Part shown: piece by piece, positions 1 through 47,397 of the stretch | Layout: each line of letters starts with the position of its first letter | How positions within the stretch are numbered: the stretch's first letter is position 1 | Assembly: GCA_944375905.1 (NCBI GenBank) | Contig: CALWAS010000013.1 | Location: 1 to 47,397, forward strand | Source: an uncultured Bacilli bacterium | GTDB taxonomy: Bacteria > Bacillota_I > Bacilli_A > RFN20 > CAG-826 | DNA: 47,397 bases | Direction of reading: 5' to 3' | The notes under the pieces: generated by a model | Databases searched by the model: none | Seen by the model: only the letters and a program-made list of their open reading frames with translations | Told to the model about the DNA's origin: nothing | Program-made: the position numbers and the translations under genes

Positions 1-510
1 AACGACGATCCCAAGCCCCAAGGCAACAAGGCCGAGCAGGATTTGGACCACCGGAAGGGTGGCATTGTAGAGCTTGCGGACGAGGAAGCCGATGGCAAAG
101 GCGACGAGGCTTGTCCCGCCGACGATGAGGAGGATGCCGATGAAGTTCGCGAGGAAAGTCACGATGGCGTTGAAAGCGGTCATTCCTTGGCTTGCCAGCA
201 CGATGAGGCTGACACCAAAGGCCAGTTCGAAGCTTCCTCCGACGACGAGCCCGAAGCTTAGGCCGGCGCGTTCTTCGGGCGCTAGGCGGATGAGCGGCAA
301 GAAATTGAGGATGCATTTGAAAGCGCCGCTGACGATGAGGAAGGCGCCGACGATGGTGATTATGGTCGTTTGGAAATCGGGGTTGCCAGAATAGGCGATG
401 GCCAAGATCCCGGCTACCACGAAAAGAATTGATTCGATGATGCCGAAGATCGTCGAGACGAGGCTGCCGCGGCCGAAGTCCACGGTCTTTTTCGGATTGG
501 TTTCGTTCAT
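1..510 (-). CDS. Membrane protein, DUF308/HdeD-like, truncated by window edge
   Basis: An open frame on the minus strand starts at the ATG at 508-510 and runs off the left edge after 170 codons. Its start has a good ribosome binding site (AGGAGA, about 6 nt upstream). The visible protein has a short polar N-terminus (MNETNPKKTVDFGRG) and then at least four hydrophobic, Gly/Ala/Ile-rich segments arranged as hairpin pairs. This resembles DUF308/HdeD-type small membrane proteins, but no diagnostic motif was seen, so the family call is weak. It is divergent from the aminopeptidase gene. A -10-like TAGAAT lies at 528-533 on the minus strand, with no convincing -35. Confidence 0.75.
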   Translation of the reverse strand, partial: MNETNPKKTVDFGRGSLVSTIFGIIESILFVVAGILAIAYSGNPDFQTTIITIVGAFLIVSGAFKCILNFLPLIRLAPEERAGLSFGLVVGGSFELAFGVSLIVLASQGMTAFNAIVTFLANFIGILLIVGGTSLVAFAIGFLVRKLYNATLPVVQILLGLVALGLGIVV

Positions 511-623
511 ATGTTTCTCCTAACGGAATTCTACACGCCTATGGGGCCATGAAACCACTTTTCTTCTTTCGGGGAGTTTGGCGTCCCGCTTCTGTGGTTA
601 AATAGGCTTGGGAAGGAAAAACA

Positions 624-1853
624 ATGATAAAGAAAACTATTTTGAAGTCATATGCCGAACTCATCGTCCGGTCCGGCATCGCCCTTAAGAAAGGACAGGA
701 AGTCGTCATCAGGGCCCAAGTCGAACTCGAGCCGTTCGCCGAGCTCGTCGCCAGGGAGTGCTACCGGGCCGGCGCCAGCCGCGTATGCTTCGAATGGCAG
801 TCTTCGAAGATGGCCAGGTTGCTTGCCAAGTATGGAAAAGAGAAGGTGATTTCCGTTCCGACGCCCATGGAAATCGGGCTTCAGGAATACGAAACGGAAA
901 CGCTTCCGGCGACCATTTGGCTCGACGGGGACGACCCCGACGGCCTAAAGGGCGTCGATAGCGAGAAGTGGGGGCGCGTAACTGCGGCCAAAATGGCCGT
1001 CTACGGCCCATATCGCAAGAAGCGCGACAACAAATACCAATGGACGATCGTCGGCGTTCCCACGGTCGCTTGGGCCAAAAAAGTGTTCCCCGATCTGCCG
1101 AAGGGAAAAGCCGTCGAGAAGCTCTGGGAAGCCGTCTTGACCTGCGCCCGGGCCATCGACGGAAATGGAATCCGCAATTGGGAGGAGCACGAAAAGACCC
1201 TGAAGGAAAAGTGCGCCAAGTTGAATTCGCTCCGCCTCAAGGAACTTCATTACACGTCGTCGAACGGAACCGATCTCACGGTCGGCCTCATTCCGGGCGT
1301 CATCTTCCTCGGCGGAGGCGAGAAGACTCTCGACGGAACTCTTTTCCAGCCGAACATGCCTTCGGAAGAATGCTTTACCTCACCTTGCCGCGGCAAGGCC
1401 GAAGGCGTCGTCTATGCTTCGAAGCCGCTAGCTTACAACGGCCAACTCATCGAGAACTTCCATCTCGTCTTCAAGGACGGCAAGGCCGTCGAGGCTTATG
1501 CGGAGAAGGGCGAGGAAGCCCTTCGCTCGATACTTTCGATCGACGAAGGATCGGCCTACCTCGGCGAATGCGCGCTCGTTCCTTTCGAGTCGCCCATAAA
1601 CGAATTGGGCTTCCTTTTTTACAACACCTTGTTCGACGAGAACGCGGTCTGCCATTTGGCTCTCGGACGCGGCTTCACGAACCTTTACCCGGATTTCGAA
1701 AAGTACACTTCCGAAGAACTCGAGGAAAAGGGAATCAACTATTCGGCATCCCACGTCGACTTCATGATCGGAACCCGCGACCTCAAGATCGTCGGAACGA
1801 CCGAAGCGGGGGAAAAGGTAACCGTTTTCGAGAACGGAACCTGGGCCATCTAA
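624..1853 (+). CDS. M29 family metal-dependent aminopeptidase (AmpS/AmpT type)
   Basis: Cytoplasmic exopeptidase of the M29 (thermophilic aminopeptidase) family, which releases N-terminal amino acids using two metal ions. The 409-residue length is normal for the family. Expected metal ligands and catalytic residues are visible: Glu in PSEECFTSP (about 250), Glu in LGECALVP (about 316), His in ENAVCHLALGRGF (about 345), and His and Asp in SASHVDFMIGT near 376-378. The ATG at 624 follows a GGAAGGA ribosome binding site. The gene stands alone and ends just before a bidirectional terminator. Likely role: peptide turnover. Confidence 0.95.
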   Translation: MIKKTILKSYAELIVRSGIALKKGQEVVIRAQVELEPFAELVARECYRAGASRVCFEWQSSKMARLLAKYGKEKVISVPTPMEIGLQEYETETLPATIWLDGDDPDGLKGVDSEKWGRVTAAKMAVYGPYRKKRDNKYQWTIVGVPTVAWAKKVFPDLPKGKAVEKLWEAVLTCARAIDGNGIRNWEEHEKTLKEKCAKLNSLRLKELHYTSSNGTDLTVGLIPGVIFLGGGEKTLDGTLFQPNMPSEECFTSPCRGKAEGVVYASKPLAYNGQLIENFHLVFKDGKAVEAYAEKGEEALRSILSIDEGSAYLGECALVPFESPINELGFLFYNTLFDENAVCHLALGRGFTNLYPDFEKYTSEELEEKGINYSASHVDFMIGTRDLKIVGTTEAGEKVTVFENGTWAI

Positions 1854-1867
1854 GCGTTATCTCCGAT

Positions 1868-1905
1868 AAAAAGCCCCGGAATTCGATTTCCGGGGCTTTC
1901 TATTA
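1868..1905. terminator. Bidirectional intrinsic terminator
   Basis: A perfect 12-bp stem (1870-1881 with 1888-1899, core GCCCCGG/CCGGGGC) with a 6-nt loop lies between two convergent genes. On the minus strand it is followed by TTTTTAT, so it should stop the sigma/anti-sigma transcript most efficiently. On the plus strand the tail is CTTTCTATTAT, which can serve the aminopeptidase gene. Confidence 0.85.
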
Positions 1906-3363
1906 TAACGCGACTGCTTCGCCGCTTCCCCAAGACGGGCTATCTGGCCCGTTTCCTGGGTGATGGCCGCCTGGATCGTAGCCTCCGCCATATGGGCTTG
2001 GGAAGCTCGATGGGTCGTCTTCGAGAGCCAGGAGGTAAGAATGTACCGCGTCGAGGAAGGAGAGATATTTTTCCTTGCTTTCGGCTGCCTCGAGGAAAAT
2101 GGCCTTTTGAATGGCGATGAATAGGTCGACGGCTTCGCTGGACATGCCGTCAAAATCGTCCTTGGTAGCCGGATCGAGGAAAAGGTAGTAAGGATCGCTT
2201 TTCAAAACGTCGAGATCTTCGATGCCCCATGGGAGATCGTAGCCTCGCTCTTCCATTTCGTCTTTGAGGTCGCTTAAAGGGCTTGAGCTAGACTCTTCTC
2301 CGGGGCGGCTTCGATAGATGCGGTAGGAACGCGCCATGTTCCGGGCCAGCGACTCCCTAGCTCGATCGCTTATCCGGGTTGACGACAGGACCGACGCGAT
2401 CTTTCCGATCGAGAAAATGACCGAAGCCGATTCGTCCATAAGATCATCGTAGGCAATCGTTTTGCCGAAAAGCTCGTAGCACCGGAATATTTCGGCCGCA
2501 TCGTCATAGCTTAGACTCGAGAGGATGTCTGGCGCTTTTGTAATGCTGAAGCTTACGCTGGCGTAGAGACGGTTGTCCTCGATGGCCTTTGACATGGCAC
2601 TCCAGATAAGCGAGACGTAGCGCCTTTCGTAATCGCTTTGATCGGTATAGAGGGAAACGTTGATTTCGTTGAATTTGCCGGGATCGCGGGCCTCGATGTA
2701 TCCGTTTTTATAAGAGCTTTCGATGAGGTCGGATACGACTTCATCAAGGGAAGCCGTGCCATCATCGGGAGCCTCAATCGAAGAGGCGACGTAGGAAGCC
2801 GAGAGATTAAGCGGAATGAGGCCGTTTTCCATGACGGTCGCCCCGCAGGTGGAAACAAGTGAGAATTCCGGCGTATAGGCGACTTTCGCCTCGCCTTCGT
2901 CTTTTTCTAGCGCCACGGAGGCCGGGGCAATGCTGACGCGAAGCAGGGCGCCCGGTGCGACGTCGGCCGAATTGATCGGCGTCGTTGCCGCCGCCGCCCC
3001 TACGATGAAGACAAACGAAAGGCAAGTCCCGATAACGCCGAAGGCCCGGCGGGCCGTCCAGCCTTGGAACGGCATCCATTTTGCCTTGATGCCGGTTTTT
3101 TCAAGGATGTCCTTTCCTATGTTGGGGACGATTTTGGAGCCTTCGATTCCAAGGATGGCGGTGAGGCTTAGTTCCTCTTGGGTTTCGATCGGCGAGAAGG
3201 TCCCTGTTTTCCTTTTGACCATCGGAAGGACGTTTGGAACGAAAGCGTCGGCTTCCTTCTTGATGGCGACGACGACGATTTCCTCGTCGGTTTTTTCTAG
3301 GGCCTCGCGCTTAAGCACCGCCTCGTCCCGACTAATTGCTTTGGAGCTGTCTTTTAAGGGCAT
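1903..3363 (-). CDS. Probable membrane-anchored anti-sigma factor
   Basis: The product (486 aa) has a hydrophilic N-terminal part of about 105 residues, a single membrane segment near residues 107-126 (FGVIGTCLSFVFIVGAAAA), a large predicted extracytoplasmic part of about 360 residues, and a Gly/Pro/His-rich C-terminal tail. I recognise no named domain. The gene begins inside the 3' end of the ECF sigma gene (32-nt overlap), which implies translational coupling. A downstream, overlapping, single-pass protein is the usual layout for an ECF anti-sigma factor whose cytoplasmic part sequesters the sigma factor and whose outer part senses a signal. The function is inferred from context and topology, not from homology. 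Confidence 0.7.
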   Translation of the reverse strand: MPLKDSSKAISRDEAVLKREALEKTDEEIVVVAIKKEADAFVPNVLPMVKRKTGTFSPIETQEELSLTAILGIEGSKIVPNIGKDILEKTGIKAKWMPFQGWTARRAFGVIGTCLSFVFIVGAAAATTPINSADVAPGALLRVSIAPASVALEKDEGEAKVAYTPEFSLVSTCGATVMENGLIPLNLSASYVASSIEAPDDGTASLDEVVSDLIESSYKNGYIEARDPGKFNEINVSLYTDQSDYERRYVSLIWSAMSKAIEDNRLYASVSFSITKAPDILSSLSYDDAAEIFRCYELFGKTIAYDDLMDESASVIFSIGKIASVLSSTRISDRARESLARNMARSYRIYRSRPGEESSSSPLSDLKDEMEERGYDLPWGIEDLDVLKSDPYYLFLDPATKDDFDGMSSEAVDLFIAIQKAIFLEAAESKEKYLSFLDAVHSYLLALEDDPSSFPSPYGGGYDPGGHHPGNGPDSPSWGSGEAVAL

Positions 3364-3895
3364 ACTTCGTTTCTTCGTCGGCGAGAGCCTTGCGGAGCTT
3401 CTTTAGGGCCGTCGCGTACTTCCATGTAACGGTTCCGAGCGGCATGTGAAGGAATTCGGCTATTTCCTTGTGCTTGTATTCGCCTATCGCATACATCATC
3501 ACGATGTTGAACTCGTCCTCGGCCAAAATCTTGTTGGCCAGGGCGATGGTCGGGCTTTCTATGTCCCCAAGGTAATAGACGCCGCCGGCATTGGGCTCGC
3601 TGTCGAAATCGAAGCTGATTTCCCGGTTCCTCTTCCGGAGCTTGGAGAGAGCCGTGTTCTTGGCTATCGTAAGCAGCCAGTTGCGGGGGTTCGTCCCGGG
3701 GCGGTACGAAGAAATGTTCTGGTAGCAGCTTACGTAGGTATCCTGCATTACGTCTTCGGCCAATTGATAGTCGCGCAATATTGGAAGAACGAATGTGAAA
3801 ACGCCCTTGCTCGTGAGAGCATAGACTTCGCCCAGCGCCTTCCCGTCTCCCTTCTGAAGGGCAATCATGGCTTTTTCAAGCTTTTCTTCGTTCAT
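3332..3895 (-). CDS. ECF-type RNA polymerase sigma factor
   Basis: 187-aa sigma-70 family protein of the extracytoplasmic-function class. Region 2 is visible around residues 25-90 (YQLAEDVMQDTYVSCYQNISSYRPG, then NPRNWLLTIAKNTALSKLRKR), and region 4 near residues 135-175 (YKHKEIAEFLHMPLGTVTWKYATALKKLRKAL), the helix-turn-helix that reads the -35 element. There is no region 1 or 3, as expected. It redirects RNA polymerase to a dedicated regulon and is probably held inactive by the membrane protein encoded immediately downstream. An AAGGAA lies about 13 nt before the ATG, a rather long spacing. Confidence 0.93.
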   Translation of the reverse strand: MNEEKLEKAMIALQKGDGKALGEVYALTSKGVFTFVLPILRDYQLAEDVMQDTYVSCYQNISSYRPGTNPRNWLLTIAKNTALSKLRKRNREISFDFDSEPNAGGVYYLGDIESPTIALANKILAEDEFNIVMMYAIGEYKHKEIAEFLHMPLGTVTWKYATALKKLRKALADEETKYALKRQLQSN

Positions 3896-3981
3896 TCTTA
3901 AAGTGGTGTTCCTTATTAAGGGCGGCCCTTCCTGAAGGGGGCATGCATGGAAGAGTCGCCCCGAGCCTATGGCTCACCTTA

Positions 3982-4332
3982 TTAATATCCCATTTCCTCG
4001 TTTTGTTGGGAAAGAAAACACTCTTCTTCCATTTCGACGTCGATTATGTCAACGAAAGGAACTTCCATGAGCTCATAGGCAAGCGTTCTTCTTCGGAAGT
4101 CGATTTTAAGGATGGGAGCTAGCGTTTGGCGTATTTCCCCCGAGCAATAGAACGTTATCTTGACGCTTCCTCCGCGATAGCTTTTCAAGAATTTGTCTAT
4201 TTTCTCGGCTCTCGCTTCCAAAACGATTGGGCGTTGGACGCGGCTTTTCCTTCTTATCGCCTCGTTCAAATACGAGCCCTGCTCTTCGAGAGACTTGTAG
4301 GGCAGCCACTTTTTCATCCCTCGATCGCTCAT
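3982..4332 (-). CDS. YolD-like protein
   Basis: 116-aa protein starting MSDRGMKKWLPYKSLEEQG, which matches the DRGmxKWxPaxxL opening of the YolD-like family. These small proteins are encoded next to the Y-family polymerase UvrX/YqjW in Bacillota and are thought to be the functional counterpart of UmuD. I place the start at 4332, not at the longer upstream ATG (4398), because 4332 gives the family N-terminus, has a GGGGGA site about 9 nt upstream, and overlaps the polymerase stop codon by 4 nt (ATGA). The two genes are therefore translationally coupled. Confidence 0.88.
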   Translation of the reverse strand: MSDRGMKKWLPYKSLEEQGSYLNEAIRRKSRVQRPIVLEARAEKIDKFLKSYRGGSVKITFYCSGEIRQTLAPILKIDFRRRTLAYELMEVPFVDIIDVEMEEECFLSQQNEEMGY

Positions 4333-5573
4333 CTTTTGTGTCCCCCTATTTGGCCGTGACGCATCTTCAAGGTCGATTGCTCGAGAAGAGCCGAGCACTT
4401 CAATATGGAGTCTCGACCGTAAATGGCCCTGATGGCGTCGCTCGTCAAGGAAAGCGAACGTCTCCTTTCTGCTTCATCCGGGTCTTCGAATATCGTCAAT
4501 TGCTCGTTTTCAATGGGAACTAGCTTTCCGAACGCAATCGAGAGCGACCTAATCGGGATGTCGCCTTTCCCTTCGCGAAGGAGCGAAAGAAGGGCAGATT
4601 TGAGGACCGCTTCGTCGTCGCTAGGCGAAATCAGCGAACGCTGCCTCGAAAAAGCGCCGTGGCCGTCGCTGTAGCCGAGGAAGAGGGAGACCTTGCCGGC
4701 AAGTTTTCTGGATGCTCGAAGGCGCTCCGAGAGTTCCTCGGCCATCTCGCGGACAAGCAAGGATATTTCCGCGCCCCGGTAGTCGCGGTTGAGGGTTTGC
4801 CCGAGGGTAAGGGACGGGTTTTCGGGCGTGTATTTCTCATTGACCTTCGTTTGGTCGATTCCGTTGGAGAGATCGCTGAGTTGCTGTCCTATGATGCCGA
4901 ATTCGCGTTCGAGCATTTCCTTGCTGGCCAAGGCAAGGTCCTTGAACGTTCTTATTCCCCTTTTATGAAGACGGCGGGATGTTCCTTCGGCTATTCCCCA
5001 TGCCGATGAAAGCGGATAAAGCCCCCAGAGCTTTTCTCGCCCGTCGGCCGAATTCCAGCGAGTTAGGTACGGCGCCTTCTTCTTCCCCTCGATGTCCAAC
5101 GCGCATTTTGCGAGAAACATATTGCCGGCAAGGCCGGCAGTTGCCGTTATTCCGAGCTTCGCTTTGATGTCGTTCTGGATTTTCCTAACGAGATCTTCAG
5201 CGCGGCACCCATACATTCTTAGGTATGGGGTCAAATCGAGAAAAGACTCGTCAACCGAATAGACGTGTATGTCTTCCAAGGCCACATAGTCGAGGAAAAT
5301 GGAAAGCACTTTGGCAGACATCCTTAGGTAATAGCTCATCCTGGGCACGGCAAAAATCATGCCATCGACCGCCGGAAGGTCACGCCGTCGGCAGACATTC
5401 GGAATCTTGTACTTGGATTTGAGATAAGGACTCACGCTCATGACGACCGACGAGCCGGAACGATAGGGATCGCAGCAAACCAGCGGGGTCGAAAACGGGT
5501 CCAGATGCCGGCAGACGCATTCGCACGATGCGTAAAAACCCTTGAGGTCTATTACGGCGATTTCCCTTTCCAT
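4329..5573 (-). CDS. uvrX: Y-family DNA polymerase, UvrX/ImuB-like translesion polymerase
   Basis: Translesion DNA polymerase of the UmuC/DinB superfamily (414 aa). Catalytic carboxylates are visible: Asp9 in the N-terminal IDLKGFYASCE motif and Asp108-Glu109 in YSVDESFLDL. Palm/fingers, the helix-hairpin-helix thumb (about 175-240) and a little-finger region follow. The YolD partner marks it as the UvrX type rather than housekeeping DinB. I choose the ATG at 5573 over the GTG six nt upstream. The -10-like TAGAAT at 5580-5585 ends 6 nt before this ATG and there is no Shine-Dalgarno, so the mRNA may be leaderless. It is probably damage-inducible, but I see no clear LexA box. Confidence 0.92.
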   Translation of the reverse strand: MEREIAVIDLKGFYASCECVCRHLDPFSTPLVCCDPYRSGSSVVMSVSPYLKSKYKIPNVCRRRDLPAVDGMIFAVPRMSYYLRMSAKVLSIFLDYVALEDIHVYSVDESFLDLTPYLRMYGCRAEDLVRKIQNDIKAKLGITATAGLAGNMFLAKCALDIEGKKKAPYLTRWNSADGREKLWGLYPLSSAWGIAEGTSRRLHKRGIRTFKDLALASKEMLEREFGIIGQQLSDLSNGIDQTKVNEKYTPENPSLTLGQTLNRDYRGAEISLLVREMAEELSERLRASRKLAGKVSLFLGYSDGHGAFSRQRSLISPSDDEAVLKSALLSLLREGKGDIPIRSLSIAFGKLVPIENEQLTIFEDPDEAERRRSLSLTSDAIRAIYGRDSILKCSALLEQSTLKMRHGQIGGHKR

Positions 5574-5736
5574 GGGCACATTCTATGAAGGGAGATTTTT
5601 AACTTCACGGCTTGACTTTCGAATACTCCGATTGCTTCTCGGAAAAGATTTTTTGGCACCTTCATGACACATTTTTGTCCATTTTGCGGGCAAGCCGCGT
5701 GGCTCTGAAGGCTAGAATATGAAGGGAGGAATAGCC

Positions 5737-7056
5737 ATGCTTGAATATGTCTCGATTTCCATGCTTGCCGTTCTTATATTGGCCGTCATCGTCTTAATCG
5801 CCATAGTCGTGACCAAGAAGGAGAAAAAACCGGACGATGCCTCCTATGGCCACCTGGAAGCGCGCATCGAATCGCAAGAGAAGAACATAAATCAAAAAAT
5901 CGAACTGGTATTTGCTGAGAAAATGGCCTTGCTTGGCAAGGAACTGCGCGAGGAAAACGATAAAGCAAACTCCCAGCTTTCGTCGTTTCAGAAAACGATT
6001 GGCGGTACCGTTTCCGATTCCATAATGGCCATGAACAAGTTCTTGAATGAACGAGTCGACAAGATGAACGAAAGCCTATCGAGCCGCGTTGGGGAGCTTA
6101 CCGCGAAGATCAATGAAAACCTCTTGGCCATCAACAAGAAGGTTGGCGATTCCCTCCAAAGCGGGTTCAAGCAGAACGCCGAGGCAATGGGAGACGTAAG
6201 GGCCAGACTTGAGAAGATCGACGCCGCGCAAAAGAACCTTGATTCCCTCCAAAAAGAAGTTGTCTCCTTGAACGGTATCCTTTCGAACAACCAGAGTCGC
6301 GGCCAATATGGGGAACTTCAGTTAGAGATGCTCCTCGAATCGACCTTCCCGGGCGGCAAGGGAAAGTATTACGAACTGCAGGACGATTTGGGGGAAGGCA
6401 ACGACGGGAATCGAATTCGTCCGGATGCCACGATCGTCTTTCAGGCTTCTTCGGGAAAGATAAAGCTTGCCATCGATTCGAAGTTTCCTCTTGCCGACTA
6501 TCGCCGCCTTTTCGAGTCGAATGGCCTTGGCGAGGAAGAAAAAGCAACGCTCTCAAAGAAGTTCAAGCAAGCTGTGAAGGCGCGTATCGAGGAAGTGGCC
6601 AGCAAATACATCGTTTTGGGCAAGACGGTGGACAGTGCCGTTGCCTTCATACCGAGCGATGGGGTTTACGCCTACATCGCAAGCCGCTATCCAGATCTCA
6701 TGTCGCAGGCACGATCCGAGCACGTCATCGTCGCGTGTCCTTCCACCATTCAGGCCGTCATCGTCCTCTTTCACAATGCTGCCATCGACGCCGAAAGAAA
6801 TAGAAACCTTGAAGTAATCAACGATGAGCTTCAGCGCCTAGGCGTCGAGTTCGGCCGGTTTACCGCTCGCTGGGACGCTCTTTCTAAGAGCATATCTGCC
6901 TTGGGCAACAAATCGGAGGATTTAGGCAAGACGGTGAAGAAGTTAGGAAGCCAATTCGACCGCATAAGCAAAAACCAAATAAAGGCCCCGGAAAGCGAGG
7001 CAATAGACTATGAGGGCGAGAACCCGCTTCTCGCCGGTGATGCTGCGGATGAGTGA
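5737..7056 (+). CDS. rmuC: RmuC family DNA recombination protein
   Basis: 439-aa RmuC protein, linked to limiting recombination at inverted repeats. An N-terminal membrane anchor (about residues 5-25), a long coiled-coil region (about 35-180) and the RmuC nuclease-like domain (about 185-400) are visible, with family motifs such as NNQSRGQYGELQLEMLLES, RPDATIVF, LAIDSKFPLADYRRL and FIPSDGVYAYI. An earlier in-frame ATG exists at 5719, but AGGGAGGA at 5723-5730 sits correctly for the ATG at 5737. A -10-like TAGAAT at 5713-5718 suggests a very short leader. The gene is monocistronic, upstream of a tRNA gene. Confidence 0.95.
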   Translation: MLEYVSISMLAVLILAVIVLIAIVVTKKEKKPDDASYGHLEARIESQEKNINQKIELVFAEKMALLGKELREENDKANSQLSSFQKTIGGTVSDSIMAMNKFLNERVDKMNESLSSRVGELTAKINENLLAINKKVGDSLQSGFKQNAEAMGDVRARLEKIDAAQKNLDSLQKEVVSLNGILSNNQSRGQYGELQLEMLLESTFPGGKGKYYELQDDLGEGNDGNRIRPDATIVFQASSGKIKLAIDSKFPLADYRRLFESNGLGEEEKATLSKKFKQAVKARIEEVASKYIVLGKTVDSAVAFIPSDGVYAYIASRYPDLMSQARSEHVIVACPSTIQAVIVLFHNAAIDAERNRNLEVINDELQRLGVEFGRFTARWDALSKSISALGNKSEDLGKTVKKLGSQFDRISKNQIKAPESEAIDYEGENPLLAGDAADE

Positions 7057-7106
7057 TCTAGAGGAAAAAGTCTTTGCCCACCGACTGTCTCAAAAGGGGA
7101 GGGGTC

Positions 7107-7135
7107 TTTACTCAAGGAACCACGCTACCTATAAT
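7107..7135 (+). promoter_or_regulatory. Promoter of tRNA-Ala gene
   Basis: -35 TTTACT at 7107-7112, 17-nt spacer, consensus -10 TATAAT at 7130-7135. The predicted start lies about 8 nt before the tRNA. Confidence 0.75.
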
Positions 7136-7149
7136 ATGGCCCGCGGTTT

Positions 7150-7225
7150 GGGGCTGTAGCTCAGTTGGGAGAGCGCATCGTTCGCAACGATGAGGTCGCG
7201 GGTTCGATCCCCGTTAGCTCCACCA
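7150..7225 (+). tRNA. tRNA-Ala (anticodon CGC)
   Basis: A 76-nt cloverleaf with a 7-bp acceptor stem that includes the G3:U70 pair (the alanine identity determinant), a D arm, an anticodon stem CATCG/CGATG around loop TTCGCAA (anticodon CGC, reading GCG), the T-loop TTCGATC, and an encoded CCA end. It has its own promoter and a short downstream terminator. Confidence 0.98.
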
Positions 7226-7237
7226 AAACGTATCGTA

Positions 7238-7260
7238 GACGCCTTCGGGCGCCTTTTTTG
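7238..7260 (+). terminator. Intrinsic terminator after tRNA-Ala
   Basis: CGCC-TTCG-GGCG stem with a stable tetraloop, extended by one G-C pair across a mismatch and followed by TTTTTT (7254-7259). It is short but correctly placed 13 nt past the tRNA end. Confidence 0.7.
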
Positions 7261-7384
7261 TCGTTCCGATCAGTTTGCATTTATAAATTCTAAAGAGTGC
7301 CGAATACGCATTTTAATAAAAATATTTTCTCGATTGGGAATCGTCAAAGAACACCTAATGGCTTTGTGGGTTTAGACTAATCAC

Positions 7385-8080
7385 ATGGATTTCTCAGGTT
7401 GGGAAAAGCTTTCCCTTGTTGATTATGACGACAATATAACGACCACCCTTTTCATGGCAGGGTGCCCTTTTCGCTGTCCTTGGTGCCATAACTCAGCGCT
7501 CGTCTTGGATCCGGCGAAAGCCGGCCATATTCCATGGAGCGAAATCATGGACTATCTCTCAAAGAGGAAAAACGTTCTTGATGCCGTTTGCGTAACTGGT
7601 GGCGAACCCACCGTCATGCCGGATCTTTTGGACAAGTTAGGGGATATCAAGGAACTTGGCTACAAGATAAAACTCGACACCAACGGAAGCGATCCGATAC
7701 AGCTGCGTGTGGCTGTTGAACAAGGGCTCGTCGATTACGTTGCGATGGACATAAAGAACTGCGAGCGCCGCTACGCCGAGACCGTCGGGCTATCTCATCT
7801 CGACTTTGAACCGATTCGAGAGTCGATTGATTTCCTTCTATCTGGGAAAGTCCGCTATGAATTCCGGACGACGTTAGTTGAAGAATTCCATTCGCAGGGC
7901 GATATCGAAGAGATGGGAAGGCTCGTGAGGGGAGCCAAAAGGTTTTTCCTCCAGATGTTCATCGACAACGAAAACTGCATCAAACACGGCTTCCATACCG
8001 TCCCGAAAGAAAAAGCCCTGGTTTACAGGGCTATTCTTCTCAAATATGTAGAAAGTTGCGAACTTCGCGGTTACGAGTGA
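7385..8080 (+). CDS. nrdG: Anaerobic ribonucleotide reductase activating protein (radical SAM)
   Basis: 231-aa radical SAM activase. The cluster motif CPFRCPWC gives the CxxxCxxC ligands for a [4Fe-4S] centre, and VTGGEPT is the SAM-binding GGE motif. The family's role is to generate the glycyl radical on class III ribonucleotide reductase, consistent with nrdD encoded convergently nearby. It resembles the longer NrdG2 type rather than the 150-aa NrdG1. No Shine-Dalgarno is present. A -10-like TAGACT at 7373-7378 ends 6 nt before the ATG, so the transcript may be leaderless. The 3' end overlaps the convergent trxB gene by 10 nt. Confidence 0.92.
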   Translation: MDFSGWEKLSLVDYDDNITTTLFMAGCPFRCPWCHNSALVLDPAKAGHIPWSEIMDYLSKRKNVLDAVCVTGGEPTVMPDLLDKLGDIKELGYKIKLDTNGSDPIQLRVAVEQGLVDYVAMDIKNCERRYAETVGLSHLDFEPIRESIDFLLSGKVRYEFRTTLVEEFHSQGDIEEMGRLVRGAKRFFLQMFIDNENCIKHGFHTVPKEKALVYRAILLKYVESCELRGYE

Positions 8081-8991
8081 GTCTCGAGCTTATTGAGATA
8101 GGCGATGGCCGATAGAGCCGCAATGGCCCCGTCGCTTTCGGCGGTGGTAACTTGCCGGATTTTCTTGTCGCGGCAATCGCCGGCCGCATAGATTCCAGCG
8201 GTGGCAGTGGCCATCGCCCCGTCGACTTGGATGAAGCCGTCGGCCGTAAGGCGAACCAGCCCTTCGAAGCGCGAGTTGTCAGGCAGCTGCCCGATTGCCA
8301 CAAAGCATCCGTCGGTCTTCAATTCGAAAGAGGATCCGTCCTTTTTCTTGAAAAGAATGCTCCGAAGCTCGGCATCGCCTTTGAATTCGGTGGCCGATAC
8401 ATCGTGTATGACTTCGACGTTTTCGCGTTTTAAAAGGGCTTTTGCGGCGGATTCTTCGCCAAAGAACCGGTCGAAGAGCGTGCAGACGGCAACTTTTCTC
8501 GAAGTGTCGGCCAGGGATAGAGCATAGGACAAGGCGGCATTTCCGTCTCCGATAACGGTTACGTCCTTGCCCTCGTAAAAGGCGCCATCGCAAACCGCGC
8601 AATAGGAAACGCCTTTCCCTAAGAACGTCTCTTCCCCTTTGATTGCAAGCTTCCGGGGCTTGCATCCCGTTGCTATGATCACGGCTTTAGCTTCATAGGA
8701 AGCGTATTCGCCCTTGGCCGTGAAATAGCCGTCTTCCTTGATGACGGACTTGATATCGTCCATGTCGAAGGCGACGCCTAGATCGCTAATCTGGTCAAAG
8801 ATAAGGGAGGCGTAATCCATCCCGGAAATGGACTTGATGGAAGGAATGTTCTCGACTTTTGGCGATTCGGCTATCTGGCCGCCGAAGGCGCTTTTCTCAA
8901 GAAGGAGAACCGATTTTCCGGCCCTTAAAGCGTAAAGGGCCGCGGTCATACCCGCCGGCCCTCCTCCAATTATCAATATATCAGGACGCAT
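8071..8991 (-). CDS. trxB: Thioredoxin reductase (NADPH/FAD disulfide reductase)
   Basis: 306-aa flavoprotein. The FAD-binding GGGPAGMTAALYALRAG is at residues 9-25, the redox-active CAVC (Cys131, Cys134) is followed by DGAF, the second nucleotide-binding site is VIGDGNAALSYALSLA, and the C-terminal FAD motif is GIYAAGDCRDKKIRQV. The start at 8991 places the GGG motif in the family position. It overlaps the nrdD stop by 11 nt, so nrdD and trxB are probably translated in a coupled way. The ending Val-Thr-Thr-Ala-Glu-Ser-Asp-Gly is typical. The likely substrate is the redoxin domain fused to NrdD and/or cellular thioredoxin. Confidence 0.94.
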   Translation of the reverse strand: MRPDILIIGGGPAGMTAALYALRAGKSVLLLEKSAFGGQIAESPKVENIPSIKSISGMDYASLIFDQISDLGVAFDMDDIKSVIKEDGYFTAKGEYASYEAKAVIIATGCKPRKLAIKGEETFLGKGVSYCAVCDGAFYEGKDVTVIGDGNAALSYALSLADTSRKVAVCTLFDRFFGEESAAKALLKRENVEVIHDVSATEFKGDAELRSILFKKKDGSSFELKTDGCFVAIGQLPDNSRFEGLVRLTADGFIQVDGAMATATAGIYAAGDCRDKKIRQVTTAESDGAIAALSAIAYLNKLETHS

Positions 8992-11368
8992 GGCTTCCCT
9001 TGGTGGCCTCGATATAGCCGCGGATGAGGGATGCATTGTCGTAGATGTCGTAGCCGTTTCCGGTCGGGACGATGAGCGTCGGGGCCTTGCTTATGCCATA
9101 CTCCTTTGCCAGGTCCTGCTTTTCCATGGCGTTGATGTTCTCGTAGGAAATATGTTCGCGATCGAGCATCATTTTGGCCATTTTGCAGTTCGGGCAAGTC
9201 GGAGAGGTGAAAAGAAGGGCATGGGTAGGAACTGGGGCGCCTTTGCTCGGGGTTTGGATCTTGCAAGAGGCGTTCTCGGAAATGACCGGGTTCTCGTTCT
9301 CGCGGATTATGTAGGTCTTCCTGTCCTTGAACTCCTGGACCTTTCCTTCGTTCCAGTTCTTGACCGGGCGATAGTATCCGGTAATGCGCGAATAGACCTC
9401 GGTCGTCTTGCCGCAAACCGGGCACTTCCATTGCTCGCCGGTAATGTATCCGTGGTCTGGGCAGACCGAATAGGTCGGAGACATGGTGTAGTAGGGGAGC
9501 TTGTAGTTCTCCGCGATCTTGCGGACGAGCTTCATGCAGCTTTCCCAGTTCGGCAGCCTCTGGCCGAGGAACGCGTGGAAGACCGTGCCGGAGGTATAGA
9601 GCGTCTGGAATTGATCTTCGATGTCGAGAGCCTCGAAGATATCGGAAGTGAATCCAACCGGCAGATGAGAGCTATTGGTGTAATAGGGAGTGCCCGTATT
9701 GTCGCCCGCGCAAATGATGTCCGGATAACGTTCACGGTCGTGCTTGGCAAGGCGGTAAGCAGTCGATTCGGCCGGCGTCGCCTCGAGGTTGTAGAGGTCG
9801 CCATAGCGCTCCTGGTAATCCGAGAGGCGCTCGCGCATGTGGTTGAGGACCTCGACGGTGAAATCGTCGGCTTCTTTGTGGGTGAGGTCCTTGCGGATCC
9901 ACCTTGCGTTGAGGCAAGCCTCATTCATGCCGACAAGGCCGATGGTCGAGAAGTGATTATTGAAGCTTCCGAGATAGTGCTTGGTGTAGGGATAGAGGCC
10001 GGCTTCGAGAAGGGCCGTGACGGTCTTCCTCTTGATCGACAGGGACCTGGCTGCAACATCCATGAGATGGTCGAGCCGAGCATAGAAATCGTCTTTGTCG
10101 GTCGCGAGATAAGCGAGCCGCGGCATATTGAGGGTGACGACGCCGATCGACCCGGTCGATTCGCCAGAACCGAAGTAGCCGCCGCTCTTCTTACGAAGCT
10201 CGCGAAGGTCGAGTCGGAGTCGGCAGCACATGGAGCGAACGTCGCTCGGCTTCATGTCGCTATTGATGTAGTTAGAGAAATAAGGGGTACCGTACTTGGC
10301 GGTCATCGTGAACAGAAGCCTGTTGTTTTCGGTGTCGGACCAATCGAAGTCCCTCGTGATGGAATAAGTCGGAATCGGGTATTGGAAGCCGCGTCCATTG
10401 GCATCGCCTTCGATCATGACTTCGATGAAGGCCTTGTTGACCATTCTCATTTCCTCGACGCAGTCCTTGTATTTGAATGGCATTTCCTTGCCGCCGACGA
10501 TGCAGTTGAGCTCGGCCATGTCATCGGGCACCGTCCAGTCGAGGGTGATGTTGGTGAAAGGCGCCTGAGTTCCCCAACGAGACGGAGTGTTGACGCCATA
10601 GATGAAGCTCTGGATGGCCTGCTTTACTTCCTTATAGGAAAGGTTGTCTGCCTTGACGAACGGAGCGAGATACGTATCGAAGCTCGAGAACGCCTGAGCG
10701 CCTGCCCATTCGTTCTGCATGATTCCGAGGAAATTGACCATCTGGTTGCAGAGGGTCATGAGGTGACGAGCCGGCGAGGAAGTGATCTTGCCCGGAACTC
10801 CGCCTAGTCCTTCTTGGATGAGCTGCTTCAAGCTCCAGCCTGCGCAATAGCCGGTAAGCATTGAAAGATCGTGTATATGCATATCCGCATTGCGGTGGGC
10901 ATCGGCAATTTCCTTGTCGTAGACTTGCGACAGCCAGTAATTGGCGGTTACGGCGCCCGAATTCGAAAGAATGAGGCCGCCGACCGAGTAAGTTACGGTT
11001 GAGTTCTCCTTTACGCGCCAATCGTTGATTTTCAGGTAGTTGTCGACGACCTTGGCATAGTTGAGCTCGGTGTTCTTCATTTCACGCAGCTCTTCGTGCT
11101 TCTTCCGGTAATCCATATAGCTTCTCGCAATCTGGACATATCCGCTTTCGATGAGCACGACTTCGACCGAATCCTGGATGTCCTCGACCCCGACCACTTG
11201 GTCCTTGATCTTGGGTTGAACGTCGCTCGAAACCCGGAGAGCGAGCCTCTCTAGGATTTCCGAGTTCACGTCAACGTGTTCGGCGTCGAAAGCCTTAGAC
11301 ATCGCGTTCTCTATTTTCTTGAGATCGAAATCGACGATCGAGCCGTCTCTTTTTTTGACTCTCAGCAT
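8981..11368 (-). CDS. nrdD: Anaerobic (class III) ribonucleoside-triphosphate reductase with C-terminal redoxin domain
   Basis: 795-aa glycyl radical enzyme making dNTPs without oxygen. An ATP-cone regulatory domain fills about residues 1-95 and the catalytic barrel about 110-650. A zinc site is seen in CPDHG and CPVCG. The glycyl radical motif RITGYYRP places the radical at Gly664. After a linker, residues about 712-795 form a glutaredoxin/thioredoxin-like domain with a CPNC redox pair (Cys725, Cys728) and a cis-Pro motif KAPTLIVP. This fusion is absent from the classical E. coli enzyme. The start at 11368 has GAGAGGA about 10 nt upstream, and the frame extending to 11452 is not needed. Downstream trxB overlaps by 11 nt. 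Confidence 0.95.
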   Translation of the reverse strand: MLRVKKRDGSIVDFDLKKIENAMSKAFDAEHVDVNSEILERLALRVSSDVQPKIKDQVVGVEDIQDSVEVVLIESGYVQIARSYMDYRKKHEELREMKNTELNYAKVVDNYLKINDWRVKENSTVTYSVGGLILSNSGAVTANYWLSQVYDKEIADAHRNADMHIHDLSMLTGYCAGWSLKQLIQEGLGGVPGKITSSPARHLMTLCNQMVNFLGIMQNEWAGAQAFSSFDTYLAPFVKADNLSYKEVKQAIQSFIYGVNTPSRWGTQAPFTNITLDWTVPDDMAELNCIVGGKEMPFKYKDCVEEMRMVNKAFIEVMIEGDANGRGFQYPIPTYSITRDFDWSDTENNRLLFTMTAKYGTPYFSNYINSDMKPSDVRSMCCRLRLDLRELRKKSGGYFGSGESTGSIGVVTLNMPRLAYLATDKDDFYARLDHLMDVAARSLSIKRKTVTALLEAGLYPYTKHYLGSFNNHFSTIGLVGMNEACLNARWIRKDLTHKEADDFTVEVLNHMRERLSDYQERYGDLYNLEATPAESTAYRLAKHDRERYPDIICAGDNTGTPYYTNSSHLPVGFTSDIFEALDIEDQFQTLYTSGTVFHAFLGQRLPNWESCMKLVRKIAENYKLPYYTMSPTYSVCPDHGYITGEQWKCPVCGKTTEVYSRITGYYRPVKNWNEGKVQEFKDRKTYIIRENENPVISENASCKIQTPSKGAPVPTHALLFTSPTCPNCKMAKMMLDREHISYENINAMEKQDLAKEYGISKAPTLIVPTGNGYDIYDNASLIRGYIEATKGSHAS

Positions 11369-11713
11369 GGTGCATTTCCTCTCTTTCACGCATGACGGAA
11401 TGGGGTTTCCGATGGGGTTCCAAAACGCCTTCGCGGTGCATAAGAAGGTCAAATTGGAGTCACAAGGGATTCTTCCCCGTCGGGAGTTATATTAACCGGG
11501 TGACTTTGTTTTTCAATTGCATTGCTCAGAGCCTTCTTTTCGATTTCCGTCCTGCTTTTCGGCGACAGGTCAAAAGGAAGCCCGTTTTTGCCGTTTTATG
11601 GCCCATTTTTAAGGGAGAGCAGGTCATGGCAGATACTGTCAATAAGTACTTTTTTGATTTTAGACTCGGTACAGAAAAAGTCAGAATAAGGACGATGGAT
11701 CCTTGAAAAGTTT
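11369..11713. other. Intergenic region upstream of nrdD
   Basis: 345 nt without a convincing gene. It contains the nrdD promoter (11489-11516, minus strand), giving a leader of roughly 110 nt. I saw no NrdR-type box pair and no clear terminator for the convergent-facing side. A 26-codon frame at 11626-11706 (+) with a GGGAGA-like site is too short and unsupported to call. Confidence 0.6.
11489..11516 (-). promoter_or_regulatory. Promoter of nrdD-trxB
   Basis: Minus strand -35 TTGAAA (11511-11516), 16-nt spacer, -10 TAATAT (11489-11494). Confidence 0.6.
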
Positions 11714-12475
11714 TTAGGAACCCACGAACGAGGACAACCAGTAGAAGAGTTGGTTGCCGTTTACCAGCCATTTGGCCAGCGACCAGGCCTCTGGATCGTT
11801 TAGGCGAAGCGTTTCAATGAAGTAGGTGGCGGCTTCCGAGTCCGTCGATGCCACAATTGCGATGGCGAACGAAATGATATAAATGACTAGGAAACCTTCG
11901 GCGAACTTTACCAGCGCGCCTCCTAGTCTAGAAAGCATTGATGGCTTTTTCCTCGCCCCGTGCCGCATGATCCAAAGAATCAGCTTGAAGATGAGGAAAA
12001 CCGCTATTACGGCAACGAAGATTATAGAGAAGGCAACTAGCATGGCGATGGCAAGCGACATGCCTTCCTCGATGGCCTTGCCGACGGCCATGACCTCGCC
12101 GTCCTCGATGGCAGCCACGACCAAATTCGTAAGCGGAGAATGGAGGAATCCCGGTATGTTCAGTTCGGCATAGATTTCCGCCATGGCTTGCTGGCCGACC
12201 TCGCTTTTAAGGCTGGAGGCATCGACAGGAAGGACATAAATAAGGGGATTGAGGTTTTTCTGAAGCCACGTTTCGATTCCGGACGAAATGCTTTCGCCTA
12301 TGGATGAATCGAGAATGGCGTTGCCGACCGGTTGTGCCAAAAAGAAGGCCACCACGGCAGCGACGATTATTACCGCGAGAGTCGGGATTGACCGAAAAAA
12401 TCCCTTTTGGATTCCGATTATGATTCCCAGGATGAGGATGGCTATGTATACAATCGATATCCAATCAAAGAACAT
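11714..12475 (-). CDS. CvpA-like membrane protein
   Basis: 253-aa protein with four to five hydrophobic segments. The N-terminus DWISIVYIAILILGIIIG followed by QKGFFRSI resembles the opening of CvpA/colicin V production-type proteins, with later segments around residues 35-55, 145-175 and 195-215. Length and topology fit CvpA-like proteins but similarity is modest. The function of the family is poorly defined. I choose the ATG at 12475 over a TTG at 12505. A -10-like TATAAA at 12483-12488 (minus) lies 7 nt before the ATG, so the mRNA may be leaderless, although a partial AGGG is also present. Confidence 0.7.
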   Translation of the reverse strand: MFFDWISIVYIAILILGIIIGIQKGFFRSIPTLAVIIVAAVVAFFLAQPVGNAILDSSIGESISSGIETWLQKNLNPLIYVLPVDASSLKSEVGQQAMAEIYAELNIPGFLHSPLTNLVVAAIEDGEVMAVGKAIEEGMSLAIAMLVAFSIIFVAVIAVFLIFKLILWIMRHGARKKPSMLSRLGGALVKFAEGFLVIYIISFAIAIVASTDSEAATYFIETLRLNDPEAWSLAKWLVNGNQLFYWLSSFVGS

Positions 12476-12574
12476 GTCCCTATTTATAGCGGAGCTTTTC
12501 GCCAATGCAAGGAAATGCCTTGCCTAGTAACATGGCAAAGTAGGAAAATCCGGAAGTAGCGAGGGAGGTTTGAC

Positions 12575-13303
12575 ATGCCGAAGGAAAAGAAAAAAGAAGG
12601 CAAGAAGGCCATAAGGAAAAAACTAAAAACAACATGGGATGAATTTCGCAAGTTCATTTCGAGGGGATCGATCATCGATCTAGCCGTTGGCGTAATCATT
12701 GGCGGCGCGTTCAACGCGATAGTCACCTCCCTTGTATCCATCTTGATGAGTATCTGCACATGGGGGGTGCCGGGAGGCATATCCGGCTTGGTGACCGTGC
12801 TCCCGGCCGCCAATTCCGCCCAAGCCGGGGTCCCCGGCATCGGCCAGAAATTCGCGGCCGACGGCGACACCATATCGGCAATGGTCGAGATATACGCCAA
12901 TGAATTCGGCCTAACTGGGGCAATGACCACTGCGCGAAGCGAGCTTCTTGGGAAATATACCCTCCATGGCGGCACTTACTACTACAACGGAAGCGCCCTC
13001 ATCGACTGGGGCAGTTTCATCAACGCCGTAATTTCGTTCTTGGTCATCGCCATAACCCTTTTCGTAATCGTGAAAGTGTTCAACTACCTCCAAAAGAAGA
13101 GAGAATTGATTGCCGAAAAAGCTCGCGAGGAGCATTACAAGAAGCATCCCGAAGACCGGCCTCTGCCTCCAAAACCCGAGGAGCCGAAGCCAACAGAGCT
13201 TGACGTTCTCATCGAAATAAGGGACCAACTTGCCAAAGCGAATGCCGGAGGAAACCCCGATGCCGTTAAGACGGATACCGTTGAAGGGAATCGACAACTT
13301 TAG
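12575..13303 (+). CDS. mscL: Large-conductance mechanosensitive channel
   Basis: 242-aa MscL, a pressure-release channel of the cytoplasmic membrane. The gate-lining first helix is clear (FRKFISRGSIIDLAVGVIIG, about 24-43, continuing GAFNAIVTSLV). A second helix lies about 148-170 (ISFLVIAITLFVIVKVFNYL). The C-terminal helical bundle ends in LDVLIEIRDQL. The protein is about 100 residues longer than the E. coli protein, through a basic N-terminal extension, an extracellular loop of about 80 residues (including GKYTLHGGTYYYNGSALIDW), and a Lys/Pro/Glu linker before the C-terminal helix. RBS GGGAGG. The 3' end overlaps the next gene by 44 nt. Confidence 0.93.
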   Translation: MPKEKKKEGKKAIRKKLKTTWDEFRKFISRGSIIDLAVGVIIGGAFNAIVTSLVSILMSICTWGVPGGISGLVTVLPAANSAQAGVPGIGQKFAADGDTISAMVEIYANEFGLTGAMTTARSELLGKYTLHGGTYYYNGSALIDWGSFINAVISFLVIAITLFVIVKVFNYLQKKRELIAEKAREEHYKKHPEDRPLPPKPEEPKPTELDVLIEIRDQLAKANAGGNPDAVKTDTVEGNRQL

Positions 13304-14351
13304 AGATCTTGGCGGGTATCCGTGCCGCTATGGCGAAACATCGTTTGGCGTCATTTACCGATCCAGCGAGATTTCGAATATAGATAAGTCGGATTTGCCG
13401 TTGATTTCGTCGCTTGGCATTAATTCGATAATCGATTTTAGGGATAGCCGGTCTAGGGAGGAAAGACCAGATCAAGTATCCGCCTTTCCGTCCGCCAAGC
13501 ACTATGTCCTAGAAGTGAACGGAGGCGGTCGCATTGCGAAAGACGAGGAAGACATGTTCGCTTCCTATTTCGAGATGATCGAAGAAAGAGAAAGCGCGTC
13601 CCATATCTTAAAGGCGATCATCGAGTGCAAAAAGCCGATGCTAATGCATTGCAGCGCGGGAAAGGATCGAACCGGCGTCTTCGCTTCCTTGCTTCTTTTG
13701 GCAAACGGCGTGGATCCTCTCGACGTCAATGCCGATTATCTTCTCTCCCTCCCGCTATTGAAGCACACAAGGGACATTACTTTAAAAAGACACCCTGATT
13801 TTCCGAGGGCCGTCCTTTATCCATCTTGCGACTTCCTTCCCGAATTCATTGAACGGTTTATGAAAAGATACGGGAGCGTCGAAGGCTATTTCCACTCGAT
13901 TGGTCTTAGCCGGATTGATTACCGCACTTTCTCGAATTTGCTTGGAATCCAGGAAAAGAGCTTCGGTGCGGCCTTGTTCAAAAACGGATGCCCGTTGCTA
14001 GAAAAGATGGGGCTTGGACACATATCAATCCCAAAGGGACATGCTGAGGCATTCGATAAAAGCGAACGGGATACGATAGAACGGGAAATAGAAGAAGAGC
14101 TTTCCCTCTCTCCTGACGACTACGACCTATTCGACGGCGAAAGATACGCCATTACCTTTTCCCCAAAGGAAGGGCATGTCAAGCGCGTCGAGTTCGGCTA
14201 CGGGATCGTGAAAAACGATAGTTCCTTGAAGGTCGATGGCATCGAAGTCGAGGATGCTTACTACCTGCCGTTTGAAAAAGCCATGGAAGAAATCACCTAC
14301 GACAGCGATCGCCGCGTCGTGAAATGGGCTTACTCCAAGTTAAAGCCCTAG
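13260..14351 (+). CDS. Tyrosine phosphatase-Nudix fusion protein
   Basis: 363-aa two-domain protein. Residues 1-225 form a PTP/dual-specificity phosphatase of the IphP/YwqE-unrelated tyrosine phosphatase_3 type: NFRDLGGY near the start and active-site HCSAGKDRTG (Cys131, Arg137). Residues about 230-363 look like a Nudix domain: GHISIPKGHAE followed by EREIEEELSLS. This box has one extra residue and Asp where the first Glu is expected, so catalysis by the Nudix part is uncertain. I chose the ATG at 13260 because GGAGG at 13247-13251 lies 8 nt upstream. Earlier TTG/ATG codons (13230, 13242) lack this. The start lies inside mscL. Confidence 0.85.
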   Translation: MPLRRIPLKGIDNFRDLGGYPCRYGETSFGVIYRSSEISNIDKSDLPLISSLGINSIIDFRDSRSREERPDQVSAFPSAKHYVLEVNGGGRIAKDEEDMFASYFEMIEERESASHILKAIIECKKPMLMHCSAGKDRTGVFASLLLLANGVDPLDVNADYLLSLPLLKHTRDITLKRHPDFPRAVLYPSCDFLPEFIERFMKRYGSVEGYFHSIGLSRIDYRTFSNLLGIQEKSFGAALFKNGCPLLEKMGLGHISIPKGHAEAFDKSERDTIEREIEEELSLSPDDYDLFDGERYAITFSPKEGHVKRVEFGYGIVKNDSSLKVDGIEVEDAYYLPFEKAMEEITYDSDRRVVKWAYSKLKP

Positions 14352-15218
14352 CTTCTTTTTGATGAAAGAAGCATACGCGGCGGCAACATTAACGCCGGTT
14401 GTTTTCTCAATCCCGTCCAAGAAGGCATTAGAGTTGACTTCGCAAAGGATAGGTTCCTTGTCTTTGCCGACCAAAATGTCGATTCCGGCATAGTCGAGAC
14501 CCATGATTTTGGCTGCCTTCTCAGCCAGGTACTTGTAGCCGTCAGGAATCTCGACAGCCTCGGCTTTGCCGCCTTGGGCTAAGTTGCTGCGAAAGTCGGA
14601 TTCGTTGTGTCTTTTCATCCCGGCAACGAATTTGCCTCCAACGACAATGAGTCGGAAGTCGGTTCCGGATGAAGAAGCAATGAATTCCTGATAAAGGTGG
14701 GCCTTTTTTGTATTCTCGGCCTCGAAACGTTCCAAATCCGATCTATTTGAAATCAGCGCGACTTCCTTTCCAAGCGAGCCGAAAGAGCATTTCCCAACCA
14801 TCGGGTATGAGAGCTCCTTTTCAACGAGATTCAAGAAGCCAGCGGAAGAAGTTCCGGCATAATTAAGCGGAGCTCCAATCGTTTTTGGCATATTTATTCC
14901 ATGCCCTGCCAAGGTAAGGTACGTGAGCATCTTGTCATCGCTCAGCCTTATTGCTTCGGCCGAATTGAATAGACGATAGCCTTGTTTCTCCAACGCCTTC
15001 GACAGATAAGCGTCTTTATCGAGAAAGAGAATGAAAGTAAAAAGGGATGGAAGAATTCCTATGGAACCATCTCTTCTTATAAGAGAAAGGAAGTCGGTTG
15101 CTCTGACGAGGGAAAGGCCGATGTTATCCTTTTCCAATTCCTCCTTCATTCTTTCATAGAAGTGTCGGGGACCTTGGAGAACTGAGTATCCGTTGATAAT
15201 CGCTAGTGCTTTTGCCAT
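14340..15218 (-). CDS. ATP-grasp ligase, RimK-like
   Basis: 292-aa ATP-grasp protein of the RimK family, which joins an amino acid such as glutamate to a carboxylate acceptor using ATP. Visible features are the N-terminal AIINGYSV, the central ATP-binding segment VEKELSYPMVGKCSFGSLGKEV, the adenine-binding LYQEFIASSSGTDFRLIVVGG, and the metal-binding CEVNSNAFLDGIEKTTGVN. The exact substrate cannot be predicted. The start at 15218 gives the family N-terminus; the open frame extends 132 codons further upstream without homology. TATAAT at 15226-15231 (minus) lies 7 nt before the ATG with no Shine-Dalgarno. Its 3' end overlaps the convergent phosphatase gene by 12 nt. Confidence 0.88.
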   Translation of the reverse strand: MAKALAIINGYSVLQGPRHFYERMKEELEKDNIGLSLVRATDFLSLIRRDGSIGILPSLFTFILFLDKDAYLSKALEKQGYRLFNSAEAIRLSDDKMLTYLTLAGHGINMPKTIGAPLNYAGTSSAGFLNLVEKELSYPMVGKCSFGSLGKEVALISNRSDLERFEAENTKKAHLYQEFIASSSGTDFRLIVVGGKFVAGMKRHNESDFRSNLAQGGKAEAVEIPDGYKYLAEKAAKIMGLDYAGIDILVGKDKEPILCEVNSNAFLDGIEKTTGVNVAAAYASFIKKKLGL

Positions 15219-15255
15219 GGCCGTAATTATAAATTTTGCGAAGCACATGGGTATC

Positions 15256-15284
15256 GTCACATAAAAGGCAAAAAATGGTAAAAT
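15256..15284 (+). promoter_or_regulatory. Promoter of nadE, start site predicted at or near the ATG
   Basis: -35 GTCACA (15256-15261), 17-nt spacer, -10 TAAAAT (15279-15284). Six nt separate the -10 box from the ATG at 15291. The divergent ligase gene begins 72 nt away, so both promoters share this short region. Confidence 0.6.
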
Positions 15285-15290
15285 ATTGTC

Positions 15291-17405
15291 ATGAAAAAGA
15301 CAAAGCCGATAACTGAACTGAGAGATACGGGAAAATTGGAAGAAGACCTCTCCCTTAACAATGGAACGCTTGCTATTACGAAAAACGGAAAGGTCCGTTT
15401 TCATGTCCTTTCGCCAGAAGCCTATGAGGAATTTCAGAACAAGGACCAAACGAGGGGCTTTGAAGAAAGGATAGAGCCGCTTCCTTCGGGCGGCGGTAAA
15501 AGCGATTGTCTCGGCTTTGTTCGTATGGCGGCAGCCACTCCTTTCGTAAACTTGGGAGCTCCGGAAAAAAACGCTGAGAATATAGTCAACGAAATTAGAA
15601 AGGCACACGAGCAAGGCGTTTCCGTCTTAGCCCTTCCAGAACTTTGCCTGACCGGTTATACGTGTGGCGACCTTTTCCTTGATGACGAGCTTCTTCACTC
15701 GTGCGACATTGCCATAGCGAAGATACTAGACGAGACGCGGGAGCTTCCGATTCTATTCGTTTTCGGCGCTCCGTTTCGGCCTGTTTCCCGTCTTTATAAC
15801 TGCGGCTTTGTGTGCTTGAAAGGGAAGATACTGGGAATCGTCCCGAAAGCCCATCTTCCTAACTATTCCGAATTCTACGAAGAGAGGCATTTTGCTATCG
15901 CCCCCGAAAACAATGTTTTGGTTTCCTATCTAGGACAAGAGACTACATTCGGGCGAAAGCAGGTCTTCGTCGATTCGTCTTATCCGCGATTGAAGATCGG
16001 GGTCGAGCTCTGCGAGGACCTTTGGGTCCCTTCATCCCCTTCTTCCATCCTTGCCTTGCATGGTGCATCCGTCATTCTCAATCTTTCTTCCTCGAACGAG
16101 ATCGTTGGGAAGGCCGATTACAGAAGAAGGCTTGTTTCCATGGCATCGGCCAAGGAAGCAGCTGCTTATGTCTATGCCGATTCTGGCGATGGCGAAAGCA
16201 CTTCCGATTTGGTTTTTGCCGGGCACAACATTATTGCTGAAAACGGAAGAATCATCGCTGAAAGCCGTCTATTTTCCATGAAATCGGCCGTTGCAGACAT
16301 CGATTTGGAACTTCTCTCGGCCGAGAGAAAAAGAATGAATTCCTTCGTACCTACGGGAGAGGAATTTCATTATGTCCCATTTGATCTTGAGCTTCGGCTC
16401 CCTTCGAATCTTCTTAGGAAATATGGCCAGTCGCCGTTCATTCCCGAGGGCGAGATGGATTTCGAGAGAGTCAATGCGATTCTCGACATGCAGGCGGAGG
16501 GTTTGAAGAACCGGCTTAGGGCCATACATTGCACAAAAGCCGTAATTGGTTTGTCGGGAGGGTTAGACTCAACGCTTGCCCTCCTTGTTGCCCATCGGGC
16601 ATTCAAACTGGCCGGGCTCGATCCTAAAGGGCTTTTGGCTATCACCCTACCTTGTTTTGGAACGAGTAGCCGGACCCATGACAACGCTGTCAAACTCGCC
16701 AAGTCGCTTGGCGTTTCGTTTAGGGAAATCAACATTGCCCGCAGCGTGGAATCCCATCTTAAGGACATCGGGCACGGATCTAGCTTGAATGTGGCTTTCG
16801 AAAACGCCCAAGCTCGCGAAAGGACGCAGGTGCTCATGGACATTGCAAACGATATCGGGGCAATCATGGTAGGCACCGGGGATCTTTCCGAGCTTTGTCT
16901 TGGCTGGTGTACCTACAATGGGGATCACATGTCAATGTATGGCGTCAATGCATCAATACCGAAAACCCTAGTACGTTACCTCGTAAAGGGCTATTCCATG
17001 ATGCACAAAGAATGCTCAGAGGCGCTCGACGACATTCTAGACACGCCTATTTCGCCCGAATTGCTCCCAACAGACAGCAATGGACAGATTGCCCAAAAGA
17101 CGGAGGACAAAATCGGGCCTTACGATCTCCACGATTTCTTCATTTTCTACTATCTCCGATACCGTTTCCGCCCGGCAAAGCTTTATCTCATTGCCTGCCT
17201 GGCCTTCGAAGGGCGCTTCGACAAAGCCACGATCAAGAAATGGCTTGTCGCTTTCTTCCGAAGGTATTTCGCGAACCAATTCAAACGCAACTGCCTTCCA
17301 GACGGAGCGAAGGTGGGGACGGTGGCGATCTCCCCACGTGGCGATTTGAGACTTCCTAGCGACGTCGATGCCGATTCTTATTTAAGAGAAGCGGAAAGTC
17401 TATAG
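15291..17405 (+). CDS. nadE: Glutamine-dependent NAD+ synthetase with N-terminal Phd/YefM-like domain
   Basis: 704-aa enzyme that amidates deamido-NAD to NAD+ using glutamine. Residues about 75-345 are the nitrilase-type glutaminase with the Glu117-Lys186-Cys241 triad (LPELCLTGY, VPKAHLPNY, GVELCEDLW). Residues about 395-690 are the synthetase with the ATP pyrophosphatase loop LSGGLDS (422-427). The first 50 residues are not part of NadE: ITELRDTGKLEEDL, AITKNGKVRFHVL and SPEAYEEF match the Phd/YefM antitoxin pattern. A 20-residue linker joins them. There is no Shine-Dalgarno. No toxin gene is adjacent; a GtrA-like gene follows 33 nt downstream. Confidence 0.95.
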   Translation: MKKTKPITELRDTGKLEEDLSLNNGTLAITKNGKVRFHVLSPEAYEEFQNKDQTRGFEERIEPLPSGGGKSDCLGFVRMAAATPFVNLGAPEKNAENIVNEIRKAHEQGVSVLALPELCLTGYTCGDLFLDDELLHSCDIAIAKILDETRELPILFVFGAPFRPVSRLYNCGFVCLKGKILGIVPKAHLPNYSEFYEERHFAIAPENNVLVSYLGQETTFGRKQVFVDSSYPRLKIGVELCEDLWVPSSPSSILALHGASVILNLSSSNEIVGKADYRRRLVSMASAKEAAAYVYADSGDGESTSDLVFAGHNIIAENGRIIAESRLFSMKSAVADIDLELLSAERKRMNSFVPTGEEFHYVPFDLELRLPSNLLRKYGQSPFIPEGEMDFERVNAILDMQAEGLKNRLRAIHCTKAVIGLSGGLDSTLALLVAHRAFKLAGLDPKGLLAITLPCFGTSSRTHDNAVKLAKSLGVSFREINIARSVESHLKDIGHGSSLNVAFENAQARERTQVLMDIANDIGAIMVGTGDLSELCLGWCTYNGDHMSMYGVNASIPKTLVRYLVKGYSMMHKECSEALDDILDTPISPELLPTDSNGQIAQKTEDKIGPYDLHDFFIFYYLRYRFRPAKLYLIACLAFEGRFDKATIKKWLVAFFRRYFANQFKRNCLPDGAKVGTVAISPRGDLRLPSDVDADSYLREAESL

Positions 17406-17438
17406 GTAACTCCGGTCCGAAATGCTACCATAGGCACC

Positions 17439-18242
17439 ATGAAAGACTCAGCTATCGTTGCCGAAACTTCGAAGGCCGCCAAAAAGGAGGCCAACCGGAA
17501 AAAGATATCCCGCGAACTTATCCGTTTTCTTATAACCGGAATCGTTTGCACGGTCATTGACTTTGCGATTTCCTATGTCGTCGTCCTTCTTTTGTCCACC
17601 AATCTTTCAACGATGGGCGATTGGGGCGGCTATCTCAGCTTCGCCATATCGGTGACTTGCGGATTCGTCATCTCGTGCCTCGTTAATTTCCTCCTATCGA
17701 GATTCTTTGTCTTCAAGAACGTCGACAAGAACATCGATACTGGTAAGGCGAGCGTCTTCTGGATTTATTTCTTCCTCGCTCTTGGCGGATGGCTTATCGG
17801 CCTCGGCGTCCAAGAGGCGGGGGCCTATCTCTGCAACTATCTCTGGAGCTTAAACATCAGCTTGGACATTTCGAAAGTAAGTTGGCTCGATTTGTTCAAC
17901 GAGGGCGGGCTGGCATTCTGGGCCTTCGTCGTAATCTTCGTAATCAAGACCTGCGTGACGCTCATCTACAATTACCTGACGAGGAAGCTCATTATCTTCA
18001 AGGCGCCCAAATCAGAGGACGACCCACTCGTCGCCGTGGCCTCGTCTTTCGAGGAAGCCAGGCCCCTTGAAAACCCGGACGACAAGCCCTGCACGAAAGA
18101 ATCGCTTCAGAAAATCGTCCACGAGGAACTTCTTTCCTACTACGGGAAGGGTCAGCTCATCATCAGCGAAGACGAAGCGCGGTGGATCATCGAGGACGAG
18201 CTCGACCGTTATTGGAAGAGCCATCCTTCCCGAAACCAATAG
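17439..18242 (+). CDS. GtrA-like family membrane protein
   Basis: 267-aa membrane protein with four predicted helices. LIRFLITGIVCTVIDFAIS, NFLLSRFFVFKN and YNYLTRKLIIFKAP are typical of the GtrA/DPMS family, whose members are associated with polyprenyl-linked sugar transfer or flipping for cell-surface polysaccharides. The protein is longer than the usual 120-150 aa: it has an inserted segment between helices and a charged C-terminal tail of about 75 residues. A weak -10-like TACCAT (17426-17431) lies 7 nt before the ATG and there is no strong RBS. The next gene starts directly after its stop codon. Confidence 0.85.
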   Translation: MKDSAIVAETSKAAKKEANRKKISRELIRFLITGIVCTVIDFAISYVVVLLLSTNLSTMGDWGGYLSFAISVTCGFVISCLVNFLLSRFFVFKNVDKNIDTGKASVFWIYFFLALGGWLIGLGVQEAGAYLCNYLWSLNISLDISKVSWLDLFNEGGLAFWAFVVIFVIKTCVTLIYNYLTRKLIIFKAPKSEDDPLVAVASSFEEARPLENPDDKPCTKESLQKIVHEELLSYYGKGQLIISEDEARWIIEDELDRYWKSHPSRNQ

Positions 18243-19400
18243 ATGGAAATAGGAATCGTCGGCGGTGGGGCTTCAGGGCTATTTGCCGCCCTTTTTCTTA
18301 GCAAAAACCGGCCCGATTGGAAGATTTCTGTTTTTGATAAAGAAGAAAGAATCGGTCGGAAGCTTTTTGCCACCGGCAATGGTCACTGCAACATCCTAGC
18401 AAAGGAGCTGGACGGGGAAAAATATTCCGACCCGGCATTTGCCTCCTCTCTCTTCAAGAACTTTCCCTTTGGCAAGCTCAAGGAAGCCTTGGAAGAAAAC
18501 GGGCTTTTCCTATCGGAACGGAAGGAAGGCATTTACCCCATTTCCTATAGCGCGTCGGTTTTTACAAATACGCTAATCGAAACGCTTAGAAAACGTCGAG
18601 TTGCCATTAAGCCGGCAACGCGGATTGAAGATTACGAGGCATCCGGCAATGGTGTCCGGATTTGCTTCTCAGACGGCAGCAGTCGTTCCCTCGACAGAGT
18701 TGTCATTGCAGTGGGCGGAAGGTCGTCTCCGCGCCTTGGAAGCGACGGTTCTTTCGCGCGCGTCATGGAAAAACACGGCTATGTCCTTTTCGACCCCGTG
18801 CCCGGGCTCACCCCAATCACCGTAAGCGAAGGCGGGCTTGGGCAATTAAAGGGGATTAGGCATGAGGCTCTCCTCTCCATCAATTCTCCTGCTTGCTCGT
18901 TTTTAGAAAGCGGTGAGGTGCTTTTCAAAAACGACGGGCTCAGCGGAATCGTCGTCTTCAATCTTTCGAGTTTTCTTTCATGGCACGATTTATGGGGGAA
19001 GGCTTTCCTTTCTCTCGACCTATTCCCCAATTTCAATCTTGGCTGGCTCGAAGCGGCTGTCCAAAGGGCCGAAACCGAAACCGGCCAAGGGATCTCATCT
19101 TTTCTTGAACGTCCGCTTGCCGATTACATTGGGAACGTTGCGAAAAGATCAGGCAAGAGCGAGGCCTTCGTCGCCAAGCACCTCATTTTCAATCCTAAGA
19201 AACCGTATGGCTGGGATGATTCTCAGGTAACCCATGGCGGAATTTCGCTAGATGACATCGACAAAAACTTTAATAGCAAGAAAGAACCAGGGGTATCGAT
19301 AATCGGGGAAGCCCTCAATCTTGACGGACCCTGCGGTGGTTACAACCTTTCGTTCTGCCTCGCCTCCGCCCTAGCGTTATCAAAGGCCGCGCGCCAATGA
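18243..19400 (+). CDS. NAD(P)/FAD-dependent oxidoreductase, HI0933/BaiN family
   Basis: 385-aa flavoprotein of the HI0933-like family. The N-terminal FAD-binding site is GIVGGGASGLFAALFLSKN, the family signature is GRKLFATGNGHCN, and the C-terminal motifs are THGGISL and GEALNLDGPCGGYNLSFCLASA. The family includes BaiN, proposed to act in bile acid metabolism, but most members have no proven substrate, so a specific role is not assigned. The ATG abuts the stop codon of the GtrA-like gene with no recognisable RBS, implying termination-reinitiation coupling within the nadE transcript. Confidence 0.92.
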   Translation: MEIGIVGGGASGLFAALFLSKNRPDWKISVFDKEERIGRKLFATGNGHCNILAKELDGEKYSDPAFASSLFKNFPFGKLKEALEENGLFLSERKEGIYPISYSASVFTNTLIETLRKRRVAIKPATRIEDYEASGNGVRICFSDGSSRSLDRVVIAVGGRSSPRLGSDGSFARVMEKHGYVLFDPVPGLTPITVSEGGLGQLKGIRHEALLSINSPACSFLESGEVLFKNDGLSGIVVFNLSSFLSWHDLWGKAFLSLDLFPNFNLGWLEAAVQRAETETGQGISSFLERPLADYIGNVAKRSGKSEAFVAKHLIFNPKKPYGWDDSQVTHGGISLDDIDKNFNSKKEPGVSIIGEALNLDGPCGGYNLSFCLASALALSKAARQ

Positions 19401-19454
19401 AGGCACGAAGCGAAAACGCGTTTTAAAAGGCTCGATTCAATCCCGATTTTTCGG

Positions 19455-19483
19455 TTGACTATCTTATAAAGATAGAATTTAAT
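19455..19483 (+). promoter_or_regulatory. Promoter with embedded inverted repeat (possible operator)
   Basis: -35 TTGACT (19455-19460), 17-nt spacer, -10 TTTAAT (19478-19483). The spacer region carries a perfect inverted repeat CTATCTT-ATA-AAGATAG at 19459-19475, placed where a repressor would block RNA polymerase. Confidence 0.6.
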
Positions 19484-19543
19484 AACAAGGACGCTCGGAC
19501 GCTCTTTTGAAGGTCCGGCGAATGGACTAATCGAGGTATCGCA

Positions 19544-20500
19544 ATGAAGTATTCGCAAACCGCTCGTTCCCTCAGCGTGATTTTCCACGGAATCATCGCC
19601 TTGGCATTCGGCTGCCTTGGACTTTACTTCGGATTCTTTGTAGTGCCGGAGTTCTTCAATCCCGTGGTCAAAGACCAATTTACCCTCTATCTTTTCACCG
19701 GCTCATACTTGCTCTACTTCGAACTCGCCGTGATCGGGTTATCGATGTTCCTCGTTTCCACTTACGGCCTTGTCAAGGGATGCCTTTCGATCACAAAGAA
19801 AAGCGACGAGGAACTGGTGAAGAGCTTCTCTGCCTTCATTAGCGAGGGATGGATCATCTCGATCTTCTTCCTCTTGCAGGGCGCGCTCCTTTTCGACCTT
19901 ACCACCCAGCGCGAATCGGGAAGCAACCCGGCATTCGTCGTCGTTGCTGGAATCATTCTTGCCATCATCTTCCTTATCGCCACCAACATCCCGATGGTCA
20001 AACTCTTCGACGGCAAGGACTCCTCCATTCTAGTTACGCGTCTAGCTTGGGGCTTCGGCACCACTTTGATCGTCATGGGCTTGATTGCCCTTTGCTCGCT
20101 TCCTGGCCTCTATGCCGCTAGCGCTACCGCGGCCGACGGCGACTATCAGCTCCAACTTTGGCTTTTGGTCCTGGCTGGCCTTGTTCCGGGCGGGCTTCTG
20201 ACCTTCCTCGGCTTCTATGCCCGGAAGACCGGCAAGAACACCGGCGTCGTTTCGACCGGCGTCATCGGCGCGAGCGGCCTTATCATTGGCGTTTGCATGC
20301 TCATCGTCGGCGTCCTTGAGGTCGTTGGCATAAGCGATGATGATAGCTTCCACACCTTATTGACGACGACCGGCAAGCCGGTTGGTTACGGCTATCCGGT
20401 TATGCTCATCATCCTTGGGGCCTTGGTTGCGATCGCTACTTTGGCCGTCGTGGCTTACTCGTTGAAGCCAAAGGCGGACAAAGTACAGACGAGAGCTTAA
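19544..20500 (+). CDS. Multi-pass membrane protein of unknown function
   Basis: 318-aa hydrophobic protein with about eight predicted helices (for example IIALAFGCLGLYFGFFVV, WIISIFFLLQGALLF, VVVAGIILAIIFLIA, LWLLVLAGLVPGGLLTFLG, MLIILGALVAIATLAVVAY) and a basic C-terminus. I do not recognise a family. GAGG lies 7 nt before the ATG at 19544. The gene is monocistronic, between its own promoter with an inverted repeat and a strong terminator, so it may be individually regulated. Confidence 0.85.
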   Translation: MKYSQTARSLSVIFHGIIALAFGCLGLYFGFFVVPEFFNPVVKDQFTLYLFTGSYLLYFELAVIGLSMFLVSTYGLVKGCLSITKKSDEELVKSFSAFISEGWIISIFFLLQGALLFDLTTQRESGSNPAFVVVAGIILAIIFLIATNIPMVKLFDGKDSSILVTRLAWGFGTTLIVMGLIALCSLPGLYAASATAADGDYQLQLWLLVLAGLVPGGLLTFLGFYARKTGKNTGVVSTGVIGASGLIIGVCMLIVGVLEVVGISDDDSFHTLLTTTGKPVGYGYPVMLIILGALVAIATLAVVAYSLKPKADKVQTRA

Positions 20501-20510
20501 ACGAAATTTA

Positions 20511-20545
20511 AAAAGCGCGGCCGTTCGGCTGCGCTTCTTTCTTAT
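20511..20545 (+). terminator. Intrinsic terminator
   Basis: 10-bp stem AAGCGCGGCC/GGCTGCGCTT (20513-20522 with 20527-20536, one G-U pair) around a GTTC loop, followed by CTTTCTTATTT. It separates the membrane protein gene from the convergent kinase gene and may also act on the minus strand. Confidence 0.85.
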
Positions 20546-20562
20546 TTGAAGGAAACCGGAAA

Positions 20563-21051
20563 CTACTTCTTGGTTTCCTGTCTATTCGCCCCAATGACTA
20601 TGTATTCGTCGTACATGGCAATCGTGTCTTCGTCCGGCAGTTCAAGCTCGTTCTCCATCTTTTCCATTGCGTAGTCGGGAACGACGCGATCGGATGAACG
20701 CATGGCGTTTTGCTTTTTGCAGGTTTCGTAGGGCAAATCGAAGAAGACGAGTATATGGCGGTCGAAGCCAGGCGTTTGCTCCCGGTAGTAGCGGCGGTAT
20801 TTGTTTTGAAGGTTTGTTGCGTCGGCTATGACAGTTACGTCGTCATAAAGCTTGCCGTATTCGTTAAGCCGCTCTAGATAGGTTTTCCAAACGAAGGCTT
20901 CGTCGCGGAAATCGTTTACCTTTCCAAAGCACTCGAGCCTAATTTCGTCGCTTGCGACGATGAAGGTGTGGGGGTGAGCTTTTTCGTATGCCCGAGCCCA
21001 AGTCGATTTGCCAGATCCTGGGAGCGCCGAAAGAAGAATCATTGTACGCAT
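20563..21051 (-). CDS. P-loop kinase, polynucleotide kinase-like
   Basis: 162-aa AAA_33/PNK-like ATP-binding protein. The Walker A is ALPGSGKSTWA near residues 9-19, followed by IVASDEIR, then VIADATNLQNKYRRYY, the usual layout of small zeta-toxin/T4 polynucleotide kinase-like kinases. The substrate is unknown; a nucleic acid end, nucleotide or small metabolite are all possible. There is no Shine-Dalgarno. A promoter-like GCGACA-N18-TAACAT (21084-21089 and 21060-21065, minus) ends 8 nt before the ATG. It is divergent from prs. Confidence 0.82.
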   Translation of the reverse strand: MRTMILLSALPGSGKSTWARAYEKAHPHTFIVASDEIRLECFGKVNDFRDEAFVWKTYLERLNEYGKLYDDVTVIADATNLQNKYRRYYREQTPGFDRHILVFFDLPYETCKKQNAMRSSDRVVPDYAMEKMENELELPDEDTIAMYDEYIVIGANRQETKK

Positions 21052-21138
21052 ACGGGCGTATGTTAATCCAAAGCCGACCCCCTTGTCGCGTTAATCTTGT
21101 TCGTTTCACTCAAGTGGGGGATTCTTTATAATCTAGGC

Positions 21139-22104
21139 ATGTCAAATCTCGATAACGTAACGTTGTTTTCCTTGACGGCCAACCGATCCCTTGCGCAGGA
21201 AGTTGCCGACATACTCAATATTCCGCTTTCCAAAAGCGAAGTAACGCATTTTGCCGATGGCGAAGTGCTTGCCCGCCCCCTTTCAAATGTCCGTGGCAAA
21301 ACCGTATACGTCGTCCAATCGACGGCCTCCCCGGTATCCGAACGACTGATGGAACTGCTGATTTTCATCGATGGGCTTAGAAACGCCAAGGCCAAGGAAA
21401 TCAATCTCGTAATTCCGTATTACGGCTTTTCCAGGCAGGACCGGGTCGCCCGCTCAGGTGAGCCGATTACGGCTAAGCTCGTGGCGAACCTTCTTGAGAC
21501 CGTTGGCGTCAATAGAATCATAACAATGGATCTCCACACCCCTCAGATCCAAGGATTCTTCTCTTGTCCGGTCGACGATCTCTCGCCGATTTGTCTCTTT
21601 GGCGAATACTATCGCAACCTTCTCTCCGAAAAGGGACTTCGCACGGAGGACTGCTGCGTCGTTAGTCCCGATCACGGATCGGCTCACCGCGCTCGCGACC
21701 TAGCCAGTGAAATTCCGAATTCGAACATGGCCATCATCGACAAGAGGCGTCCGGCTCCAAACGTCGCCGAAGTCATAAATGTCGTCGGCGAAGTCAAAGG
21801 GAAGCATTGCATCATCGTCGACGATATCATCGATACGGCCGGAACCGTTTTGGCTAGCGCTTCCGCCCTTTATGAAAAAGGTGCCAAAAGCGTCTACATT
21901 GGCGGAACCCACGGCGTTTTCTCCCAAAATGCGCTCCAGAAGCTTCACGAAGGCCGGATTGACGACATCGTCGTGACAAATTCGATCGAGCGCACTTACC
22001 CGGACGATGTTTCGGTCATCTCGATTGCCCCGATGATCGCCGGTGTCATCAAAGCTACCGAAAATGGCGAGACCGTGCCAGATTCCTGGATGGCATTTTA
22101 TTGA
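21139..22104 (+). CDS. prs: Ribose-phosphate pyrophosphokinase (PRPP synthetase)
   Basis: 321-aa enzyme that converts ribose 5-phosphate and ATP to PRPP, the precursor for nucleotides, NAD, His and Trp. Class I motifs are present: FADGEV, PYYGFSRQDR, the catalytic DLHTPQIQGFF, and the PRPP-binding loop VDDIIDTAGT. The frame is open from 21097, but I start at the ATG at 21139, which gives the family N-terminus. A consensus -10 TATAAT (21127-21132) ends 6 nt before it and no Shine-Dalgarno is present, so the mRNA is probably leaderless. The -35 box of the next promoter overlaps its stop codon. Confidence 0.96.
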   Translation: MSNLDNVTLFSLTANRSLAQEVADILNIPLSKSEVTHFADGEVLARPLSNVRGKTVYVVQSTASPVSERLMELLIFIDGLRNAKAKEINLVIPYYGFSRQDRVARSGEPITAKLVANLLETVGVNRIITMDLHTPQIQGFFSCPVDDLSPICLFGEYYRNLLSEKGLRTEDCCVVSPDHGSAHRARDLASEIPNSNMAIIDKRRPAPNVAEVINVVGEVKGKHCIIVDDIIDTAGTVLASASALYEKGAKSVYIGGTHGVFSQNALQKLHEGRIDDIVVTNSIERTYPDDVSVISIAPMIAGVIKATENGETVPDSWMAFY

Positions 22105-22128
22105 TTATCTCCGCAGAAAGCGTATAGT
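22101..22128 (+). promoter_or_regulatory. Promoter of the queuosine salvage operon
   Basis: -35 TTGATT (22101-22106, overlapping the prs stop), 16-nt spacer, -10 TATAGT (22123-22128). Transcription would begin just before the riboswitch. Confidence 0.7.
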
Positions 22129-22137
22129 TTGCGCGCA

Positions 22138-22178
22138 AACGTGTTCCTCCTCTGAACCACGTATAAAAAACAAGGAGG
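22138..22178 (+). promoter_or_regulatory. preQ1 riboswitch (class I) controlling queT translation
   Basis: P1 stem ACGTG (22139-22143) with CACGT (22158-22162) encloses a C/U-rich loop. It is followed by the A-rich tail ATAAAAAACAAGGAGG, typical of preQ1-I aptamers. The loop CTCCT (22147-22151) can pair with AGGAG of the Shine-Dalgarno (22173-22177), forming the H-type pseudoknot. Binding of preQ1 would hide the ribosome binding site 7 nt before the queT ATG. The gene context (queT, tgt, queA, queH) fits exactly. Confidence 0.8.
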
Positions 22179-22185
22179 TCATAAA

Positions 22186-22689
22186 ATGACCGAAAACGCA
22201 ACGAAGAAAATAGCCGCCAACGCCGTTGTAGCGGCTCTTTATTTTGTCCTTTGCCTAGCCCTCGGCTCCCTTGCCTACGAGGCCATCCAATTTCGAATCG
22301 CGGAAGCTCTCATGCTTCTTTGCTTCTTCCGGAAGGACTTTACCTGGGGCCTTACCATCGGCTGCCTGCTGGCGAATCTTGTATCTCCGCTCGGTTGGCC
22401 CGACATCGTCTTCGGCACATTGGCAACCCTCCTTTCGTGCTTAGCCATTTCCTTTCTTTCGCCGTGCTTGCTTGTGGCCGCGCTCTATCCGGTCATATTC
22501 AATGCCCTGATCGTCGGGGGCGAACTCACTTTCCTCTTTGGCGATTTCTTCTACATCAACGCTCTTTACGTTGGAATCGGCGAACTCGTCGTCCTCGCTT
22601 GCGGCTATGCCTTGTTCATGCTGCTCATGCGCAATAAAGCCTTCATGAAGGCCCTCGCTCCCGAACGCCACCTCGGGGCGAAGTGGTGA
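22186..22689 (+). CDS. queT: QueT family queuosine-precursor transporter (ECF S component)
   Basis: 167-aa membrane protein with five to six helices. FRIAEALMLLCFF and ANLVSPLGWPDIVFGTLATL are hallmark QueT sequences. QueT is the substrate-binding component of an energy-coupling-factor transporter for queuosine precursors; the shared EcfAA'T module must be encoded elsewhere. An AAGGAGG Shine-Dalgarno lies inside the upstream preQ1 aptamer. It is first gene of the salvage operon, followed after 33 nt by tgt. A weak TAGAAT between queT and tgt could give a secondary start. Confidence 0.93.
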   Translation: MTENATKKIAANAVVAALYFVLCLALGSLAYEAIQFRIAEALMLLCFFRKDFTWGLTIGCLLANLVSPLGWPDIVFGTLATLLSCLAISFLSPCLLVAALYPVIFNALIVGGELTFLFGDFFYINALYVGIGELVVLACGYALFMLLMRNKAFMKALAPERHLGAKW

Positions 22690-22722
22690 AGTTCTCCGGC
22701 TGGTAATAGAATAAGGCCCGCT

Positions 22723-23847
22723 ATGGACCAACTATTCCGTTTTGAAACGCTTCACGTCGACCCCTCCGGCGCTAGAACCGGCATTCTCCACACCAGGCAC
22801 GGCGATGTCTTGACCCCGATGTTCATGCCGGTCGGGACGCTGGCTACCGTTAAAACCCTGGATCCAGATGAAATCAAGGGGCTTGGCTCTGGCGTCATCT
22901 TGGCCAATTCCTACCATTTGCATCTCCGTCCCGGCGAGGATATCGTCGCGAAAGCTGGTGGCCTGCATGCCTTCATGGGCTATGATGGCCCCATCCTTAC
23001 CGATTCCGGCGGCTTTCAGGTCTTCTCCCTCGCCAAGAAAAGGGAAATCAAGGAAGAGGGGGTCTTTTTCCGCAATGACTACAACGGAGACCTCGAGACG
23101 TTTACCCCCGAGAAGGTCATCGGCATCGAGGAAAAGCTGGGTCCGGATATCGCGATGAGCTTTGACGAATGCATTCCCTATCCTGCCGACTACGACTACG
23201 TGAAGAAGTCGACCGAGCGGACGATAAGGTGGGCAAAGCGCGGTCTAGCCGCCCATAAAAGAGAGGATCAGGCTCTCTTCGGCATCGTCCAAGGCGGGGC
23301 TTTTAAGGATCTACGGAGAATGTGCGCGGAAGAGCTTTCTTCCCTTCCTTTCGACGGGTATTCAATCGGCGGGACATCGATTGGCGAGCCCAAGGAAGTC
23401 TGCTTTCAGATGATTGAGGATGCGGTGGTGGGCCTGCCATTCGACAAGCCGCGCTATCTAATGGGCGTCGGTTCGATCGATTACCTTCTCGGCGGTGCAC
23501 TGCGCGGCATCGACATGTTCGATTGCGTACTTCCGACGAGGCTTGCAAGGCACGGCGCATTGTTGACTTCTACTGGTCGCATAAACATCCGCGATAGCAA
23601 ATACAAAGACGACTTCACGCCTCTAGAAGCCGGATGCGACTGCTATGGCTGCACCCACTTTACGCGCGCTTACCTCCATCATCTCTACGTTACCGGAGAG
23701 GAACTAGGCAAGCGCCTCAACACCCTTCATAACATCCGTTTCCTCATCCGCGTGATGGAAGGGGCGAGGAAGGCCATCAGCGAAGACCGCTTCGCTTCCT
23801 ACATGGAAGAAACTATTGCAAAATTCGGAGACATAAGGGGGTTTTAG
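22723..23847 (+). CDS. tgt: tRNA-guanine transglycosylase
   Basis: 374-aa TIM-barrel enzyme that exchanges guanine-34 of tRNAs with GUN anticodons for preQ1. Substrate and catalytic motifs are visible: LTDSGGFQVFSL, FGIVQGG, YSIGGTSIGEP, LMGVG, and the nucleophile Asp in DMFDCVLPTRLARHG. The zinc site is CDCYGC followed by HH near residue 330. Length matches bacterial Tgt. Only a weak AAGG precedes the ATG. The queA gene follows after one nucleotide. Confidence 0.97.
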   Translation: MDQLFRFETLHVDPSGARTGILHTRHGDVLTPMFMPVGTLATVKTLDPDEIKGLGSGVILANSYHLHLRPGEDIVAKAGGLHAFMGYDGPILTDSGGFQVFSLAKKREIKEEGVFFRNDYNGDLETFTPEKVIGIEEKLGPDIAMSFDECIPYPADYDYVKKSTERTIRWAKRGLAAHKREDQALFGIVQGGAFKDLRRMCAEELSSLPFDGYSIGGTSIGEPKEVCFQMIEDAVVGLPFDKPRYLMGVGSIDYLLGGALRGIDMFDCVLPTRLARHGALLTSTGRINIRDSKYKDDFTPLEAGCDCYGCTHFTRAYLHHLYVTGEELGKRLNTLHNIRFLIRVMEGARKAISEDRFASYMEETIAKFGDIRGF

Positions 23848-23848
23848 C

Positions 23849-24910
23849 ATGGATATTGAGCTATTTGATTACAATTTGCCCGAGGAACTGATTGCCCAAA
23901 GCCCCTCCAAAGTGCGCGATCAATGCCGACTCCTTCTCGTCGACAGGGAACACGAAACGTATAAGGACGCTGTCTTCAGCGACATTTACGATTACCTTGG
24001 GCCCAACGACATTTTGGTTCGCAACGACACCAAGGTGCTCCCTTCGCGACTCGTTGGCGTGAAAGACGATACGGGCGGCAAGGTCGAGCTTCTCCTTCTT
24101 CGCGACTTGGGAAACGATGAATGGGAGTGCCTTGTCGGGCATGCCCATTCGGTTCGCCCGGGTAGCCGGATGAACTTTGGGGATGGACGGCTGAAGGCCG
24201 AGTGCACGGCTAGCTTCGATGAGGGCATCCGGCACGTCAAGTTCTTCTACGACGGGATTTTCCTCGAGGTGCTGGAAAGCCTTGGCGAGATGCCTTTGCC
24301 TCCATATATCAGGAAGCAGTGCGAGGACAATAGCGAATACCAGACCGTCTATGCAAAGCATCCAGGCTCGGCCGCAGCGCCGACCGCGGGCTTCCATTTC
24401 ACGGAAGAGCTGCTCGATCGTCTCGTCAAGAAGGGAGTCGAGATCGTTGACCTCACTTTGGATATCGGGCTTGGTACTTTCCGCCCGGTCAAAGTGAAGG
24501 ACACCAAGGATCATCGCATGCATAGCGAGACAATCCATCTTTCCGCCTATGCGGCCGAGAGGCTCAATAGGGGGAAAGCGGAAGGAAAGCGAATCGTAGC
24601 GGTCGGAACGACTTGCGTCCGCACCCTTGAGGCAATATACGGAAAGTACGGCAAGTTCGTCGCGACCGACGAGGCTACGTCGATTTTCATCTCGCCGGGT
24701 TACGAGTACAAAGCCGTCGATGCCTTGATTACCAATTTCCATCTCCCTAAAAGCACGCTCATCATGCTTGTATCGGCTTTCATGGGGCGGAAATTCACTT
24801 TGGAATGCTATGAACATGCGGTAAGCGAGCGCTATCGCTTCTTCTCCTTCGGGGACGCGATGTTCATTTACGGAAACTTCGATTATTCCAAGGCAAAGAT
24901 CGATGGCTGA
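23849..24910 (+). CDS. queA: S-adenosylmethionine:tRNA ribosyltransferase-isomerase
   Basis: 353-aa enzyme that transfers and isomerises the ribose of SAM onto preQ1-tRNA to make epoxyqueuosine. Family motifs are DYNLPEELIAQ near the N-terminus, the RVxNDTKVLPSRL-like VRNDTKVLPSRL, the strongly conserved PGSAAAPTAGFHF, and TNFHLPKSTLIMLVSAF near the C-terminus. AAGGGGG lies upstream of the ATG within the end of tgt. It overlaps queH by 8 nt, so the genes form one transcription unit. Confidence 0.97.
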   Translation: MDIELFDYNLPEELIAQSPSKVRDQCRLLLVDREHETYKDAVFSDIYDYLGPNDILVRNDTKVLPSRLVGVKDDTGGKVELLLLRDLGNDEWECLVGHAHSVRPGSRMNFGDGRLKAECTASFDEGIRHVKFFYDGIFLEVLESLGEMPLPPYIRKQCEDNSEYQTVYAKHPGSAAAPTAGFHFTEELLDRLVKKGVEIVDLTLDIGLGTFRPVKVKDTKDHRMHSETIHLSAYAAERLNRGKAEGKRIVAVGTTCVRTLEAIYGKYGKFVATDEATSIFISPGYEYKAVDALITNFHLPKSTLIMLVSAFMGRKFTLECYEHAVSERYRFFSFGDAMFIYGNFDYSKAKIDG

Positions 24911-25574
24911 GCGTTATGTCGATTACGACAAATCATTTCAAAGGACCGTAACCGGGCTCGGCGGCAATCGGCCTAGCCTTCTGCTTCATGCTTGCTGCGG
25001 CCCTTGCTCTTGCTATCCGCTTACGGAATTGGTTCCCCATTTCCGGGTGTCGATTCTCTACGACAATCCGAACATCTTCCCAGCCGATGAATTCAAGCGG
25101 AGGGAAAAAGAACTAGAAAAGCTCTTGGTCGACCTCAAAAGGGACAAAGGATGGGACATTCCACTTTTCGTCGGTTCCTACGATCATGATTCCCATATGG
25201 AAGGCCTTAGGGAGTACCCTGACGAGAAAGAGGGCGGAAGAAGATGCCAGCTTTGCTATGAAAAGCGGCTTCGCGCCGGCTTTCGCTTTGCCAAGGAACA
25301 CGGCTTTGCGTACTTCACGACGACATTGACGCTTTCCCGCTTCAAGCCGTCTCAGGTGATAAATCGGATAGCCGGGGAAATTGCCAAGGAATACCCGGAA
25401 GTTACTTATTTGTTCAGCGATTTCAAGAAACGGGGCGGGATCGACAAAGGAAAGCTGATCCAGCGGGAATATGGGCTTTACCAGCAGCTTTACTGCGGCT
25501 GCGAATATTCTTACGAAGACGGCGTCAAACGGGCCGAAAAACTAGGCCTCGACGATCTTTACCACCCTATTTGA
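24903..25574 (+). CDS. queH: Epoxyqueuosine reductase QueH
   Basis: 223-aa QueH (DUF208) protein, the non-cobalamin enzyme that reduces epoxyqueuosine to queuosine in tRNA. Conserved cysteines for its iron-sulfur and redox centres are visible: HACCGPCSCYP near residue 30, RRCQLCYEKR near 115, and YCGCEYS near the C-terminus. FTTTLTLSRFKPSQVINRIG-like residues (FTTTLTLSRFK) and FKKRGG are also family features. It replaces the cobalamin-dependent QueG and completes the salvage route from imported preQ1. It is last gene of the operon. Confidence 0.95.
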   Translation: MAERYVDYDKSFQRTVTGLGGNRPSLLLHACCGPCSCYPLTELVPHFRVSILYDNPNIFPADEFKRREKELEKLLVDLKRDKGWDIPLFVGSYDHDSHMEGLREYPDEKEGGRRCQLCYEKRLRAGFRFAKEHGFAYFTTTLTLSRFKPSQVINRIAGEIAKEYPEVTYLFSDFKKRGGIDKGKLIQREYGLYQQLYCGCEYSYEDGVKRAEKLGLDDLYHPI

Positions 25575-25597
25575 AATTGAATAAACGCGTGTGAGAT

Positions 25598-25616
25598 TTT
25601 GTGCACGGTGCACAAA
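25598..25616. repeat. Perfect 9-bp inverted repeat (TTTGTGCAC-G-GTGCACAAA)
   Basis: Two 9-nt arms around a single central G, 24 nt after the queH stop. It may be an operator (its TTGTG...CACAA ends resemble Rex-type sites but with one base fewer in the middle) or a weak terminator for the queuosine operon, since it is followed by GTTTTG. Confidence 0.6.
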
Positions 25617-25717
25617 GTTTTGTGGCCTAAACATTGGTAGTATCCGTAAAAACCCCGATAAAACCGCGACCATTTCAAAAATGGCCAAAAGTGCGGATTG
25701 CCGCTCGAATTTTTGGC

Positions 25718-25746
25718 TTGCGCACCCTCGCGCGTGAGTGTATATT
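25718..25746 (+). promoter_or_regulatory. Main promoter of the S10-spc-alpha operon
   Basis: -35 TTGCGC (25718-25723), 17-nt spacer, -10 TATATT (25741-25746). The predicted start near 25753 gives a 124-nt leader. Confidence 0.65.
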
Positions 25747-25876
25747 TTGCTTCGCTGGCGTCGGCGTTGATGTGCGATGTTGCCGACACGCCTAGAGGCG
25801 TTGTGGTCTCAGGCTTAGCCGGGGAACTCGCGTAGAGCCGGACGTCAGAAGCCAAGTTGACACAAGGAGGAAAGAC

Positions 25877-26191
25877 ATGGCGAAACAACAAGCGTTGCGC
25901 ATCAGGCTGCAAGCTTACGACCACAAGATCCTCGACCTAGCCGTCGAGAAGATCATAGACGTGGCCAAAAAGACCGGCGCCAAAGTGGTGGGACCGGTTC
26001 CGCTCCCGACCGAGAAGCAGGTCTACACGATCCTAAGGGCGACCTTCGTGTGCAAGGACTCCCGGGAGCAATTCGAGATTCGCACCCATAAGCGGCTCAT
26101 GGACATCGTCGACCCGAAGAAGGAGACGGTGGAAGCCATTCGGAAGCTGGATCTCCCGAGCGGCGTCGACATCGACGTCACCGCGAAGTAA
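25877..26191 (+). CDS. rpsJ: Small ribosomal subunit protein S10
   Basis: 104-aa S10 (also NusE, which takes part in antitermination). Family sequence is clear: [36 protein letters not shown] and [10 protein letters not shown]. Length is normal. An AAGGAGG sits before the ATG. It is the first gene of a 29-gene ribosomal superoperon running to rplQ. Strong preference for C-ending codons begins here and persists through the operon, in contrast with the flanking genes. Confidence 0.98.
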
Positions 26192-26203
26192 GGAGGGACT
26201 TAG

Positions 26204-26917
26204 ATGAAATCCATCGTTGGAAGAAAGATGGGCATGACCGAAGTCTTCGCGAAGGACGGGACGATGTATCCCGTCACCGTGATCGAGGTCCTGCCGAACG
26301 TGGTCGTCCAGAAGAAGACCATTGAAAAAGACGGATACGAGGCCCTTCAGGTCGGTTATGAGGAAATGCCCCTCAAGAACTGCACGAAGCCCCGCCTTGG
26401 CATCTATAAGAAAGCCGGCATCACCCCGCGCCGGCACCTCGTCGAACTAAAGGGCGACGAGATCTATGGGAAGAACGTCGGCGAATCGCTCGATGCCTCG
26501 CTGTTCCAAGCCGGAGACGTCGTCGATGTCATCGGTACCACCAAGGGCCACGGCTACAGCGGCACCATCAAGAAGTACGGCAACCACATCGGCCCGAAGG
26601 CCCATGGTAGCGGCTATCACCGCCAGATCGGCTCCCTTGCCAACAACGGACGTTGCAACAACCGGGTCATCCCGGGCAAGACGATGTCCGGCCACTGGGG
26701 ACCCGAATCCGCGACGATCCTCAACGTGACCGTCATCGAAGCCAATGCCGAGAAGGGATACATCCTCGTCAAAGGCGGGGTGCCGGGACCCAAGAAGAGC
26801 CTCGTCCTTCTCCGGAGCGCCGTCCTCACCCAGTTCCGCAAGCCCGAGGTCAAGGAACTCCTGGACCTCGCGCCCGCGAAGAATGAGGAAAAGGCGGAAG
26901 AGGCGAAAGGAGAATAA
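26204..26917 (+). CDS. rplC: Large ribosomal subunit protein L3
   Basis: 237-aa L3, which nucleates 23S assembly near the peptidyl transferase centre. Clear features are MKSIVGRKMGMTEVF at the start, VIGTTKGHGYSG, and the central extension HRQIGSLANNGRCNNRVIPG with the Gln site methylated in some bacteria. The length exceeds the common 205-215 aa because of an acidic C-terminal tail (about the last 20 residues, rich in Glu, Lys and Ala). RBS AGGAGG. Confidence 0.98.
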   Translation: MKSIVGRKMGMTEVFAKDGTMYPVTVIEVLPNVVVQKKTIEKDGYEALQVGYEEMPLKNCTKPRLGIYKKAGITPRRHLVELKGDEIYGKNVGESLDASLFQAGDVVDVIGTTKGHGYSGTIKKYGNHIGPKAHGSGYHRQIGSLANNGRCNNRVIPGKTMSGHWGPESATILNVTVIEANAEKGYILVKGGVPGPKKSLVLLRSAVLTQFRKPEVKELLDLAPAKNEEKAEEAKGE

Positions 26918-26920
26918 GCA

Positions 26921-27562
26921 ATGGCAACCAAAACCATTTCCAAAGACGTATATGCCATGACTGGGGAGAAGGCCGGCACGGTCGAGCTCTCCGCGGACGT
27001 CTTCGGGATCCTCGACGAGAACATCCAATGCGTCCATGACGCGGTTGTCACCGAGGAAGCCAACGCCCGCCAAGCCACGGCGAAGACCAAGAAGCGCCAC
27101 GAAGTAAGCGGCGGCGGCAAGAAGCCTTGGCGCCAGAAGGGCACCGGACGTGCCCGTGCCGGTTCGATCCGGAGTCCGCTCTGGGTCGGCGGCGGCACCG
27201 TGTTCGGACCCGATGGGAACCAGAGCTACAAGCTCTCCCAAAACAAGAAGGCCCACGCCCTCGCCCTCAAGACCGTCCTCTCGCAGAAAGCCGAGGCCGG
27301 CCTCGTGATCATCGACAAGATCGCCCTTAAGGAAGTTTCCTCGAAGTCGTTCGCGGAATTCCTCAAGGCCCTCAAGCTCGACGAAAAGAAAGTGCTCTAC
27401 GTCACCGACGGGAGCTCCGAGGAAGCGATTCGCTCGGCTGCCAACCTCGCGAAGGTCGGCATCCGTGCCTACAACAACGTCTCGGTCCGCGATGTTCTCA
27501 ACTCCGAGGCGATCCTCCTCGACAAGGAAACCCTTAGCAAACTGGAAGGAGGCCTAGCGTAA
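26921..27562 (+). CDS. rplD: Large ribosomal subunit protein L4
   Basis: 213-aa L4. The conserved loop that lines the exit tunnel is present (HEVSGGGKKPWRQKGTGRAR followed by AGSIRSPLWVGGG). L4 acts as an S10-operon autoregulator in enterobacteria; whether it does so here is unknown, but the structured leader makes it possible. Its stop codon overlaps the rplW start by 1 nt (TAATG). Confidence 0.98.
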   Translation: MATKTISKDVYAMTGEKAGTVELSADVFGILDENIQCVHDAVVTEEANARQATAKTKKRHEVSGGGKKPWRQKGTGRARAGSIRSPLWVGGGTVFGPDGNQSYKLSQNKKAHALALKTVLSQKAEAGLVIIDKIALKEVSSKSFAEFLKALKLDEKKVLYVTDGSSEEAIRSAANLAKVGIRAYNNVSVRDVLNSEAILLDKETLSKLEGGLA

Positions 27563-27972
27563 TGGCTGAAGAGACCAAAGTCGCTCCGGAAACGGAAGAA
27601 GCGAAGAAGCCGGCCAAGAAGGCCGCTAAGAAAGAAAGCGCGAAGAAAGCCGAAGAAGGCAAGAAGACCTTCGCCGCCCCGAATGCCCACGACTACGAAG
27701 TCGTTCTCGAGCCGGTCATCACCGAGAAGAGCATGGCCTTCCTCCAGAACGCGGGGAAAGTCACCGTCAAGGTGAGCAAGTCGGCTAACAAGTCCGAGAT
27801 CAAAGATTCCTTCCAGCGCCTCTACCAGGTGGCCGTCGAAGACATCAAGGTCATCAACGGAAAGAGCAAGGAAAAGAGCCGCGGCAGCCGTTACAAAGGC
27901 GTGGTCAGCGGCTTCAAGAAGGCCATCGTTACCCTCAAAGAAGGCAACGCGGTCGACCTCTTCAAGGAATAG
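27562..27972 (+). CDS. rplW: Large ribosomal subunit protein L23 with Lys/Ala-rich N-terminal tail
   Basis: 136-aa L23, docking site for trigger factor and SRP at the tunnel exit. The core begins near residue 44 (YEVVLEPVITEKSM) and includes VTVKVSKSANKSEIKDSFQ and KGVVSGFKKAIVTLKEG. About 42 extra N-terminal residues are rich in Lys, Ala and Glu (EAKKPAKKAAKKESAKKAEE); the usual protein is about 95 aa. The tail is in frame and well started, so it is probably real. A 65-nt gap follows before rplB. Confidence 0.97.
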   Translation: MAEETKVAPETEEAKKPAKKAAKKESAKKAEEGKKTFAAPNAHDYEVVLEPVITEKSMAFLQNAGKVTVKVSKSANKSEIKDSFQRLYQVAVEDIKVINGKSKEKSRGSRYKGVVSGFKKAIVTLKEGNAVDLFKE

Positions 27973-28037
27973 AAGGGGAATAGGCAGGAAACGGCCTCCT
28001 TATATAAAAGGAAAAAGACCGATATAGGAGACAAGAA

Positions 28038-28868
28038 ATGGCTATCAAGACCTATCGGCCGTACACGAAGAGCCGTCGGAACATGACGACCCTCAACTAC
28101 GGCGAACTTAGCAAAGTCGCTCCTGAGAAAAAGCTCCTTACCCCGAAAAAGCACACGGGCGGGCGCAACAATCAGGGCGTCATCACCTGCCGCCACATCG
28201 GCGGCGGCAACAAGAACCGTTACCGCATCATCGACTTCAAGCGGAACAAGGACAACATCCCCGCGACGGTCAAGACCCTCGAATACGATCCCAACAGGAC
28301 CGCGTTCATCGCCCTCCTCTGCTACGCGGATGGCGAAAAGCGCTACATCATTGCCCCAAAGGGCCTCAAGGTCGGCGACGTCATCGTGAGCGGCGACAAC
28401 GTCGACATCAAGACTGGGAACTCGCTCCCTCTCAAGGCCATCCCCGACGGAACCTTCGTTCACAACGTCGAGCTTAAGCCGGGCAAGGGCGCCCAGATGT
28501 GCCGGGCTGCCGGCACCTCGGCTCAGGTACTTGGTTCGGAAGGCAACTACGTTACCCTCCGCCTCGCCTCGAGCGAAGTCAGGAAGGTCCTTAGTTCCTG
28601 CCGTGCCACGATCGGCATCGTCGGAAACGAAGACCGCAACCTCGTCAACATCGGAAAAGCCGGCAAGACCCGTCACCTCGGCGTTCGCCCGACGGTCCGC
28701 GGCTTCGTAATGAACCCGGTTGACCACCCCCACGGCGGCGGCGAGGGCAAGTGCCCTGTCGGCCGCGATGCCCCGCGTACCCCTTGGGGCAAGAAAGCGA
28801 TGGGCGTCAAGACCCGCCGCATGAAGAAGAATTCCACCCGGCTCATCGTCCGCCGGAAGAATGGCTAA
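28038..28868 (+). CDS. rplB: Large ribosomal subunit protein L2
   Basis: 276-aa L2, essential for subunit association and peptidyl transfer. Clear family sequence is [31 protein letters not shown], and the invariant C-terminal [20 protein letters not shown] containing the key histidine. Length is normal and there are no added tails. The upstream 65-nt gap is A-rich (TTATATAAAAGG) and could carry a weak internal promoter, but no good -35 was found. Confidence 0.98.
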
Positions 28869-28881
28869 GGAGAAGTAGAAA

Positions 28882-29178
28882 ATGTCTCGTTCAAGCAAAA
28901 AAGGCCCGTTCGTGGATGACTACCTCCTCAAGAAGGTAGAGGCCCTCGACAAAGCGGGAAAGAAGGAAATCATCAAGACCTGGTCCCGCCGGAGCACCAT
29001 CTACCCGGCCTTCGTGGAGCACACCTTCGCCGTCTATAACGGCAAGGAACACATCACCGTCTACGTGACGGAAGACATGGTTGGGCACAAGCTCGGGGAA
29101 TTCGCCCCGACCCGGACCTTCCCGGGCCACCATGGCAACAACCTCGGCGACCAAGCCGCCAAGGGAGCCAAGAAGTAA
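28882..29178 (+). CDS. rpsS: Small ribosomal subunit protein S19
   Basis: 98-aa S19 of the 30S head, partner of S13. It begins [19 protein letters not shown] and contains the conserved [20 protein letters not shown] and [13 protein letters not shown]. Normal length. AGGAG precedes the ATG. Confidence 0.98.
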
Positions 29179-29192
29179 GGAGGCCTTAGACC

Positions 29193-29771
29193 ATGGCAGA
29201 AACCAAGAAGAAAGCCACTACGGCCAAGAAGGCCGAAGAAAAGACCGAAACCGCCAAGGCCAAGAAGCCGGCGGCCAAGAAAGCCCCCGCCAAGAAGGCG
29301 GCGGCCCCCAAGGCCGAGGAAAAAGCCGAGAAGAAAGCGGTGAAGGAAGAAGCTAGGGCCGCCAAGGCCGAGGCCAAGGCGACCAAGAAGGCCGCCAAGA
29401 AGCCGGTCGAGGCCAAGCCGGTCAAGCCGGCCGTCACCGAAGCCCACGCCTTCGCCCGCGACGTCCGCGTCACCCCGCGCAAGGCTCGCCTGGTAATCGA
29501 TCTTGTCCGCGGCAAGGACGTCGATTATTCCCTCAAGATGCTTGCCCGCCTCAACAAGGCGGCCGCGACCCCGGTTGCCAAGCTCATCAAGAGCGCGGCC
29601 AGCAATGCCACCAACAACTTCGGCATGAGCTACGATCGCCTCTATGTGAGCATGATCCAAGCCAGCGACGGTATCAAAATGAAGAGATACCTCCCGCGTG
29701 CCAAGGGCAGCTCGTCCTCCCTAGTCAAACGGACGAGCAACATCAGCGTCACCGTGAAGGAGAGGAACTAA
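29193..29771 (+). CDS. rplV: Large ribosomal subunit protein L22 with long Lys/Ala-rich N-terminal tail
   Basis: 192-aa L22 whose beta-hairpin lines the exit tunnel. The conserved core starts near residue 83 (HAFARDVRVTPRKARLVIDL) and ends with LPRAKGSSSSLVKRTSNISV. The first 80 residues are an unusual tail of Lys, Ala, Glu and Pro with repeats such as [20 protein letters not shown], recalling histone H1-like or nucleoid-protein tails. Standard L22 is about 110 aa. A 31-nt DNA segment of the tail is almost identical to one in rplE. RBS AAGGAGG. Confidence 0.97.
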   Translation: MAETKKKATTAKKAEEKTETAKAKKPAAKKAPAKKAAAPKAEEKAEKKAVKEEARAAKAEAKATKKAAKKPVEAKPVKPAVTEAHAFARDVRVTPRKARLVIDLVRGKDVDYSLKMLARLNKAAATPVAKLIKSAASNATNNFGMSYDRLYVSMIQASDGIKMKRYLPRAKGSSSSLVKRTSNISVTVKERN

Positions 29772-29772
29772 A

Positions 29773-30525
29773 ATGGGTCAGAAAGTCAACGCCGTCGGCC
29801 TTCGCATCGGCATCAACCGCGGCTGGGAAGCCAATTGGTTCGCTTCCAAGAAGGACTTCGCTAAGTTCCTTAACGAGGACATCGCCATCCGGCGCTTCCT
29901 CGAGCCGAAGCTAAAGGACGCGATGCTCTCGCACATCGACATCGCCAGGAACAAGAACGACAAGGGATCGCAAGTTGTCGTCACCCTCCACGTTGCCCGT
30001 CCGGGCGCGGTGGTCGGTCAGGAAGGCGCGAACATCAACAAGCTTCGCACCGACCTTGCGAAGATCGTCAAGACCGGAACCCTCCGCCTTGACGTTGCCG
30101 ACATCAAGAACCCGGATCTCGACGCGACCCTCGTCGCGAAGTGGATCGCGGGCGAACTAGAGAACCGTCAATCCTTCCGCTCGACTCAAAAGAAAGCCAT
30201 TCAGCGGATGAGGAAGGCCGGGGCGGCCGGTTGCCGTACCCAGTGCCAAGGCCGGCTCGGCGGCGCCGAAATCGCCCGCCGCGAGGGCTATAAGGAGGGC
30301 GTCGTCCCTCTCGAGACCCTCAGGGCCGACATTGACTTCGCCGCCGTTAGCGCCCACACCGCCTACGGAAGGATCGGCGTCAAGGTCTGGATCTGCCGGA
30401 GCGCCAACAAAGGCGTCAAAGGCCTAGAGAAGACGGAGGAGCGCGAAGAGAGGCGGGACGACCGCCGCGATCGCCGCGACCGCCGCGAAGGAGGTTACCC
30501 GCATGCTTCAACCAAAGCGCGTTAA
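29773..30525 (+). CDS. rpsC: Small ribosomal subunit protein S3
   Basis: 250-aa S3 at the mRNA entry site. Family sequence: MGQKVNAVGLRIGINRGWEA, the KH-domain segment VARPGAVVGQEGANINKLR, and the C-terminal ARREGYKEGVVPLETLRADIDF. The last 35 residues form a highly charged tail of Arg/Asp/Glu repeats (RRDDRRDRRDRR). The 3' end overlaps rplP by 23 nt and carries its AAGGAGG site. Confidence 0.98.
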   Translation: MGQKVNAVGLRIGINRGWEANWFASKKDFAKFLNEDIAIRRFLEPKLKDAMLSHIDIARNKNDKGSQVVVTLHVARPGAVVGQEGANINKLRTDLAKIVKTGTLRLDVADIKNPDLDATLVAKWIAGELENRQSFRSTQKKAIQRMRKAGAAGCRTQCQGRLGGAEIARREGYKEGVVPLETLRADIDFAAVSAHTAYGRIGVKVWICRSANKGVKGLEKTEEREERRDDRRDRRDRREGGYPHASTKAR

Positions 30526-31078
30526 GTACCGTCGCCCGCATGGCCTCAGCTACGAGGGCATCGCCACCAAGGGCAATACCGTCGAATTCGGCGAATGGGG
30601 TCTGCAGGCTCTCGAAGGAGCCTACCTCACCGATCGCCAGATCGAAAGCGCCCGTATCGTCCTCGCCCGCTATACCGACCGGGCCGGGAAGATCTGGATC
30701 AGGGTGTTCCCGCACCTTGCCAAGACCAAGAAGCCGGCCGAGGTCCGTATGGGCTCCGGCAAGGGCTCGCCGGAAGGCTGGGTCGCCGTTTGCAAGGAAG
30801 GCCGCGTCATCTTCGAGATCGGCGGCATCAACGAGGAACTCGCCCTCAAGGCTCTCCATCAGGCTGGATACAAGCTCCCGGTGAAGACCAAGATCATCGC
30901 CCGCACGAAGGCCCTCTCCGAAGAAGAGAAGGAAAAGATGGAAGAGGCCCATGCCTCGACCCTCGAAGCCATCGAGAACGAAGACCACATCGAGACCGTC
31001 TCCGATACCGGCAACGAGCCGGCTCCGGAAGCGGCTGCCACCCCGGCTAGCGATACCAAGAAGGGGGATAAGCAATGA
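30503..31078 (+). CDS. rplP: Large ribosomal subunit protein L16 with acidic C-terminal tail
   Basis: 191-aa L16, which supports tRNA placement at the A site. The core is recognised by [44 protein letters not shown] and [20 protein letters not shown]. Usual length is about 140 aa; here about 50 residues rich in Glu, Asp, Ala and Thr follow. The start lies in rpsC with AAGGAGG at the proper distance. The stop overlaps rpmC by 4 nt (ATGA). Confidence 0.97.
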
Positions 31079-31284
31079 ACATCAAGGAAGTGAGAGAACT
31101 CACGGGCAAAGAGCTCGACGAAAAGATCTCCTCGCTCCGCCAACGCCGCTTCGAGCTATCGCGCTCGAAGGCCGTCGGGCAGCTTGAGCACCCCGAGGAA
31201 ATCGCCCGGGTCAGGAAGGATCTTGCCAGGCTCGAAACCGTGAAGCGCGAGCGCGAGCTTCAAATCGCGCCGAAAGGAGAATGA
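31075..31284 (+). CDS. rpmC: Large ribosomal subunit protein L29
   Basis: 69-aa two-helix protein near the tunnel exit. It begins [20 protein letters not shown], with the usual [20 protein letters not shown] and [18 protein letters not shown]. Normal length. It overlaps rplP by 4 nt, and the rpsQ start follows immediately. Confidence 0.97.
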
Positions 31285-31286
31285 TC

Positions 31287-31646
31287 ATGGAAAGGAATCG
31301 CCGTTCGACCGTCCAAGGCACGGTCACCTCAGTCAAGAACGAGAAGACGATCACCGTGACCGTCTCCACCAAGAGGAACGACCCCCTTTACCAAAAGCGG
31401 GTCAGCTACACCAAGAAGTACCACGCCCATGACGAAAAGGGCGAAGCCCAGCTTGGCGACCTCGTAACCATCATGGCCTGCCGCCCGATCTCCAAGACGA
31501 AGCGCTACCGCCTCGTCTCGATCGACAAGAAGGCGACCGGCTCCGAATCCGCCGCGAGCGTCGAAGAGAAGCTCGAGGCCCTCGAAGGCTCTTCCGCGGA
31601 AGTCGCTTCCGCTAAGGAAGAAGCCGCCGAGAGCAAAGGAGAATAG
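31287..31646 (+). CDS. rpsQ: Small ribosomal subunit protein S17 with acidic C-terminal tail
   Basis: 119-aa S17, an OB-fold 16S rRNA-binding protein. Core: [39 protein letters not shown] and [17 protein letters not shown]. The last 35-40 residues are an Ala/Ser/Glu-rich acidic tail not present in the usual 80-90 aa protein. I prefer the ATG at 31287 over 31281, because AGGAG (31275-31279) lies 7 nt upstream of it but only 1 nt from 31281. Confidence 0.96.
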
Positions 31647-31648
31647 CG

Positions 31649-32017
31649 ATGATCCAGAACGAAACCAATCTCGTCGTCGCCGACAACTCCGGCGCCAAAA
31701 GCGTCCGCGTCTTCCGCCAGAAGGGCGGTGCCCGGCGCAAGTTCTCGAGCCTTGGCGACGTCGTCATGTGCTCGGTCAAGGACGCCATCCCCTCGGGGAA
31801 GGTGAAGAAGGGGCAGGTCGTGACCGGCGTCATCGTCCGGGTCAAGCGCGCCATCATCCGCAAGGATGGCAGCAGCATCTGCTTCGACGACAATGCGGTC
31901 GTCCTCATCGACAAGGACGGCAACCCGCTCGGCACCCGTGTCTTCGGACCGGTTGCCCGCGAACTCCGCGACAAGGGATACATGAAGATCATCTCCCTCG
32001 CCATGGAAGTCCTATAA
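31649..32017 (+). CDS. rplN: Large ribosomal subunit protein L14
   Basis: 122-aa L14 at the subunit interface. Diagnostic sequence: [38 protein letters not shown] and [20 protein letters not shown]. Length is exactly typical and there are no tails. AAAGGAG precedes the ATG within the end of rpsQ. Confidence 0.98.
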
Positions 32018-32030
32018 GGGAGGAAAGAAG

Positions 32031-32342
32031 ATGAACATCAAGTCAGGCGACAAAGTCATCGTCCTCTCCGGGGACGACAAGGGCAAGACCGGCACCGTCC
32101 AAAAGGTCTACCCGAAGCTCAACAAAGTGGTCGTTGAGGGAATCAACGTCCACAAGAAGCACAAGAAGCCGACTCAGGCCACTCCTGAGGGATCGGTCCT
32201 TGACATCTACGTGCCCTTCGATGCGTCCAAGGTCGCTCTCATCGACCCGAAGACGAAGAAGGCCACCCGCGTCCACCACAAGGTGGTCGACGGAAAGAAA
32301 ATCCGGGTCGGCTCCTCGGGCGAGTCGCTCGAAGGCAAGTAA
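32031..32342 (+). CDS. rplX: Large ribosomal subunit protein L24
   Basis: 103-aa L24, an assembly initiator with a KOW motif. [20 protein letters not shown] and [20 protein letters not shown] are conserved. GGGAGGA precedes the ATG. Normal length. Confidence 0.97.
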
Positions 32343-32353
32343 AGGAGGCCCAT

Positions 32354-33037
32354 ATGGCAGAAGAAAAGAAAGTCGCCGCTAAGGCCCCCGCGAAGAAGCC
32401 AGCGGCCAAGAAGGCCCCCGCCAAGAAGGCGGAAGCCCCGAAAGCCGAAACCGCCAAAAAGAAGGCCCCGGCCAAGAAGGCGGCTCCGGTCAGCGAGCTC
32501 AACCGCGTCGAGAAGAGGTACCGTGAGGAAATCGTTCCGGAACTCGTGAAGGAATTCTCCTACTCCTCGCCGATGCAGGCTCCGAAGCTCGTCAAGATCG
32601 TCATCAACGTCGGCGTTGGCGACGCCACCCAGAACGCCAAGGCGCTCGAGGACAGCGTGAACGAGCTGACGCTCATCTCCGGCCAGAAGCCGGTCATCAC
32701 CAAGGCCAAGAAGTCGATCGCTACCTTCAAGCTCCGTCAGGGGCAGGCCATCGGCTGCAAGGTCACCCTCCGCGGAAAGAGGATGTACGAGTTCTACGAC
32801 AAGCTCGTCACCATCGCCCTTCCCCGGGTCCGTGACTTCCGTGGCGTTTCGCGCAACGCCTTCGACGGCCACGGCAATTACACCCTCGGCGTGAAAGAGC
32901 AGCTGATCTTCCCGGAAATCGATTACGACAAGATCGGCAAGATCCGCGGCATGGACATCGTCATCGTGACGACCGCCCAGAGCGACAAGGAAGCCCTCTC
33001 GCTCCTCACGCATCTCGGGATGCCGTTCCGGCACTAA
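32354..33037 (+). CDS. rplE: Large ribosomal subunit protein L5 with Lys/Ala-rich N-terminal tail
   Basis: 227-aa L5, which binds 5S rRNA and contacts P-site tRNA. The core begins near residue 47 ([19 protein letters not shown]) and shows [36 protein letters not shown] and [16 protein letters not shown]. The usual protein is about 179 aa; the extra 45 N-terminal residues are Lys/Ala/Pro-rich ([20 protein letters not shown]) and share a 31-nt near-identical DNA stretch with rplV. RBS AAGGAGG. Confidence 0.97.
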
Positions 33038-33048
33038 GGAGAACGAAC

Positions 33049-33234
33049 ATGGCCAAAACCAGTTTGAAAGTCAAAGCCTCGCGCACGCCGAAGTTCAAGG
33101 TGCGCGAATACACCCGGTGCAACCGCTGCGGTCGTCCCCACGGGGTCATCCGCAAGTTCGGCCTCTGCCGGATCTGCCTCAGGGAACTCGCCTACAAGGG
33201 CGAAATCCCGGGCATGAAGAAAGCCTCTTGGTAA
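33049..33234 (+). CDS. rpsN: Small ribosomal subunit protein S14, zinc-binding type Z
   Basis: 61-aa short form of S14 with a zinc ribbon: [20 protein letters not shown] gives the four cysteine ligands. It begins [20 protein letters not shown]. The short zinc form is typical of Bacillota and Actinobacteria. RBS AAGGAGA. Confidence 0.97.
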
Positions 33235-33250
33235 GGAAAGGAGACAAATC

Positions 33251-33646
33251 ATGATTAACGATCCGATCGCTGACATGCTCGTCCGGATCCGCAACGCTAA
33301 TGCGCTACGGCGGGACAGCGTCTCCATGCCCTACTCGAAGATGAAGGCGTCGATCGCCAAGATCCTCAAGGAACAGGGCTATATCCTCTCCTACCTTTCG
33401 GAAGGGGAGGGCGCCAAGAAGACCCTCATCATCAACCTCAAGTACGGCGAGAACGGGGAGCGCGTCATCTCCGGACTCCGCCGGATCTCGAAGCCGGGCC
33501 TCCGGGTCACCGTCGAAGCCGCGAAGCTTCCGCGCGTCCTCAAGGGCCTTGGCATCGCCATTGTCTCGACGAGCAAGGGAATCCTTACCGACAGCGAGGC
33601 CCGCAAGGCCAATGTCGGCGGCGAGGTTCTCTGCTACGTCTGGTAA
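33251..33646 (+). CDS. rpsH: Small ribosomal subunit protein S8
   Basis: 131-aa primary 16S rRNA-binding protein. [20 protein letters not shown] at the start and [20 protein letters not shown] at the end are diagnostic. In enterobacteria S8 represses the spc operon through L5; no equivalent site was sought here. Normal length. Confidence 0.98.
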
Positions 33647-33661
33647 GGAGGAATCGAATAT

Positions 33662-34228
33662 ATGTCAAGAATTGGCAAGCGTCCGATCATCCTCCCCGAA
33701 GGCGTCAGCCTCGAAGTCAAGGAGCATAGCGTCTTCGTCAAGGGGCCGAAAGGCGACCTCGACGTCCACCTTCCGTCGGATGTCGAAGTGAAAATCGAGG
33801 GGAACGTGGCCCACGTTCTCCCGATCCTCGAGGAAAACGAGGATCCCGAGCAGGGCCAGGAAAACCACGGCACGGCTGCCGCCCTTCTCCACAACGCGGT
33901 GAAGGGCGTCACCGAAGGCTGGAAGAAAGAGCTTGAAGTCGCCGGCACCGGTTATCGCTGCTCGATCAAGAACGGCGTCCTGACGATGTTCCTCGGCTAT
34001 TCGCACGACGTGCAGGTCAAGCCGATCGGCAAGTACACCAAGATCACTTGCCCCGACGAGACCCACATCATCGTCGAAGGCGTCGACCGGCAGGAAGTCG
34101 GACAGACCGCGGCAACCATCTACGATTGCCACCGTCCGGACGTCTATGGCAACAAGGGCGTCCATTACAAGGGACAGAAGCTCATCAAGAAAGTCGGCAA
34201 GCGCGCTGCGGCCGGCGGAAAGAAGTAA
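33662..34228 (+). CDS. rplF: Large ribosomal subunit protein L6
   Basis: 188-aa L6 near the factor-binding centre. MSRIGKRPIILPEGV, VFVKGPKGDLDVHLP, ELEVAGTGYRCSIKNGVL and the C-terminal RPDVYGNKGVHYKGQKLIKK are typical. Slightly longer than the usual 178 aa because of a small insertion rich in Glu/Asp near residues 55-70. AAGGAGG precedes it. Confidence 0.98.
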   Translation: MSRIGKRPIILPEGVSLEVKEHSVFVKGPKGDLDVHLPSDVEVKIEGNVAHVLPILEENEDPEQGQENHGTAAALLHNAVKGVTEGWKKELEVAGTGYRCSIKNGVLTMFLGYSHDVQVKPIGKYTKITCPDETHIIVEGVDRQEVGQTAATIYDCHRPDVYGNKGVHYKGQKLIKKVGKRAAAGGKK

Positions 34229-34240
34229 GGAGGCTAAGAC

Positions 34241-34597
34241 ATGATCGAGAAAGTATCGCGCAATCTCGTTCGCGAACGCCGGCACGCCCGGGTCCGCGAG
34301 AAGGTTTGCGGCACCGCGCTCCGTCCGCGCCTCTCCGTCTTCCGTTCCAACAAGCACATCGAGGCCCAGGTCATCGACGACAGCTGCGGGAAGACCCTCG
34401 TCAGCTGCTCCTCGACCCAGCTCCACCTCGCCAACGGCGGGAATGTCGAAGCGGCCGCCAAGGTCGGTTCCGTCCTCGCCGAGAAGTGCAAGGCGGCCAA
34501 CATCGAGGAAGTCGTCTTCGATCGCGGTGGCTATAGCTACCATGGCCGGGTGAAGGCCCTCGCCGATGCGGCCCGCGAAGGCGGGCTCCGCTTCTAA
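34241..34597 (+). CDS. rplR: Large ribosomal subunit protein L18
   Basis: 118-aa 5S rRNA-binding protein. Family sequence: [37 protein letters not shown] and the C-terminal [20 protein letters not shown]. Normal length. AAGGAGG precedes the ATG. Confidence 0.98.
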
Positions 34598-34607
34598 GGA
34601 GAAGAGC

Positions 34608-35318
34608 ATGGAAGAAACCAAGAACGTGGCCGCTAAGCCGGCCGAGAAGACGGAAGAAAAGTCCCATCCGACCGGTAATCCGTCCTACGAGCCTCACGGT
34701 TCGATTCGTTCCGAGCGTCCGGGCAGCCGCAAGTTCGGCGATCGCCGGGGACGTCCGGGCGAGCGCCGCGGAGGACGCGGCGGATATCGCCGCGACGAGG
34801 ACGAGTACCAGGATCGCGTCGTTGACATCAACCGCGTCTCCCGTACCGAAAAGGGCGGAAAGCACATGCGCTTCGACGCTCTCGTCGTCGTCGGCGACGG
34901 CAAGGGCCGCTATTCCTTCGCGATGGCCAAGAGCGGGGAAGTCCCCGATGCCATCAAGAAGAGTCTTGCCCAGGCCAAGAAGCGCCTTTACAAGATCCAC
35001 ATCGCCAAGGGCGCGACGATTGCCCATGAGGTGAGCGGGAAGTTCGGGAAGACCAAGGTCGTCCTGAAGCCGGCTCCCGCCGGCACCGGCATCATCGCCG
35101 GCGGACCGGTTCGGGCCGTCCTCGAACTCGCCGGCGTCAAGAACATCGTGAGCAAGGTCTATGGCTCGCGCTGCCCGATCAACGTCATCCGCGCGACCCA
35201 CGACGGGTTGCAGAAGCTCAAGGAGTACAACAAGGTCATGGTTCTCCGCGGTCTCAAGACCCCCGAGGAACTCAAGCCCGCGGCTCCCGAAGCCCCGAAA
35301 GGAGGAAAAGCCGAATGA
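34608..35318 (+). CDS. rpsE: Small ribosomal subunit protein S5 with charged N-terminal tail
   Basis: 236-aa S5, involved in decoding fidelity and mRNA unwinding. The core begins near residue 66 (YQDRVVDINRVSRTEKGGKH) and includes GKGRYSFAMAKSGEVPDAIK and PAPAGTGIIAGGPVRAVLEL. The first 65 residues form an Arg/Gly-rich tail (RRGRPGERRGGRGGYRRDED), making it much longer than the usual 165 aa. I start at 34608, which has AAGGAGAAG upstream; the frame is open from 34566 inside rplR. No rpmD gene follows; rplO overlaps the stop by 4 nt. Confidence 0.97.
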   Translation: MEETKNVAAKPAEKTEEKSHPTGNPSYEPHGSIRSERPGSRKFGDRRGRPGERRGGRGGYRRDEDEYQDRVVDINRVSRTEKGGKHMRFDALVVVGDGKGRYSFAMAKSGEVPDAIKKSLAQAKKRLYKIHIAKGATIAHEVSGKFGKTKVVLKPAPAGTGIIAGGPVRAVLELAGVKNIVSKVYGSRCPINVIRATHDGLQKLKEYNKVMVLRGLKTPEELKPAAPEAPKGGKAE

Positions 35319-35767
35319 TCAATTCTCTTAGCGACATCAAGGTCGTCAAGGGTGCCAAGACGAGGAAGTGGCGGAAGGGCCAAGGCCTCGGCACTGGAAA
35401 CGGCAAGACCTCTGGAAAAGGGCAGAAGGGCCAGGGTGCCCACGCCCACACCAAGAAGCGCGGCTTCGAAGGCGGCCAGATGCCGCTTGCCCGCCGCCTT
35501 CCGAAGTTCGGCTTCAAGAATCTCGGCGGAAAGCACTTCGCTACCGTCGACGTCGCTCTCCTCGAACGCTTCGAGGACGGCGCCGAGATCACCGAGACCC
35601 TCCTTATCGAGAGCCAAATCGTGAAAAAGCCCGGCGATGGTATTAAAATCCTCGCCAAGGGCGGGACTTCTCTTACCAAGAAGCTGACGGTCAAAGTCAG
35701 CGCCTGCTCCAAGTCCGCGAAGGCCATCATCGAGAAGGCCGGCGGCACCTTTGAGGCCGTTAAGTAA
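35315..35767 (+). CDS. rplO: Large ribosomal subunit protein L15
   Basis: 150-aa L15, a late assembly protein. The Gly-rich basic N-terminal half (KWRKGQGLGTGNGKTSGKGQ, then GFEGGQMPLARRLPKFGF) and the C-terminal ILAKGGTSLTKKLTVKVSAC are typical. In most bacteria rpmD (L30) lies just before it; here rpsE is directly adjacent. Its stop overlaps the secY start by 1 nt. Confidence 0.98.
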   Translation: MINSLSDIKVVKGAKTRKWRKGQGLGTGNGKTSGKGQKGQGAHAHTKKRGFEGGQMPLARRLPKFGFKNLGGKHFATVDVALLERFEDGAEITETLLIESQIVKKPGDGIKILAKGGTSLTKKLTVKVSACSKSAKAIIEKAGGTFEAVK

Positions 35768-37125
35768 TGAAAAAGTTCGTCTCGATCTTCAAAAACAAGG
35801 AAATCGTGAATCGTATCTTCTTTACGATCATGATCCTCTTCATTATCCGGATCGGGGCGGCCATTACGGTCCCCGGCGTCTCTGTCACCTCGGAGCTTGA
35901 CGATGCCTTGTCTAGCGGGAACTCCCTCGCCATCATGAACCTCCTCGGAGGTGGCGCCTTAAGCAATTTCTCGATCTTCGCCCTCGGGGTCTCCCCCTAC
36001 ATCACGGCGCAGATCATCATCCAGCTGCTCTCCAAAGACGTCCTTCCGGCCCTCACCCAGCTCTCGAAGCAGGGCGAGTACGGCCGAAAGAAAATCGAGA
36101 TGGCAACCCGTTACCTTACGCTCCTTCTCGGGGCGGTTCAGGGTTACGGCATCATCAGGACGATGCAGAACAGCCAATACATCACCCTCAATTTGAACGA
36201 TGACTTCTGGACCTACGCCTACATCGTTACCGTCGTCCTAGCCGGGGCGATGCTAGCGATGTGGCTCGGCGACCAGATTACCGAGAAGGGTCTTGGGAAC
36301 GGCATCTCGGTCATCATCTTCGCCGGTTGCGTCCGTTCGCTTCCGACCCAGATCCAGACCGCGTGGGAAACCTTCATCACCGGCCGGGTCCAATACGGAT
36401 CCTCGGAGATGATCCAGGGCGGGTTCATGTTCGCCCTATATATCCTCGCGATGGTCTTCATCGTCGGATTCGTCGTCTTCATCGAGCTGGCCAGGCGGAA
36501 GATCCCGGTCCAGCACGCCGGGCGCGGGGGATCGACTTCCCCGATGGCCCGTGCGAGCTTCCTCCCGATCAAAGTCAACTCGGCCGGCGTCATCCCGGTC
36601 ATCTTCGCGGCCTCCATCATGTCGGCCCCTGGCATCATCGCGAGCTTCATAAGCGCCGATGCGGCCCAGGCGGAATGGCTGACCATCTTCAATTACAACC
36701 AGACGATGACGATGGAATGGTTCGACGGAACGACTTGGGAGATGAACTGGGGCCTCTTCATTTACCTGGCTCTCATCATCGCCTTCACCTTCTTCTATTC
36801 TCAGATGACCATCGACCCCGCCAATCTCGCGGACAACTTCCAAAAGAACGGCTCCTACATCCCGGGCATCCGTCCGGGACGGGAAACCGAGCGCTATGTC
36901 GGAAAGGTCCTCAACCGGATCACCTTCATCGGCGCGGCGGCCCTCTGCTTCATCGCGGCGCTTCCGATCGTCCTCGTGTGGGCCAATGCCTTCGAGGGCG
37001 ATGCTAGCCTCGCCATCGGCGGCACGGGCCTGATCATCATCGTCGGCGTTGCCCTCGAGCTGAACAATCAGATCGACGGCTTGCTTGCCGGCAAGAGCTT
37101 CGAGGAAGCGAGGGAGGGAATCTAA
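35767..37125 (+). CDS. secY: Protein translocase subunit SecY
   Basis: 452-aa channel subunit of the Sec translocon with ten predicted membrane helices. Typical motifs are IRIGAAITVPGV, FALGVSPYITAQIIIQLLS, LEFSKQGE-like LSKQGEYGRKKI, GNGISVIIFAG, and the ribosome-contact loop ELARRKIPVQHA. The C-terminal LNNQIDGLLAGKSFEEAREG is also diagnostic. It overlaps rplO and adk by 1 nt each (TAATG), so translation is tightly coupled. Confidence 0.98.
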   Translation: MKKFVSIFKNKEIVNRIFFTIMILFIIRIGAAITVPGVSVTSELDDALSSGNSLAIMNLLGGGALSNFSIFALGVSPYITAQIIIQLLSKDVLPALTQLSKQGEYGRKKIEMATRYLTLLLGAVQGYGIIRTMQNSQYITLNLNDDFWTYAYIVTVVLAGAMLAMWLGDQITEKGLGNGISVIIFAGCVRSLPTQIQTAWETFITGRVQYGSSEMIQGGFMFALYILAMVFIVGFVVFIELARRKIPVQHAGRGGSTSPMARASFLPIKVNSAGVIPVIFAASIMSAPGIIASFISADAAQAEWLTIFNYNQTMTMEWFDGTTWEMNWGLFIYLALIIAFTFFYSQMTIDPANLADNFQKNGSYIPGIRPGRETERYVGKVLNRITFIGAAALCFIAALPIVLVWANAFEGDASLAIGGTGLIIIVGVALELNNQIDGLLAGKSFEEAREGI

Positions 37126-37778
37126 TGCTCAACATCATCCTCATGGGCCCGCCGGGCGCGGGCAAGGGAACGCATGCCAAATGGCTATCGACCGAATGGC
37201 ACCTTCCCCATATCTCGACCGGCGACATGTTCCGGGAAGCGATGGCTTCCGGGAGCGAGCTCGGCAACAAGATCAAGGACATCGTCAATGGCGGTGGCCT
37301 TGTCTCGGATGAGCTTACCTGCGAGCTCGTCAAGGAGCGCCTCTCGCGCGAGGATTGCGCGAACGGCTATCTCCTCGACGGCTTCCCGCGGACCATCCCC
37401 CAAGCCGAGGCCCTGGCTTCCTTCGGGAAGGAAATCGGCCGCGAGGTCAATCTCGTCATCGACATCGAATGCCCGTCGGACGTGCTCATCAAGCGCATCT
37501 CCGGCCGGAGGGTCTGCCCCAAGTGCGGAGCCTCCTTCAACGTCGAGACGATGAAGCCGAAGGTCGAAGGCGTCTGCGACTATTGCGGGACGCCCCTCAT
37601 CCAGCGGAAGGACGACAACGCCTCGTCGTTCGCCGTGAGGCTCGAAAACTACCACAAGTCGACGGCGCCGCTCCTCGACTTCTACAAGAAGGCCGGATTG
37701 CTCCATTCCTTCGATGGGACCCTTCCCATCCTCAACATGGAAGCGGAGCTTGGCGCCCTTCTTAAGAGCAAGGAATGA
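37125..37778 (+). CDS. adk: Adenylate kinase, zinc-binding long form
   Basis: 217-aa enzyme interconverting ATP + AMP and 2 ADP. P-loop GPPGAGKGTHAKW near residues 7-19, AMP-binding ISTGDMFREAM, LLDGFPRTIPQAEAL, and the long LID domain with a zinc ribbon CPKCG...CDYCG (about residues 129-151). The Cys4 LID is typical of Gram-positive bacteria. It overlaps secY by 1 nt and map by 4 nt. Confidence 0.98.
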   Translation: MLNIILMGPPGAGKGTHAKWLSTEWHLPHISTGDMFREAMASGSELGNKIKDIVNGGGLVSDELTCELVKERLSREDCANGYLLDGFPRTIPQAEALASFGKEIGREVNLVIDIECPSDVLIKRISGRRVCPKCGASFNVETMKPKVEGVCDYCGTPLIQRKDDNASSFAVRLENYHKSTAPLLDFYKKAGLLHSFDGTLPILNMEAELGALLKSKE

Positions 37779-38521
37779 TCGTCATCAAATCGAGCCGCGA
37801 AATAGAGCTCATGAAGGAAGCCGGAAAGGTACTCATCGAGTGCTTTGCCCGGCTCTCCTCCTTCATCCGCCCCGGCGTGACGACACTCGACATCGCAAAC
37901 CTCGTGGATGAGACGATGGCGGAGATGGGGGCCGAAAACGCCGAGAAGGGCTATGGGGGCTTTCCTGGGTCGGCCTGCGTTTCCGTAAACGACGTCCTCG
38001 TCCATGGCATACCTTCCGCGAAGAAGGTGCTCCGGGATGGCGACATCGTCTCCGTCGACCTGGTGAGTCGCCTCAACGGCTACCATGCCGATGCTTGCCG
38101 GACGTTCCCGGTCGGCATCGTGAAGCAAGAGCATCTCCGCCTTATCTCGGTTACCGAGGAATGCTTCGAAATCGCCTATCGCATGGCGAAGCCCGGCATC
38201 CATCTCGGCGACATCTGCCACGCGATCGGGGAACATGCCCGCAAAAACGGCTACAGCGTCCCCCGGGAGTACACGGGGCATGGAATCGGGCGCGAGATGC
38301 ACGAAGATCCCTACATCCCGAATTACGGGACGCCGGGGACCGGTCCTCTCCTCGAGAAGGGGATGACCCTCGCCATCGAGCCGATGGTCATGGAAGGGAA
38401 AAACGCCCTCCGCGTCCTCGCGGACGGATGGACGGCGATTGCCCGGGACCATCGCTACTCGGCCCACTACGAAAACACGGTGGCAATAACGGAAACCGGG
38501 GCGGAAATCCTCACCCGGTAG
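37775..38521 (+). CDS. map: Type I methionine aminopeptidase
   Basis: 248-aa dinuclear metalloprotease that removes the initiator methionine. Metal ligands are in SVDLVSRLNGYHADACRTF (two Asp), the His of GHGIGREMHEDPYIPNYG, and the two Glu of LAIEPMVMEG and NTVAITETGAEIL. The substrate-binding His lies in DVLVHGIP. It overlaps adk by 4 nt; AAGGAGGG for infA follows its stop codon. Confidence 0.98.
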   Translation: MIVIKSSREIELMKEAGKVLIECFARLSSFIRPGVTTLDIANLVDETMAEMGAENAEKGYGGFPGSACVSVNDVLVHGIPSAKKVLRDGDIVSVDLVSRLNGYHADACRTFPVGIVKQEHLRLISVTEECFEIAYRMAKPGIHLGDICHAIGEHARKNGYSVPREYTGHGIGREMHEDPYIPNYGTPGTGPLLEKGMTLAIEPMVMEGKNALRVLADGWTAIARDHRYSAHYENTVAITETGAEILTR

Positions 38522-38536
38522 AAAGGAGGGCAATTC

Positions 38537-38758
38537 TTGAGCAAAGAAGATTGCATCGAAGTCGAGGCGACGGTGTTGGAAAACCTACCCAACGCCATGT
38601 TCAAGGTGAAGCTGGCCAACGGAGCGGTAGTCCTTGCCTGCGTTTCGGGGAAAATCCGGATGCATTACATCCGCATTCTTCCCGGCGATCGGGTTACCGT
38701 CCAGTTCTCGCCTTATGATTTAACACGCGGGCGCATTACGTTCCGGTACAAGAACTAG
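38537..38758 (+). CDS. infA: Translation initiation factor IF-1 with TTG start
   Basis: 73-aa S1/OB-fold protein that binds the ribosomal A site during initiation. Conserved: [40 protein letters not shown] and [13 protein letters not shown]. The start codon is TTG at 38537, supported by AAAGGAGGG about 8 nt upstream and by the family N-terminus (SKED). No ATG exists in the correct place. A TTG start on a core factor is unusual and may lower its synthesis. Confidence 0.95.
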
Positions 38759-38780
38759 TCCGGAGCAAAGGAGTAACAAG

Positions 38781-38894
38781 ATGAAAGTTAGACCGAGCGT
38801 CAAACCGATCTGCGATAAGTGCAAGATCATCCGCCGCCACGGGGTCGTCATGTGCATCTGCCCCAACCCCAAGCACAAGCAGCGGCAGGGCTAA
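38781..38894 (+). CDS. rpmJ: Large ribosomal subunit protein L36
   Basis: 37-aa protein, zinc-binding (C+) form, starting [20 protein letters not shown] and ending with [10 protein letters not shown]. Ligands are the CDKC pair, the Cys in [11 protein letters not shown] and the His that follows. AAAGGAG lies upstream of the ATG at 38781. It sits in its usual place between infA and rpsM. Confidence 0.97.
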
Positions 38895-38916
38895 TCAAGG
38901 AGAGTAAAAGATAACT

Positions 38917-39291
38917 ATGGCACGTATTGTCGGGGTCGACATCCCCAACGAAAAACGCGTCGTCGTCTCGCTGACCTACATTTACGGAATCGGCGATTCG
39001 ACCGCCAAGAAGATCCTCGCCGATGCCAAGGTGAGCGAGGACATCAGGGTCAAGAACCTGACCGATGAGCAGCTCAGCGCCATCCGCGCCGAAGTCGCGA
39101 AGCTAAAGACCGAAGGCGATCTCCGTCGCGAAGTCGCCCTCAACATCAAGCGCCTCCAGGAAATCGGCTGCTACCGTGGCATCCGCCACCGCAAGGGCCT
39201 TCCGGTCCGCGGGCAAAGGACGAAGACCAATGCCCGTACCCGCAAGGGAAAGCGCAAGACCATCGCCAACAAGAAGGAAGCCACGCGCTAG
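38917..39291 (+). CDS. rpsM: Small ribosomal subunit protein S13
   Basis: 124-aa S13 of the 30S head, contacting P-site t[37 protein letters not shown] and the C-terminal [20 protein letters not shown] are diagnostic. An AGGAGAG lies about 14 nt before the ATG, longer than the other sites in this operon. Confidence 0.98.
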
Positions 39292-39311
39292 GCTTTAGGA
39301 GCTAAGTAGAT

Positions 39312-39722
39312 ATGGCAGACACCAAGAAAAAGGGCAAGAAGTCGACCACCGCGCGCAAGAAGAAGGTAAAGCGGAACTTCACGCGGGGCATCGCCCACAT
39401 CCATTCGACTTTCAATAACACCATCGTCACCATCACCGATCAGGCTGGCAACGTCATTGCCTGGTCGAGCGCCGGTGCCCTCGGCTACAAAGGCAGCAAG
39501 AAGTCGACCCCGTTCGCCGCTCAGCTTGCTTCCGAAGCGGCCGCCAAGAGCGCCTTCGAGCAGGGCATCCGCCAGATCGACGTCAACGTGAAGGGCCCCG
39601 GCCCCGGCCGCGAGAGCGCCGTCCGCGCCCTTGCTACCGCCGGACTTCAGGTTATGTCCATTGCCGATACGACCCCGGTTCCCCATAACGGCTGCCGTCC
39701 GCCGAAGCGGACCCGTGGCTAG
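39312..39722 (+). CDS. rpsK: Small ribosomal subunit protein S11
   Basis: 136-aa platform protein near the E site. Core: [40 protein letters not shown], and the C-terminal [21 protein letters not shown] short Lys-rich N-terminus (about 20 residues) makes it slightly longer than the 129-aa form. Confidence 0.98.
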
Positions 39723-39748
39723 TCGAAACCAGGTTAGGAGGATAGCAA

Positions 39749-40750
39749 ATGCCCAATAACGATACCAAGACCCCGGAAATGGTCATCCCCGGCGCCTTCC
39801 TTCCCTTCGAGGTGAAGGAAGAAGCTTCCGATCAGGAAGCCCATTACGGCAAGTTCGTGATCCAGCCTCTCGAAAGGGGATTCGGCATCACGATCGGCAA
39901 TGCCCTCCGCCGCGTTCTTCTAAGCGCCCTCCCCGGCGCGAGCGTCTACGCCCTCGACATCGAAGGCGTGCGCCACGAATTCAGCGCCATCCCGGGCGTC
40001 GAGGAAGACGTCACCGAGATCGTCCTCAACCTCAAGGACCTCGTCCTCAGGATCGACGACGACAAAGGCGAAAGCAAACGCATCGAAGTCGACATGAAGG
40101 GCCCAGGCGTCCTCCGGGCCGGAGACCTCGAGCTTCCCGCCCTCGTGAGCGTGGTCAACCCCGATCTCGAGATTGCCCACCTTGCCGAAGGCGCCGAACT
40201 CAAGATGACGATTTACGCGGCCCGCGGAAGGGGCTACGTCACGAGCGACATCAACAAGGTCCTCAAGAAGGTGAACCACGTTGGCACCATCACGACCGAC
40301 AGCAACTACAGCCCGGTCCGCAAGTGCGCCTACGAAGTCGAGCCGACCCGCGTCGACAGCGATTCGAAGTTCGACAAGCTCACCCTCGAAGTCACGACCA
40401 ACGGCTCCATCGCCCCGGAAGAGGCGGTGGCCATGGCCGCCCACATCCTCGTGGAGCACTTCGAGCGCTTCCTCAACCTCAAGGAGGAGGTCAAGAACCT
40501 CCGCCTCGTCAAAGAGGAGAAGCACAGCGAGGAAAACAAGTACCAGGACATGATGATCGAAGAACTCGATCTCTCCGTCCGGGCCAACAATTGCCTCAAG
40601 CGGGCTGGCATCTCGACCGTCATGGAACTCATCCAGAAGAGCGAGGACGAGATGATGAAGGTTCGCAACCTCGGCAAGAAGTCCCTCAAGGAGGTCAAGG
40701 AGAAGCTTGCTTCGATCGGCCTCCACTTCCGCGATTACGTAGGAGAATAA
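39749..40750 (+). CDS. rpoA: DNA-directed RNA polymerase subunit alpha
   Basis: 333-aa alpha subunit. The N-terminal assembly domain includes LERGFGITIGNALRRVLLSA and GASVYALDIEGVRHEFSAIP. The C-terminal domain (about 255-333) binds UP elements and activators: IEELDLSVRANNCLKRAGI, then VRNLGKKSLKEVKEKLASIG. Normal length. RBS TAGGAGG. Its position between rpsK and rplQ is standard. Confidence 0.98.
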   Translation: MPNNDTKTPEMVIPGAFLPFEVKEEASDQEAHYGKFVIQPLERGFGITIGNALRRVLLSALPGASVYALDIEGVRHEFSAIPGVEEDVTEIVLNLKDLVLRIDDDKGESKRIEVDMKGPGVLRAGDLELPALVSVVNPDLEIAHLAEGAELKMTIYAARGRGYVTSDINKVLKKVNHVGTITTDSNYSPVRKCAYEVEPTRVDSDSKFDKLTLEVTTNGSIAPEEAVAMAAHILVEHFERFLNLKEEVKNLRLVKEEKHSEENKYQDMMIEELDLSVRANNCLKRAGISTVMELIQKSEDEMMKVRNLGKKSLKEVKEKLASIGLHFRDYVGE

Positions 40751-40753
40751 CTT

Positions 40754-41155
40754 ATGGCATCTCAAGGCAGAAAAAACGTCCACGGCAAGGCCGGCGTCCG
40801 CTTCAAGGCCCCTTATACCGCCTCGAAGAACTACGCGATGCTCCGCAATGTCGTTAGCGAACTCATCGTCCATGGCGAAGTGACGGTTACGAGCGGCGTC
40901 GCCCCCGAGCTCGTCTCGCTCGCCGACAAGATGGTGACCCTCGCGAAGGAAGACACGCTCGCCAGCCGCCGCGAGGCGGCCCGCGTCCTCCGCGTCGGCA
41001 TCGTCGACGAGAAAGGCGTGAGCGCCCTCGACAAGCTCTTCAAGGAGCTTGGACCGAAGCACAAGGAAAGGGTCGGCGGCTATACCCGCACCTTCAAACT
41101 CGGCCCCCGGCGCGGCGACAATGCCGAACTCGTCCTCGTCCGTTGGTGCGACTAA
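40754..41155 (+). CDS. rplQ: Large ribosomal subunit protein L17
   Basis: 133-aa L17 near the tunnel exit, last gene of the superoperon. The N-terminus is diverged from the common MRHRKLGR (here MASQGRKNVHGKAGVRFKAP), but YAMLRNVVSELIVHGEVTVT, RVLRVGIVDEKGVSALDKLF and GGYTRTFKLGPRRGDNAELV are clear. AGGAG precedes the ATG. A strong terminator follows. Confidence 0.96.
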   Translation: MASQGRKNVHGKAGVRFKAPYTASKNYAMLRNVVSELIVHGEVTVTSGVAPELVSLADKMVTLAKEDTLASRREAARVLRVGIVDEKGVSALDKLFKELGPKHKERVGGYTRTFKLGPRRGDNAELVLVRWCD

Positions 41156-41175
41156 TCGCCATCGTTTCGAGCTTG

Positions 41176-41203
41176 AAGCCCCTTCGGGGGCTTTTTTGTT
41201 TCA
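41176..41203 (+). terminator. Terminator of the ribosomal superoperon
   Basis: Perfect AAGCCCC-TTCG-GGGGCTT hairpin (41176-41193) with a UUCG-type tetraloop followed by TTTTGTTTC. Confidence 0.93.
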
Positions 41204-41251
41204 ATAAGCGGGGGATTTGCTATAGTTTGACTTGGAAAGCAGGAAACCAAT

Positions 41252-41842
41252 ATGAAAAATCCGTCTCTTGTCTCGCTGTGGGTTTGGCTCGGACCGGTCG
41301 TTGCCGTAGTTGCCATCCTCCTAATTGCCCTCATCTTCGCCATTTGGTGGATTGTCACCCATAACCGCCTCAAGCGCTATCTCGTCAAGATCGACGAGGC
41401 CGCCTCGGGAATCGACGTCGCTCTCACAAAGCGCTATGACCTCTTGAACAAGGAAGTGGCCGCGGTGAAGGGATATGCCGCCCATGAGACGAAGACGCTC
41501 AAGGAAGTGACGATGGCCCGCCTTCCCCTCTCTTCCTCGATGAAGGAGAAAGGCGAATATTCCGGCAAGCTAAGCGAAGCCCTCGGGAGCGTTTCCTTAT
41601 TGGCCGAGAATTACCCCGTCCTCAAAGCGAGCGAGAATTTCCTCGCGCTCCAGCGTGAAATAAGCGAAAGCGAGGAAGAGCTCCAGTCGGCCCGGAGGAT
41701 CTACAACTCCAACGTCTCCTCCTACAACCAGGACATCGTGACTTTCCCGACTTCGATCGTCGCGAAAGCCTCAAATCTACTTGCCCGCGAGTTCTTCGAA
41801 GCCGACGAAAAGAAGAAAGAAGACGTGAAGATCGAGTTCTGA
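41252..41842 (+). CDS. LemA family protein
   Basis: 196-aa protein with one N-terminal membrane segment (about residues 14-36) and a helical LemA domain: HNRLKRYLVKIDEAASGIDV, LTKRYDLLNKEVAAVKGYAA, YPVLKASENFLALQREI, ARRIYNSNVSSYNQDIVTFP. LemA proteins are widespread anchored helical-bundle proteins of uncertain function. A TATAGT at 41221-41226 may be the -10 box, and AGCAGGAA lies before the ATG. A DUF3137 gene follows, a recurrent pair. Confidence 0.93.
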   Translation: MKNPSLVSLWVWLGPVVAVVAILLIALIFAIWWIVTHNRLKRYLVKIDEAASGIDVALTKRYDLLNKEVAAVKGYAAHETKTLKEVTMARLPLSSSMKEKGEYSGKLSEALGSVSLLAENYPVLKASENFLALQREISESEEELQSARRIYNSNVSSYNQDIVTFPTSIVAKASNLLAREFFEADEKKKEDVKIEF

Positions 41843-41849
41843 TCATTAG

Positions 41850-42827
41850 ATGGTGAGGCTTAGTAAAGAAGAAAGGGAAGAGCTCGAAAAGCTCCGCCTT
41901 TCCCTCCTTAAAAGGCAGCGGTTGGTCCGCATCCTTTCGCTCGTCTTCCTCGCGATCGGGATTTGCCTCATCGTCGGCTTCGGGATTGCCGCCGGCATCG
42001 AGGGGGATAGCCTCCTAAGCGCCTTCGGCGGCCTTGTCTGGCTCTTTGTCGGGCTATTGGTCATCGCCCTCGTTCTTTATTTCTATGGGGAGACTTTAAG
42101 CGACTCTTATTCCCGAAGATGCCAAAGCCTCATCGACGATAAGACGGTCGCCCTCCTTTTTCCGGGGGCCGTGGCGAAAAAGGACGGGGCGCTCGATTTG
42201 AGGGTCGTCATGGCCCCGGGATTCTTCTCGGCTCCCGACCGCTATTCGGGTCGCGATTACCTCGCTTCCATTTATGACGGCGTGCCTTTCGAAAGGGCCC
42301 ATTACAAGCTCGAGGAAGTCCACCATGACAAAAACGGCAGCCACTATTCGACCTATGCTTCGGGAACGATGTACCGCTTCGAACTCCGAAGACGCTTCGA
42401 TGGAACCCTCCGAATCATCGAAAACGACGGGATAAAGCTCAATTTGACCGATCTTGAGGCGGTGGAAACGGAATATATCCTTTTCAACAAGAAATTCCAG
42501 ATCCTTACCGACAACAAGGAAATGGCCTTTTTGATCCTTAGTCCGAGGGCGATGGAGAAGATCATGGAGGCCGAGCAGTCCTTTCGGGGCCGCTTCCACA
42601 TGGCTTTCGTCGCCGATCAGCTCTTTATCGCGATCGACGACGGGCTTTCGAGCGTGAAGCTCGATATCAGATCGCCGCTCGGAGAAAAGGAAATGGTCGA
42701 ATTGGAGATGGTGTCGGCCCTGCCGGCGAAATTCATTGACTTCTTCGGCCTTTCCGAAGGGAAGTTCTCCTTCGACGAAGGCAAGGCGGAGAAAGAAGAG
42801 ACAAAAAACCAAAATTCCTTTTTTTGA
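41850..42827 (+). CDS. DUF3137-like membrane protein, LemA partner
   Basis: 325-aa protein with a charged N-terminus, two membrane helices at about residues 30-50 and 60-82 separated by a short loop, and a large soluble C-terminal domain (AHYKLEEVHHDKNGS, VETEYILFNKKFQILTDNKE, FHMAFVADQLFIAIDDG). FNKKFxV.t-d and the final DFF segment resemble DUF3137 proteins often encoded next to lemA. Function is unknown. It starts 7 nt after lemA. Confidence 0.8.
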   Translation: MVRLSKEEREELEKLRLSLLKRQRLVRILSLVFLAIGICLIVGFGIAAGIEGDSLLSAFGGLVWLFVGLLVIALVLYFYGETLSDSYSRRCQSLIDDKTVALLFPGAVAKKDGALDLRVVMAPGFFSAPDRYSGRDYLASIYDGVPFERAHYKLEEVHHDKNGSHYSTYASGTMYRFELRRRFDGTLRIIENDGIKLNLTDLEAVETEYILFNKKFQILTDNKEMAFLILSPRAMEKIMEAEQSFRGRFHMAFVADQLFIAIDDGLSSVKLDIRSPLGEKEMVELEMVSALPAKFIDFFGLSEGKFSFDEGKAEKEETKNQNSFF

Positions 42828-42861
42828 GGAAAAAAGGCGCCTTTTGCCGGCAATTTTTTCC
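42828..42861 (+). terminator. Possible terminator after the lemA-DUF3137 pair
   Basis: GGAAAAAA (42828-42835) can pair with TTTTTTCC (42854-42861) around an inner GGCGCC/GCCGGC region. Composition is terminator-like but the fold is ambiguous. Confidence 0.4.
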
Positions 42862-42963
42862 GTTCCGGCTTCTTACTACGGCCGTCGTTGGAATATCAAT
42901 TACCGATATGCCGGAACCTTGTGGCCGAGTTGCCTGCTAAAAACGCTTACAGGACGGCAAAAG

Positions 42964-42991
42964 CCGGTATTTTTACGAAAATAAATACCGG
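42964..42991. repeat. 9-bp inverted repeat upstream of the hydrogenase operon
   Basis: CCGGTATTT (42964-42972) and AAATACCGG (42983-42991) with a 10-nt spacer, immediately before the promoter of hydC. Candidate regulatory site or attenuating hairpin. Confidence 0.6.
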
Positions 42992-43000
42992 TTTCCTTCG

Positions 43001-43041
43001 TTGTAATCGAAGATTACCGATATTAGAATGCTTTCGGTAAT
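43001..43041 (+). promoter_or_regulatory. Promoter and candidate operator of the hydrogenase operon
   Basis: -35 TTGTAA (43001-43006), 17-nt spacer, -10 TAGAAT (43024-43029). ATTACCGATAT fills the end of the spacer (43013-43023) and the inverted half TCGGTAAT lies at 43034-43041, at the predicted start site. A second ATTACCGATAT copy is at 42899-42909. This arrangement suggests repressor binding across the promoter. Confidence 0.6.
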
Positions 43042-43065
43042 TTTTTCCAAACAAGGAGGTTAACG

Positions 43066-43548
43066 ATGGCACTTCGAAGCGAAGCCAAAAAGGATATCGT
43101 CGCCATCTGCCAAGAGCATGCGAATGAGCCCTCTCCCCTCATGATCATTCTCGAGGAGATCCAGCGCAAGTACGGCTACATTCCCCTAGAGGCCCAGGAG
43201 GTCGTCTCAGAGGAGACCGGCATCCCGGTGGCCGAGATCTACGGGGTAGTCACTTTCTACAACTTCTTCTCGCTTACCCCGAAAGGAAAGTACGTGGTTG
43301 GGGTTTGCCTTGGCACGGCTTGCTACGTCAAGAACTCCCAAGCCGTCCTCGACGAATTCGAGAAGCAGCTTGGCATCAAGCCGGGCGAGACGAGCGACGA
43401 CGGCCTCTTCACCATCGAGGCCCTCCGTTGCATCGGCGCCTGCGCCCTTGCTCCCGCCGTTTCGATAAACGGCAAGGTCTATCCGATGGTCCAGCCCGGG
43501 CAAGTCGGTGAGCTCATCAAGGAATGCCGGGCCAAGGAGGAAGCCTAA
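43066..43548 (+). CDS. hydC: NuoE/HydC-type thioredoxin-like [2Fe-2S] subunit of the hydrogenase complex
   Basis: 160-aa small subunit homologous to complex I NuoE. The N-terminal helical bundle (LMIILEEIQRKYGYIPLEAQ) is followed by the thioredoxin-like [2Fe-2S] domain, with ligands in GVCLGTACYVK and LRCIGACALAP. With the next two genes it forms the HydABC arrangement. AAGGAGG lies before the ATG; its stop overlaps the hydB start by 1 nt (TAATG). Confidence 0.94.
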   Translation: MALRSEAKKDIVAICQEHANEPSPLMIILEEIQRKYGYIPLEAQEVVSEETGIPVAEIYGVVTFYNFFSLTPKGKYVVGVCLGTACYVKNSQAVLDEFEKQLGIKPGETSDDGLFTIEALRCIGACALAPAVSINGKVYPMVQPGQVGELIKECRAKEEA

Positions 43549-45422
43549 TGGAACGCATCTCAACGGCGGCGGCGCTCGACGAGAGCATCGCCAAATACAG
43601 CAAGGCCTTCGAAGACAAATTGTCAGGAAAGGGCGGCAAGCGGGCCGTCCTCATTTGCGGCGGCACCGGATGCATCGCGAACGGTTCCGACGATCTCGTG
43701 AAGGAATTCGAACGGCTCATCAAGGAAAACGGGCTGAACGCCCGGGTTACCTGCAACCACGTCGGCTGTTTCGGATTCTGCTCGCAGGGCCCCTTCGTCA
43801 AGATATTCCCCGAGGATACCCTCTACCGGAAAGTCACGCTTAAAGACGTCAAGCGGATTGTCGAGGAAGACCTCATCGGCGGGAACATCGTCGAGGATCT
43901 CCTTTACGTCGACCCGGTTACCCACGAGAAGGTAGCCCGGCAGGACGACATCAATTTCTACAAGAAGCAGAAGCGGATCTCGCTCCATGGCTGCTCTCTC
44001 ATCAATCCGGACTTCCTCGAGGAAGCCCTCGGCTATGATGGATTCAAGGCCCTGAAGAAGGTCCTTACCGAGATGAAGCCGGAGGATGTAATCGCCGAAG
44101 TGACGAAATCCGGCCTTCGCGGCCGCGGGGGCGCAGGCTTCCCGACCGGCAAGAAGTGGAGCTTTGCCGCCGCGGTAAAAAGCGACAAGAAGTACATCGT
44201 CTGCAATGGTGACGAGGGCGATCCCGGCGCCTTCATGGACCGCTCGATTCTCGAGGGAAACCCCTTCGAGGTCATCGAGGGCATGATGATCGCCGGCTAC
44301 GCCTACGGCGCCGACGAAGGCTATTTCTACGTACGGGCCGAATACCCGATTGCCGTCGAACGCCTCAAGCGGGCCATCGCCGACATGAAGGAAGTTGGCC
44401 TCCTTGGCAAGAACATCCTCGGCACCGGCTTCAATTTCGATGTCCATATCCGCGAGGGCGCCGGCGCCTTCGTCTGCGGGGAGGAAACGGCGCTCCTCAA
44501 TTCGATCGAGGGAAAGCGCGGCATGCCGCGTCCCCGTCCGCCCTTCCCGGCCATCAAGGGCCTTTGGGGAAAGCCGACTTGCGTCAATAACGTCGAGACC
44601 CTTGCCCAAGTCCCTTATATCATCCGGGTCGGAGCCGAGGAATACGCCAAGGTCGGAACCCAAGGAAGCAAAGGGACGAAGGTATTTGCCCTCGGCGGCA
44701 AAATCAACAACGTCGGTCTCGTCGAGGTCCCGATGGGAACGACCTTGAGAACCCTCATATACGACATAGGCGGCGGCATCCCGAACGGGAAGAAGTTCAA
44801 GGCCATCCAAACCGGCGGCCCTTCCGGCGGCTGCCTCACCGAGGAAGACCTCGATACCCCGATCGACTACGATACCCTCGTGGCTAGGGGCTCGATGATG
44901 GGCTCGGGCGGAGCGATCGTCATGGACGAGGACAACTGCATGGTCGACGTCGCCCTCTTCTACATGGACTTCATCTGCTCGGAAAGCTGCGGGAAGTGCA
45001 CGCCTTGCCGGATTGGGACGAAGCGCCTCCACGAGATGCTGCAGACGATCGTCAACGGCACGGCTACCGAGAAGACGCTCGAAGACATGAAGGCGCTAGC
45101 CTCGGTTACGCAGAAGGGCTCGCTGTGCGCTCTCGGGCAAACGGCAGCCAACCCGATTCTCTCGACGATGGGCAAGTTCCCCGAGGAATACGAGGCTCAC
45201 GTCAAGGAAAAGCGGTGCCCGGCCCACGTCTGCAAGAAGCTTACCCGTTACCATATCGTTCCGGAGCTTTGCAAGAAGTGCTCGCTCTGCGCCCGCAATT
45301 GCCCGGTGCAGTGCATCTCTGGCGTGCCTGGCAAGGAACCGTACCACATCGACCAAAGCAAGTGCATAAAGTGCGGCGCCTGCATGGCTGGCTGCCGCTT
45401 CCATGCGATCGTGAAGGAGTAG
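43548..45422 (+). CDS. hydB: NuoF/HydB-type flavoprotein subunit (NADH, FMN, iron-sulfur)
   Basis: 624-aa NuoF-like subunit. Domains in order: thioredoxin-like [2Fe-2S] domain (about 30-115; CGGTGC and CNHVGCFGFC), FMN/NAD(H) domain (GLRGRGGAGFPTGKKW, CNGDEGDPGAFMDRSILE), SLBB region, NuoF [4Fe-4S] site ESCGKCTPCRIG, and a C-terminal two-cluster ferredoxin (CKKCSLCARNCP, CIKCGACMAGC). This is the HydB layout of electron-bifurcating hydrogenases, where the flavin couples NAD(H) and ferredoxin. Start 43548 overlaps the previous stop; the frame is open from 43524. Confidence 0.94.
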   Translation: MERISTAAALDESIAKYSKAFEDKLSGKGGKRAVLICGGTGCIANGSDDLVKEFERLIKENGLNARVTCNHVGCFGFCSQGPFVKIFPEDTLYRKVTLKDVKRIVEEDLIGGNIVEDLLYVDPVTHEKVARQDDINFYKKQKRISLHGCSLINPDFLEEALGYDGFKALKKVLTEMKPEDVIAEVTKSGLRGRGGAGFPTGKKWSFAAAVKSDKKYIVCNGDEGDPGAFMDRSILEGNPFEVIEGMMIAGYAYGADEGYFYVRAEYPIAVERLKRAIADMKEVGLLGKNILGTGFNFDVHIREGAGAFVCGEETALLNSIEGKRGMPRPRPPFPAIKGLWGKPTCVNNVETLAQVPYIIRVGAEEYAKVGTQGSKGTKVFALGGKINNVGLVEVPMGTTLRTLIYDIGGGIPNGKKFKAIQTGGPSGGCLTEEDLDTPIDYDTLVARGSMMGSGGAIVMDEDNCMVDVALFYMDFICSESCGKCTPCRIGTKRLHEMLQTIVNGTATEKTLEDMKALASVTQKGSLCALGQTAANPILSTMGKFPEEYEAHVKEKRCPAHVCKKLTRYHIVPELCKKCSLCARNCPVQCISGVPGKEPYHIDQSKCIKCGACMAGCRFHAIVKE

Positions 45423-45426
45423 GAAC

Positions 45427-47229
45427 ATGGCCGAAAAGATCAACGTCAAAATCGAAGGTCGTATCTACGAAGTAGATGCTTCCCTTACCGTGCTCGAGGC
45501 CTGCCGCTCGGTTGGCTATCGGATTCCGACCCTTTGCTATTGGAACCACGGGCACAATTCGCTTGCGAGCTGCCGCGTTTGCCTCGTCGAGATCAAGTCG
45601 AGCCGGGGTTCGCGCCTCTATGCGAGCTGCGTCTATCCGGTCAAGGAGGTCCCGGCGGAGAAGGGATTCGAAATCCTCATTTCGTCGCCGATGGCGGTGG
45701 AAGCCCGCAAAACCTCGGTGGAACTCCTGCTTTCCAACCACAGCAAGGAGTGCCAGACCTGCGTTAAGAACGGCCAGTGCGAACTGCTTCACGTCGCCTC
45801 GATCACCGGAGCCGAAGACCGCAAATACATCGGTCAGATGACTCCGACGAGCAAGGACGAACTAGCCCCTGGCATCGTCCGCGATTCATCCAAGTGCATT
45901 CTTTGCGGCCGCTGCATCGAGCGGTGCAAGGAAGCGACCGGCATCGGAATCCTCGGCTTCGAGAACCGTGGGTTCAAAACGGTCGTGAGCCCGATTGCCG
46001 GCCGCAGCTTCGCGAAGGTTCCGTGCATCCAATGCGGCCAATGCATCGAGGTTTGCCCGACCGGCGCCCTTTCCGAAAAACGCGAAATCAACAAAATCGA
46101 CGAAGCGAAGAAGGCTGGAAAGTTCCTGGTCGTTCAGACGGCTCCGGCCGTCCGGGCCGCGATCAGCGAGGAATTCGGCAAGAAGATCGGCGAGGAGAAC
46201 GGCGAGGGAAAGATGGTTGCCGCGCTCCATCGCCTTGGCTTCGACCGCGTCTTCGACGTCAACTTCGGGGCCGATTTGACCATCGCCGAGGAATCGCAGG
46301 AACTCATCAACCGCATCGTCAAGAAGACGGCGCCGCTCCCCCAGATCACTTCCTGCTCGCCCGGTTGGGTCAACTACATGGAGTTCTTCTACGAAGACCT
46401 CATACCGCATGTCTCGACCTGCAAGTCTCCCCATGAGATGCAGGGCGCCATCACCAAGACCTACTTTGCCGAGAAACACGGCCTCAAGCCCGAGAACATT
46501 TACGTCGTATCGATAATGCCGTGCACCGCCAAGAAAGGCGAAAAGGAACGTCCGGAGAACCAAGCCATCAAGGGAATCCCGGACGTCGACTGCGTCCTCA
46601 CGACCCGCGAGCTTGCCCTCTTGATCAAGAGGAGCGGCATCCTCTGGGACAGCCTCCCGGAAGAGAAGTTCGACGACGATCTCCTTGGCGAATACACCGG
46701 GGCCGGGGCCATCTTCGGAGCAAGCGGCGGCGTCATGGAAGCCGCGCTCAGGACCGCCTACCACACCCTTACCGGGAAGGAACACGAACCCGTTGACTTC
46801 AGGGAAGTCCGGGGCCAGGCCGGGGTGAAGACCGCCGAGGTGGACCTCGGGGTTGGCAAGTTCAAAGTCGCCGTTGCTTCGGGAATGAAGAACGCCAAGC
46901 CGCTTCTCGACGAAGTAAGGGCCGGGACTTCGCCCTATGCCTTCATCGAGATCATGGGCTGCCCGGGCGGATGCATCAACGGTGGCGGACAGCCGTTCGT
47001 CAAGCCATCGCTCCTCGACCGCGAATCTCCCGACATTCTCGACACCTACCGGGAAAAGCGGGCGGCCATCCTCTATTCGATCGATGAACGGAAGGCGATC
47101 CGCCAATCCCACAACAACCCGGACGTCATCAGGCTTTACGATGACTATCTCGGGAGCTATGGCTCGGAGAAGGCGGAGGAAATCCTCCATACTTCCTATC
47201 GCTTAAACCGCGAACGCTATCCGAAGTAA
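45427..47229 (+). CDS. hydA: [FeFe] hydrogenase catalytic subunit HydA
   Basis: 600-aa hydrogenase evolving or oxidising H2. N-terminal [2Fe-2S] domain (Cys37, 49, 52, 68), a His-Cys3 [4Fe-4S] domain (HSKECQTCVKNGQC), two [4Fe-4S] clusters (CILCGRCIERC, CIQCGQCIEVC), then the H-cluster domain: TSCSPGW (Cys310), MPCTAKKGE (Cys366) and MGCPGGCINGGGQP (Cys512, Cys516). The first motif has Ser where many monomeric enzymes have a second Cys. Gene order hydC-hydB-hydA points to an NADH/ferredoxin-linked bifurcating complex. Maturases HydEFG are not in the window. Confidence 0.95.
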   Translation: MAEKINVKIEGRIYEVDASLTVLEACRSVGYRIPTLCYWNHGHNSLASCRVCLVEIKSSRGSRLYASCVYPVKEVPAEKGFEILISSPMAVEARKTSVELLLSNHSKECQTCVKNGQCELLHVASITGAEDRKYIGQMTPTSKDELAPGIVRDSSKCILCGRCIERCKEATGIGILGFENRGFKTVVSPIAGRSFAKVPCIQCGQCIEVCPTGALSEKREINKIDEAKKAGKFLVVQTAPAVRAAISEEFGKKIGEENGEGKMVAALHRLGFDRVFDVNFGADLTIAEESQELINRIVKKTAPLPQITSCSPGWVNYMEFFYEDLIPHVSTCKSPHEMQGAITKTYFAEKHGLKPENIYVVSIMPCTAKKGEKERPENQAIKGIPDVDCVLTTRELALLIKRSGILWDSLPEEKFDDDLLGEYTGAGAIFGASGGVMEAALRTAYHTLTGKEHEPVDFREVRGQAGVKTAEVDLGVGKFKVAVASGMKNAKPLLDEVRAGTSPYAFIEIMGCPGGCINGGGQPFVKPSLLDRESPDILDTYREKRAAILYSIDERKAIRQSHNNPDVIRLYDDYLGSYGSEKAEEILHTSYRLNRERYPK

Positions 47230-47259
47230 ATCGGGACGAAAAAGATGACGGGCCTAAAC

Positions 47260-47282
47260 TGGACCCCGTTAATCGGAGTCCA
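47260..47282. repeat. Imperfect palindrome after hydA
   Basis: TGGACCCCG and CGGAGTCCA around TTAAT (one mismatch). On the plus strand it is followed by AAAAGAAAAAGG, so it is not a plus-strand intrinsic terminator. It could be an insertion-sequence end or a minus-strand terminator. Confidence 0.45.
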
Positions 47283-47302
47283 AAAGAAAAAGGTTAAAAG
47301 AG

Positions 47303-47340
47303 AAAGGCCTCCGGTTACACTGAAGCAACCGGAGGTTTCC
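47303..47340 (+). promoter_or_regulatory. Hairpin containing the Shine-Dalgarno of the last gene
   Basis: CCTCCGGTT (47308-47316) pairs perfectly with AACCGGAGG (47327-47335), extendable by weak A-T/G-U pairs. The GGAGG in the 3' arm is the RBS for the ATG at 47343. It could hide this site in read-through transcripts or act as the terminator of the hydrogenase operon. Confidence 0.6.
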
Positions 47341-47342
47341 TT

Positions 47343-47397
47343 ATGGCAAAAGGCATCATCGACCCCAAGCTGGCCGAGGCCCTGAGGGCCAACCCCA
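47343..47397 (+). CDS. Start of an unidentified gene, truncated by window edge
   Basis: Eighteen codons are visible (MAKGIIDPKLAEALRANP) with GGAGG 7 nt before the ATG. No family can be assigned. Two of its leucine codons are CTG, which is rare in the neighbouring hydrogenase and ribosomal genes (mostly CTC, CTT), hinting at a different origin, possibly a transposase. The sample is very small. Confidence 0.45.
   Translation, partial: MAKGIIDPKLAEALRANP

Follow-up and report, generated by a model that had tools for sequence, protein, structure and literature searches.

An antitoxin-type DNA-binding domain fused to NAD+ synthetase, with a probable autoregulatory operator, in an order of Bacilli

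Introduction

A number of metabolic enzymes, referred to as 'trigger enzymes', carry a DNA-binding domain of their own and act on the genes of their own pathway, good examples being PutA, BirA and NadR, the last of which combines an HTH domain with NMN adenylyltransferase and kinase domains. To our knowledge, no trigger enzyme has a Phd/YefM domain or is built on NadE. The transcriptional control of NAD genes by NiaR and NrtR is exerted by separate regulators that have other folds. A different form of autoregulation is found in toxin-antitoxin (TA) systems of the Phd/YefM type, where in E. coli YefM-YoeB and Enterococcus Axe-Txe the antitoxin represses its own operon through its N-terminal domain, with the toxin as co-repressor, at paired palindromes lying over the -10 region (PMC7730913, PMC4803016). 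The YefM operator has two TGTACA palindromes, 12 bp apart, overlying the promoter (PMC7730913), and residues R10 and R31 are essential for DNA binding (PMC4803016).

Here, we describe a gene from an uncultured member of the Bacilli (assembly GCA_944375905.1) in which these two themes appear to meet. The locus lies in a 47,397-nt stretch of contig CALWAS010000013.1, hereafter the window, and encodes an NAD+ synthetase with a Phd/YefM domain at its N-terminus. Like PutA, BirA and NadR, this Phd-NadE joins a catalytic and a DNA-binding domain in one polypeptide, the latter being identified by homology, and it would, like NiaR and NrtR, place NAD genes under transcriptional control. Enzymes that carry a DNA-binding domain are thus already known; a Phd/YefM domain together with its operator on NAD synthetase is, as far as our search goes, new, since we found no description of NadE or NAD synthetase fused to Phd or an antitoxin in the open-licence literature searched.

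The Phd-NadE fusion

The nadE open reading frame (ORF), at 15291-17405 on the forward strand, begins with ATG and encodes 704 amino acids in a single uninterrupted frame. A sequence-only reading of the window had proposed that a Phd/YefM domain and a complete NadE share this frame, and both are there: residues 3-51 (15297-15443, + strand) form a Phd/YefM-like DNA-binding and dimerisation domain, residues 52-73 (15444-15509, +) a non-conserved linker that is predicted to be disordered (pLDDT <50 at residues 52-67), and residues 74-702 (15510-17396, +) a complete glutamine-dependent NAD+ synthetase. In the full-length structural model, residues 52-67 are one of three low-confidence stretches, the other two falling within the synthetase half.

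The window sequence matches PF02604 (PhdYefM) over residues 3-51 with 19-20 bits (E 1.2e-3 to 5e-4), which falls below the cut-off of 29.8 bits, so that the single sequence is inconclusive and the identification rests on family-level evidence. At that level, the expected Phd/YefM match was recovered for 32/33 homologous N-termini, with some fused members exceeding the cut-off (G004, G045, G078, G081, G083 and G107), and a profile of the fused N-terminal family aligned by hhalign to stand-alone antitoxins of the Bacilli with 99.9% probability and an E-value of 1.4e-31. When the family profile was searched against the PDB, almost all matches were Phd/YefM/RelB antitoxins. The AF2 prediction for the domain reproduces the Phd topology, with elements in the order beta-alpha-alpha-beta-beta-alpha (mean pLDDT 78). 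Each of the 25 best Foldseek matches to this model is a Phd/YefM/RelB-type antitoxin, with probabilities of up to 0.98 and E-values that are weak, the domain being small. Chance resemblance over 50 residues is ruled out by the profile, fold and operator evidence taken at the family level, and the assignment of residues 3-51 to Phd/YefM is confirmed by these sequence and model comparisons.

The remainder of the protein is a complete synthetase of the PRK02628 type (NF002730, 775 bits over residues 74-702), with CN_hydrolase at residues 90-344 and NAD_synthase at 402-567, both above the Pfam cut-off. The glutaminase triad (E117, K186, C241) and the synthetase P-loop SGGLDS (residues 422-427) are present, and residues 75-699 align end to end with the glutamine-dependent NadE of Mycobacterium tuberculosis (PDB 3dla; E 1.8e-141), which has the same catalytic residues and differs in lacking the Phd domain. 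In two fused proteins the glutaminase cysteine is replaced, by Ser in L022 and by Ala in L113, and the Phd domain persists, which indicates that its retention is independent of glutamine hydrolysis. Four further loci of the same genus (L121-L124, in genomes G011, G032, G017 and G025) encode a shorter NadE with intact synthetase motifs and neither Phd domain nor operator; their glutaminase domain is degenerate, with PELxLTGY replaced by, for example, PADAVLGD and with no VPK or ELCEDLW, and these enzymes are probably ammonia-dependent. Another relative without the Phd domain (L130, in G057) has what looks like a NadD-NadE fusion, both enzymes being encoded in a single open frame of 856 aa, and one Phd-NadE frame (G176:C4:51188-53284) contains a single in-frame TAG, for which sequencing error, a pseudogene and recoding are all candidates.

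Homologues with the same N-terminus occur in the majority of the genus's genomes and, within a single order, in four families (70 genomes with N-termini read). Among the best 80 of 519 matches in a GTDB-wide scan, the fusion occurs in only two, both records from this genus, and NadE outside the lineage begins without a Phd domain. A survey of 395 genomes of the class found, outside the order, that each listed Phd domain sits in a short stand-alone frame; together the two surveys rule out a wide spread beyond the order. A phylogeny of the Phd domain, built from 52 columns, lacks resolution and neither supports nor contradicts a single origin.

A predicted operator at fused nadE promoters

The nadE start is separated by 72 bp (15219-15290, the size given in the sequence-only reading) from a divergent RimK-like ATP-grasp gene of 292 aa (14340-15218, - strand), and a divergent gene resembling ATP-grasp was matched by sequence pattern at 21 related loci. 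Elsewhere in the window, within 12575-14351, one ORF joins a tyrosine phosphatase (PF13350) to a NUDIX domain (PF00293) and overlaps mscL; the match of MscL to PF01741 is split into two stretches, so the protein seems to carry an insertion.

De novo motif discovery in the promoters of fused nadE genes returned a palindrome, CATAATTATG-N-YATAATTATG-NCA, whose half-sites lie 11 bp apart and overlap the -10 box; half-sites of the form TGNCA or TGNTA recur every 11 bp across this box. A pair of TGNYA half-sites with this spacing is found upstream of 28/33 fused nadE genes vs 0/79 unfused ones. The median score in fused promoters is 20.4 bits, against maxima of 7.3 bits upstream of unfused nadE in the same order (n=22), 6.9 elsewhere (n=73) and 8.7 upstream of 186 other ORFs, a control set from which nadE and the divergent ATP-grasp starts were removed, the latter scoring up to 20.5 because their intergenic region is common with nadE. 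As the motif contains the -10 box, its conservation is partly that of the promoter. To guard against circularity, the motif was also trained anew, using solely other genera and families, and this held-out model ranked the nadE promoter first among ~10,000 positions in 21/27 loci, including that of the window genome; in one clade (L021-L026) the site is shifted and weaker.

In the window, the motif match lies at 15268-15291 (+), the top match in the 47 kb with the full model. Its core, TGGTAAAATATTGTCAT (15276-15292, +), consists of the half-sites TGGTA (15276-15280) and TGTCA (15287-15291), 11 bp apart, and covers both the extended -10 box and the beginning of the start codon. Nowhere else in the 1.22-Mb genome is there an exact match to TGNYANAATNNTGNCAT. 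Because the left of its three half-sites is degenerate, the window copy is weaker than those of most relatives; scored with the held-out model it reaches a modest 5.4 bits and comes second in the 47 kb. A wider regulon was considered and rejected: of 41 genomes, 5 have the three-half-site pattern at a fused nadE promoter, other matches are scattered, and the core is unique in its own genome.

The extended -10 box, TGG-TAAAAT (15276-15284, +), lies within the operator and ends 6 nt before the nadE ATG, so the nadE mRNA is probably leaderless. Extended -10 or TATAAT-like boxes ending 6-7 nt before an ATG are seen at 15276-15293, 15216-15232 and 17424-17441 of the window, several promoters thus pointing to leaderless mRNAs in the genus.

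Domain and operator in stand-alone antitoxins

The same DNA is found upstream of antitoxin genes. Across 279 genomes of the order, an exact 21-bp pattern gave 13 matches: nine at fused nadE, two immediately before stand-alone Phd genes, one before an unrelated ORF and one intragenic. The motif trained on nadE promoters also scores 14.7-28.5 bits upstream of 12 stand-alone antitoxin genes, which were found by protein similarity and lie mostly outside the order. One stand-alone antitoxin gene with the operator (L222) overlaps a ParE toxin gene (PF05016). The occurrence of one motif at stand-alone Phd genes and at nadE is best read as marking the operator of this Phd subfamily, with nadE holding both the domain and its site. 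Stand-alone antitoxins of the Bacilli, such as L222 with its ParE, L248 and L250, thus share with Phd-NadE the N-terminal domain and the upstream operator DNA; they differ in having an antitoxin tail of ~35 residues and, where checked (L222), a TA operon, whereas Phd-NadE has NadE in place of the tail and no toxin gene after it. In L224 (G048), near position 1119, an unrelated ORF is preceded by a copy of the operator motif, possibly a chance match or a borrowed site.

The residues that contact DNA in YefM also have counterparts. R11 (15321-15323, +), which by its position would correspond to YefM R10, is invariant in 57/57 fused domains, and K31 of the ITKNG turn (15381-15383, +), aligned with the Arg of the YefM ITR turn (R31), is Lys in 56/57 and Arg in 1/57; both rank among the most conserved positions of the fused domain. 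As in YefM-YoeB and Axe-Txe, paired palindromes lie over the -10 region, and the TGTACA core of those systems is present in 14/35 fused promoters from relatives outside the genus. The nadE sites differ in their 11-bp spacing, as opposed to 12 bp, and in a core that is usually TGNYA or TGNCA, and Phd-NadE has no toxin to serve as co-repressor; autorepression through the N-terminal domain is proposed for it by homology.

A model of autoregulation and its alternatives

We hold, with good though not complete confidence, that nadE captured the DNA-binding half of an antitoxin together with its operator as an autoregulatory module, and the sequence evidence indicates that NadE very probably controls its own gene. 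A phd/yefM-type antitoxin gene would have given its 5' half, promoter-operator included, to an ancestral nadE. The Phd/YefM domains of NadE subunits would then dimerise, within or between NadE oligomers, and the dimers would bind the palindromic half-sites overlapping the nadE -10 box and start, repressing the gene once NadE is sufficient; repression, as opposed to activation, is suggested by the behaviour of the family. Such a NadE would hold down its own synthesis as a trigger enzyme, and would stand where the antitoxin had its toxin-binding tail. It might also act on the divergent ATP-grasp gene. The operator motif is positive sequence evidence for the earlier proposal that NadE regulates the 72-bp region. 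A further idea is that the ligand or oligomeric state of NadE (NaAD/ATP vs NAD) sets the geometry of the Phd dimer and hence its grip on the paired operator, which would let the enzyme repress its own gene directly according to NAD status, in the role that a toxin has in conditional cooperativity; this we offer tentatively and consider somewhat doubtful.

All of this presupposes that the N-terminus is translated and no longer serves a toxin. Unfused NadE begins at a position that matches residue 70-79, so translation of the fused gene might be supposed to start there. We give almost no credence to this: codons 2-50 are under strong purifying selection (pN/pS 0-0.21, with values up to 1.0 in the linker), the residue-1 ATG is immediately preceded by Shine-Dalgarno sites in many relatives, or else lies behind an extended -10 box, and the downstream ATG at 15525-15530 has no preceding ribosome-binding site and lies inside the NadE core. 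A downstream start, which the sequence-only reading had named as one of two observations that would undo its proposal, is thereby ruled out. Phd domains neutralise ParE/RelE, YoeB or Doc toxins, and the genome encodes two large Fic-domain ORFs, on another contig than Phd-NadE, so the fusion could in principle be the antitoxin of an unlinked toxin and couple NAD synthesis to it, as the earlier reading had entertained. That link finds no support, and we regard it as scarcely credible, as the C-terminal toxin-binding segment is gone, replaced by NadE, just as that reading had described, and by a freely evolving linker; no protein of the genome matches PF05016 (ParE/RelE) or PF06769 (YoeB), ruling out an unlinked partner of either kind, and a ParE toxin is undetectable in 22/37 genomes of the same genus. 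The neighbour downstream is a GtrA-like gene, in line with the earlier statement that no toxin gene is adjacent, and the only Phd domain detected in the genome is the one in NadE. Given the missing tail, the lack of another detectable Phd domain and the absence of ParE/RelE and YoeB matches, Phd-NadE is, on sequence grounds, not a TA system, even if it would act like the antitoxin half of one.

The two remaining alternatives accept the fusion and deny that the site acts as an operator. In one, the Phd domain serves NadE only in oligomerisation or turnover, and the operator-like DNA is an unused relic of the antitoxin's 5' end; Phd domains do dimerise, antitoxins are protease-sensitive (PMC10135005) and the linker is predicted to be disordered. 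We find this unlikely, because the site is kept over four families despite widely diverged flanks, goes with the fusion and is missing from unfused nadE, and R11 and K31 remain among the most conserved positions of the domain; that operator and DNA-contact residues are both kept is unexpected of a relic. In the other, less likely still, the conserved DNA is merely the core promoter of nadE, TGNTANAAT being recognisable as an extended -10 element that is included in the motif. The informative positions reach beyond the -10 box, to a CA 11 bp upstream and a TGNCA 11 bp downstream, which occur at none of the 186 other ORFs or unfused nadE genes and do occur before Phd antitoxin genes. The autoregulatory reading, in which fused Phd domains act on this operator, is the one we retain.

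Implications

The domain-operator pair is short and amenable to simple reporter tests. The NiaR 3H domain was undetected in 37 genomes of the genus, and Phd-NadE suggests a route by which NAD synthesis may be controlled in these small-genome Bacilli. An antitoxin DNA-binding domain and its cognate operator would have moved from a TA system to the regulation of an essential housekeeping enzyme and been kept across an order, making Phd-NadE a clean case for how toxin-antitoxin parts become domesticated.

Follow-up and report, generated by a model that had tools for sequence, protein, structure and literature searches.

Predicted Rex-type half-sites with altered letters preceding an [FeFe] hydrogenase operon of uncultured Bacilli

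The promoter of a hydrogenase operon in an uncultured Bacilli genome carries several related short repeats, and the question is which factor reads them. The window analysed here, a whole stretch of 47,397 bases, is contig C13 of a 1.22-Mb genome (G000) that is 97% complete. Relatives close to this genome are uncultured Bacilli/Firmicutes records; Candidatus Alloenteromonas pullicola is among the species-named relatives listed, with a HydC identity of 71%. Downstream of a LemA/DUF3137 pair lie hydC, hydB and hydA, all on the + strand. The first gene of the operon, hydC (43066-43548), encodes a NuoE-like 2Fe-2S subunit (Pfam PF01257, 1.1e-48), and a ribosome-binding site, AGGAGG, was read in front of it at 43054-43059 (+ strand). 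The NuoF-like NADH/FMN subunit is encoded by hydB (43548-45422; PF01512, 5.6e-47), which scored 495 bits against TIGR01959 and did not reach the cut-off of 558.65. The likely start of hydB is the ATG at 43548 (MERIS..., with a TAATG overlap with the hydC stop) rather than the mechanical ORF start at 43524. An [FeFe] hydrogenase, group A6-like, is encoded by hydA (45427-47229), which matched PF02906 and TIGR02512 (490 bits, above the cut-off of 405.95). By these profile matches hydCBA is an [FeFe] hydrogenase operon of the NADH-dependent A6 type, the group A6 model NF040763 (752.8 bits) falling just under its cut-off of 765.

The positions of the repeats given in a preliminary description were borne out. 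ATTACCGATAT occurs at 42899-42909 and 43013-43023, TCGGTAAT at 43034-43041, and the two arms of an inverted repeat, CCGGTATTT and AAATACCGG, at 42964-42972 and 42983-42991. The last two half-sites flank the -10 box at 43024-43029, as had been stated. Four copies of the 8-mer ATTACCGA are present in the window, three of them within the 143-nt stretch at the hydC promoter; 0.98 copies are expected per whole window, and four copies were reached in 2 of 100 shuffles. The promoter (43001-43029, + strand), identified by a promoter scan and by conservation, consists of a -35 box, TTGTAA, at 43001-43006, a 17-nt spacer and the -10 box TAGAAT. It is the sole promoter-like pair in 41000-43600. Shuffles give a mean of 1.0, and because they yield as many promoter-like pairs, the promoter call rests mainly on conservation.

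The main candidate for a Rex operator is TCGGTAATTTTTTCCAAA (43034-43051, + strand), an 18-mer that agrees with TCGGTAA-N4-TTACCGA at 11 of 14 positions, i.e. with three mismatches, and in which one half of the 7-4-7 palindrome is degenerate. It begins 4 nt past the -10 box and spans the expected transcription start. The half-site ATATCGGTAAT at 43013-43023 (- strand) lies between the -35 and -10 boxes; its core ATTACCGA is invariant in the window and four relatives, and a good partner at N4 is absent. Farther upstream are the inverted pair CCGGTATTT-N10-AAATACCGG (42964-42991), the homologue of TCGGTAAT-N13-ATTACCGG in the four relatives, and a distal half-site ATATCGGTAAT (42899-42909, - strand), through which the best 18-mer reaches 10/14. 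Matches to TCGGTAA-N4-TTACCGA with three mismatches are at noise level genome-wide (28 versus 63 for the reversed control). We also scored the hydC promoters with a matrix trained on 17 rex and adhE operators of 11/14 or more, one per group; hydC was excluded from the training and weak rex sites were not entered. The top site in the window's promoter was 43034-43051 (12.1 bits, p ≤ 0.007 against 300 shuffles). Across the hydC promoters p ≤ 0.03 was obtained in 11 of 21, the other 10 ranging from 0.056 to 0.98. The unit proposed in the preliminary description, ATTACCGA-N13-TCGGTAAT, did not hold up: its spacing is 12, 13 or 14 nt among relatives, and the exact pair with a gap of 8 to 18 nt is found once in the genome. 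Since ATTACCGA-N8..18-TCGGTAAT has no second copy there, this unit was dropped in favor of the half-site. Because the matrix selects 43034-43051 and the N13 spacing varies, we regard that site as the better-supported operator.

Conservation upstream of hydC was examined in relatives. Of 78 related genomes, 56 gave a HydC match, in a few cases a weak one, and 80 of 263 places were kept for HydC relatives in named records. The promoter and the half-site cores show little variation when the window is compared with its four close relatives; the -35 box and the TCGGTA of 43034-43051 are invariant and the -10 box is largely conserved. The block common to the four close species contains the upstream pair TCGGTAAT-N13-ATTACCGG, the promoter, ATTACCGA between the -35 and -10 boxes and TCGGTA(A/T)T after the -10 box; the window's CCGGTATTT/AAATACCGG differs from the relatives' upstream pair on both arms. 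Many of the more distant congeners have TCGGTAA or a near variant upstream of -35, and some have nothing. For a count, 45 hydC promoters (21 genus-like representatives and 24 others) were chosen from 59, with 14 near-duplicates left out. Exact TCGGTAA was present in 10 of the 21 (300 shuffles: mean 0.73, at most 4) and in 1 of the 24 (shuffle mean 0.52), a contrast that is partly due to our own sorting because HydC identity is similar in some of the 24. A genus label is lacking for L056, L061, L063 and L066, four of the 21, which we assigned on HydC identity (71-73%) and on the likeness of their promoters. When both sets were pooled, the count was 11/45 compared with about 1.25 expected. The TCGGTA core is missing in 7 of the 21. 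Judged from these alignments and counts, the element at the hydC promoter is a real conserved regulatory element.

In the window's genome, two places and no others lie within two mismatches of TCGGTAA-N4-TTACCGA. These are TCGGTAAACATTTACCGG and TCGGTAATTTTTTATGGA, and both are in the rex-adhE promoter (L004). A search with ATTACCGATAT, allowing one mismatch, gave 17 genome matches, of which four are intergenic: two at hydC, one at rex (L004) and one in the der-hup region (L009). The other 13 were rejected as noise because they fall within open frames, one of 74 aa (L007) and the rest of 90 aa or more. The preliminary description had also held that the repeats do not resemble the common Rex site. 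This is correct for the letters, which differ, but not for the layout: the best genomic copies have the 18-bp 7-4-7 arrangement of Rex sites and lie in the promoter of rex itself.

The motif was followed through the genus. A degenerate palindrome was found at 17 places in 37 congeneric genomes, nine before rex and five before adhE; as the palindrome was drawn from rex and adhE sites, recovery of those is not independent, and the near-absence elsewhere is the informative part. The remaining places are at an Fe-ADH (L308), before an NAD/FAD-binding oxidoreductase-like gene (L208) and inside a coding frame (L306). Over both strands the scan returned 32 rows, compared with 11 for the reversed control. 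Among 30 rex promoters (29 from the genus plus that of G067) the best match was 12-14/14 in 10, 11/14 in eight, 10/14 in six and 8-9/14 in six. The operator is perfect (14/14) in G004, G007 and G029, and the promoters of G024, G014 and G036 reach only 8/14. Outside these 30, the rex promoter of G040 carries a near variant, TCAGTAA-N4-ATACTGA. A match to adhE was obtained in 26 of 37 genomes; 15 adjoin rex, nine are unlinked and two are distant (G010, 50% and G027, 30% identity). All nine unlinked adhE genes, which are at least 75% identical, have a 12-14/14 site, while the distant adhE of G010 has none (best 7/14). Before class II fba a clear site was seen in G026, G034 and G015 only and is absent in most species. 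By our reading, the operator begins 3-5 nt after the -10 box at hydC in the window's close group, at rex in G000, G004, G007 and G029, and at adhE in G013, G016 and G024, a position that suits a repressor. The preliminary description had proposed a transcription-factor site tied to redox metabolism, perhaps redox-dependent. The recurrence at rex and adhE promoters supports this proposal; conservation upstream of hydC in relatives was found together with recurrence near other promoters (rex, adhE and, in three species, fba).

The canonical Rex motif, TTGTKAA-N4-TTMACAA, had no site at up to one mismatch in the window's genome. At the same threshold in the 37 genus genomes, no match fell at the coordinates of rex, adhE or hydC when these were compared by eye. 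The exact TCGGTAA palindrome was found class-wide in 3 of 395 genomes, one of them in the genus (rex of G029). The two others have no obvious Rex target, one match looking like a convergent terminator, so a wide spread of the exact palindrome is unsupported.

We examined the Rex protein itself. The rex gene of the window's genome (G000:C6:38550-39182) is directly followed by adhE. Its product scored 239.6 bits against the Rex equivalog model NF003994 (cut-off 130), has 3wg9 as its closest solved chain (E 9.8e-38) and contains the N-terminal DNA-binding domain PF06971 and the Rossmann CoA/NAD-binding domain PF02629, both above cut-off. In T. maritima numbering, the NAD(H) site is mostly retained in the genus: GxGxxG and D115 are present in 30/30 proteins and Y100 in 28/30, with F in two. 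D191, in the available text of PMC8836258 the partner of Tyr100 when NADH is bound, is replaced by N in 30/30. The DNA contacts described there for T. maritima Rex include R48, K49 and, in the wing, R60, G61 and Y64 (PMC8836258). All 30 proteins keep K49 and 27 of them keep R48 (K48 in G004, G007 and G029), in line with the conservation of G3 and A6 in the half-site. The wing residues are not kept; P60 and R64 occur in 30/30 and K/R61 in 27/30, whereas the three Rex proteins of known structure have R or Q at 60 and Y at 64. Position 60 varies among canonical Rex proteins (Q in 3wg9; Q60 in T. ethanolicus Rex). As far as the sequences tell, the changed residues mark a divergent wing and not a protein outside the Rex family. 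R60 contacts T4 of the T. maritima site (PMC8836258, in the part available), and by our alignment of both sites this position reads C here; the tie between wing and operator is suggestive only. Most residue changes do not track the operator change, because the same perfect operator is found in G004, G007 and G029, whose Rex proteins carry K48, A52 and G61. P60 is shared with Rex of the order's family f3, and R64 with G038, G040 and G045 of this genus's own family; Rex of f3 and f8 has Y64, as in the three structures.

The site, its conservation, the motif common to the rex, adhE and hyd promoters, the identity of Rex and its altered wing were computed. The repeats are very probably half-sites (TCGGTAA) of the NAD+/NADH-sensing repressor Rex acting on hydCBA, whose specificity would have shifted in this genus from TTGTKAA to TCGGTAA with the 18-bp 7-4-7 layout kept. 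We assign them to Rex because this layout and the gene set (rex, alcohol dehydrogenase, [FeFe] hydrogenase and aldolase) are those known for Rex. We infer that Rex binds here, that NADH releases it, that it represses and that the half-sites cooperate, as follows. At low NADH, Rex would occupy 43034-43051 over the expected transcription start and block hydCBA, probably aided by the half-sites between the -35 and -10 boxes and upstream; a rise in NADH would release Rex and the hydrogenase would be made. The hydC sites are half-site-like (11/14), so the mode of Rex binding proposed there is tentative.

Rex operators of this layout have been described in other bacteria. The available texts give TTGTGAA-W4-TTCACAA for S. 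aureus, where a change of spacer length impairs binding (PMC2883068), and TTGTTAA-N4-TTAACAA for Clostridium (PMC8457756). They report control by Rex of [FeFe] hydrogenase, aldolase and rex itself (PMC8457756; PMC8579813) and include alcohol dehydrogenase in the gene set (PMC8457756; PMC8579813; PMC6018154). The operators at rex and adhE here share with those of S. aureus and Clostridium a length of 18 bp, inverted 7-mers and a 4-nt spacer. Like known Rex operators, the sites of this genus stand at or directly past the promoters of rex, adhE and hydrogenase, and in a few species that of aldolase. They differ in the 7-mer, TCGGTAA, with T to C at position 2 and T to G at position 4, in having one good half per site at hydC, and in that some promoters add a tandem half-site 8 bp farther upstream. 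As in Clostridium thermocellum and Caldicellulosiruptor bescii, a Rex-type site precedes the [FeFe] hydrogenase operon and rex; in those species the operator matches or resembles the clostridial consensus and, in the available texts, binding was tested (PMC8457756; PMC8579813; PMC6391272), while here it is predicted. A C. bescii Rex site upstream of -35 is thought to activate (PMC8579813, in the part available), so repression need not hold in the many congeners whose half-site is upstream of -35. Our literature search found no TCGGTAA Rex operator; a similar variant may be recorded in RegPrecise or in a comparative Rex study (Ravcheev 2012). The function of the element is ordinary; its letters are new within the literature searched, and its architecture is possibly new too. 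A standard scan with TTGTKAA-N4-TTMACAA would miss the rex, adhE and hyd sites in this genus of uncultured gut Bacilli. If the Rex reading is true, a sensor for which several DNA-bound crystal structures exist has switched its specificity in nature, with many related species on either side; this would be a tractable case of a global regulator and all its sites changing together, and would explain the coupling of H2 and ethanol formation to NADH in small-genome bacteria.

A transcription factor other than Rex could read TCGGTAA and control rex, adhE and hyd together. Half-sites are also found in tandem at 8 bp and separated by 12-15 nt, which is unusual for Rex, and the hydC sites are more half-site-like than those at rex and adhE. 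In addition, G028 and G008 have rex and yet only 8/14 at hydC; the same 8/14 is seen in G010, G012 and G022, where rex was not found, so that the contrast by presence of rex is weak; G012 and G022 are only 84% complete. However, the strongest sites lie in rex's own promoter with the Rex layout, and the target set is that of known Rex. Moreover, G067, from another family, has a genus-type Rex (L135, G067:C1:139701-140330; 67% identical) preceded by the same operator (12/14), possibly through horizontal transfer of gene and site or else a mis-binned contig. We consider a different factor unlikely.

It is far less likely still that the repeats act in RNA, with the leader segment 43010-43046 serving for attenuation or intrinsic termination (a stem followed by TTTTTT) and 42961-42994 forming a second hairpin. 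Folding of 42955-43000 gave z -3.5 (0/200 shuffles as good) and that of 43000-43066 gave z -2.1 (10/200 as good), and a T-run does follow the 43010-43046 stem. The loop of that stem, however, is long at 13 nt and holds the only promoter-like -10 box, the stem is broken in three relatives (TCGGTATT versus ATTACCGA) with loops of 12 to 14 nt, and many congeners have a half-site lacking an inverted partner. A terminator scan with a loop limit of 8 does not list 43010-43046. Rfam at gathering thresholds matched only a tRNA in the whole window and nothing at the hairpins, so that no known riboswitch was found. The least credible reading is that a short word recurs in these promoters by chance, common though three-mismatch matches are, given the excess of TCGGTAA in the hydC promoters over the shuffle maximum, a core that is invariant in the window and four relatives and common to rex and adhE, and the presence of CGGTAA/TTACCG in only 2/28 fba upstream regions, both of them candidate targets.

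Within the Rex interpretation, the arrangement of half-sites has features of its own. In the window's clade the 7-mer halves of the upstream pair are separated by 14 nt (in the window) or 15 nt, which exceeds N4 by about one turn of the helix. In 7 of 37 promoters, including the rex promoter of the window's genome, the inverted pair is preceded by a third half-site in tandem at an offset of exactly 8 bp (shuffle mean 0.01, maximum 1 in 200 rounds); the 37 promoters (19 hydC and 18 rex) were selected and the test was run after examples had been seen. Among the remaining tandem offsets between 5 and 15, only 13 (two) and 14 (one) were represented. In some species tandem half-sites at 8 bp take the place of the inverted pair, and G009-type species have the tandem form only. 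One two-fold Rex dimer does not explain the tandem form; overlapping dimers might. We put forward only tentatively, as a doubtful extension, that the genus Rex combines a new DNA alphabet (TCGGTAA) with a new architecture, in which the 8-bp tandem third half-site and the clade's half-sites one helical turn wider would form arrays bound by two overlapping dimers or a higher oligomer.

Other repeats were seen near these promoters. Boxes of the form GGAAACGCTTTCA, which we take to be cre-like, stand beside or overlap Rex-type sites at rex (L004 1504-1532) and in the adhE promoters L216 (G024) and L221 (G014), which suggests joint control by CcpA and Rex. The der-hup intergenic region (L009 1347-1543, G000:C12) has three TTACCGA half-sites and a cre-like box upstream of the HU gene; its best 18-mers reach 10/14. 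In other genera the region upstream of hydC (L091, L092) has GTTAAC-N5-TTAAC-like inverted repeats and GTAAGCGCTTTTC boxes, perhaps those genera's own Rex- and CcpA-type sites. Finally, tandem repeats of the ATCGGTAAATCGGTAAA type occur in the rex promoters L142, L143, L148, L149, L152 and L153 right after the -10 box and within about 22 nt of the start codon, and by eye they recur about 73 nt upstream in the apparent terminator hairpin of the upstream gene.
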